Origin: Roseateles toxinivorans
GTDB lineage: Bacteria; Pseudomonadota; Gammaproteobacteria; Burkholderiales; Burkholderiaceae_C
Reading direction: 5' to 3'
NCBI GenBank assembly: GCA_945898095.1
Contig: CAMDHE010000046.1
Location: 1-33,994, forward strand
DNA length: 33,994 nt
Shown piece by piece: positions 1 through 33,994 of this stretch. The first letter of the stretch is position 1. Each line of letters begins with the position of its first letter. The notes beneath the pieces were generated by a model. The model saw nothing but the letters and a program-made list of their open reading frames with translations. It did no database searches and was not told where the DNA came from. The translations under genes were made by a program, and so were the position numbers.

Positions 1-825
1 ATCGTGGGCTGGCGCCAGCGGCAGCAAGGCCGCATGCATCTGCAGGGCGGTCTGCACATCGATGCGCTTGACATGGCGCGGCGTCGGCAGATGCACCGGA
101 CCGGCGACCAGGGTCACCTCGGCGCCGGCCTCCTGAGCGGCGCGGGCAATCGCAAAGCCCATCTTGCCGCTGGACAGATTGGTCAGCCCGCGCACCGGAT
201 CGATCGGCTCGAAAGTCGGCCCGGCGCTGATCAGGACCTTGCGGCCGGCCAGCAGTTTTGGCTGGAAAAATGCCACCAATTCATCAAACAGTTCGGCCGC
301 TTCAAGCATGCGGCCATCGCCGGTTTCTCCGCAAGCCTGCTCGCCGCTGGCCGGACCCAGCAGCCGCGCGCCGTCCGCCTGCACCTGTGCGAGATTGCGT
401 TGCGTGGCCGGATGCGACCACATCTCGCGATTCATCGCTGGCGCCAGCAGCAAGGGACAGCGCGCCAACGGCCGCGCCAAGGCAGTCAGACTCAACAACT
501 CGTCCGCCCGCCCCTGCGCCAGCTTGGCGATGAAATCGGCACTGGCTGGAGCGATCAGCAGCAGATCGGCATCGCGGCTCAAGTTGATATGCGCCATATT
601 GTTGGGCTCGCGCGCATCCCATTGGCTGGTGATGACGGGCCGACCCGAGAGCGCTTGCAAGGTCACTGCGGTGATGAATTGCTCGGCCGCAGCGGTCATC
701 ATGACCTGCACAGTGGCACCGGCTTTGCTCAGCAACCGGACCAGCTCGGCGCTCTTGTAGCAGGCGATGCCGCCACTGAGACCCAGCAAGACATGTTTCC
801 CGGCGAGCATTGTGTTGTCAGACAT
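1..825 (-). CDS. coaBC: CoaBC bifunctional phosphopantothenoylcysteine synthetase/decarboxylase (3' part outside window)
   Basis: This makes 4'-phosphopantetheine from 4'-phosphopantothenate in coenzyme A synthesis: CoaB adds cysteine and CoaC, a flavoprotein, decarboxylates the product. The 275 codons present begin at ATG 825 and run open off the left edge. They cover the whole CoaC domain (about residues 8-190) and the start of CoaB. Visible hallmarks are the active-site His79 in the NNMAHI segment, the PAMNREMW motif (Asn132), the flap cysteine in GEQACGETGDGRM (Cys165) and the CoaB motif EPIDPVRGLTNLSSGKMG with Asn216. It lies 25 bp downstream of trmB on the same strand, so it is probably the tail of the same transcript. 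Identity is secure; the C-terminus cannot be assessed. Confidence 0.95.
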   Translation of the reverse strand, partial: MSDNTMLAGKHVLLGLSGGIACYKSAELVRLLSKAGATVQVMMTAAAEQFITAVTLQALSGRPVITSQWDAREPNNMAHINLSRDADLLLIAPASADFIAKLAQGRADELLSLTALARPLARCPLLLAPAMNREMWSHPATQRNLAQVQADGARLLGPASGEQACGETGDGRMLEAAELFDELVAFFQPKLLAGRKVLISAGPTFEPIDPVRGLTNLSSGKMGFAIARAAQEAGAEVTLVAGPVHLPTPRHVKRIDVQTALQMHAALLPLAPAHD

Positions 826-850
826 GGCGGTGATTCCAGTTGGTCGTGAC

Positions 851-1543
851 TCAAGCCTTGCGCTTGAAAAGCAGATCCCAGACGCCATGGCCGAGCTTCA
901 AGCCGCGGTTCTCGAACTTGGTCAGCGGCCGGTAGGCGGGTTTTTCGGCAAATCCGGCCGCGGTATTTTCCAGCTGCAGCTCGGCGCCCAGCACTTCGAG
1001 CATCTGCTGGGCATAAGGTTCCCAGTCGGTGGCGCAATGCAGATAGCCACCCGGGCGGATATGCCTCACAAGGCCGGCGACGAAATCTGGCTGGATCAGC
1101 CGGCGCTTGTTGTGGCGATTTTTATGCCAGGGATCAGGGAAAAAAACATGCACGCCGTCGAGAGAGTCCGGCGCGATCATCTGCTCGAGCACCTCGACCG
1201 CGTCATGCCGGATGATGCGAATATTGTCGAGCCCGCGCTCGCCAATTTGCTTGAGAAGGGCACCGACGCCGGGCTCATGCACTTCGCAGCCGATGAAATC
1301 AACCTCGGCCAGTTGCTGCGCGATCTGCGCCGTCGCGTCACCCATGCCAAAACCGATTTCGAACACCAGTGGCGCCTTGCGACCAAAGACTGCCAGCGGA
1401 TCGAGCAGGCCGGGATTGAAAGGCAGCACATAAAGCGGCGAGAGTTCATCGAGCGCGCGCTGCTGCCCCGAGCCCATGCGGCCGGGACGGACGACATAGC
1501 TCTTGATCGGGCGGCGCTGAGTTGTGACTTCGGCTTCAGGCAT
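851..1543 (-). CDS. trmB: tRNA (guanine-N7-)-methyltransferase TrmB
   Basis: SAM-dependent enzyme that methylates N7 of G46 in the tRNA variable loop. The 230-residue protein has the SAM-binding strand and loop [11 protein letters not shown], the acidic [15 protein letters not shown] segment, and the family signature [17 protein letters not shown] followed by the C-terminal [10 protein letters not shown] and [10 protein letters not shown] elements. I chose ATG 1543, 14 bp after the deoA stop. The frame is open further upstream to 1627, but that extension overlaps deoA and does not look like TrmB. No good Shine-Dalgarno precedes ATG 1543 on this strand, so translation may be coupled to deoA. 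Finding a tRNA-modification gene at the end of a nucleoside-salvage run is unusual but looks like simple co-transcription. Confidence 0.93.
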
Positions 1544-1557
1544 AAGGAGGCCGATTA

Positions 1558-2877
1558 TCAGGGCTGACCGACAAGCGCATGAATCACCGGGCCAGCCTGC
1601 CATGCCGCAGCCTCGCCAATCTCGCATGCTGCTTGCAGCCTCGCGATCACGCGCTCAGCCGCGGCCTGGTCCGCCGCGTGGACAAAAGCCAAGGGCTCAC
1701 CGGCATGAATCAGCTGGCCGAGCTGGCACATGCTGCTCAGACCAACGCTGAAGTCGATCTTGTCACTGGCCATGCGCCGACCACCACCGAGCTCGACGAC
1801 GGCGATGCCGATGTCGCGCGTGTTCATGGCCGTCAAACGGCCGCTGCGCAGCGCCGGCACCGGCAGGATCACCTGGGCTGGCGCCAAATAAGCGTCAGGC
1901 CGCTGCAGCAAATCGGCCGGACCGCCCAGACCCGTCACCATGGCGGCAAAACGCTCGGCTGCAGCGCCGCTGTCGAGCGCTTGCTGCAGCTTGGCAAGCG
2001 CCTGCGAATGGTCGGCCGCCAAGCCGCCGAGCAGCAGCATCTCGGCGGCCAAAGCCAGCGTCACTTCATGCAGGCGCGGGTCGGCGGGCTCGCCACGCAA
2101 ATAGCTGATCGCCTCACGCATTTCCAACGCATTGCCGACATTGCGGCCCAGCACCTGGTTCATATCGGTGATCAAAGCGCGCGTCGGCAGGCCTGCACCA
2201 TTGGCCACTGCGACGATGCTTTGCGCCAGCTCCTGCGCCATCGCCGCGGAATCGGCGAATGCGCCGTTACCACATTTGATGTCCATCGCCAGGCCTTGCA
2301 GCCCGGCGGCGAGCTTCTTGGAAAGGATGCTGGCGGTGATCAAGGGCACGCTTTCGACCGTCGCAGTGACATCACGGGTGGCATAAAAGCGCCCATCGGC
2401 CGGCGCCAGATCGGCGGTCTGCCCGATCACCGCGCAACCGACGCTGCGCACGACCTGGTCCAGCAGCGCCGGCGAAGGTGTGCAGTTGTAGCCGGGGATC
2501 GCGTCGAACTTGTCGCGCGTGCCGCCGGTATGCCCCAGGCCGCGGCCAGAAATCATCGGTACATAGCCGCCGCAGGCCGCCACCAACGGCGCCAGCATCA
2601 GGCTGACCTTGTCGCCAACGCCGCCGCTCGAATGTTTGTCCAGCACCGGCCCCGGCATATCGGGCCAGCTCATCACCCGGCCTGAATGCATCATCGCGCG
2701 GGTCAGCGCGACGCATTCATCACGGTCCATGCCGCGCAGAAAGACCGCCATGCCCAGCGCCGCCACCTGGCCTTCGCTCCAGCTGTTGTCGACCAAGCCG
2801 AGGACGAAATTCTCGATCTGCGCTTCGGTCAACTTGCGACCGTCGCGCTTGGCGCGGATGATTTCTTGAGCAAGCAT
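1558..2877 (-). CDS. deoA: Thymidine phosphorylase DeoA
   Basis: Cytosolic pyrimidine-nucleoside phosphorylase that splits thymidine (and deoxyuridine) with phosphate into base and 2-deoxyribose-1-phosphate. Its 439 residues match the usual 430-440 of the family. The phosphate-binding signature [15 protein letters not shown] is at about residues 78-92, followed by [15 protein letters not shown] and the long [17 protein letters not shown] segment. The C-terminal region is ordinary. ATG 2877 directly abuts the deoC stop (TGA 2880-2878), so the two are translationally linked. Its sugar-phosphate product, after mutase action, feeds DeoC next door; no deoB phosphopentomutase is visible in the window. 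Confidence is high from motifs and context. Confidence 0.95.
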
Positions 2878-3651
2878 TCAGTAGGCCTGGTTTGACTCAG
2901 CTGCGGCCTGGCCGGACAGCGTTGCCTTGATGTCATCGAGCAGCCCGCTGGCGCCAAAGCGCAAGCGCCGCGGGTTCAACGCCGTAGCACCGAGTCGGGT
3001 TTCGACCAGTTGCAGATAGACCTGCGCATCGGCCACCTTGCGGATGCCGCCCGAGGCCTTGAAACCGGCGCTGGCAGATCCGCTGGCCTTGATTTCATCG
3101 AGCATCAGCTCAGCGGCTTCCGGCGTGGCCGAGACTTCTGTCTTGCCGGTGCTGGTCTTGACGAAATCAGCACCCGCGGCCAGCGCCAGCCGGGTCGCCC
3201 GCCGGATCAGCAAGGGCGTCGAGAGCTCACCGCTTTCGATGATGACTTTCAAGGTCAAGGGCCGGCTAGCCTGGCGCGCCTGGGCCAGGAATTCGGCGCA
3301 TTCGTCCACTTTGCCCTGCTGCAGCGCGCGATATGGCAGGACCACATCGACCTCGTCTCCACCGGCGGCGATGATCTGCTGCACATCGGCCAGCATCGCT
3401 GCCAAGTCAAGTGATCCCTGCGGGAAATTGGCCACTGCGGCAACCTTGATCGTGGCTGGCAACAAAGCCCTGGCCTGGGCAACAAAACGCGGCCAGACAC
3501 AGACTGCGGCCACATGGCCGAATTTGGTCTGCGCAAGCCGGCAGAGTTGATCGATGTCGGCCGGCTGGTCGGCATCATTCAAGCGGGTCAGGTCCAAACA
3601 TTGCAAAGCGATCAGCGCAGCCCGCGCGGCTGATTCCTGATCGCCAGTCAT
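2878..3651 (-). CDS. deoC: Deoxyribose-phosphate aldolase DeoC
   Basis: Class I aldolase that cleaves 2-deoxyribose-5-phosphate into acetaldehyde and glyceraldehyde-3-phosphate, the last step of deoxynucleoside catabolism. The 257-residue protein carries the Schiff-base lysine in DFVKTSTGK (Lys165), the second lysine in GFKASGGIR (Lys198) and the acidic residue in DEVDVVLPY (Asp102). These correspond to the Lys167, Lys201 and Asp102 of the E. coli enzyme. The start ATG 3651 overlaps the stop of the upstream purine nucleoside phosphorylase in an ATGA arrangement. Length and motifs are normal. Confidence 0.95.
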   Translation of the reverse strand: MTGDQESAARAALIALQCLDLTRLNDADQPADIDQLCRLAQTKFGHVAAVCVWPRFVAQARALLPATIKVAAVANFPQGSLDLAAMLADVQQIIAAGGDEVDVVLPYRALQQGKVDECAEFLAQARQASRPLTLKVIIESGELSTPLLIRRATRLALAAGADFVKTSTGKTEVSATPEAAELMLDEIKASGSASAGFKASGGIRKVADAQVYLQLVETRLGATALNPRRLRFGASGLLDDIKATLSGQAAAESNQAY

Positions 3652-4487
3652 GGCTGCAAAGAAGGCAGTTCTGCCAGACTGGCCACCAGCGCGGCGAGAA
3701 ATTCCGCAGCGCGTTGGCCGCTGAGTTGCGCTTGCCGCAACGTCAAGGCATGGGTCAGCGCTTCGGCCGACAAACCCGCCGCCATATTCGTCATCAAGGC
3801 CAGTCCCAGCACCCGCAACCCGGCGTGACGCGCCAGAATCGTCTCCGGCACCGTGCTCATTCCCACCGCATCGGCACCCCAGGCAGCGAACATGCGGATC
3901 TCGGCCGGGGTTTCAAACTGCGGGCCCAGCGCCCAGCAATAAACGCCTTGATGCAGGTCGAGTTGGCGGGCTGCGGCGACGCGCTGCGCCTGTTCGCGCA
4001 ACTCGCGGTCATAAGCCATATTCATGTCGACGAAGCGCTCGCTGCCGGCCTCGCCGACCAAGGGCGAGCGCTGCGGCGCATTGATATGGTCGCTGATCAG
4101 CATCAAGCTGCCCGGCTGCATGGCCTCGCGCAAGGACCCCGAGGCATTGGTCTGCAACAGGATTTGCACGCCCCAGGCCTTCAGGCTGCGCAGCGCACCC
4201 GCCATGCCGGCGCAATCGCCGCTTTCATAGGTATGGGCGCGGCCACGCAGCATCACCACTGGTTGCTGGCCGATATGGCCGACGACGATTTCGTTGATAT
4301 GGCCTTCGACCCGGGGCTGGGGGAATGCCGGCAGCTCCGCGTAGGCCAGATGGCGGGCATCTTCGATCAAGCTTGTCGCACCCGACCAACCGGTCCCCAG
4401 CACGACAGCCACGGCAGGCGCCGCGCCAAACAGGTCTTGCAATTTGGCTGCCGTTGCGGCAATTGAAGTTGTCATCGCTGGGTTCAT
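3648..4487 (-). CDS. Purine-nucleoside phosphorylase, trimeric (PNP/MTAP) family
   Basis: Phosphorolysis of purine (deoxy)nucleosides to free base and (deoxy)ribose-1-phosphate. With ATG 4487 the protein has 279 residues, normal for the trimeric family. Motifs seen are AVVLGTGWSG near the N-terminus (phosphate loop), VEGHINEIVVG, LRGRAHTYES, QTNASGSLRE, the base-binding region GPQFETPAEIRMF with GADAVGMSTVPE, and ALMTNMAAGL near the C-terminus. This is the mammalian/XapA-like fold rather than E. coli hexameric DeoD. I chose ATG 4487 because it overlaps the cdd stop as ATGA; a second in-frame ATG lies at 4475, and the frame is open to 4640 only inside cdd. It stands between cdd and deoC, as expected for a salvage operon. 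Whether it prefers guanosine, inosine or xanthosine cannot be told from the sequence. Confidence 0.92.
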   Translation of the reverse strand: MNPAMTTSIAATAAKLQDLFGAAPAVAVVLGTGWSGATSLIEDARHLAYAELPAFPQPRVEGHINEIVVGHIGQQPVVMLRGRAHTYESGDCAGMAGALRSLKAWGVQILLQTNASGSLREAMQPGSLMLISDHINAPQRSPLVGEAGSERFVDMNMAYDRELREQAQRVAAARQLDLHQGVYCWALGPQFETPAEIRMFAAWGADAVGMSTVPETILARHAGLRVLGLALMTNMAAGLSAEALTHALTLRQAQLSGQRAAEFLAALVASLAELPSLQP

Positions 4488-4909
4488 ATATTTTTTTGGA
4501 TCTTCAGATGTTCGGGGCCGAAGCTGAAGGGCAGCAATTCCTCCAGCGTCCATTGCTGCTTGATGCCATCGGGGTCCCCCGCGATAACAAGCAGACCTGG
4601 GGCGGCGAATTCGCGCAATTTCTGCCGGCAGCCGCCGCAAGGCGTGATGACATCAGGCCCGGGGCCGGTCACCAGCACCGCTTGGGCCTGGCGCCCGCCG
4701 GCCATCACCATCGCGCCCAGCGCCGTGGCCTCGGCGCAGCAGCCCTGCGGATAAGCGGCATTTTCAATATTGGCGCCGCTGTGGATGCGGCCCTGCTCGT
4801 CAAGTATGGCTGCACCCACCGCATAGCCCGAATAGGGTGAATGCGAATGCGCCCGCGCTGCCAGCGAGGCGGTCAGCATCTGCTGCATGGTTTCAGGGGA
4901 AATCGACAT
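4484..4909 (-). CDS. cdd: Cytidine deaminase Cdd (small zinc-dependent form)
   Basis: Converts cytidine and deoxycytidine to uridine and deoxyuridine. The 141-residue protein is of the short homotetrameric type. It has the catalytic CAE triad (Cys58-Ala-Glu60) in the segment GANIENAAYPQGCCAEATA, and the other two zinc cysteines in PCGGC (Cys91 and Cys94). The start is set by a strong ribosome-binding site, AAGGAG, five bases before ATG 4909; an adjacent TTG three bases upstream would be too close to it. The ATG shares one base with the upstream permease stop (TGATG). The stop overlaps the phosphorylase start (ATGA). It deaminates imported cytidine so that the product can enter the phosphorylase route. 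Confidence 0.95.
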   Translation of the reverse strand: MSISPETMQQMLTASLAARAHSHSPYSGYAVGAAILDEQGRIHSGANIENAAYPQGCCAEATALGAMVMAGGRQAQAVLVTGPGPDVITPCGGCRQKLREFAAPGLLVIAGDPDGIKQQWTLEELLPFSFGPEHLKIQKNI

Positions 4910-5901
4910 CAACGCTCCTTCAGATAGGGCTGGCCCAGCGCCTTGGGGGCTTGCGCCTGGCCGATGAAACCGGCCAGCAGCACGACGGTCAGCAGATAAG
5001 GCAGGGCCTGGATCAGTTGTACCGGCACTTCACCGATACCCGGGATGACAGCGCCCTGCAAGCGGATCGCCAAGGCATCGAGAAAGCCGAACAGCAAACA
5101 GGCCAGCAGCGTTGGCAAGGGCTTCCACTTGCCAAAAATCAGGGCAGCCAGGGCGATGAAGCCGCGGCCAGCGCTCATATTCGGCGAGAACGATGCGTTC
5201 TGCGCCAGCGTCAGATAACTGCCGGCCAAGCCGCACAGCAGCCCGTTGACCAGCAGCGCGCCGTAGCGCAACCTGGCGACCGAGACGCCGGCCGCTTCGA
5301 CCATCGCCGGGTTTTCGCCGACCGCACGCAGGCGCAGGCCGGGCCGGGTGAATTCGAGCAAGAACCAGACCACCAGGACCAGGACGAAGGCCAGATAGAC
5401 CAGCAGGTTATGACTCAGCAAGCCATGGCCGACGATGGCTGCGACCCAGTTGCCGACCCAGGGGCCGAGGTCGGTGACGGCCTGGGCAGGCTCGCTCCAG
5501 GCTGGCATCATGCCGGTCATACGCACCGCAGCATCGATCGGCGGCGTCTGCCCACCCTGCTTGAACCAGGCGATTCCCAGCACGACGGTCAGGCCGGCAG
5601 CCACCATATTGATCGCCACGCCCGACACCACCTGGTCACCGCGGTGCGAGACACAGGCAAAGCCGTGCAGCATCGACAAGCAGCAAGCGACGCTGATCGC
5701 AGCGATCAAGCCCAGTCCGGTCGACTGGCTGACGCTGGCCGCTGCGGCCGCAGCAAAAGCCGCAAAGAGCATCTTGCCTTCCAGCCCAAGGTCGACAACG
5801 CCGGAGCGTTCCGAGACCAGGCCGGCCATGGCGCAGAGCAGCAGCGGCGTGCTGACGCGCAGCGTCGACGCAATGATCGAGCCCAGCGCGATCTCATCCA
5901 C
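4909..5901 (-). CDS. ABC transporter permease, nucleoside-type (NupQ/YufQ-like)
   Basis: Second inner-membrane permease of the nucleoside importer. It belongs to the branched-chain amino-acid/ribose permease superfamily. The protein is almost wholly hydrophobic with about eight to ten membrane segments. It contains the family's early motif MAGLVSERSGVVDLGLEGKML and the cytoplasmic loop GLRLRAVGENPAMVEAAGVSV, which contacts the ATPase. I chose GTG 5901 (330 residues), which overlaps the first permease's stop by eight bases; the frame is open to 5973 but that adds a non-membrane, proline-rich tail unlike the family. No ATG is available before the first membrane segment. Identity as a BMP-system permease is secure; the exact start is inferred. 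Confidence 0.88.
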   Translation of the reverse strand: MDEIALGSIIASTLRVSTPLLLCAMAGLVSERSGVVDLGLEGKMLFAAFAAAAAASVSQSTGLGLIAAISVACCLSMLHGFACVSHRGDQVVSGVAINMVAAGLTVVLGIAWFKQGGQTPPIDAAVRMTGMMPAWSEPAQAVTDLGPWVGNWVAAIVGHGLLSHNLLVYLAFVLVLVVWFLLEFTRPGLRLRAVGENPAMVEAAGVSVARLRYGALLVNGLLCGLAGSYLTLAQNASFSPNMSAGRGFIALAALIFGKWKPLPTLLACLLFGFLDALAIRLQGAVIPGIGEVPVQLIQALPYLLTVVLLAGFIGQAQAPKALGQPYLKER

Positions 5902-7003
5902 CGCGGGTCTCCTGTTTGCTGGTCCTGGTATACAGCCAGACAAAGGCCGGCTTGCTGACGCCGGCCATCGCACCGGCGAAAAGGACGATCAAGCCCTGCG
6001 CGGTCACCACCATCTCGCGGCTGAAGCCGGGCATTTCGAACGACACCTCGACGCCGCCCTGATAGAGCATGCCGAACAGCAGCGAGGCCAGGATGATGCC
6101 GACCGGGTGGCTGCGCCCCATCAACGAGACCGCGATGCCGGTAAAGCCGGCGCCGGCGACGAAGTCCAGCGTCAGCTTGCCTTGCACGCCCGAAACCTCG
6201 TTGATCGCCGCGAGCCCGGCCAATGCGCCCGACAAGCCCATCGCGACCAGCACCTGCAGACGCGAGTTGATGCCGGCGTAATGGGCGGCGCGCGGCGCGC
6301 TGCCAACCGCCCGCAAAGCGTAACCAGCGCCGCTTTTCCACAAAAACCAGTAGGTGAAAGCGCAGACCAGCAGTGCCAGCAGCAGGCTCAGATTGGCCGG
6401 GGAAGAAGGCAGCTCCCAGCCGCCAATAGCAGCCAGACTGTGCAGGGAAGGCATGCGGGCCGAATCGGCAAACTGCGCGCTCTCGACCGACATATTGCCG
6501 CCGGGCCGCAACCAGTTGACCAGCAAGTAGACATTCAAGCTGCTGGCCAAAAAATTGAACATGATCGTCGTGATCACGATATGGCTGCCACGCCAAGCCT
6601 GCAGATAGGCCGGCACCAGCGCCCAGAGCATGCCGAAAATCGCTGCAGCGAGCACCAGCAAGGGCAGCAGCAGCGGTGCGGGCAAGACCGAGCCCAGGCT
6701 CAACGCCAGCAAGGTGACGCCAAGGCCGCCAAAAGTTGCCTGCCCCTCGCCGCCGATATTGAACAGCCCCGCCTGGTAGGCGACGGCGACTGCCAGCCCG
6801 GTGAAGATGAAGGTGGTGGCGTAATACAGCGTGTAGCCGATGCCACGCGCGCTGCCCAAGGCGCCCTGCAACAACAGGGCAAAAGCCTGTTGCGGGCTCT
6901 GCCCGATCGCCAGCACGACCAGGCCGGCAACAGCCAAAGCAACGAGCAGATTCCACAGCGGCAGCAAACCGACGTCGATCCAGCGCGGCAGGGTTTGATT
7001 CAT
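5894..7003 (-). CDS. ABC transporter permease, nucleoside-type (NupP/YufP-like)
   Basis: First inner-membrane permease of the nucleoside importer, 369 residues, with a membrane segment near residues 12-32 and about nine more. The stretch YYATTFIFTGLAVAVAYQAG followed by LFNIGGEGQ is typical of the permease that pairs with BMP binding proteins. The loop GYALRAVGSAPRAAHYAGINS is the ATPase-coupling loop. ATG 7003 overlaps the ATPase stop (ATGA), and its own stop overlaps the start of the second permease. Together the two permeases form the heterodimeric channel. Substrate is inferred as nucleosides because the downstream genes metabolise nucleosides. Confidence 0.92.
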   Translation of the reverse strand: MNQTLPRWIDVGLLPLWNLLVALAVAGLVVLAIGQSPQQAFALLLQGALGSARGIGYTLYYATTFIFTGLAVAVAYQAGLFNIGGEGQATFGGLGVTLLALSLGSVLPAPLLLPLLVLAAAIFGMLWALVPAYLQAWRGSHIVITTIMFNFLASSLNVYLLVNWLRPGGNMSVESAQFADSARMPSLHSLAAIGGWELPSSPANLSLLLALLVCAFTYWFLWKSGAGYALRAVGSAPRAAHYAGINSRLQVLVAMGLSGALAGLAAINEVSGVQGKLTLDFVAGAGFTGIAVSLMGRSHPVGIILASLLFGMLYQGGVEVSFEMPGFSREMVVTAQGLIVLFAGAMAGVSKPAFVWLYTRTSKQETRGG

Positions 7004-8571
7004 GCCAGCACCGCCTCCCGGGGCTGCGCTCGCCCAGGCAGGTCAGCTTGCGCCGCCATCAGCAGGCCCAGCCTGGTTTCATCGCATGCGTCGATCGCCA
7101 GCTCGCCGGTGATGCGCCCGCCATTCATCACGATCACCCGGTCAGCCAGGGTGAGTATTTCGTCGAGCTCGCTGCTGACCAGCAAGACCGCACAGCCGGC
7201 ATCGCGCAAATCGCGCAGTTGCTGATGGATGAACTCGATCGCGCCGATGTCGACGCCGCGCGTCGGCTGGCCGACCAGCAGAACAATCGGCGACTGGGCA
7301 ATTTCCCGCGCCAGGATCAGTTTTTGCTGATTACCCCCCGAAAATTTCGATGAGCCGAGCTCCACATCGCGTGGCCTGACGTCAAAGCGCTGTTGCATCG
7401 TCGCGGTCTGCTCACGCATCAAACGCTGGTTCATGCTCAAACCGAACAGGCCTGTGCGCAACTGCGCCTGTTGGTGATAGCCGAGCGCGGCCGTCTCCCA
7501 GGCGGGGAAACCCATCACCATGCCGCAGGCCTGACGGTCCTCGGGCACATGGGCCAGTTTCAAGTCCCGCGCGCGGGCAGGATCAAGCCAGGCGTCGGCG
7601 TCGAACTTTTTGCCACCCAGCTGCAGCCGCCCTTGCGTCGGCGCGAGCATGCCCGACAGGACTTCGAGCAATTCACTCTGGCCATTGCCCGACACACCGG
7701 CCAGACCGACGATTTCACCGGCGCGCAATTGCAGACTGACATCGGCCAGCGTGGTGACCGCAGCGGCGTTGACCAGCTTCAGGCCTTGCGCCGATAGCCG
7801 GATCTCGCCGGGCGCCAGATTGCTTTGCTGACGACCAAGATTGACCTTGCGCCCGACCATCGCCTCGGCCAGGTCTTCAGGGCTGGTGTCGGCGATCGCG
7901 CAGGTCTTCACAACCCGACCCGCGCGCATCACGGTAACCGCGTCGCACAAGCTCATCACTTCCTTGAGCTTGTGGGTAATCAGGATGATCGTCGTGCCCA
8001 GCGCTTTCAAGCGACGCAAGGTCTCGAACAGCTGCAGCGTTTCCTGCGGCGTCAGCACCGCAGTCGGCTCGTCGAGGATCAGGATCCTGGCGCCGCGGTA
8101 GAGGGCCTTGAGGATTTCCAGGCGCTGCAACTCGCCGACCGGCAGCTCGCTGACCAGCGCGTCGAGCCGCACCTGCAGGCCGGTCTCCTGCATCAACTCG
8201 CCCAACTTCTGACGTGTCTGGCGCGACGCGGTCGGCAGGAAGAAACCGGGTTCGGCACCGAGCATCACGTTATCCAGGCAGCTGAGCGTCTCGACCAGCA
8301 TGAAATGCTGATGCACCAACCCCAGCCCCAGGGCGATGGCCTGCTCCGAGTTGGCGATCTGCACTGGACGGCCAGCGACTTCAATATGACCCGAATCGGC
8401 CTGGTAATAGCCGTAGAGGATGGCCATCAAGGTGCTTTTTCCAGCACCGTTTTCGCCCACCAGGCCATGCACGGTACCGGGCATAACGTCCAGGGTCACG
8501 CCGTCATTGGCCTGCACCGCACCAAAGCGCTTGGAGATATTGCCGAGTCGGACAGCGAAGTCAGTTGTCAT
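7000..8571 (-). CDS. Nucleoside ABC transporter ATP-binding protein, double-domain (NupO/YufO-like)
   Basis: Cytoplasmic motor of the importer, 523 residues with two fused ABC domains as in sugar and nucleoside importers. Domain 1 has Walker A GENGAGKS (residues 39-46), a signature around [13 protein letters not shown] and Walker [16 protein letters not shown]. Domain 2 has a degenerate Walker A (GVSGNGQSE, lacking the lysine), the signature [13 protein letters not shown] and [13 protein letters not shown] in place of a standard Walker B. This asymmetry is normal for the family, so it is not evidence of decay. The gene starts at ATG 8571, 27 bp after the binding-protein stop, and overlaps the next permease. 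The family is certain; substrate is inferred from the operon. Confidence 0.94.
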
Positions 8572-8598
8572 TATTGAAGACAGCCAGCCCCACAGCGA

Positions 8599-9591
8599 TC
8601 AGTACTTGCAGGCGTTGTCAGCCATGTAATCGGCGACCTTGATCTTGCCCGCGATGATGTCGGCCTTGATCGCGTCGACCTTGGCCTTCAAGGCCGGGGA
8701 GACAAGCTTGGCGTTGTGCTGGTCGATTGCATAGTCGACGCCGTCTTCCTTGAGCCCCAGATTGCTGACCCCTGGCGTCCAGTTCTTCAACACCTTGAAG
8801 ACCGCCACATCGACACGCTTGACCATCGAGGTCAGCATCGTGCCCGGTTGCAAATGGTTCTGATTGCTGTCGACGCCAATGGCCAGCCGGCCCGCATCCT
8901 TGGCGGCTTGGTAAACGCCAGCGCCGGTGCCGCCGGCCGCAGCAAACACCACGTCCGAGCCGCGGGCGAACTGCGCCTTGGCCAATTCGCTGCCGCGTGT
9001 CGGATCATTCCATGAGCTTGAGGTCGTTCCGGTCATGTTGGCGAACACTTCAGCCTTCGGGTTCGTCGCTTTGACGCCCTGTTCGAAGCCGCATTGGAAC
9101 TTGCGGATCAACGGGATGTCCATGCCACCGACGAAGCTGACCTTGCCGGTCTTGCTCGACAGGATGGCCATCGCGCCGACCAGATAGCTGCCCTCATGTT
9201 CCTTGAACAACAACGACTGCACATTGGGCAGATTGACCACGCCGTCGATGATGACGAAATGAGTCCTGGGGAATTCCTTGGCCACCTGCTCAAGGGCTGA
9301 AGCCTGGGCAAAACCAACGCTGATGATCGGACTGGCGCCGCGTTCGGCCATGCGCCGGATCGCCTGGACGCGCTGGGTGTCATTGCTGATTTCGAATTCC
9401 AGGTAGGGCTTGCCGCTCTCCTGCTTCCAGCGTTCGACACCACGGTAAGCCGACTCGTTGAACGATTTGTCGAACTTGCCGCCCATGTCAAAAATCACCG
9501 CGGGTTGAGTCGTCTGGGCCTGCACCGGAGTCATGGCAGCCGCCATGAACAGAGTCAAGGCGGCGCTGAAAAATGATGGAAAAGCGATCAT
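8599..9591 (-). CDS. BMP-family (PnrA-like) nucleoside-binding protein
   Basis: Periplasmic substrate receptor of the importer. The 330-residue protein starts at ATG 9591 with a signal peptide whose likely cleavage is after PVQA (residue 25). The mature part opens with PAVIFDMGGKFDKSFNESAYRG, the typical start of basic-membrane-protein domains, in which an aspartate pair and a Ser/Asn contact the nucleoside. Later come ASPIISVGFAQ, GSYLVGAMA, VSFVGGMD and AIGVDSNQNH, all expected of the fold. There is no lipobox cysteine, so it is probably soluble in the periplasm. The frame is open upstream to 9732, but that extension has no signal-peptide character. It is the first gene of the run, and the 240 bp upstream probably holds the operon promoter. 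Confidence 0.92.
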   Translation of the reverse strand: MIAFPSFFSAALTLFMAAAMTPVQAQTTQPAVIFDMGGKFDKSFNESAYRGVERWKQESGKPYLEFEISNDTQRVQAIRRMAERGASPIISVGFAQASALEQVAKEFPRTHFVIIDGVVNLPNVQSLLFKEHEGSYLVGAMAILSSKTGKVSFVGGMDIPLIRKFQCGFEQGVKATNPKAEVFANMTGTTSSSWNDPTRGSELAKAQFARGSDVVFAAAGGTGAGVYQAAKDAGRLAIGVDSNQNHLQPGTMLTSMVKRVDVAVFKVLKNWTPGVSNLGLKEDGVDYAIDQHNAKLVSPALKAKVDAIKADIIAGKIKVADYMADNACKY

Positions 9592-9662
9592 GGCGTTGAA
9601 TGGATGACAGGTTGGAACTTGATCGGCAAAATCCGACCGCGGCGACATTGACCGGTTGCCAG

Positions 9663-9691
9663 TGTATCGACTGACCGGCCCGCTACCCCAA
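9663..9691 (-). promoter_or_regulatory. Candidate promoter of the nucleoside import/salvage operon
   Basis: On the minus strand TTGGGG and GATACA are separated by 17 bases, a plausible but imperfect sigma-70 promoter, about 70 bp before the binding-protein ATG. It lies in the 242-bp gap 9592-9833 between the binding-protein start and the end of the exporter adaptor gene. In the rest of that gap I see no gene. I see no clear terminator for the upstream operon. Prediction is by eye only. Confidence 0.25.
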
Positions 9692-9833
9692 GGTTTGCCC
9701 GAATTGATGGCCTCGGCGCCATGGGCAGTCATTGCAGCCCAACGGAATCAACTGCCGACGACCAGATTGGCCACCAAAAACTGCCGCCAGAATCGGCTCC
9801 GGAATTGTCTTTAACTGTGGCCTGGGCCAAGCC

Positions 9834-11033
9834 TCAGACCTTGCGCTCCACCACCCGCACGCCGTCAGTCACGCCAGAGGGCGGATAGATGATGACTTGA
9901 GCGCCGGCAAGCAGGCCCTTGCGTACCCAGGCGACCTGGCTGTTGCGCGCTTCGAGCTCGACTTCGGTCAGCCTGGCACGCCCGCCTTCGAGCAGGAACA
10001 CGCCGCGCTGGCCCGCAGTTCCTCCAGGCAGCGGGAACACCGCGCTGACCGGTACCAACAACGCGTTTTCCTGGCTGCGCGTGATGATTTTCAGCGCGAC
10101 CCGGAAGCCATCGCCGAGTTGCAGGCGCTGAGCCGCAGGACTGGTCAATTGGACGATCACACGTACCCGCTGCTCCTCCACGCCGAGCGCGGAAATTTTC
10201 GTGAACGCACCAGGTTCGACCCGACTGACCAGGCCTTCGAGCTTTTGCGCCCCGCCCCAGCGGTCGATCACGACCTTGCTCCCCGGACTCGCCTGCAAGG
10301 CATCGCTGGTCAAGAGCTCGGCCACCAATTCGAGCCGGCTGATGTCGCCGATCTCGAGCAGCGGCATACCCAGATTGACCACCGCTTCGCTGGCCTGTTG
10401 CAGTCGCAAGACCTGCCCGGCAACGGGTGAGCGCAGCTCGAAGGCCTTGCCACTGCCCTGATTGACCAAGCCCAGGGCCGCGCGAGCCTGTGCCAAGCCA
10501 GATTGGGCGACCTGCAGTTCGGCAGCTGCAGCCGCCTGTTCCTGCGTGGCGGCCTGCAGATTCAACTGATCGGTCTCGAGCTTGGCTGCGCCGACGAAAC
10601 CCTGTTGCGCCAATTGCTCGCTGCGCGCCAGCTCGCGCCGCGCCTGCGCCGAGCCAACCCGCGCCAATTCGAACCGACTGCCAGCAGCGCGCAGCATGGC
10701 CGCTGCAGCCGCCACGCGCGACCCCAGTTCGGCCTGGCTGCGCGCATCGATCAGCGGCGAGGCCGCAGGCAGGATGCGCCCGAGCAGCGCACCGACCGCG
10801 ACGCCATCGCCTTCACGCAAGCTTGGCCGCAACCACAAGCCGGCCAGCGGTGCCGAAACCAGATAGCGGTCGACCACCCGGGTCCTGCCGTCCTCCTCGA
10901 CGCTGCTCTCGAAACGCCCCACAGCCAGCAGCGCCGTTTCAACCGGCACCGGCCGCGGCGCAAAGGCCCAGGCCAGCAGGGCGGCCAATGCCAGCGCGCC
11001 CCCGGCCAACCCCAATTTGCTTCGCGTCTGCAT
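9834..11033 (-). CDS. HlyD/MFP-family periplasmic adaptor of an ABC exporter
   Basis: Membrane-fusion protein, 399 residues. One N-terminal membrane anchor (about residues 7-26) is followed by a barrel/lipoyl half-motif (YLVSAPLAGLWLRPSLREGDGVAVG). A long alanine/glutamine-rich coiled-coil hairpin follows (about 95-200), then the second lipoyl half (FELRSPVAGQVLRLQQASEAVVNLGMPLLEIGD) and beta-barrel domains. It starts three bases after the permease stop and is the third gene of the exporter operon. It should link the inner-membrane permease to an outer-membrane channel; no TolC-like gene is in the window. The substrate is unknown: related systems export macrolides, glycolipids or peptides. 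Confidence 0.9.
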   Translation of the reverse strand: MQTRSKLGLAGGALALAALLAWAFAPRPVPVETALLAVGRFESSVEEDGRTRVVDRYLVSAPLAGLWLRPSLREGDGVAVGALLGRILPAASPLIDARSQAELGSRVAAAAAMLRAAGSRFELARVGSAQARRELARSEQLAQQGFVGAAKLETDQLNLQAATQEQAAAAAELQVAQSGLAQARAALGLVNQGSGKAFELRSPVAGQVLRLQQASEAVVNLGMPLLEIGDISRLELVAELLTSDALQASPGSKVVIDRWGGAQKLEGLVSRVEPGAFTKISALGVEEQRVRVIVQLTSPAAQRLQLGDGFRVALKIITRSQENALLVPVSAVFPLPGGTAGQRGVFLLEGGRARLTEVELEARNSQVAWVRKGLLAGAQVIIYPPSGVTDGVRVVERKV

Positions 11034-11036
11034 CGC

Positions 11037-13415
11037 TCATTCCCTCGTTTTCAAGGCTGCCACCAGGTCGAGCCGGTCGATCCGCCGGCGCACCACCAAG
11101 GCGCTGGCCAAGCCCGCGGCAAACACCGCCAGCGCCGCCCAGGCATAGGTGCGAGGCTGAATCACGACCGGAAAGAAGAACTGATCCGATTTCAGCAGCC
11201 CGACGATCAGTTGAGTCAAACCCCAGCCGAGCCAGAGCCCCAGCGGCACGGCGATCGCGATGCTCAAGGCCAACTCACCGAGCAGCAAGGCCGAGACCTC
11301 GGCACGGGTGAAACCAAGTACGCGCAGCGACGCCAACTCCCAGGCCCGCTCGGCCAGCGCGATGCGCGCGTTGTTGTAGACCACGCCGACCGCGATGACG
11401 CTGGCAAAGAGCGTCAGCAAGGTGCTCATGATCCGCACATTGCGCGCGCTGATGTCCTGCATATTGCGCAACAGCGTCGCCTTGCTGAAAGCGCCGACGA
11501 CGCGCGGCAAGGACTTGCTTGCCAGCAGCAACGCAGGCTCGGCACCGCGTTCCAGCGAGAGCGAAAACTGTGTGCTGACATCGCCCTCGCCAAGCCAGGC
11601 ATTCAACGCCCGACGCTCGGCATAGATATTCAGTCCCATCATCTCGCGCGTCACAGCCTCCAGCGGCAGCAGCAGCACGCGCCGGCTTCCCTCGAGCAAT
11701 TCGACCCGAATGAGGTCGCCGACGCGCAAGCCGAGCTTGTCGGCCAGGCGGTCAGTCAGCACCAAGCCGGCCGTGCCTGGCATTGTCTGGCGGCCCTCCA
11801 CGTCGATGATGCGGCGCAGCTCAGGGCTGGCGGCATAACCCTGGATAACGCCGCGCTCGCTCTGATGCCCATTGACCAGTCGCACCGCCAGGTTGCGTCC
11901 GGACTCGACCGCCAGTACGCCGGGCAAGCGCTGCAATTCATACCGAGCTGCATCGTCGCCGGCCTCGCCGAGCCACATGATCACGTCGCTGCGCATGGCC
12001 AGGTTGAACTGCGTGTCGACGATGTAGTCGATTGCATCGCGAAAGAAGTTGCCCATCACGACGATCGCCACCGCGGCCGCCACACCGCCGATCGACAGCG
12101 CAGTCCGCCACGGGCGACGCTCCATATTTCGCGCAATCATCCGCCAGGCGACCGATGTCTGGTCGCGCGACAAGCGCCTGACCAGCAGCTCGAGCAGCGA
12201 GCGCCGGAAGCGTCCCGGGGCGGCGGGCCGCATCGCTTCGGCGGGCGCCAATCTCACGGTGGCGGCGATCGCATTCAAGGTCCCGATGACTGCGGTGGCG
12301 ATCGTGACGCCGGCACTGATCAGCACCAAGGCGGGCGCCACGCGGTGCTCGAAACGCTGGAATTGGAACAACTCGGCATAGAGCAAGGTCAGCTGCGCGC
12401 CGAGCCAGTCGCCCAATGCGATGCCCAACGTCATGCCGATCAAGGTGATCAGCAGCACCAGTTTCAGGTAATGGGCGGCAATAATTCGATTGGGGTAACC
12501 AAGCGCCTTCAGCGCCGCCACCTGCTCGCGCTGCGTCGCTACCAACCGCGACACCACCACGTTGAGCAAAAAGGCCGCCACGCCAAGAAAAATCGAAGGC
12601 AACACGGTGCCGAGCACGCGTTGCTCATTGATTTCGTTGTCGAGCATCAGGTGCGATGGTTGGTCGACGCGCCCATGCGCTTCGCGTCCGCCGTAAGGAG
12701 CGAGCAAGTCGGCCAGTCCGGCAATTACCGCCGTCTCGGAAGCGCCGGGGGCGAGCTTGACGCTGACCCGGTTGAAGGCACCACGCATGTCGTAGGCAGC
12801 TGCCAGCAACTCGCGATCGAGCCAGAACACGCCGAAGCCGCGCACATCGGGCATGCCGGCCATGCCGGCAAAAATGTATTCCGGCGACAGCGCCGTGCCG
12901 ACCATGACCAGTTCACGCTGCCGGCCGTTGATCAGCGCCGACAGCCGAGCGCCGGGCTTGAGGCCATGGGCTTGGGCAAAGGCCTGCGAGATCAAAACTT
13001 CGATGACCGCCCCGCCGCTCTGATCCGGTCCCAGGCTGCGTCCGCTGCGCAGCGTCACCAGGTTCATGCGCGGCGGCTGGCGCAGATCGAGTCCGATCAT
13101 CTGGCCGATGATCGGGTCCGCCAGGCCGGCGATTTCGACCCTAACCACCTGTTCCAGCGTCGTCTGCACATCGGCCACGCCGGGTAATTCAAGCATCTGC
13201 GCCTGCAAAGCCAGCGGCGCGCGCTTCAGACTGGCGAACAAGTCGGCAAAACGCCCTTCGGCGTAGAACTCATCGCGCGCGCTGGCCAGCGAATCAACCG
13301 CCGACAAGCTGGTGATGAAGCCAGCGATGCCGCTGGCCACCACCAATGCGATCGTCAGCGCCTGACTCCACATCAGGCGCAGGTCACGCAGCAGCTTGCG
13401 GTCCAGCGCTTTCAT
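11037..13415 (-). CDS. ABC exporter permease with two FtsX-like domains
   Basis: Inner-membrane permease of 792 residues. An N-terminal membrane segment (about residues 15-38) is followed by a large periplasmic region. A first FtsX block around residues 270-400 contains EQVAALKALGYPNRIIAAHYLK. A second periplasmic region and a C-terminal FtsX block (last ~130 residues) with ERAWELASLRVLGFTRAEVSALLLGE follow. The duplicated FtsX architecture resembles YbbP-type and DevC/LolC-related exporters more than single-domain MacB. ATG 13415 lies 7 bp after the ATPase stop; the frame is open to 13523 but that part overlaps the ATPase gene. The substrate cannot be predicted. Confidence 0.9.
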   Translation of the reverse strand: MKALDRKLLRDLRLMWSQALTIALVVASGIAGFITSLSAVDSLASARDEFYAEGRFADLFASLKRAPLALQAQMLELPGVADVQTTLEQVVRVEIAGLADPIIGQMIGLDLRQPPRMNLVTLRSGRSLGPDQSGGAVIEVLISQAFAQAHGLKPGARLSALINGRQRELVMVGTALSPEYIFAGMAGMPDVRGFGVFWLDRELLAAAYDMRGAFNRVSVKLAPGASETAVIAGLADLLAPYGGREAHGRVDQPSHLMLDNEINEQRVLGTVLPSIFLGVAAFLLNVVVSRLVATQREQVAALKALGYPNRIIAAHYLKLVLLITLIGMTLGIALGDWLGAQLTLLYAELFQFQRFEHRVAPALVLISAGVTIATAVIGTLNAIAATVRLAPAEAMRPAAPGRFRRSLLELLVRRLSRDQTSVAWRMIARNMERRPWRTALSIGGVAAAVAIVVMGNFFRDAIDYIVDTQFNLAMRSDVIMWLGEAGDDAARYELQRLPGVLAVESGRNLAVRLVNGHQSERGVIQGYAASPELRRIIDVEGRQTMPGTAGLVLTDRLADKLGLRVGDLIRVELLEGSRRVLLLPLEAVTREMMGLNIYAERRALNAWLGEGDVSTQFSLSLERGAEPALLLASKSLPRVVGAFSKATLLRNMQDISARNVRIMSTLLTLFASVIAVGVVYNNARIALAERAWELASLRVLGFTRAEVSALLLGELALSIAIAVPLGLWLGWGLTQLIVGLLKSDQFFFPVVIQPRTYAWAALAVFAAGLASALVVRRRIDRLDLVAALKTRE

Positions 13416-13422
13416 GCCGCGC

Positions 13423-14142
13423 TCACCACGACAACTCCGATGGCGCGAGCTTGTGTTGGTTGCTTTCGATCCGCTGCACTCCGCCGTCGCTGAGGTAGAT
13501 GACGCGATCGGCCATCCCGGCAATTGCCGCGTTGTGCGTGATCACTACCGCAGTGGTGCCGAGTTCCTGGTTGATCCGGGCGATCACCTCCAGCACCAGC
13601 TTGCCGGTCTGGTAGTCGAGTGCGCCGGTCGGTTCGTCGCAGAGCAGCAAGTCGGGCCGCTTGACGATGGCCCGCGCAATCGCCACGCGCTGCTGCTCGC
13701 CGCCCGACAGCTGCGCCGGAAAATGGTCCGCTCGCGGCAGCAAGCCAACCATCGCGATCGCCTCGTCGACTGGCATCGGGTCGGTCGCGATGTCGGTGAC
13801 AAGTGCAATGTTCTCGCGCACGGTCAGGCTGGGAATCAGGTTGTAGAACTGGAACACGAAGCCGACATGCTCACGCCGGTAGCGGGTCAGTTCGGCTTCG
13901 CTGGCACCGCTGAGCTGGTGTTCGGCAAAATGCAGCAGGCCGCTGCTGGGAACATCGAGCCCGCCAAGGATGTTCAACAAGGTCGACTTGCCACTGCCTG
14001 AAGGTCCCAGCAAGACGATGAATTCGCCGCGCGAAATCTGCAGATCGACGCTTTTCAACGCATGGACGGCAGTCTCGCCTTCGCCATAGGTCTTGGTGAT
14101 GGCTTTGGCCTTGAAGACAGGCAGGCGGATCGCTACAGACAT
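13423..14142 (-). CDS. ABC exporter ATPase, LolD/MacB/DevA type
   Basis: Single ABC domain of 239 residues. Features are an N-terminal [20 protein letters not shown] strand, Walker [13 protein letters not shown]-loop [15 protein letters not shown], signature [17 protein letters not shown], Walker [13 protein letters not shown] and the switch histidine in VVITHN. The sequence between Walker A and Q-loop is typical of transporters that work on FtsX-type permeases. I chose ATG 14142 ([10 protein letters not shown]); an upstream in-frame extension to 14232 is not family-like. It is the first gene of the ATPase-permease-adaptor operon. The 135 bp between it and the divergent small gene at 14278 would hold both promoters, and I see no distinctive site there. 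Confidence 0.92.
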
Positions 14143-14277
14143 GCCCCGAGCGTGGCAGCCTGCAGGCTCGACCACCTTGAGTAACAGCAAGGCTGCCATT
14201 TGAAGCTGCCCAACGGTATCGGCTATCCTCACAACGCAATGTCAAGCCACAGCAACCCAGTGAACCCGCAGCGAAAA

Positions 14278-14502
14278 ATGAATCTGTTCACCTGGCTGAG
14301 CGCCAAACTGGTCAAGCGCCAGCTACCGTTGACCGACAAACAGCGTGCGCTGGATCTGATCGCCGCCATCGACGCTGGCGGCTTGCCCTTGAACCCGGCG
14401 CGAGTCAACGACATCGCAAGAAAATTGGGTCTGGAAGTCTCGACCAAAGCGCCGCTGGAACAGACGCTCGAACGGATCAGGGCCGCTTGCAAGCGGCTGT
14501 AG
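14278..14502 (+). CDS. Small uncharacterised protein
   Basis: A 74-residue basic protein with no signal peptide, opening MNLFTWLSAKLVKRQLPLTD. It has an ordered-looking alpha-helical body (KQRALDLIAAIDAGGLPLNP, then VNDIARKLGLEV). It reads like a genuine coding sequence: codon use resembles its neighbours, and no competing long frame looks better. In-frame ATGs also exist at 14239 and 14200. I prefer 14278 because the preceding residues (serine/asparagine/proline-rich) look like leader sequence, but 14239 is possible. I do not recognise a function; I have a general impression of similar short proteins in Burkholderiales but cannot verify it. It points towards the feo genes 170 bp downstream and may be independent of them. 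Confidence 0.6.
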   Translation: MNLFTWLSAKLVKRQLPLTDKQRALDLIAAIDAGGLPLNPARVNDIARKLGLEVSTKAPLEQTLERIRAACKRL

Positions 14503-14508
14503 CAGCCG

Positions 14509-14613
14509 TCACTTGGCGCGGCGCCGACCATTGGTTTCCTGCGGCGCCAGATCGGTGACGCTGACGCCACCCAGTTGAGCATAAGCAAGCGAACCCTGCG
14601 CTTTCATCGGCAT
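14509..14613 (-). CDS. Possible 34-residue small ORF opposite the feo promoter
   Basis: The 171-bp gap before feoA contains a minus-strand frame with two possible ATGs (14613 and 14607) encoding a 34-residue peptide. It begins MPMKAQGSLAYAQLGG and ends in the basic tail NGRRRAK. Its first ATG overlaps the Fur box, so if expressed it might be iron-controlled. There is no clear ribosome-binding site and I recognise no family. It could be chance or the remnant of a longer gene. Confidence 0.2.
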   Translation of the reverse strand: MPMKAQGSLAYAQLGGVSVTDLAPQETNGRRRAK

Positions 14614-14631
14614 ATAATGAGAATCATTCTT
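14613..14631 (+). promoter_or_regulatory. Fur box over the feoAB promoter
   Basis: The 19 bases TATAATGAGAATCATTCTT match the classical Fur consensus GATAATGATAATCATTATC at 15 of 19 positions. Its first six bases are also a perfect sigma-70 -10 hexamer (TATAAT) for the plus strand. The site lies 42 bp before the feoA ATG. Fur-Fe(II) binding here would directly cover the -10 and repress ferrous iron uptake when iron is plentiful. The -35 region is poor, so the exact promoter is uncertain. Confidence 0.85.
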
Positions 14632-14673
14632 AATTGGAATCCTGCGTTCAGCTTCAGGCCAACTGCCTCAACC

Positions 14674-14943
14674 ATGCAAACTACTGCCCCAGCCAGCCTC
14701 GCGCAGGCCGAGATTGGCCAGGCACTTGTGGTGCTTGGCGTCAACGCACCCAGCCATGCTCCTGAATGGGCCGCCTGGCTGGAGGAGATCGGTTTTCTGC
14801 CAGGCGAAGCGGTCAAGGTGATGGCACGCGGCCTGCCCGGCGCCGACCCCTTGGTGGTTCGCATTGGTCAATCGACTTTTGCCTTGCGCCGTGCAGAAGC
14901 TGAATGCATTGCCGTCAGTCATCCGGCAGCCTGCCTTGCGTGA
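14674..14943 (+). CDS. feoA: Ferrous iron transport protein FeoA
   Basis: Small cytoplasmic SH3-like partner of FeoB, 89 residues from ATG 14674. It shows the usual pattern: LEEIGFLPGEAVKVMARGLPGADPLVVRIGQSTFALRRAEAECIAV, i.e. a turn with LGF/IGF-PG, a beta-strand core and the final R-xx-A segment. The frame extends upstream to 14575, but that would read through the Fur-controlled promoter, so the internal ATG is the real start. It is immediately followed by feoB, and both are controlled by the upstream Fur box. No feoC is present. Confidence 0.92.
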   Translation: MQTTAPASLAQAEIGQALVVLGVNAPSHAPEWAAWLEEIGFLPGEAVKVMARGLPGADPLVVRIGQSTFALRRAEAECIAVSHPAACLA

Positions 14944-14956
14944 GGCAGTTGTCCAT

Positions 14957-16804
14957 GTGCACCGCGGTGGCCCTCTGGTGGCGCTGGTGGGCAACCCGAA
15001 CTGCGGCAAGACCGCCCTTTTCAATCGCCTGACCGGCAGCCACCAGAAGGTCGCCAACTACGCCGGTGTGACCGTCGAACGCAAGGAAGGACGCTTGCTC
15101 AGCGCTGCGGGCAAGACGCTGCGCCTGCTCGATCTGCCCGGCACCTACAGCCTGCATCCCCGCTCGCCCGATGAGGGCATCACCTGCGATGTGCTGGCCG
15201 GTCGGGCCCGCGGCGAAAAGCGCCCCGACCTGGTCGTCTGTGTGCTCGACGCAACCAATCTGCGCCGCAATCTGCGTCTGGTGCTGGCAGTCAAGCGCCT
15301 GGGCCTGCCCTGCATCGTGGTGCTGAACATGGCTGACCTTGCGGCCAAGCGCGGCCTGTTGCTGGACCCGACCGCCTTGTCGGCGGCGCTGGGGATGCCG
15401 GTGGTCAGAACAGTGGCCATCAAGGGCGAAGGCATCGAAGAATTGCGCGCCCTGCTCGACCAGCGCGAAATCTGGGCGCCGACAGGTGAATTGCTGCCGG
15501 CAGCAACCACCGCCGACCATGACCAGGTACGACAAATCCTGCAGTCGCTCGGACTCGACCAGCAAAGCCCGCAACTGCCCAGCGATCGCATCGACCGCGT
15601 GTTACTGCACCCATGGCTCGGCCCCTTGATCCTGCTGCTGGTGCTGTTCTTGCTGTTCCAGGCGGTATTTTCCTGGGCCGAAGCGCCGATGGAAGCGATC
15701 AAGTCAGGCATGGCCTGGCTGGGCACCATGACAGCCAATGCGCTGCCTGACAGCTGGCTGCGCAGTCTGCTGGTTGACGGCGTGATCGCTGGCGCCGGCA
15801 GCGTGCTGGCCTTCCTGCCGCAAATCCTGCTGCTGTTCTTTTTCATTCTGGTGCTCGAAGAGTCGGGTTACCTGCCGCGCGCGGCCTTCTTGCTCGATCG
15901 CTTGATGGGCAGCGTCGGCCTGTCAGGGCGCAGCTTCATTCCGCTGCTGTCGAGCTTTGCCTGCGCGATCCCGGGCATCATGGCGACGCGCAGCATTGCC
16001 AATCCGCGCGACCGCATGGTCACCATCATGATTGCACCGCTGATGACCTGCTCGGCCAGGCTGCCGGTCTACGCGCTGCTGATCGGCGCTTTCATTCCGC
16101 AGCGCGAGGTCTGGGGCGGCGTGGAACTACAAGGGCTGGTGCTGTTGGGCCTTTATCTGGCGGGCATTGCCGGCGCCTTGGGCGTGGCCTGGTTCTTGAA
16201 GCAATTCACCAGCGGCAAACAGGTCAGGCCGCTGATGATGGAATTGCCCAGCTACCACTGGCCCGATCCGCGCAATGTGCTGATCGGACTCTGGCAACGT
16301 GCAGCCATCTTCATCAAGCGCGTCGGCGGCATCATCTTGCTGCTGACGCTGGCCTTGTGGGCGCTGGCCAGCTTTCCAGCCGCGCCGCCGGGGGCTACGG
16401 GCCAGCCGATCGAGTACAGCATCGCCGGCATGCTCGGTCATGGTCTGGCGGTCTTGCTCGAGCCGATCGGCTTCAACTGGCAGATCAGCTTGGCCCTGGT
16501 GCCGGGTCTGGCGGCGCGCGAAGTGGTGATCAGCTCGCTTGGCACCGTCTACGCCTTGTCGGCCAATGCCAAGGACGCCGCGCAAGCCCTGACGCCCTTG
16601 ATCGCGCAGAGCTGGAGCCTGCCAACCGCATTTTCGCTGCTCGCCTGGTTCGTTTTCGCGCCGCAATGCCTGGCCACCTTGGCGGCGGTGAGGCGCGAAA
16701 CCGGCAGCCTCAAGCTACCGCTGATCATGACCGCCTACCTGTTCGGGCTCGCTTATCTGGCGGCATTCATCACCTTCCGGGTCAGCAGCAGCTTACTGGG
16801 CTGA
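14957..16804 (+). CDS. feoB: Ferrous iron transporter FeoB
   Basis: Inner-membrane Fe(II) transporter with an N-terminal G-protein domain, 615 residues from GTG 14957. G1 is GNPNCGKT (residues 12-19), then YAGVTVERKEG (G2), LDLPGTYSL (G3), NMAD (G4) and AIKGEG (G5 region). A helical GDI region follows, then the membrane part with Gate motifs including SSFACAIPGIMATRSI and LAAREVVISSLG. No ATG precedes the first G-domain strand; candidates are GTG 14957 (13 bp after the feoA stop), TTG 14936 (overlapping feoA) and TTG 14864 (unlikely). GTG gives the most family-like N-terminus. The 3' end overlaps the convergent MATE gene by 12 bp. Confidence 0.93.
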   Translation: MHRGGPLVALVGNPNCGKTALFNRLTGSHQKVANYAGVTVERKEGRLLSAAGKTLRLLDLPGTYSLHPRSPDEGITCDVLAGRARGEKRPDLVVCVLDATNLRRNLRLVLAVKRLGLPCIVVLNMADLAAKRGLLLDPTALSAALGMPVVRTVAIKGEGIEELRALLDQREIWAPTGELLPAATTADHDQVRQILQSLGLDQQSPQLPSDRIDRVLLHPWLGPLILLLVLFLLFQAVFSWAEAPMEAIKSGMAWLGTMTANALPDSWLRSLLVDGVIAGAGSVLAFLPQILLLFFFILVLEESGYLPRAAFLLDRLMGSVGLSGRSFIPLLSSFACAIPGIMATRSIANPRDRMVTIMIAPLMTCSARLPVYALLIGAFIPQREVWGGVELQGLVLLGLYLAGIAGALGVAWFLKQFTSGKQVRPLMMELPSYHWPDPRNVLIGLWQRAAIFIKRVGGIILLLTLALWALASFPAAPPGATGQPIEYSIAGMLGHGLAVLLEPIGFNWQISLALVPGLAAREVVISSLGTVYALSANAKDAAQALTPLIAQSWSLPTAFSLLAWFVFAPQCLATLAAVRRETGSLKLPLIMTAYLFGLAYLAAFITFRVSSSLLG

Positions 16805-18133
16805 ACGGCGCAGCCTTCGGTGCGCGGCTCTGGCGCTGGGCACCCAGCCCAAGGTCGCCCAGCGCCGCCACATCAAGAGGCCGCGAATCCATTCATCCGC
16901 CGCGTAGGCGATCCACAAGCCGGTCAAGCCCAGGCCCAGATGCACGCCGAGGAACCAGCTGCCGCCGGCCAGCACGATCAGCATCGATGCGGCGCCAGCC
17001 AGCACCGGGAAGCGCGCATCACCGGCAGCACGCAGCGCATTGATGACCACCAGATTGAAGGTGCGGCCGGGCTCCAGCAGCACCGTCAGCCACATCAGCC
17101 AACTGCCCAGCGCGATGATTTCTTCGTCCTGCGTGAACAGGCGCAGCAAAAAGGGTGCGGCCAGCGCGAACACGGTCGAAACCAGCAGGCTCATGACCAG
17201 GCCGACAGCCAATGCGCGCCGCACCAACCGATGCGCTGCATGCAGATGTCCGGCACCGATCATGTGGCCGACCATGATCTCCACCGCAAAGCCGGTCGCC
17301 AGCCCGAACAAGAGCACGCCATACATCAGCTGCGAGGCATAGGCCTGGGTCGCCAAGGCCTGCGCGCCGATCTGTCCTGCCACGGCCACGCTGACCATAT
17401 AGGCCAGCCGGTAAGCGATGTTCTCGGCTGCACCCGGCAGTCCGATATGCAGCATTGCGGCAAGTTCATTGCGAGGCAGGCGCCACCAGTCTGACCATTG
17501 CGGCCGCAGGCCCAGCCGCCAGCGCCAGAGCAGCCAATGCATGGCCAGACCGACCGCCCGGCTAAAAGTCAAGGCCAAAGCAAAGCCCGGCAAACCGGCC
17601 GAAGGCATCAAGAGCAAAGCCAGCAGCAGAGTCACCAGTTGCATCACGACGATTACCAGCAAGGTATCGCGGGTGCGCATGTGCGCCCGCATCACGCTGG
17701 CCATTGAGGCATTCCAGGCGTCGAGCAACATCGCCGGCGCCATCCATTGCAGCAAGGGCAAGGCCAGAGGCAGCACCGAATCCGGCGCGTTCATCGCCCG
17801 CAACAAAGGCCCGGCCGCCAGCAGCGCCAGCAAAGCAGCGCTGCCGCCAAGCCAGCTGCTGGCCCCCAGCGACGCACGCGCCACTGCATCGGCCTGATCA
17901 CGCCGCCCGCCGCCCAGGCTCTGCGTCACCACCACGCTGATGCCGGCGCCGATCAAACGGAACAAGATGAACAGCGTGGCCGAGACATGATTGGCCAGGG
18001 CAAATGCGCCACCGCTGGCATCCGACAATCTCGCCGCCAACACGGTTCCGACAACGCCGATGCCGATGCCCAGCAACAGTTCAATGAACAAGGGCCAGGC
18101 GAGCGCAAACAAGCGCGGACGACTGGTCGGCAT
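16793..18133 (-). CDS. MATE-family multidrug/metabolite exporter
   Basis: Inner-membrane cation-coupled antiporter of 446 residues with about 12 membrane segments in two similar halves. Family hallmarks are the first helix LFALAWPLFIELLLGIGIGVVG, AFALANHV with an adjacent membrane turn, VVTQSLGGG in the first half, and the second-half counterpart GFAVEIMVGHMIGAG. The start is ATG 18133. The stop lies inside the last codons of feoB on the other strand, so no space is left for a dedicated terminator. It lies 17 bp downstream of the peptidase gene and is probably co-transcribed with it. The substrate is unknown. Confidence 0.9.
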   Translation of the reverse strand: MPTSRPRLFALAWPLFIELLLGIGIGVVGTVLAARLSDASGGAFALANHVSATLFILFRLIGAGISVVVTQSLGGGRRDQADAVARASLGASSWLGGSAALLALLAAGPLLRAMNAPDSVLPLALPLLQWMAPAMLLDAWNASMASVMRAHMRTRDTLLVIVVMQLVTLLLALLLMPSAGLPGFALALTFSRAVGLAMHWLLWRWRLGLRPQWSDWWRLPRNELAAMLHIGLPGAAENIAYRLAYMVSVAVAGQIGAQALATQAYASQLMYGVLLFGLATGFAVEIMVGHMIGAGHLHAAHRLVRRALAVGLVMSLLVSTVFALAAPFLLRLFTQDEEIIALGSWLMWLTVLLEPGRTFNLVVINALRAAGDARFPVLAGAASMLIVLAGGSWFLGVHLGLGLTGLWIAYAADEWIRGLLMWRRWATLGWVPSARAAHRRLRRSAQ

Positions 18134-18150
18134 CGAGCGGATGATCAGGC

Positions 18151-20214
18151 TCAGACCGGCAGCAGTCCGCGGCCGCGCAGCATCGGTTCGACTTGCGCAT
18201 CACGGCCGCGAAAGTCGCGGAATGCTGCCCCGGGCTCGACGCTGTTGCCGCTGGAGTAAATGCAGCGCAGCAACCTGGCGGCCACATCCGCATCGAATGG
18301 GCTGCCCGCCTCGACAAAAGCGTCATAAGCATCGCAGTCGAGCACCTCGGCCCACATATAAACGTAATAGCCCGCCGCATAGCCGCTGCTCGAGAACAGA
18401 TGCTGGAAATGCGTCATCCGGTGGTTCATGCCGATCGCTGCGGGTAAGCCGTAAGCAGCCATCGTGGCGGCTTCGAACTCGACCACGGCCGGGCCGGTTT
18501 CGCTGTCGAGTGAATGGGCTGCCATATCGACCAGCGCGCTGGCCGTATAACGCACCGTCTCATAGCCCTGGTTGAACAACTCGGCAGCCTTGAGCTTGGC
18601 CAGCATCGCATCGGGAATTGGCGCACCGGTCAGGACATGGCGGGCATGCTTCTTCAGCAATTCGGGCTCGCTCATCCAATGCTCGAAGATCTGCGAAGGC
18701 AGCTCAACGAAATCGCGCAGAACCTGGGTGCCCGAGAGGCGCTGGAACTCGACATTCGACAGCAGACCATGCAGGCCATGGCCAAACTCGTGGAACAGCG
18801 TGCGCACCTCGTCGAAACCGAGCAAGGTCGCCTGGCCCGGCGCGGCCTTGGAGAAATTGTTGTTGTTCAGAATCACCGGCAGGCTGATGCCGCCGTTGCG
18901 GGACTGCCAGCGCAGCGCATTCATCCAGGCCCCGCTGCGTTTGGGCATGCGGGCGAAGTTGTCGTGCAGGAAGATGCCGCGCAGTTGGCCCTCCGCATTG
19001 CGGACTTCGTAGACCTTGACATCCGGGTGATAGGCAGCCACCTCGGGCTGGGCAACGAAGTTCAGGCCGAACAAGCGCTGCGCGCAATCGAACAAGGCTG
19101 CAACCATCGCGTCAAGCGAGAAATAGGGTTTGACCAGGGCATCATCGAGGTCGTAGCGCGCCAGCCGTACTTTTTCGGCGTAATAGCGCCAGTCCCAGGC
19201 CTCGAGCGTGAAGCTGTGGCCCAACTGATCCATCACCGCCTGCAACTCGGCTTGCTCATTGGCGGCTGCCGCCTTGGCGGGTTCCCAGACGCGTCCGAGC
19301 AAGCCCAGCACCGCCTCGCGCGAACCGGCCATGGTGTCGGCCAGCGCATAGTCGGCAAAGCAGCCATGGCCATGCAGCCTGGCCTGCAGATGACGCAAGC
19401 TCAGGATCTCCTGGGCGATGGCCTGGTTGTCGCTGACGCCCGCGCTCTCGCCACGACTGGTCCAGGCGCGCCAGGCCTGCTCGCGCAGATCGCGGCGCTC
19501 GCTGAAGGTCAAGAAGGGCAGGATCGATGCGCGCGACAAGGTGATCAGATGGACATCCATGCCGCTGTCCGAGGTGACTCCACGGTCTTGCGCGGCCTGC
19601 CGCGCATTGGCGCGCATCTCATCGGGCAGACCCGCCAGGTCAGCCTCGCCGCGCAGCAGCAGTTGATAGCCGTTTTCATCCGCCAGCACATTCTGCGCAA
19701 AGCTGGTGTTCAGCTTGGCCAGCTTGGCCATCACCTCGGCATAGCTGGCCTGCTCGGCCGCGCCGAGCTTGGCGCCGGCACGGACAAAGTCCAAGTGCAC
19801 GCGCTCGAGCAGTCGCAGGGCCTCGGGCGTCAGGTCCAGCGCCTGGCGCTGCTGATGCAGCGAGTCGATGCGCTGGAACAGCGGACTATGCATATAAACG
19901 GCGCTGCGATGCGCGGCCAAAGGTCCGGCCAGTTCACGCTGCACCGCCTGCAACTGCGGCGATGTGGCCGAGGCGGTCAAGGTGTAGAACAAATGCTCGA
20001 GCCGGCCGGCCAAAGCGCCGCTGCAGTCGAAAGCCGCCAGCGTGTTGTCGAAAGTCGGCGCTGCAGCCTGCCCGGCAATGACATCAAGTTCGGCCAAATG
20101 CCCCGCCATTGCCACAGCGAAAGCAGGGGCAAAATGGCCGGCTTCGATCTGCGCAAATGGCGGCAGGCCATAGGGGCCATTCCAGTCTTGCAGCAGCGGG
20201 TTGTTTGAGTTCAT
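18151..20214 (-). CDS. dcp: M3-family metallopeptidase, Dcp-type peptidyl-dipeptidase
   Basis: Zinc peptidase that removes dipeptides from the C-terminus of short peptides. The 687-residue length is close to E. coli Dcp (about 680). The zinc motif LFHEFGHGLHGLL (HEFGH at residues 475-479) is followed by LSGTQVLRDFVELPSQIFEHW. In that segment the RDFVE-PSQ-EHW pattern is Dcp-like rather than PrlC/OpdA-like, which supports Dcp. The C-terminal YVYMWAEVLDCDAYDAF segment with the substrate tyrosine region is present. There is no signal peptide, so it is cytoplasmic. ATG 20214 was chosen because the N-terminus MNSNNPLLQDWNGPYGLPPF is family-like; the further upstream frame runs into a repeat element. 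The promoter should lie in the 59 bp between the start and that repeat. Confidence 0.88.
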   Translation of the reverse strand: MNSNNPLLQDWNGPYGLPPFAQIEAGHFAPAFAVAMAGHLAELDVIAGQAAAPTFDNTLAAFDCSGALAGRLEHLFYTLTASATSPQLQAVQRELAGPLAAHRSAVYMHSPLFQRIDSLHQQRQALDLTPEALRLLERVHLDFVRAGAKLGAAEQASYAEVMAKLAKLNTSFAQNVLADENGYQLLLRGEADLAGLPDEMRANARQAAQDRGVTSDSGMDVHLITLSRASILPFLTFSERRDLREQAWRAWTSRGESAGVSDNQAIAQEILSLRHLQARLHGHGCFADYALADTMAGSREAVLGLLGRVWEPAKAAAANEQAELQAVMDQLGHSFTLEAWDWRYYAEKVRLARYDLDDALVKPYFSLDAMVAALFDCAQRLFGLNFVAQPEVAAYHPDVKVYEVRNAEGQLRGIFLHDNFARMPKRSGAWMNALRWQSRNGGISLPVILNNNNFSKAAPGQATLLGFDEVRTLFHEFGHGLHGLLSNVEFQRLSGTQVLRDFVELPSQIFEHWMSEPELLKKHARHVLTGAPIPDAMLAKLKAAELFNQGYETVRYTASALVDMAAHSLDSETGPAVVEFEAATMAAYGLPAAIGMNHRMTHFQHLFSSSGYAAGYYVYMWAEVLDCDAYDAFVEAGSPFDADVAARLLRCIYSSGNSVEPGAAFRDFRGRDAQVEPMLRGRGLLPV

Positions 20215-20273
20215 GGATGTCAATGCCTTTGCGGCCGGATCGGCCCTGCGATAAAAATGGCGCCGACCGTTGA

Positions 20274-20435
20274 GGATGCTCGGCATAACCCAACGCGGAT
20301 ATGTGCAGTGCGGACCGGGATGGGATGCAAGGCGCATTTTGCGGCCAATAGCGCGTGCTATTGGCACGAAATGCAACGCCGCAGACCGCCCGGGGCCGCG
20401 CTAGCACCAGCCGTGAGGGGTCATGCAGAGCATCC
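20274..20435 (+). repeat. 162-bp palindromic repeat (MITE-like), copy 1
   Basis: The element begins GGATGCTCGGCATAAC and ends with the near inverse (GTCATGCAGAGCATCC). In its middle, at 20345-20364, is the perfect-stem palindrome CCAATAGCGCGTGCTATTGG. The whole unit can fold into a long imperfect hairpin. Two further 162-bp copies occur at 25963 and 26294. The four bases TTGA flank it on both sides (20270-20273 and 20436-20439), a possible target-site duplication. It fills most of the 284-bp gap between dcp and the gene ending at 20499. Reading frames inside it are by-products of the repeat. Confidence 0.9.
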
Positions 20436-20498
20436 TTGAAGGTGGCGCCAGTAGAGACCGATCAGCCCATGCGGGTCAATCGGCGGTCAAAACAGGTT

Positions 20499-21164
20499 TT
20501 ACTTAGCCGCTGCGGCACGTTCCTTCTTGAGGGCGATTTCGTCGGCTTCGTCGTAAGCCTTGTTGCCGCAATCGGCTTTCCAGGCATCGAGGCTGTCGAG
20601 GTAGGACTCGGCGCGGGCGTCAAGCGTCTTGTTTTTCAGGTTGTGCTCCGCGACCCGGGCGTCGAAGGCCTTGCTGTCGGCTAGGTAGACATCTTTCTTC
20701 TTGTTGTGCTCATCGATGCGCGGGTCCATCGCCGCTGCACGGGCCTGGTATTCGTCCTGGAACTTCTTGATCTCATCCTTGTCGAGCTTTTCCTTGGCCA
20801 CTCGCGCCTTGACCTCCTCGCCGAACTTGATGATGTCTTCGCGATCCTGCTTCATCTTGGCCAGATTGGTCGTCAGCAATTCGCCTCGGGCGGCCAACTC
20901 ATTTTTCAGGTTCAGCAGATCCTTGCGATCCTCGGCCTGGGCCGCTTGGGCGAGCTTGATCGCCTCGGCTTCAACACGGTCGGCGTCCTGGCGCAAGAAG
21001 CAGGCGCGCAGTTGGTCGCGCGTCATCAACGGCGCTTTGGGCTTGTCGACCACCGGACGGCTGACCTTGTTGTTCTTCGGGTCGACTTTGACCGCCGGGT
21101 TGGTGGACTGTGCGAACACTGGCAGGATGGCCGCAGCAAAGAGGGTAATCAGCAGTCGTTTCAT
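20499..21164 (-). CDS. Secreted coiled-coil protein of unknown function
   Basis: A 221-residue protein with a signal peptide (MKRLLITLFAAAILPVFA, cleavage about residue 18). A charged, lysine/glutamate/alanine-rich body follows, predicted to be largely helical and coiled-coil (about residues 60-185). Only two cysteines remain in the mature part: Cys55 in MTRDQLRACF and Cys199 in WKADCGNKAYDEADE. They lie at opposite ends of the helical region and could form one disulfide. The tail ends in a lysine/alanine-rich segment. I do not recognise a named family, though a Betaproteobacteria-conserved family of this layout is my impression. It is transcribed alone, towards the repeat element. A periplasmic location is inferred. 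Confidence 0.75.
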   Translation of the reverse strand: MKRLLITLFAAAILPVFAQSTNPAVKVDPKNNKVSRPVVDKPKAPLMTRDQLRACFLRQDADRVEAEAIKLAQAAQAEDRKDLLNLKNELAARGELLTTNLAKMKQDREDIIKFGEEVKARVAKEKLDKDEIKKFQDEYQARAAAMDPRIDEHNKKKDVYLADSKAFDARVAEHNLKNKTLDARAESYLDSLDAWKADCGNKAYDEADEIALKKERAAAAK

Positions 21165-21251
21165 GGCAATAAATTAAGTTTGTGTCATGCGTCCTCGGCA
21201 GACGCAAAAAGCCAGATCATGCCACGCCGCCGGGCGGCGCGACATCGGGGT

Positions 21252-21524
21252 TCAGCCGAGGCTTTTCAGCAGCAACTCGGTTACCAATCCGTTGATGCCA
21301 CCGGCATGCTCAGCCGCTTGCAGTCGCAGGCGCTGGGTCAACTCGGACGGCAGCTTGCAGGCAAAAGGCACCAGTCCGGCCGCTGAATCAATACGCCGCT
21401 GTTCCTTGCGGTCGGGCATCTGGCCCGAACCCTGACCGAAACGATCCGGCTTGGCCGCACCCCGCATCTGGCCATCAAGCTTCAGGCCGGCAAGGCGGTC
21501 AAGGTCGGTTCTTTTCATGTTCAT
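21252..21524 (-). CDS. Small protein, possibly ribbon-helix-helix-like, unknown function
   Basis: A 90-residue protein from ATG 21524 (alternative ATG 21518). The first half is polar and looks disordered. The second half, LVPFACKLPSELTQRLRLQA followed by GINGLVTELLLKSLG, has the strand-helix-helix look of small ribbon-helix-helix or antitoxin-like proteins. There is no toxin gene beside it. A DNA-binding role is only a suggestion from the pattern. The 116-bp gap to divergent yaeQ would contain both promoters. I see no convincing operator there, but an 11-base match to the repeat terminus lies at 21568. Confidence 0.6.
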   Translation of the reverse strand: MNMKRTDLDRLAGLKLDGQMRGAAKPDRFGQGSGQMPDRKEQRRIDSAAGLVPFACKLPSELTQRLRLQAAEHAGGINGLVTELLLKSLG

Positions 21525-21567
21525 GGCAGCTGTCGGTTGTTGTTTGAATCGGTTGATTGTCCCCCAG

Positions 21568-21578
21568 GGATGCTCTGC
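21568..21578 (+). repeat. Solitary 11-base match to the repeat terminus
   Basis: GGATGCTCTGC in the 21525-21640 intergenic gap is identical to the first 11 bases of the terminal inverted repeats of the elements at 25963 and 26294. Nothing else of the 162-bp element is visible nearby. It may be a decayed end or a chance match. Confidence 0.2.
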
Positions 21579-21640
21579 CGGCTAACGTTGCTCAAGCGGG
21601 CTGATAATCCAAGGCTTTGCGCGCTGAACCAGGAGCCGCC

Positions 21641-22201
21641 ATGGCCATCAAAGCCACCATCCACAAAGCCCAGCTGCAAATCGCCGACATGGATCGCCAT
21701 GTTTATGGCGAGCACAACCTGACCATCGCGCGCCAGCCGTCCGAGACCGATGAACGGATGATGATCCGCATCCTGGCTTTTGCCTTGAATGCACCAGCCG
21801 ACGAATTGCAGGGACGACTTGAGCTGAGCAAGGGCTTGTCCGATGTCGACGAACCCGAGTTGTGGCAACGCGACCTCAGGGGTGACATCCTGCATTGGAT
21901 CGATCTGGGCCAGCCCGATGATCGGCGCCTGCTCAAAGCCCATGGTCGCGCCGGCCGCGTCAGCGTTTACAGCTATACCTACAGCACACCGATCTGGTGG
22001 GCCTCGGTCGAAGCCAAGCTGGCGCGCGCCCAGCGCCTGAGCGTCTGGCAGATTCCGGCCGAACAATCACTAGCGCTGGCCGCTTTTGCCCAGCGCAGCA
22101 TGCAGCTACAGGTAACGGTGCAGGACGGTGGCATCTATGTCTCGACGGCCAAGGATTCGCTCGAAATCACCCCCCATGCCTTGAAACTGGCGCAAGCATG
22201 A
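21641..22201 (+). CDS. yaeQ: YaeQ family protein
   Basis: A 186-residue protein of the YaeQ family, whose structures show a PD-(D/E)XK nuclease-like fold; the biological role is not established. Recognisable segments are MAIKATIHKAQLQIADMDRH at the N-terminus, LTIARQPSETDERMMIRILA, GLSDVDEPELWQRDL and HWIDLGQPDDRRLLKAHGRA, where the acidic cluster and Lys are the nuclease-like residues. ATG 21641 has a good ribosome-binding site (AGGAG) five bases upstream. The stop overlaps the next gene's start (ATGA), so yaeQ and the peptidase are coupled. Confidence 0.93.
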   Translation: MAIKATIHKAQLQIADMDRHVYGEHNLTIARQPSETDERMMIRILAFALNAPADELQGRLELSKGLSDVDEPELWQRDLRGDILHWIDLGQPDDRRLLKAHGRAGRVSVYSYTYSTPIWWASVEAKLARAQRLSVWQIPAEQSLALAAFAQRSMQLQVTVQDGGIYVSTAKDSLEITPHALKLAQA

Positions 22202-24309
22202 CCTGCCTGCGCCGCCTTGCCACCTATTGCGCCCTCGGCGCCGCAATTTGCTTGCCCCTCATGACCATGGCTGAAGATACCGACCCCTATCAATGGCTCG
22301 AAGAAGTGCAGGGAGAACGCGCGCTGGACTGGGTACGCCAGCGCAACGCGGTTTCTCTGCAAGCTCTGCAATCGCGGCCCGAATATCCGGCGCTGCGGCA
22401 ACAACTGCTGGAAGTCCTCAACAGCAGCGATCGAATCCCGCAGATCCGTCGCTTCGGCCCCTGGTTCTACAACCTCTGGCAGGACGAGCAGCACCCGCGT
22501 GGCCTGTGGCGCCGCGCCAGCCTGGCCGAATATCAAACGGCCAAGCCGCAATGGCAAACCGTCATCGACCTCGATGCCCTGGGAGCCGCCGAGAAAGAGA
22601 ACTGGGTCTTTGCCGGCGCCAACTGCCTGGGGCCTGCCTATCGGTTCTGCCTGCTGTCGCTGTCGCGCGGCGGCGCCGATGCCCATGTAGTACGTGAGTT
22701 CGACCTGCAGACGCTGAGCTTTGTCGATGGCGGCTTCCAACTGCCCGAAGCCAAGAGCGAGGTCGAATGGATCGACGCCGACCATGTCTATGTCGGCAGC
22801 GATTTCGGCCCTGGCTCATTGACCGATTCGGGCTATCCCCGCGTCATCAAGCGCTGGCAGCGCGGCAAGCCGCTGGCTGCGGCCCGCATTGTTTTCGAAG
22901 GCGAGCGCAAGGATGTGGCGGTGTCGGTGCAGGTCGACCGCACGCCGGGCTTCGAGCGCACCAGATTCAGCCGTTCGCTCGACTTCTACAACCAGGCCAG
23001 CTTCCTGCTGCAAGGTGAACAACTGGTCAAGCTCGAGTTGCCCAGCGACATGCAGGAACAGTTCTGGGGCGCCAGGCTGCTGCTGCAACCACGCAGCGAT
23101 TGGCGGGTCGATGGCCGCAGCTATGCCGCCGGCTCGCTGCTGCTGGCCGATGCGGCCGCCTTCCTGCAGGGTCAGCGCAAGTTCCAAGTCCTGTTCAGCC
23201 CGACGGCAACGCGTTCTCTGGCCGGTTACACGCTGACCCGCGACCAGGTGATCCTCAATATCAGCGACCAGGTCGCCAGCCGCTTGGAGGAGTGGGATCT
23301 AGCCGGCGCCAGCCCGCAGCATCGCAAGATCGCGGCACCCTTCCCCGGCACCTTGAGCCTGGCCGGGCTGCATGACAGCGAACTACCGGCGGACGATCTC
23401 GCCGATCGCTACCTGGTCAACTATGCCGATTTCCTGACGCCCGACACGCTTTATCTGGCACGCGCTGGCAACGATCAGCGCAGCGCCCTGAAGAGCCGTG
23501 AGCCCAAGTTCGACGCCCAGGGCATGCGCGCCGAACAGCACTTCGCCCGAAGCCCGGACGGCACCCAAGTGCCCTACTTCGTTGTCTGGCCGGCTGGGGC
23601 CAAACTCGACGGCAAGAACCCGACCTTGCTCTATGGCTACGGCGGTTTCGAGCTCTCGATGCAGCCCTGGTATTCGGGCGGCTTCGGCCGTGCCTGGTAT
23701 GGCCGCGGCGGCGTGCTGGTGCTGGCCAATATCCGCGGCGGCGGCGAGTTCGGCCCGAACTGGCATCAGGCGGCGGTCAAGGCCGACAAGCAGCGCAGCT
23801 ACGACGACTTCATCGCAGTCGCCGAAGACCTGATCGCGCGGAAAATTACCACGCCGCGCCATCTGGGCATCATGGGCGGCAGCAACGGCGGACTGCTGGT
23901 CGGAGCGACTTTCGTGCAGCGGCCCGAGCTGTTCAACGCCGTGGTCTGTCAGGTGCCCTTGCTCGACATGCAGCGCTACCACCGCTTGCTCGCAGGCGCT
24001 TCATGGATGGCCGAATATGGCGATCCTGACCAGGCCGATGAATGGTCCTTCATCTCCAAATACAGCCCCTACCAGAACGTCAAAGCCGGGGTGAAATACC
24101 CGAAACCGCTGTTCACCACCTCGACCCGCGACGACCGCGTGCATCCCGGCCATGCGCGCAAGATGGCAGCGAAGATGCTGGCCCAGGGGCATGAGCTGCT
24201 CTATTACGAGAACATCGAAGGCGGGCATGGCGGCGCTGCCGACAATGCCCAGCGCGCCACCTTGCAGGCGCTGGAATACAGCTACCTCTGGCAGCAACTG
24301 GGGCGTTGA
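22198..24309 (+). CDS. Prolyl oligopeptidase family (S9A) serine peptidase, exported
   Basis: A 703-residue protein with a signal peptide (MTCLRRLATYCALGAAICLP, cleavage near MTMA, about residue 25), a beta-propeller region and a C-terminal alpha/beta-hydrolase domain. The catalytic serine lies in GGSNGGLLVG (Ser562), the acid in TRDDRVHPGH (Asp645/646) and the histidine in EGGHGG (His677). YGYGGFELS and NIRGGGEFG are typical S9A strands. It probably cleaves short peptides after proline in the periplasm. The true start, ATG 22198, overlaps yaeQ; the frame runs further upstream only inside yaeQ. Substrate preference, and whether it acts on proline-containing peptides, are inferred from the family. 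Confidence 0.92.
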   Translation: MTCLRRLATYCALGAAICLPLMTMAEDTDPYQWLEEVQGERALDWVRQRNAVSLQALQSRPEYPALRQQLLEVLNSSDRIPQIRRFGPWFYNLWQDEQHPRGLWRRASLAEYQTAKPQWQTVIDLDALGAAEKENWVFAGANCLGPAYRFCLLSLSRGGADAHVVREFDLQTLSFVDGGFQLPEAKSEVEWIDADHVYVGSDFGPGSLTDSGYPRVIKRWQRGKPLAAARIVFEGERKDVAVSVQVDRTPGFERTRFSRSLDFYNQASFLLQGEQLVKLELPSDMQEQFWGARLLLQPRSDWRVDGRSYAAGSLLLADAAAFLQGQRKFQVLFSPTATRSLAGYTLTRDQVILNISDQVASRLEEWDLAGASPQHRKIAAPFPGTLSLAGLHDSELPADDLADRYLVNYADFLTPDTLYLARAGNDQRSALKSREPKFDAQGMRAEQHFARSPDGTQVPYFVVWPAGAKLDGKNPTLLYGYGGFELSMQPWYSGGFGRAWYGRGGVLVLANIRGGGEFGPNWHQAAVKADKQRSYDDFIAVAEDLIARKITTPRHLGIMGGSNGGLLVGATFVQRPELFNAVVCQVPLLDMQRYHRLLAGASWMAEYGDPDQADEWSFISKYSPYQNVKAGVKYPKPLFTTSTRDDRVHPGHARKMAAKMLAQGHELLYYENIEGGHGGAADNAQRATLQALEYSYLWQQLGR

Positions 24310-24314
24310 ATCAG

Positions 24315-25172
24315 ATGACAAAGATGCTTGAAATCCACCACGACAAGGCAAGTTGCCGCTTCAGCGCCGAAGTCGATGGTCATGGCCTTGAACTCGACTA
24401 TGTCCGGCATGGCGAACAGCTGATCTTCAGCCATACCGGCACCGCGCCGGAGTTGCAAGGCCGTGGCCTGGCCGGCAAGCTGGTCGAACATGGCTTGCGC
24501 TGGGCTGCACCGTTGGGCCTGCAAGTCGTGCCGCAATGCAGCTACGTCGCCATCTGGATGCAGCGCCATCCGCGCTGGCAGCGGCTGCAGCTCTTGCCGG
24601 CGGTCCAGCAGGTGCTGAACTTCTGGTTCGACCCGATCGGCGGCACGCAGGATTTGCAAGCGCGCAGCCAATGGTTCAGCAAGAACGATGCAGTCGATGA
24701 GGAAATTCGCCAGCGCTTCGGCCATCTGATCGAGGCTGCGCTGGAAGGCGGTCTGGCCGACTGGACGGCGCAGCCTCTCGGCCGGCTGGCCAGAATCCTG
24801 CTGCTCGACCAGTTCACCCGCAATGCCTTTCGCGGTCAGGCCCAGGCCTTTGCCGGCGATGCGCTGGCGCTGGCCGATGCGCTGACCCTGCTCGACAGCG
24901 GGCAGGATCAGGCGCTCGAACCGATGCAGCGCTGGTTTTTGCTGATGCCGCTCGAACATGCCGAAGACCTGGCAATGCAACAACGTTCAGTGACTGAATT
25001 CGAACGCCTTGCCGGCATTGAGCCCAAGCTCGCCGACGCCTTGGCCTATGAAAAACGCCACCTCGAGGTGATCGCGCGGTTTGGCCGCTTCCCGCACCGC
25101 AATGCTAGTTTGCAGCGAAAGTCGAGCGCCGAGGAGTTGGCTTACTTGAACCAACCTGGCTCGGGCTTTTAA
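24315..25172 (+). CDS. Fusion of YjdJ-like GNAT acetyltransferase and DUF924 domain
   Basis: A 285-residue protein joining two domains that I know mainly as separate proteins. Residues 1-90 form a small GNAT-type acetyltransferase (COG2388 type) with HTGTAPELQGRGLAGKLVEHGL as the acetyl-CoA-binding segment and VVPQCSYVAIWMQRHPRW as its conserved end. Residues from about 98 match DUF924: VLNFWFDPIGG, WFSKNDAVDEEIRQRFG and LARILLLDQFTRNAFRGQ. Candidate starts are TTG 24306, ATG 24315 and ATG 24324; the ATGs are preferred as they give MLEIHHD-type starts. It is coupled to the S9 peptidase gene upstream. The join is continuous with no frameshift visible. Function of the fusion is unknown. Confidence 0.85.
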   Translation: MTKMLEIHHDKASCRFSAEVDGHGLELDYVRHGEQLIFSHTGTAPELQGRGLAGKLVEHGLRWAAPLGLQVVPQCSYVAIWMQRHPRWQRLQLLPAVQQVLNFWFDPIGGTQDLQARSQWFSKNDAVDEEIRQRFGHLIEAALEGGLADWTAQPLGRLARILLLDQFTRNAFRGQAQAFAGDALALADALTLLDSGQDQALEPMQRWFLLMPLEHAEDLAMQQRSVTEFERLAGIEPKLADALAYEKRHLEVIARFGRFPHRNASLQRKSSAEELAYLNQPGSGF

Positions 25173-25191
25173 ATCGGTGGCCGCGCTGCGG

Positions 25192-25635
25192 CTACTCGAT
25201 TGTGATGATCTGGTTCAACATCGCGCAGGCTTTCGCGAAGTCCGCATCAGCCAATTTCCCCTGCGAATGCGGCTTGGCACCCCGAGCCCGCCAGTCGAAC
25301 GACTTGGGCTGATGGCACAACACATAACTGATCTTGCCAACCTTTCTGCCACTGGCAGCACCGATCGCCAAAGCGAAGGGATTGGTGGCGTTGTACGCAG
25401 CCGTTGTCATTGGCAAGCCGATGATGAGGCCGGTGCGGGCATTGAACGCGATCGGCGACAACACCAGCATCGGGTGCAGATCGCGCATTTCCCCGCCCGC
25501 CTGAGGATTGCAATCGATCCAGATCACCTCTTGTCGTTCTGGCACCCATGCCCCGCCTGTCAGCGGCGGCGCGGATTTGGACTTCGCACGGACGCTGGTA
25601 CGACGCACGGTGGATGGCGCCCTGCCGGTCACCAT
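25192..25635 (-). CDS. MazF/PemK-family toxin
   Basis: A 147-residue probable endoribonuclease toxin. The family core is clear: VPERQEVIWIDCNPQAGGEM, MLVLSPIAFNARTGLIIGLP, MTTAAYNATNPF, YVLCHQPKSFDWRARGAK. By eye, Thr77 aligns with catalytic Thr52 of E. coli MazF, while the position of Arg29 is His54 (LHP instead of HRP). Arg51 lies nearby. It has about 25 extra basic, proline-rich N-terminal residues compared with E. coli MazF. ATG 25635 overlaps the antitoxin stop by seven bases, as usual for such pairs. It converges with the GNAT-DUF924 gene 19 bp away. Toxicity is inferred. Confidence 0.88.
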   Translation of the reverse strand: MVTGRAPSTVRRTSVRAKSKSAPPLTGGAWVPERQEVIWIDCNPQAGGEMRDLHPMLVLSPIAFNARTGLIIGLPMTTAAYNATNPFALAIGAASGRKVGKISYVLCHQPKSFDWRARGAKPHSQGKLADADFAKACAMLNQIITIE

Positions 25636-25880
25636 AGCTCTCGGCCCACTGGCGTCACTGGCATCGCCTCGCCAGCGTGAACATCCGGATCAAATTGCGC
25701 CAGCCGCTCGGCAAGCGTAGGGGCCTTGTCGCCGAATGGCGTGATGATGACGCGGCTATCTTCCACGGTAATCCGCACCCGCTGGTCGACCTTCAGATGC
25801 GCTGCACGTGCTACCGATGCGGGCAGACGCACGCCCAGGTTATTGCCCCATTGCTTGATGTCGAGAATAGCTTCGGTCAT
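25629..25880 (-). CDS. AbrB/MazE-family antitoxin
   Basis: An 83-residue antitoxin. The N-terminal swapped-hairpin DNA-binding domain (about residues 5-48) reads ILDIKQWGNNLGVRLPASVA, then HLKVDQRVRITVEDSRVIIT, the classical SpoVT/AbrB pattern. The acidic, flexible C-terminus (LAQFDPDVHAGEAMPVTPVG) is the part expected to wrap and neutralise the toxin. ATG 25880 is preceded by AGGA. The gene leads the two-gene toxin-antitoxin operon. It probably represses its own promoter together with the toxin; a perfect palindrome is present 18 bp upstream. Confidence 0.88.
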   Translation of the reverse strand: MTEAILDIKQWGNNLGVRLPASVARAAHLKVDQRVRITVEDSRVIITPFGDKAPTLAERLAQFDPDVHAGEAMPVTPVGRELW

Positions 25881-25898
25881 GTGGAATCCTTCAATATC

Positions 25899-25910
25899 TA
25901 AACATGTTTA
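25899..25910 (-). promoter_or_regulatory. Palindrome upstream of mazEF, probable operator
   Basis: TAAACATGTTTA is a perfect 12-base palindrome in the AT-rich 82 bp between the antitoxin start and repeat copy 2. AbrB/MazE-type antitoxins usually bind palindromes at their own promoters, so this is the best candidate for autoregulation. Minus-strand promoter hexamers around it (TTGATG upstream, TATTGA downstream, 16-base spacing) are possible but weak. Confidence 0.5.
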
Positions 25911-25962
25911 TACATCAAATTTCAAGCCTGCGTCCGCGGCTGGCTGCAGCGAGTTCGCCTCG

Positions 25963-26124
25963 GGATGCTCTGCATAACTCAACGCGAGTGTGTGCGGTGC
26001 GGATCGGGATGGGATGCAAGGCGCGTTTTGCAGCCAATAGCGCGTGCTATTGGCAAGAAATGCAACGCCGCAGACCGCCCGAGGCCGGGCTAGCACAAGC
26101 CGTGAGGGGTTATGCAGAGCATCC
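25963..26124 (+). repeat. 162-bp palindromic repeat (MITE-like), copy 2
   Basis: Same orientation as copy 1. The 16-base termini are perfect inverted repeats of each other (GGATGCTCTGCATAAC at the left, its exact complement at the right). The central 20-base palindrome is at 26034-26053, at the same offset (71 bases) as in copy 1. Flanks CTCG and CTAG are only similar, so a target duplication is uncertain. It lies 82 bp upstream of the antitoxin start and may carry its distal promoter boundary. Confidence 0.93.
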
Positions 26125-26293
26125 CTAGCGAACATGCAAATCTGACGATCCAAGGACCGCGCTCTTGCGCGACCTAGAATCGCCCATCCCGGCAGACCCG
26201 ACCGAATCGCAAGCCCGACAAGGCCTGAGCCCATTACTGGGCGTCATGCACTTTTCTTGCAGTCGGCATTGACCTCTTTGATCAAGTAGCTAA
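26125..26293. other. 169-bp spacer between inverted repeat copies
   Basis: This stretch lies between two oppositely oriented repeat copies. I see no complete gene, no RNA gene and no clear promoter. A short frame near 26253-26291 (VGIDLFDQVAK) looks coding-like but has no start or context, so it could be debris of a lost gene or chance. Confidence 0.4.
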
Positions 26294-26455
26294 GGATGCT
26301 CTGCATAACCCCTCTCGGCTTTTGCTAGCGCGGCCTCGGGCGGTCTGCGGCGTTGCATTTCTTGCCAATAGCACGCGCTATTGGCCGCAAAATGCGCCTT
26401 GCATCCCATCCCGATCCGCACCGCACCCGCTCGAGTTGAGTTATGCAGAGCATCC
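26294..26455 (-). repeat. 162-bp palindromic repeat (MITE-like), copy 3, inverted
   Basis: Reverse orientation relative to copies 1 and 2. The termini are the same perfect 16-base inverted repeats, and the central palindrome is at 26365-26384, again 71 bases from the equivalent end. Its right end is 26 bp before the mobA start codon, so any mobA promoter must lie inside or beyond this element. Flanks (CTAA / CATC) show no target-site duplication. Confidence 0.93.
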
Positions 26456-26481
26456 CATCAACCCCAAAAAGGCGGCAACCC

Positions 26482-28416
26482 TTGCAATTCCATTCCAACG
26501 GCTTCCACCCCGGCGACCCGCATATTTACGCTGCTGCTGACCTTGCGGCCCCACACAGCGTGGAGTTGCCGTCGCAGGTGGACGTGCTCATCGTCGGATG
26601 CGGCCCGGCCGGGCTGACGCTGGCAGCGCAACTCGCAGCGTTTCCAGATATTTCAGTGGCGATCGTGGAGCAGAAGGATGGTCCGATGCAATTGGGCCAG
26701 GCCGACGGCATTGCCTGCCGCACGATGGAGATGTTCGAGGCTTTCAACTTCAGCGAGCGGGTGCTCAAGGAAGCCTGCTGGGTCAATGAAGTCACGTTTT
26801 GGAAGCCCGACGAAACAAAACCCGAGCAAATCATGCGCCATGGTCGGGTGCAGGACACCGAGGACGGTCTGTCGGAATTCCCCCATGTGATCCTGAACCA
26901 GGCAAGGGTGCATGACTTCTACCTGGATGTGATGCGTAATTCTCCCAGCCGTCTGGAGCCGCATTACTCGCGCAAGCTGCTCGACCTGACAGTGGACCGT
27001 GACGCGCAGGACTACCCGGTCACGGTGCGCTTGGAGTGCAGCGATGGCGCGCAGGCAGGTGCAGTGGAGACGGTGCGGGCGCGTTATGTGGTCGGCTGCG
27101 ACGGCGCACGCAGCGCAGTCCGCAAGTCCATCGGGCGCGAATTGGTGGGTGACCAGGCCCAGCAGGCCTGGGGCGTGATCGACATGCTGACGATCACCGA
27201 TTTTCCGGACATTCGCCACAAGGTAGCCATCCAGTCGAACAACGGCGGCAACCTGCTGATCATCCCGCGCGAAGGCGGCTACCTGGTGCGTCTTTATGTG
27301 GAGATGGAAAAGCTCGGCGAGGGTGAACGCGTGGCCGAGCGCCAGATCACTCTGGACCAGATCATCACCGCCGCGCAGCGCATTTTTCACCCTTACAAGC
27401 TGGACGTGAAAGAGGTGCCCTGGTGGTCGGTGTACGAGATCGGCCAGCGCATCTGCGACAAGTACGACGATGTCCCGGCTGAGGATGTAGACATACGTCT
27501 GCCGCGCGTTTTCATCGCTGGAGATGCCTGCCATACCCACAGCCCCAAGGCGGGTCAGGGCATGAACTTCTCGATGCAGGACAGCTTCAATCTGGGCTGG
27601 AAAATGGCCGCCGTATTGCGCGGGCAATGTGCGCCAAAGCTGCTGCACAGCTACTCGGCTGAACGCCAGGTCATGGGGCAGATGCTGATCGACTTCGACC
27701 GCGACTGGGCCCGGATGATCAGCGACAAGCCGGCTGAAAAAAAGGGCACATCGTCTGAAGCCCAAGGTGTCGATCCCAAAGCCTTCCAGAACTATTTCGA
27801 ACAGCATTTGCGCTTCACTGCCGGCTTGGGGATCCAATACTGTCCCTCGGAAATATGCGGTGAGGCCGCGCATCAGGCCTTGGCCAAGGGTTTCGAAGTC
27901 GGCACCCGATTCCACTCAGCGCCGGTATTGCGCGTTGCCGACGCCAGGCCGGTGCAACTGGGACATGCCGGCAAGGCCGACGGACGCTGGCGCTTGTACG
28001 CCTTTGCGGGCCGGAAGGACCCTTTCGACGCTCATACAGGTGTGCTGGCCCTTTGCCGGTTCCTACAGGAATCGCCGGACTCGCCGGTGCGCAATTACAC
28101 AAGGCCCGGCCAGGATCCGGATGCATTGTTCGATTTGCGCGCGATCTTCCAGCAAGGCCATCGCGAACTGGCCATCGAATCGATGCCGGCGCTGCTGCTG
28201 CCGCAAAAGGGTCGCTACGGACTCCACGACTACGAAAAGGTCTTCTGCCCGGATACGAAGTCAGGCCCGGACATCTTCGACCTGCGCGGCGTGAACCGCG
28301 ACCAGGGTGCGCTGGTGATCGTGCGACCCGACCAGTACATCGCCCATCTGCTGCCGCTCGACGCGCATCGGGATCTCGCGATGTTCTTTGCGGGATTCAT
28401 GTTGCCGAGCTGCTGA
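26482..28416 (+). CDS. mobA: 3-hydroxybenzoate 4-monooxygenase MobA (FAD-dependent)
   Basis: Flavoprotein hydroxylase expected to convert 3-hydroxybenzoate to protocatechuate with NADPH and oxygen. The 644-residue protein has the FAD dinucleotide motif VDVLIVGCGPAGLTLAAQLA (GxGxxG at 39-44), the DG motif YVVGCDGARSAVRKSIGR and the FAD/ribityl GD motif RVFIAGDACHTHSPKAGQGM. It has the thioredoxin-like C-terminal domain of the phenol-hydroxylase group. Segments such as LGQADGIACRTMEMFEAF and TEDGLSEFPHVILNQARVHD closely match C. testosteroni MobA as I remember it. I chose TTG 26482 because the N-terminus (LQFHSNGFHPGDP) aligns with MobA; the in-frame ATG 26443 lies inside the repeat element. 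No protocatechuate-cleavage genes are nearby. A related phenol-type substrate is possible. Confidence 0.87.
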   Translation: MQFHSNGFHPGDPHIYAAADLAAPHSVELPSQVDVLIVGCGPAGLTLAAQLAAFPDISVAIVEQKDGPMQLGQADGIACRTMEMFEAFNFSERVLKEACWVNEVTFWKPDETKPEQIMRHGRVQDTEDGLSEFPHVILNQARVHDFYLDVMRNSPSRLEPHYSRKLLDLTVDRDAQDYPVTVRLECSDGAQAGAVETVRARYVVGCDGARSAVRKSIGRELVGDQAQQAWGVIDMLTITDFPDIRHKVAIQSNNGGNLLIIPREGGYLVRLYVEMEKLGEGERVAERQITLDQIITAAQRIFHPYKLDVKEVPWWSVYEIGQRICDKYDDVPAEDVDIRLPRVFIAGDACHTHSPKAGQGMNFSMQDSFNLGWKMAAVLRGQCAPKLLHSYSAERQVMGQMLIDFDRDWARMISDKPAEKKGTSSEAQGVDPKAFQNYFEQHLRFTAGLGIQYCPSEICGEAAHQALAKGFEVGTRFHSAPVLRVADARPVQLGHAGKADGRWRLYAFAGRKDPFDAHTGVLALCRFLQESPDSPVRNYTRPGQDPDALFDLRAIFQQGHRELAIESMPALLLPQKGRYGLHDYEKVFCPDTKSGPDIFDLRGVNRDQGALVIVRPDQYIAHLLPLDAHRDLAMFFAGFMLPSC

Positions 28417-28438
28417 CAGCGAAGGCGCCATGCAGCAT

Positions 28439-28465
28439 TTCCGGCATTCGGGTTTTCTGCCGGAA
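28439..28465. terminator. Hairpin between convergent mobA and regulator gene
   Basis: TTCCGGCA and TGCCGGAA form an eight-base perfect stem around an 11-base loop, in the 73-bp gap between the two convergent genes. There is no clean T-run after it on either strand, so it may be a weak bidirectional or Rho-assisted terminator. Confidence 0.35.
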
Positions 28466-28489
28466 TGAACAGTTGCTGAGCAGCGCAAC

Positions 28490-29191
28490 TCAAGCCCCGC
28501 TGACCTTCGGATAAGCGTTCTCGTGGGTTTCGAACATATGCACTGGCATGGTTGAAACGAACTCAGCGAAGCCGGTACCGCCGACCGAGATATGTTCGAT
28601 CATCTGCTGCTGCGCAGCCTTTTCGTCGCCCGCCAGGATCGCATCGAGCACGCGCTGGTGGTCGTCGTAGGAAATTCGCATACGGCCTGGCTGCAGGAAC
28701 GAGTTTTGCCGGTACATCTGGGTGCGGCGGCGGATCGATCGCAATTGCTCGGCCAGAAAGGCATTGCGGCAACCGCGGTACAGCGCTTCATGAAAATCCA
28801 CATTCGATTGGCTGTAACCCAGCGCATCGTCAGCTTCGACGAACTTCAGGCTGTTGCGGTGAATTTCGGTCAGCTGGCTGCGTAGCGCCTCGGTGAGCCG
28901 GCGGGCGCAATACTTTGCACAGACGCCCTCGATCTCGGCCAGCAACTCGAACAAGCCCAGCAATTCCTGGAGCGACATCCGGGCGACATGAACGCCCTGC
29001 CGCGGCGCGGTGGTCAACAGGCCTTGCGCCGCCAGCTGGGTGACGGCTTCGCGCACCGGTGTGCGCGACACGCCAAAGCGCTGGGCCAACTCCCTTTCGT
29101 CCAGCGCATCGCCTGGCAGCTATTGACACGCATTGATTTCATCCTCAAGCTGCCGCCTGATCTGGAACGCGAGGTTGTTGGGTGTCGACAT
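28490..29191 (-). pseudogene. GntR/FCD-family transcriptional regulator with in-frame amber stop
   Basis: From ATG 29191 the frame reads MSTPNNLAFQIRRQLEDEIN, then ACQ, a TAG codon at 29122-29120, then LPGDALDERELAQRFGVSRT and onward to 28490. Apart from the TAG the 233-residue reading is a normal FadR-subfamily GntR regulator. It has a winged-helix DNA-binding domain with RFGVSRTPVREAVTQLAAQG, then an FCD ligand domain with the metal/ligand residues in VDFHEALYRGC and DDHQRVLDAILAGDEKAA. The simplest reading is a single T-to-A change of a TTG leucine codon. Reinitiation at TTG 29089 would give 199 residues that keep the recognition helix but lose the first DNA-binding helix. It is divergent from the crotonase gene and convergent with mobA, so it probably controlled one or both. 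A sequencing error or amber suppressor is an alternative. Confidence 0.8.
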
Positions 29192-29224
29192 GGTTTTCAC
29201 GGCTAAGTCATCTGTGCCGAATAC

Positions 29225-29257
29225 CAATATACCGAAATTAGTTTCTGGTGTACATTG
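29225..29257. promoter_or_regulatory. Dyad in the regulator/crotonase intergenic region, possible GntR operator
   Basis: CAATATACC and GGTGTACATTG form an imperfect inverted repeat across a 13-base spacer. An additional ATACC copy lies just before it (29221-29225). The site is in the 105-bp AT-rich gap between the divergent starts, 33 bp from the regulator ATG and 40 bp from the crotonase ATG. GntR/FCD proteins commonly bind short dyads in such positions. Assignment is by pattern and position only. Confidence 0.4.
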
Positions 29258-29296
29258 AATTCAAATTTGTATTTCAATCATAGCTGGAGTGAGTCA

Positions 29297-30079
29297 ATGG
29301 CCGGAATTCTGGTGCATCGCCAAGGTGCTGTGGGACATGTGGTGGTGTCCAATTTGCAAAAATTCAATGCCATGACGACCGAGATGTGGGTGAATCTGCC
29401 AGCCCGCATGGCTGAATTCGACCGCGACCCCGACATCCGGGCGATCGTGATGAGCGGCGATGGCGACAAGGCCTTCATCTCGGGCGCCGACATTTCGCAG
29501 TTCGGCGCTGAACGCAGCGAGGCCGATGCCCAGAAGCGTTACAGCGATTCGGTCCACCTGGCTTATACCGCCGCCGCGCTGGCTTCAAAACCGGTGATTG
29601 CCAAGATCCGCGGCATCTGCATGGGCGGCGGGCTCGGGCTGGCTGCCGGTTGCGACATTCGCATCTGCGCGGACGACGCGCGCTTTCGCATGCCGGCCGC
29701 CCGCCTTAGCTTGGGTTATGAAGCGGCTGGCGTGCAACGCTTCGTCTCGCTGATCGGCGCGCAGAACACTTACGACATCTTCTTCTCGGCCCGCATCTTT
29801 GACGCGCAGGAAGCGCTGCGCATGGGTTTTGTGACCCGCGTCGTGCCTGCCACCCAACTCGACGCTGCCGTGGACGAACTCACCGCCAATATTGCCGAGA
29901 ACGCGCCCTTGACCATGAAAGCGCTGAAGCTGACGGTGCAGAACTTTTTGCTCGACCCGGCCCACCCCGAGAGCCCGGCGGTGCGCGCGGCGATCAAGGC
30001 CTGCAATGCCAGCCAGGACTATGCCGAGGGCGTGCGCGCCTTCGGTGAAAAGCGCAAGCCGGTTTTCACCGGCCAATGA
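29297..30079 (+). CDS. Enoyl-CoA hydratase/isomerase (crotonase) family protein
   Basis: A 260-residue crotonase-fold enzyme acting on an acyl-CoA thioester. Oxyanion-hole segments are intact: AFISGADISQF (around Ala64) and IRGICMGGGLGLAAGCDIRI (around Gly111). The two glutamates of classical enoyl-CoA hydratase (Glu144 and Glu164 in the rat enzyme) appear as Ala134 in MPAARLSLGY and Asp160 in NTYDIFF. It is therefore probably not a standard hydratase and may be an isomerase or another crotonase. The C-terminal EGVRAFGEKRKPVF is normal. ATG 29297 has GGAG seven bases upstream; TTG 29255 is an alternative with a poor N-terminus. It is divergent from the damaged GntR gene. Confidence 0.85.
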   Translation: MAGILVHRQGAVGHVVVSNLQKFNAMTTEMWVNLPARMAEFDRDPDIRAIVMSGDGDKAFISGADISQFGAERSEADAQKRYSDSVHLAYTAAALASKPVIAKIRGICMGGGLGLAAGCDIRICADDARFRMPAARLSLGYEAAGVQRFVSLIGAQNTYDIFFSARIFDAQEALRMGFVTRVVPATQLDAAVDELTANIAENAPLTMKALKLTVQNFLLDPAHPESPAVRAAIKACNASQDYAEGVRAFGEKRKPVFTGQ

Positions 30080-30118
30080 GGCGGCCGCTTCAGACCATCG
30101 AACCGAGCATTAGCCCCA

Positions 30119-30292
30119 ATGAACCCACCTGATGCCGTCTTCGTCACGAGTCTGGGTGGCCCCGAGGTCCTGCAGGCCGGAGCCATCGACATGCCGATCG
30201 CAGGCCCAGGTCAGGCCCCGACTTGCGCCGACCATCAGACTGAACGGGGCATCAGTTGGCGCATCTGGAACATCAGGTCGCGCTGGACTTGA
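30119..30292 (+). pseudogene. 5' stub of a quinone oxidoreductase/zinc-alcohol dehydrogenase-type gene
   Basis: The frame from ATG 30119 encodes 57 residues. The first about 33, with VFVTSLGGPEVLQAGAIDMP and IAGPGQA, closely resemble the N-terminus of NADPH:quinone oxidoreductases (typical pattern ...GGPEVLQ...P.PGPGQV...). After GQA the sequence no longer resembles the family and stops at 30290. The 39-bp distance to the crotonase gene suggests a former operon partner whose remaining ~290 codons were deleted. Too short to function as an oxidoreductase. Confidence 0.6.
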
Positions 30293-30309
30293 TGCGCCTG
30301 CCTGGACTC

Positions 30310-30336
30310 AATAGAATCTATTCATTTTCTATTCAT
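30310..30336 (+). promoter_or_regulatory. CTATT half-site cluster before the HipA-like stub
   Basis: AATAG-AAT-CTATT is an inverted repeat (30310-30322). TCTATTCAT is repeated directly with an 11-base period (30317-30325 and 30328-30336), the second copy running into the ATG at 30335. Spacing of one helical turn suggests an operator for a helix-turn-helix protein, plausibly that encoded by the adjacent gene. Confidence 0.4.
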
Positions 30337-30607
30337 GCAGCAACCGAGCATGCCCGCACCAGGTCGAGACCAGCAAATCATCCTGGGTGTCCTCAGCACC
30401 CAGGGCATCGCCTCGTCCAAGGATCTACAAAAGGCTACAGGAAAAAGTCAGGCGACCCTCTCGCGCTTGCTGGCCGACCTGTCGGACCATGTCCTGACCT
30501 TGGGCAAGGGCCGTGCGCGACTTTATGGCCTGCCAAAATCTATTCGTGGTCTACCCGCTCAGCAGCCTATTTACTGGCTCGACGAGAGCGGCAAGTCGCG
30601 GCCGTGA
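30335..30607 (+). pseudogene. Truncated YjjJ/HipH-like (HipA family) protein, N-terminal DNA-binding part
   Basis: A 90-residue frame with a helix-turn-helix domain (GIASSKDLQKATGKSQATLS then RLLADLSDHVLTLGKGRARL). It is followed by YGLPKSIRGLPAQQPIYWLDESG. This order, a winged-helix region leading into RGL...PIYWLDE-G, is how YjjJ-type HipA kinases begin. In that family a kinase domain of about 300+ residues follows, but here the frame stops at 30607. None of the three plus-strand frames in the next 110 bp resembles the rest. It may be a dead remnant or, less likely, a free-standing small DNA-binding protein, because the HTH and the upstream half-sites are intact. Confidence 0.6.
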
Positions 30608-30718
30608 TGGCGGAGAGGCTGGGCTGATCAAACCGCCCCAGCAGGTCCGGGCGCGCGGCAAGCTGTTCAAGGCCTGCCGCGCCGGGTTCACAAATACAGT
30701 GATTCGATCCGCAAGTTT
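30608..30718. other. Short gap between HipA-like stub and lldP
   Basis: No gene, and no convincing terminator for lldP, is seen in these 111 bp. A short frame with KLFKACRAGFTNTV gives no recognisable similarity. Together with the two stubs before it, this seems to be the end of a deleted region. Confidence 0.4.
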
Positions 30719-32380
30719 TTATTTAACGACCATCAGTGTGAACGGGAACACATAGGCCTGTAGCGTCACCAGCAAGCCGACCAGACTGGCCAGGGCGATC
30801 GAGTGGAAGAAGACATAGCGCAGGATGTCGCCCTCATGGTTGAACCAGCGCGTAGCGGTCGAGGCGACGACGATCGACTGTGCATCGATCATCTTGCCCA
30901 TCACCCCGCCCGAACTGTTGGCCGCGCCCATCAGGTTGGGAGACAAGCCGAGTTGCTCGGCTGCCACCTTCTGCATGCCGCCAAACAGCACGTTCGACGC
31001 GGTGTCCGAGCCAGTCATCGCCACGCCGATCCAGCCCATCAAGGTACCGAAGAAAGGATAGAACACGCCGCTGTTGGCGAAGGCCAGTCCGAGCGTCGTG
31101 TCGGTGCCTGAAAAGCGCGTCAAAGTGCCAAGGCCGAGCATCAATACGATCGTGATCAGCGAATAGCGCACCAGCCAGAAAGTCCGCACAAAGGTGCGGG
31201 CGATCTCGACCGGCTTGAACTTCATCACCAGCGCGCCGACGATTGCCGCCAGCAGGATGCCGGTGCCCGTGGCCGAGAGCAGGCCCAGCACATAGACCGC
31301 GCCTTCCTTGGTCGGTTTCAACACCACCGGCGGCATTTTTTCGACCAGGTTGTGCAGCCCCGACATCGGGAATGCCGGCGCGTAAATGCTGTTGAGGAAA
31401 GCCTTGACCGGCGGCAGGCCCCAGATGAAGACAAAGACCGTCAGGATCACCCAGGGCAACCAGGCTTGAATCAGCTCGGCGCGCGAGTAACTCTTGATGG
31501 CGACTGGCTTTTGCGCTTGGCCGCCATCGGTCTCATGGCCTTTCAGATTCGGCGAAGTCCAGATCTTCTTCGGCTGCCAGACTCGCAGGAACAGCACCAG
31601 CGAAGTCATCGAAACAATCGCCGCGATGATGTCGACCAGCTCAGGCCCGATGAAGTTGGAGACCAGGTATTGCGGAATCGCGAATGACAAACCGGTGACC
31701 AGGATTGCCGGCCAGATTTCCATCATTGCCTTGCGTCCGGCAAAGGCCCAGATCAGCCAGAACGGCACCAGCAGCGAGAAGAACGGCAACTGACGCCCGA
31801 TCATCGCGGAGACTTCCATCAAGTCATAACCATGCACCTTGGCCAGCGTGATCACCGGCGTGCCCAAGGCGCCGAAGGCGACCGGCGCAGTATTGGCGAT
31901 CAAGCTCAGTCCCGAGGCTGCCAGCGGCGAAAAGCCCAGCCCGATCAGGATGCCGGCGGTCACTGCCACCGGCGTGCCGAAGCCTGCTGCGCCTTCAAAG
32001 AATGCGCCAAAGCAAAAAGCAATCAAGAGCAGTTGCAAGCGCCGGTCGTCGGTGATACCCGACAGCGAGGCCTGCAGCACCTTGAAGCTGCCGTTCTGTT
32101 CGGCCAATTGCTGCAGGAAGATGATGTTGAGCACGATCCAGCCAATCGGCAGCAGACCGGTGAAACCGCCATACATCGCCGCCGTGCCCGCCATTTCGAC
32201 CGGCATGCCGTAAGCGAATACCGCCACCAGCACGGCGGCGAGCAGCCCGAGCCCTGCCGCGATATGGGCCTTGATATGCAAAAAGCCCAGTGACACCAGC
32301 ATCACCACCACCGGCACGGCGGCCAGCAAGGTGGAAATCACCATATTGTTGAAGGGGTCGTAAATTTGTTGCCAAGCCAT
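30719..32380 (-). CDS. lldP: L-lactate permease family transporter LldP
   Basis: Proton-coupled uptake of lactate (and possibly glycolate), 553 residues, matching LldP/GlcA at about 550. It has about 12-14 membrane segments. Recognisable parts are MAWQQIYDPFNNMVISTLLA at the N-terminus, FGAFFEGAAGFGTPVAVTAG, NTAPVAFGALGTPVITLA, MTGSDTASNVLFGGMQKVAA and SSGGVMGKMIDAQSIVVAST near the end. ATG 32380 is preceded by GGAG. The gene follows the D-lactate dehydrogenase gene on the same strand with a 78-bp gap. This gives an uptake-plus-oxidation pair as in Shewanella lldP/dld-II loci. Confidence 0.94.
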   Translation of the reverse strand: MAWQQIYDPFNNMVISTLLAAVPVVVMLVSLGFLHIKAHIAAGLGLLAAVLVAVFAYGMPVEMAGTAAMYGGFTGLLPIGWIVLNIIFLQQLAEQNGSFKVLQASLSGITDDRRLQLLLIAFCFGAFFEGAAGFGTPVAVTAGILIGLGFSPLAASGLSLIANTAPVAFGALGTPVITLAKVHGYDLMEVSAMIGRQLPFFSLLVPFWLIWAFAGRKAMMEIWPAILVTGLSFAIPQYLVSNFIGPELVDIIAAIVSMTSLVLFLRVWQPKKIWTSPNLKGHETDGGQAQKPVAIKSYSRAELIQAWLPWVILTVFVFIWGLPPVKAFLNSIYAPAFPMSGLHNLVEKMPPVVLKPTKEGAVYVLGLLSATGTGILLAAIVGALVMKFKPVEIARTFVRTFWLVRYSLITIVLMLGLGTLTRFSGTDTTLGLAFANSGVFYPFFGTLMGWIGVAMTGSDTASNVLFGGMQKVAAEQLGLSPNLMGAANSSGGVMGKMIDAQSIVVASTATRWFNHEGDILRYVFFHSIALASLVGLLVTLQAYVFPFTLMVVK

Positions 32381-32420
32381 GCTTGTCTCCTTGAATCGAT
32401 AGATTGAAAAATAATTTTTT

Positions 32421-32439
32421 GCCGGCTGATTCAGCCGAC
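32421..32439. other. Inverted repeat in the dld-lldP gap
   Basis: GCCGGCTGA and TCAGCCGAC form a nine-base near-perfect stem (one G-T pair), with an A/T tract on the lldP side. On the transcript the hairpin is followed by AAAAAATTATTTTT, not a simple U-run. It may therefore be a weak attenuator or processing site that sets the dld:lldP ratio rather than a full terminator. Confidence 0.35.
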
Positions 32440-32458
32440 CGGTGGCGCGGTCAATGGA

Positions 32459-33994
32459 TCAGCAATTGATGGTCTGTTCCTCCCGGCTGCATTCCTCGAG
32501 AAGGTAAGCGATCGAGCGGTAGGCCAAGCCGGTCTGGGCGCTCAGTCCGATTTCGCAGGTACGGTTTGTCGACAAACCACCGCAGCAATTCGACGGCAGC
32601 GCAGCAGTCAATTTGCGCAAGGCATGGGCATTGAGTTCGGGAACCACAAAACCGCGGTCACCGCCAAAGCCACAACAGCCGACCTCGCTGGGCTCAATGA
32701 TCTGCTCGACGCAAGCCTCGGCGACGCGGCGCAACTTGTCGTCAGACAAGGTGCGGCGCACGCTGCAATTGATGTGCAGCGCGAACGGCCCTGGCTGGCG
32801 CCGCAAACGCAAGCGGGGCAGCAAGGCGTCATGGGCAAATTCATGGAAGTCATAGACGGACAACCGCCCCTGCAGCAGCTTTTGCAAGCGCACCGAGCAG
32901 GTGCTGGCATCCATGATCACCGGGTAAAAACCACCCTGCCCATCATCAGCGGCCAGCCGCAAAGCGTCGATGACCGCATTGGCCATTGCATCGGCTTCAC
33001 CGGCCAGGCCCTGGCTGGCGAGCATCTGGCCGCAACATAAGCCATCGAAGCCTTGCGGCAGGCGCGGTGCGTAGCCTGCGCGCACCAGCAGTTGCTGGAT
33101 GACCTCGGGCAACGCCGCTTCACCCGTCTGGCTGGCGCCGAAAATGCGGCCGCCGCAGGTCGGGAAATAGACCACCGGATCGCCCTCGCCACGGTAGCTG
33201 ACGACTGGCCTGCCAGGCCGCGGCATGCCGGCCTTCCAGGCACCGCCCGACAAACGGGCCAGTACCGCGTCGCCAAGCACATCGGCTGCCAGGTGACCGG
33301 CCTGCAGGCCGAATCGCGACAAGGTGGCGACCTTGCCGAAATTGCCAGCCGTCCATTGCCCGATCTTGCGCGAGACCGGCCCGATGCTGCGGCCGCGCAG
33401 CAAGCGCGTCAATTCACCGGTGTCGATGCCAACCGGGCAAGCGGTCGAACATAGGCCACAACCGGCGCAGGTATCCAGCCCCATATAGGCAAAATCAGCC
33501 GCGATGTCGTCCGTTTTTTCACCCGTTGCGCCGCGGCGTGACAGCTCGCGCCAGCTGACGATGCGCTGGCGCGGCGAGAGCGTCAGCCCATGCGAAGGGC
33601 AAAGCGGTTCGCAAAATCCACACTCGATGCAGCGATCGACAATCGCCTCGGCCGCCGGCATCGGCTTCAGATGCTGGAGATGGACTTTGGGGTCGTCGTT
33701 CAGGATGACCCCGGGGTTGAGCAAGTTGTGCGGGTCAAGCAACTGCTTGATGCTGCGCATCAGCGCGGTCGCCTGCGGCCCCCATTCCTTCTCGACGAAA
33801 GGCGCCATATTGCGCCCGGTGCCATGTTCGGCCTTCAGCGAGCCATCGTACTTGTCGACCACCAGCGTGCAGATGTCGTCCATCAAGCGCGCATAGCGGT
33901 CGATCTCGGCGCTGTCCGAAAAATCCTGGGTGAAAACGAAGTGCAGATTGCCTTCCAGCGCATGGCCAAAAATAATCGCCTCGCTGTAGCCATG
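32459..33994 (-). CDS. dld: FAD/4Fe-4S D-lactate dehydrogenase (Dld-II type), N-terminal part outside window
   Basis: Respiratory flavo-iron-sulfur dehydrogenase that oxidises D-lactate to pyruvate and passes electrons to quinone. The 511 residues present run from the end of the FAD-linked oxidase domain through two ferredoxin motifs to two CCG domains. The oxidase end shows FGHALEGNLHFVFTQDF and DGSLKAEHGTGRNMAPFV. The ferredoxin motifs are CIECGFCEPLCP and CAGCGLCSTACPVG, and the CCG-type cysteine-rich domains contain CCGQM and CCGFGGDRGF. Downstream lldP supports lactate as substrate; glycolate or 2-hydroxyglutarate oxidases have related layouts. The frame is open to the right edge, so the ATG is not in the window. 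Confidence 0.88.
   Translation of the reverse strand, partial: HGYSEAIIFGHALEGNLHFVFTQDFSDSAEIDRYARLMDDICTLVVDKYDGSLKAEHGTGRNMAPFVEKEWGPQATALMRSIKQLLDPHNLLNPGVILNDDPKVHLQHLKPMPAAEAIVDRCIECGFCEPLCPSHGLTLSPRQRIVSWRELSRRGATGEKTDDIAADFAYMGLDTCAGCGLCSTACPVGIDTGELTRLLRGRSIGPVSRKIGQWTAGNFGKVATLSRFGLQAGHLAADVLGDAVLARLSGGAWKAGMPRPGRPVVSYRGEGDPVVYFPTCGGRIFGASQTGEAALPEVIQQLLVRAGYAPRLPQGFDGLCCGQMLASQGLAGEADAMANAVIDALRLAADDGQGGFYPVIMDASTCSVRLQKLLQGRLSVYDFHEFAHDALLPRLRLRRQPGPFALHINCSVRRTLSDDKLRRVAEACVEQIIEPSEVGCCGFGGDRGFVVPELNAHALRKLTAALPSNCCGGLSTNRTCEIGLSAQTGLAYRSIAYLLEECSREEQTINC

What the first reader, a model, noticed from the sequence alone, without database searches (positions are those of the whole stretch)
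20274..26455. Family of 162-bp palindromic, MITE-like elements with a conserved central stem
Three intergenic copies (20274-20435, 25963-26124, 26294-26455) have exactly the same length. They share GGATGCTCTGCATAAC-type terminal inverted repeats and the identical palindrome CCAATAGCGCGTGCTATTGG at the same offset of 71 bases. Each whole unit can fold into a long imperfect hairpin. No transposase is present, so they would be mobilised in trans, or are RNA-structure elements like ERIC or Correia repeats. Copy 1 has TTGA on both sides; copies 2 and 3 do not show a clear duplication.
Basis: seen in the sequence. Interest (0 to 1): 0.75.

Follow-up and report, generated by a model that had tools for sequence, protein, structure and literature searches.

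The report
Hairpin mini-transposons sharing one core
Three copies of a 162-letter hairpin-shaped mini-transposon, which has no enzyme of its own and appears to be moved by the enzymes of ordinary jumping genes, sit in this stretch of bacterial DNA; the surprise is that its middle recurs in a third of the related bacteria sampled while its ends differ from one carrier to the next.

Summary
The three 162-bp copies belong to a family with 73 near-full-length copies in the regions fetched from this genome and 96 central palindromes genome-wide. Copy 3 is inverted. It is a MITE: 16-bp TIRs, a 4-bp YTAR target duplication (38 of 69 exact; shuffles mean 7.8, maximum 15), and all three window sites lack it in a close relative. 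IS5-family ISs with CTAG duplications and similar ends occur in the genus, but none with the exact ends was found in this draft genome.

The unexpected part is the middle. A ~77-bp asymmetric hairpin core diverges less than the TIRs (5.8% against 17%). A covariance model finds it in 101 of 300 Burkholderiales genomes, 56 of 135 genera, between different IS5-type ends and mostly at total lengths near 161 or 267 bp. In one single-contig genome the element shares only its ends with a 12-copy autonomous IS5-family IS that lacks the core. The core is probably the Betaproteobacterial repeat element (BRE) reported from Bordetella in 2011; sequences were not compared. Best reading: a MITE chassis with a propagation-relevant core whose ends match different IS5-family transposases.

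The parts
20274..20435 (+). MITE copy 1 (162 bp)
   Evidence: empty site with a single TTGA in G017
20270..20273 (.). target duplication TTGA, left of copy 1
20436..20439 (.). target duplication TTGA, right of copy 1
20316..20392 (+). conserved hairpin core of copy 1 (element positions 43-119)
   Evidence: position in the aligned copies; core alignment
25963..26124 (+). MITE copy 2 (162 bp)
   Evidence: absent from the matching G017 stretch
26005..26081 (+). conserved hairpin core of copy 2
26294..26455 (-). MITE copy 3 (162 bp, inverted relative to copies 1 and 2)
   Evidence: absent from the matching G017 stretch
26337..26413 (-). conserved hairpin core of copy 3
20345..20364 (+). apical palindrome, copy 1
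26034..26053 (+). apical palindrome, copy 2
26365..26384 (-). apical palindrome, copy 3
20274..20289 (+). TIR of copy 1, one mismatch (mate at 20420-20435)
25963..25978 (+). TIR of copy 2, GGATGCTCTGCATAAC (mate at 26109-26124)
26440..26455 (-). TIR of copy 3, GGATGCTCTGCATAAC (mate at 26294-26309)

Best explanation
The units are copies of a miniature inverted-repeat transposable element moved in trans by an IS5-family transposase that recognises GGATGCTCTGCATAAC-type ends and inserts at YTAR, duplicating 4 bp (ends, target, copy number and empty sites shown; the transposase itself inferred). The family is one branch of a Burkholderiales-wide set of elements built on one chassis: an asymmetric ~77-bp hairpin core, one hairpin per ~161-bp element or, in the ~267-270-bp elements looked at, two. 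Different IS5-type terminal repeats close this chassis in different carriers. The core is not a remnant of the IS (shown in one genome where both are present). Its conservation probably reflects a role in the element's own propagation, for example recognition of the folded hairpin by a host factor or the transpososome; this is inferred. Because the two halves are nearly complementary, arm-to-arm template switching can change both halves together, which would let ends drift in step and follow new transposases (inferred; one likely instance seen).
For: Copies: 96 palindrome sites; 73 near-full-length copies extracted, the 68 of exactly 162 bp on average 3.9% from their consensus. Target: 38 of 69 copies have an exact 4-bp duplication, shuffle mean 7.8 and maximum 15; flank composition is YTAR. 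Empty sites: G017 lacks the element at 3 of 3 window sites, one base-exact. IS partner class: three of the 22 IS loci from the genus were examined closely; all three are IS5-family (NF033581, DUF772 + DDE) with CTAG duplications, and the right end of one in G017 matches 17 of the first 19 MITE bases. In G212, 22 of 22 checked MITEs have ends that match, within one mismatch, a pattern of 20 bases; these ends equal one end of a 12-copy, 855-857/857 identical 857-bp IS5-family IS over 20 of 20 bases and the other end over 19 of 21. BLAST finds no other significant match between MITE and IS. Core: 101 of 300 genomes; 84 of 87 cores enclosed by an 18-bp inverted repeat of at least 15 matches, against 14 of 259 shuffled controls; 42 of 87 pass a strict TIR-plus-duplication rule, 18 with 4 bp and 24 with TNA, lengths clustered at 160-163 and 266-268; core arms diverge less than TIRs; 11 of 22 stem pairs have compensatory changes.
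Against: No transposase with the exact ends was found in this genome, so the cognate IS is inferred; the left end of the best candidate (L265) matches poorly, 11 of 16 by my count. Private mutations among 68 copies are not fewer in the core (35 in 77 sites against 42 in 85 outside, p = 0.73), while 5 orthologous pairs lean the other way (3 changes in 310 core-arm and apical sites against 13 in 500 others), so where selection acts is open. The 87-core sample was drawn with a near-exact arm pattern, holds several cores from the same genomes, and cannot show arm conservation. The ten elements were anchored on the core, a mild bias. 45 of 87 failed the strict rule. At 2 of 3 empty sites G017 has 2 and about 6 extra bases, so those could be excision scars rather than virgin sites.
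Confidence: 0.83

Rival explanations
1. The core is kept for the host: a structured RNA or regulatory hairpin (mRNA end, RNase III site, sRNA) that happens to travel in MITEs, as proposed for Correia/NEMIS, ERIC or bprJ/BRE.
For: Copy 2 folds at -101.9 kcal/mol, z = -10; compensatory changes in 11 of 22 stem pairs; 5 orthologous pairs lean to fewer core changes. In Bordetella a BRE-bearing locus makes 80- and ~200-nt transcripts (PMC3110155, passages). Copy 3 lies just upstream of a likely gene start.
Against: No Rfam match. Core mutations among copies are as common as elsewhere. Of 20 tested copies each in G017 and G016, only 4 (a fifth is element residue) and 5 share a site with a G000 copy, which does not suggest conserved host sites. 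No expression data were available.
Confidence: 0.15
2. The core is a single-stranded-DNA recombination or transposition site (attC-like or REP/HUH-like hairpin) with its own recombinase, nested inside IS5 MITEs.
For: Conserved unpaired bases and asymmetric arms with a variable, covarying apex recall attC layout in general form; two hairpins can lie in one element.
Against: 84 of 87 cores lie inside an inverted repeat, so independent movement was not seen. attC and REP motifs are recalled by me and were not searched for.
Confidence: 0.07
3. Covariation and arm conservation are by-products of template switching and recent horizontal spread, with no function of the core.
For: L335 carries a second hairpin that is a perfect palindrome, where the 12 other G212 copies viewed keep mismatches or, in one, lack it; template switching can make such paired changes without selection. 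Core mutations look neutral after insertion.
Against: Switching would erase the arm asymmetry, but asymmetric arms persist in the alignment, also in the 18 of 65 rows not chosen by the arm pattern. Core arms stay more alike than TIRs within one genus.
Confidence: 0.25
4. A local duplication of an ordinary intergenic palindrome.
For: Copies 2 and 3 lie 169 bp apart, inverted.
Against: 73 near-full-length copies spread over many contigs, with different flanks and target duplications.
Confidence: 0.01

Closest known systems
MITEs dependent on IS5-family ISs (sharing only the ends with their IS)
   Same: Size, TIRs, 4-bp YTAR or 3-bp TNA duplications, dispersed copies, IS5-family ISs with like ends; in G212 only the ends are shared with the IS. 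A split of MITEs into two types by how much they share with an IS is in PMC10969869 (passages); the wording for the second type is recalled.
   Different: The interior is conserved between elements with different ends, and within the genus more than the ends themselves; MITEs are usually told apart by their ends (general knowledge).
BRE, Beta-proteobacterial repeat element (Hot et al. 2011, PMC3110155; abstract and passages seen)
   Same: About 90 bp (75-91 in Bordetella), G+C-rich, dispersed in Bordetella, Polaromonas, Acidovorax, Delftia, Azoarcus; several per locus; suspected mobile; function unknown.
   Different: Described as tandem repeats; the words 'hairpin' and 'inverted' do not occur in the main text. 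Sequence identity not tested: no Bordetella record was at hand and figures and supplements could not be read.
Correia/NEMIS and ERIC repeats
   Same: Abundant small repeated elements counted among MITEs (PMC10969869, passages).
   Different: Other sequence and hosts (details recalled); no Rfam match found.
Polaromonas sp. JS666 MITE (Mattes et al. 2008, cited in PMC10969869)
   Same: A MITE reported from a member of the Comamonadaceae.
   Different: Paper not held; no sequence compared.

Membership tests
MITE | Short (<500 bp), no transposase of its own | tested here: met
   162 bp; ORFs overlapping the copies are short or run in from neighbours. Those overlapping copies 1 and 3 that were scanned match a peptidase and a monooxygenase, no transposase
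MITE | Terminal inverted repeats | tested here: met
   16-bp TIRs at all six ends
MITE | Target-site duplication of fixed length | tested here: met
   38 of 69 exact at 4 bp, shuffle maximum 15
MITE | Insertion polymorphism / empty sites | tested here: met
   3 of 3 window sites lack it in G017; one base-exact, two with a few extra bases
MITE of an IS5-family IS | Target YTAR, as in IS5-family ISs (CTAG) of the genus | tested here: met
   flank composition; CTAG at L264, L265, L275
MITE of an IS5-family IS | Autonomous IS with the same ends in the same genome | tested here: inconclusive
   Not found in the G000 draft; closest is L265 in G017, 17 of 19 at one end, poor at the other. Met for the related 270-bp family in G212
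MITE of an IS5-family IS | Mobilisation by the transposase shown | not testable with these tools
   needs a bench assay
BRE | Sequence identity to the Bordetella repeat | not tested
   No Bordetella record at hand; figures and supplements not read
BRE | Size and taxonomic spread | tested here: met
   77-bp core; 72 of 80 listed titles betaproteobacterial and 101 of 300 Burkholderiales genomes, against BRE's size and host list. The core here is 60% G+C, BRE 69% on average in Bordetella
BRE | Tandem arrays with few bases between | tested here: inconclusive
   Paired, inverted hairpins in one element in G212 and G041; no long tandem arrays seen in the four genomes
ERIC / Correia / other Rfam-listed RNA | Match to a described RNA family | tested here: not met
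   No Rfam match at gathering score in the window, nor at E <= 1 in 25800-26600; Rfam may not hold these repeats
REP/RAYT or integron attC | Conserved motifs and a cognate recombinase | not tested
   Considered from the layout only

The most novel reading that the evidence does not exclude
A hairpin core that is conserved in its own right across Burkholderiales and is dressed in the ends of whichever IS5-subgroup transposase is at hand: a hyperparasite chassis that persists by changing ends, with the core recognised as a folded hairpin by a widespread factor needed for its spread.
Probability: 0.35. Interest if true: 0.8.

Novelty: new variant of a known kind. Interest (0 to 1): 0.62.

Why it matters
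MITEs are usually classified by their ends. Here the ends differ and the middle stays, mostly at two lengths, over many genera. That makes a testable question of something usually left aside: does the interior of a bacterial MITE do anything? If the core is the BRE repeat, this also gives that unexplained repeat a physical identity and a mode of movement. In this draft genome copies also coincide with many contig ends, so they matter for assembly.

Tried and rejected
Local duplication: rejected by 73 copies on many contigs. IS remnant as source of the core: rejected for G212, where IS and MITE share only their ends (one IS copy compared, the other 11 are 855-857 of 857 identical to it). Known RNA family: no Rfam match. 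Plasmid or phage vehicle: partial plasmid matches in 2 records, none for the G212 element, 1 record for a type from Paracidovorax, no phage match, one viral contig by core pattern; not followed. Cognate IS in the own genome: three DDE_Tnp_1 hits, none with a pair of the TIRs at up to 4 mismatches; one lone 4-mismatch site lies beside L155. One weak DUF772 fragment. Deletion forms as mobile sub-families: forms of 57-125 bp exist, but at one site G016 and G017 have 162 bp where G000 has the 116-117-bp form, and the G000 57-bp form has a flank matching that of a 162-bp G016 copy; these look like in-situ deletions. The rest were not tested. Literature: the listings showed no paper on one core under several kinds of ends (one search listed 15 of 255, 10 of 24); one search searched four core strings and listed 5 papers with unrelated titles. 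Mattes 2008 is not held.

Fetched G000 regions did not cover every palindrome site (e.g. contig 203).
Full report
What was claimed and what is there. All six ends carry the 16-bp terminal repeat with at most one mismatch, and the apical palindrome is at the same offset in each. Copy 3 is inverted relative to the others. Copy 2 folds as one hairpin of -101.9 kcal/mol, ten standard deviations below dinucleotide shuffles; the other two were not folded.

The family in the genome. The window is contig 46 of a 4.71-Mb, 209-contig draft. The palindrome, at up to two mismatches, occurs at 96 sites (each site counts on both strands). In the fetched regions plus the window and one earlier locus there are 106 non-overlapping family hits. 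Of these 73 are near full length (161-163 bp) and 68 exactly 162 bp, the latter on average 3.9% from their consensus. Short internal-deletion forms also occur: four of 116-117 bp, one of 125 and one of 57 bp.

Target duplication and empty sites. Of 69 copies with both flanks, 38 have an exact 4-bp duplication; shuffled pairings give a mean of 7.8 and a maximum of 15. Lengths of 3 and 5 bp give 2 and 1. The flanks read YTAR. In relative G017 one contig aligns in pieces of 90-94% identity to the window stretch 19800-26950 and lacks all three copies. The copy 1 site there is base-exact with a single TTGA. The copy 2 and 3 sites have 2 and about 6 extra bases, which may be scars or later changes. 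In 20 chosen regions each of G017 and G016 I found 23 copies, 20 with both flanks. The script counted 5 and 5 with a flank next to a G000 copy. One of the G017 five (L369) rests on short matches to the remainder of a deletion form, so 4 of 20 is the safer number. Some insertions are thus shared; the others are not next to a G000 copy held here, but whether their sites are empty in G000 was not tested. At one shared site both relatives have the full element where G000 has the 116-117-bp form.

Who moves it. In this genome three DDE_Tnp_1 hits were found; none has a pair of the terminal repeats at up to four mismatches, though one lone four-mismatch site lies beside L155. In the genus, DUF772-type transposases occur in 12 of 18 genomes. 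Of the 22 loci this gave, three ISs examined closely belong to NCBIfam transpos_IS5_4 at 322-328 bits against a cut-off of 140 and have CTAG duplications. Their ends resemble but do not equal those of the MITE. The best is the right end of L265 in G017, 17 of the first 19 bases; its left end matches poorly. Transposition in trans by this IS class is therefore inferred, not shown.

The core. A BLAST search of 59 genomes, the own one included, with copy 2 matched 19. In the same genus, ten elements differ from the consensus of this genome by 5.8% in the core arms, 17.2% in the TIRs, 17.7% in the apical part, 31.1% in the outer stem and 38.7% in the inner stem (the ten were taken from the loci and anchored on the core). 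In other genera, and in two elements of G010 in the same genus, the core matches and the ends are different. That pattern demands near-exact arms, so it cannot be used to judge arm conservation. A 65-sequence alignment, 18 rows of it not chosen by that pattern, shows 22 consensus pairs, 11 with compensatory changes, including the outermost pair, which is C-G, T-A or G-C in most rows. The arms keep conserved unpaired bases and are not simple complements. A covariance model built from it matches 101 of 300 Burkholderiales genomes and 56 of 135 genera at E <= 1e-5.

Ends and lengths. Of 107 cores from the two pattern scans, 87 had at least 120 clean bases on both sides; several come from the same genomes. 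In 84 of the 87 an 18-bp inverted repeat of at least 15 matches encloses the core, against 14 of 259 shuffled controls; some of these repeats are inner parts of the stem rather than termini. Under a strict rule (canonical end plus exact duplication) 42 of 87 pass, 18 with GG-ends and 4 bp and 24 with GA-ends and 3-bp TNA; 45 do not. Lengths are 160-163 bp for 17 of 18 and 9 of 24, and 266-268 bp for 12 of 24; the other four are 261 (4-bp class) and 200, 216 and 280. So the same core and much the same sizes go with two kinds of IS5-type ends.

A genome with both partners. G212 is one 5.47-Mb contig. It has 35 core-model matches. Of 22 MITEs checked, 19 are 270 bp, two 268 and 269, and one 165; all 22 are followed by A and 21 preceded by T, consistent with a TA target. 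The same genome has 12 copies, 855-857 of 857 identical, of an IS whose one end equals the MITE end over 20 of 20 bases and whose other end matches over 19 of 21. Its two reading frames each match transpos_IS5_3 (DUF4096 and DDE_Tnp_1). BLAST finds no other significant match between MITE and IS, and the left-arm core motif is absent from the IS at up to one mismatch. So the core is not IS residue. In one copy, L335, the second hairpin is a perfect palindrome, where 11 of the other 12 copies viewed keep mismatches and one lacks that hairpin, as expected of template switching between arms.

Where does selection act? Among 68 copies, 77 private changes fall evenly over the element: 35 in the 77 core sites and 42 in the 85 others, p = 0.73. 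Five orthologous pairs show 3 changes in 310 core-arm and apical sites and 13 in 500 other sites, a lean the other way that is too small to decide. Paired changes among own copies exceed shuffles (20 cells against a mean of 6.5 and maximum of 12), but 9 of the 20 are one change shared by copies. Long-term conservation with no clear post-insertion constraint is what one expects if the core matters for making new copies, but the evidence is modest.

Known relatives. The 2011 report of a Beta-proteobacterial repeat element, BRE, in Bordetella and several of the same genera (PMC3110155, abstract and passages) fits in size, spread and suspected mobility. G+C differs (60% here; 69% on average in Bordetella), and BRE is described as tandem. 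I rate identity likely (about 0.75, a judgement) but did not compare sequences. The prokaryotic MITE review (PMC10969869, passages) does not contain the words Burkholderia or Acidovorax and cites a Polaromonas MITE paper that I could not read. My literature searches (listings only, except three papers read in passages) showed no account of one core under several kinds of ends; the library is open-access only.

Organism. Relative G004, same genus as the window's genome by the search tool, is Paucibacter sp. KBW04: 4001 of 4001 bases equal between G004 contig 8 and NZ_QAJN01000016.1.

Verdict. Ordinary in kind (an IS5-type MITE), unusual in its conserved core under different ends. New variant of a known kind.

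Noticed in passing
window 26443-26484: Copy 3 ends 26 bp before a likely TTG start (26482, my reading) of the FAD monooxygenase ORF. An ATG inside its terminal repeat (26443) opens an in-frame extension; in the element-free relative G017 the corresponding upstream frame holds a TAA (sequence), so the element may supply an alternative start.
   Followed up: partly
window 25192-26455: Copies 2 and 3 lie, inverted to each other, between a PemK/MazF-like toxin gene of a toxin-antitoxin type (25192-25635, minus) and a phenol-hydroxylase-type monooxygenase (26443-28416, plus).
   Followed up: partly
L084, L096, L104, L106, L145 and other contig starts of G000: Many contigs of the draft begin or end inside a copy of the element, so copy number and any cognate IS may be under-counted.
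   Followed up: no
L335 1578-1730: One G212 element carries a second hairpin that is a perfect palindrome, a likely template-switch product.
   Followed up: no
L160, L183, L189, L204, L223: Core hits in metagenome bins labelled Desulfovibrionaceae, Pseudomonadales, Erythrobacter and Desulfobulbus; binning errors or transfer.
   Followed up: no
L261: One core on a viral contig of IMG/VR.
   Followed up: no
L077 2059-2098: A lone 40-bp end of the element, cut off next to unrelated sequence; rearrangement or insertion breakpoint.
   Followed up: no
L155 881-896: A lone end-like site (4 mismatches to the TIR) next to CTAG, near an unrelated transposase gene; possibly another element's end.
   Followed up: no
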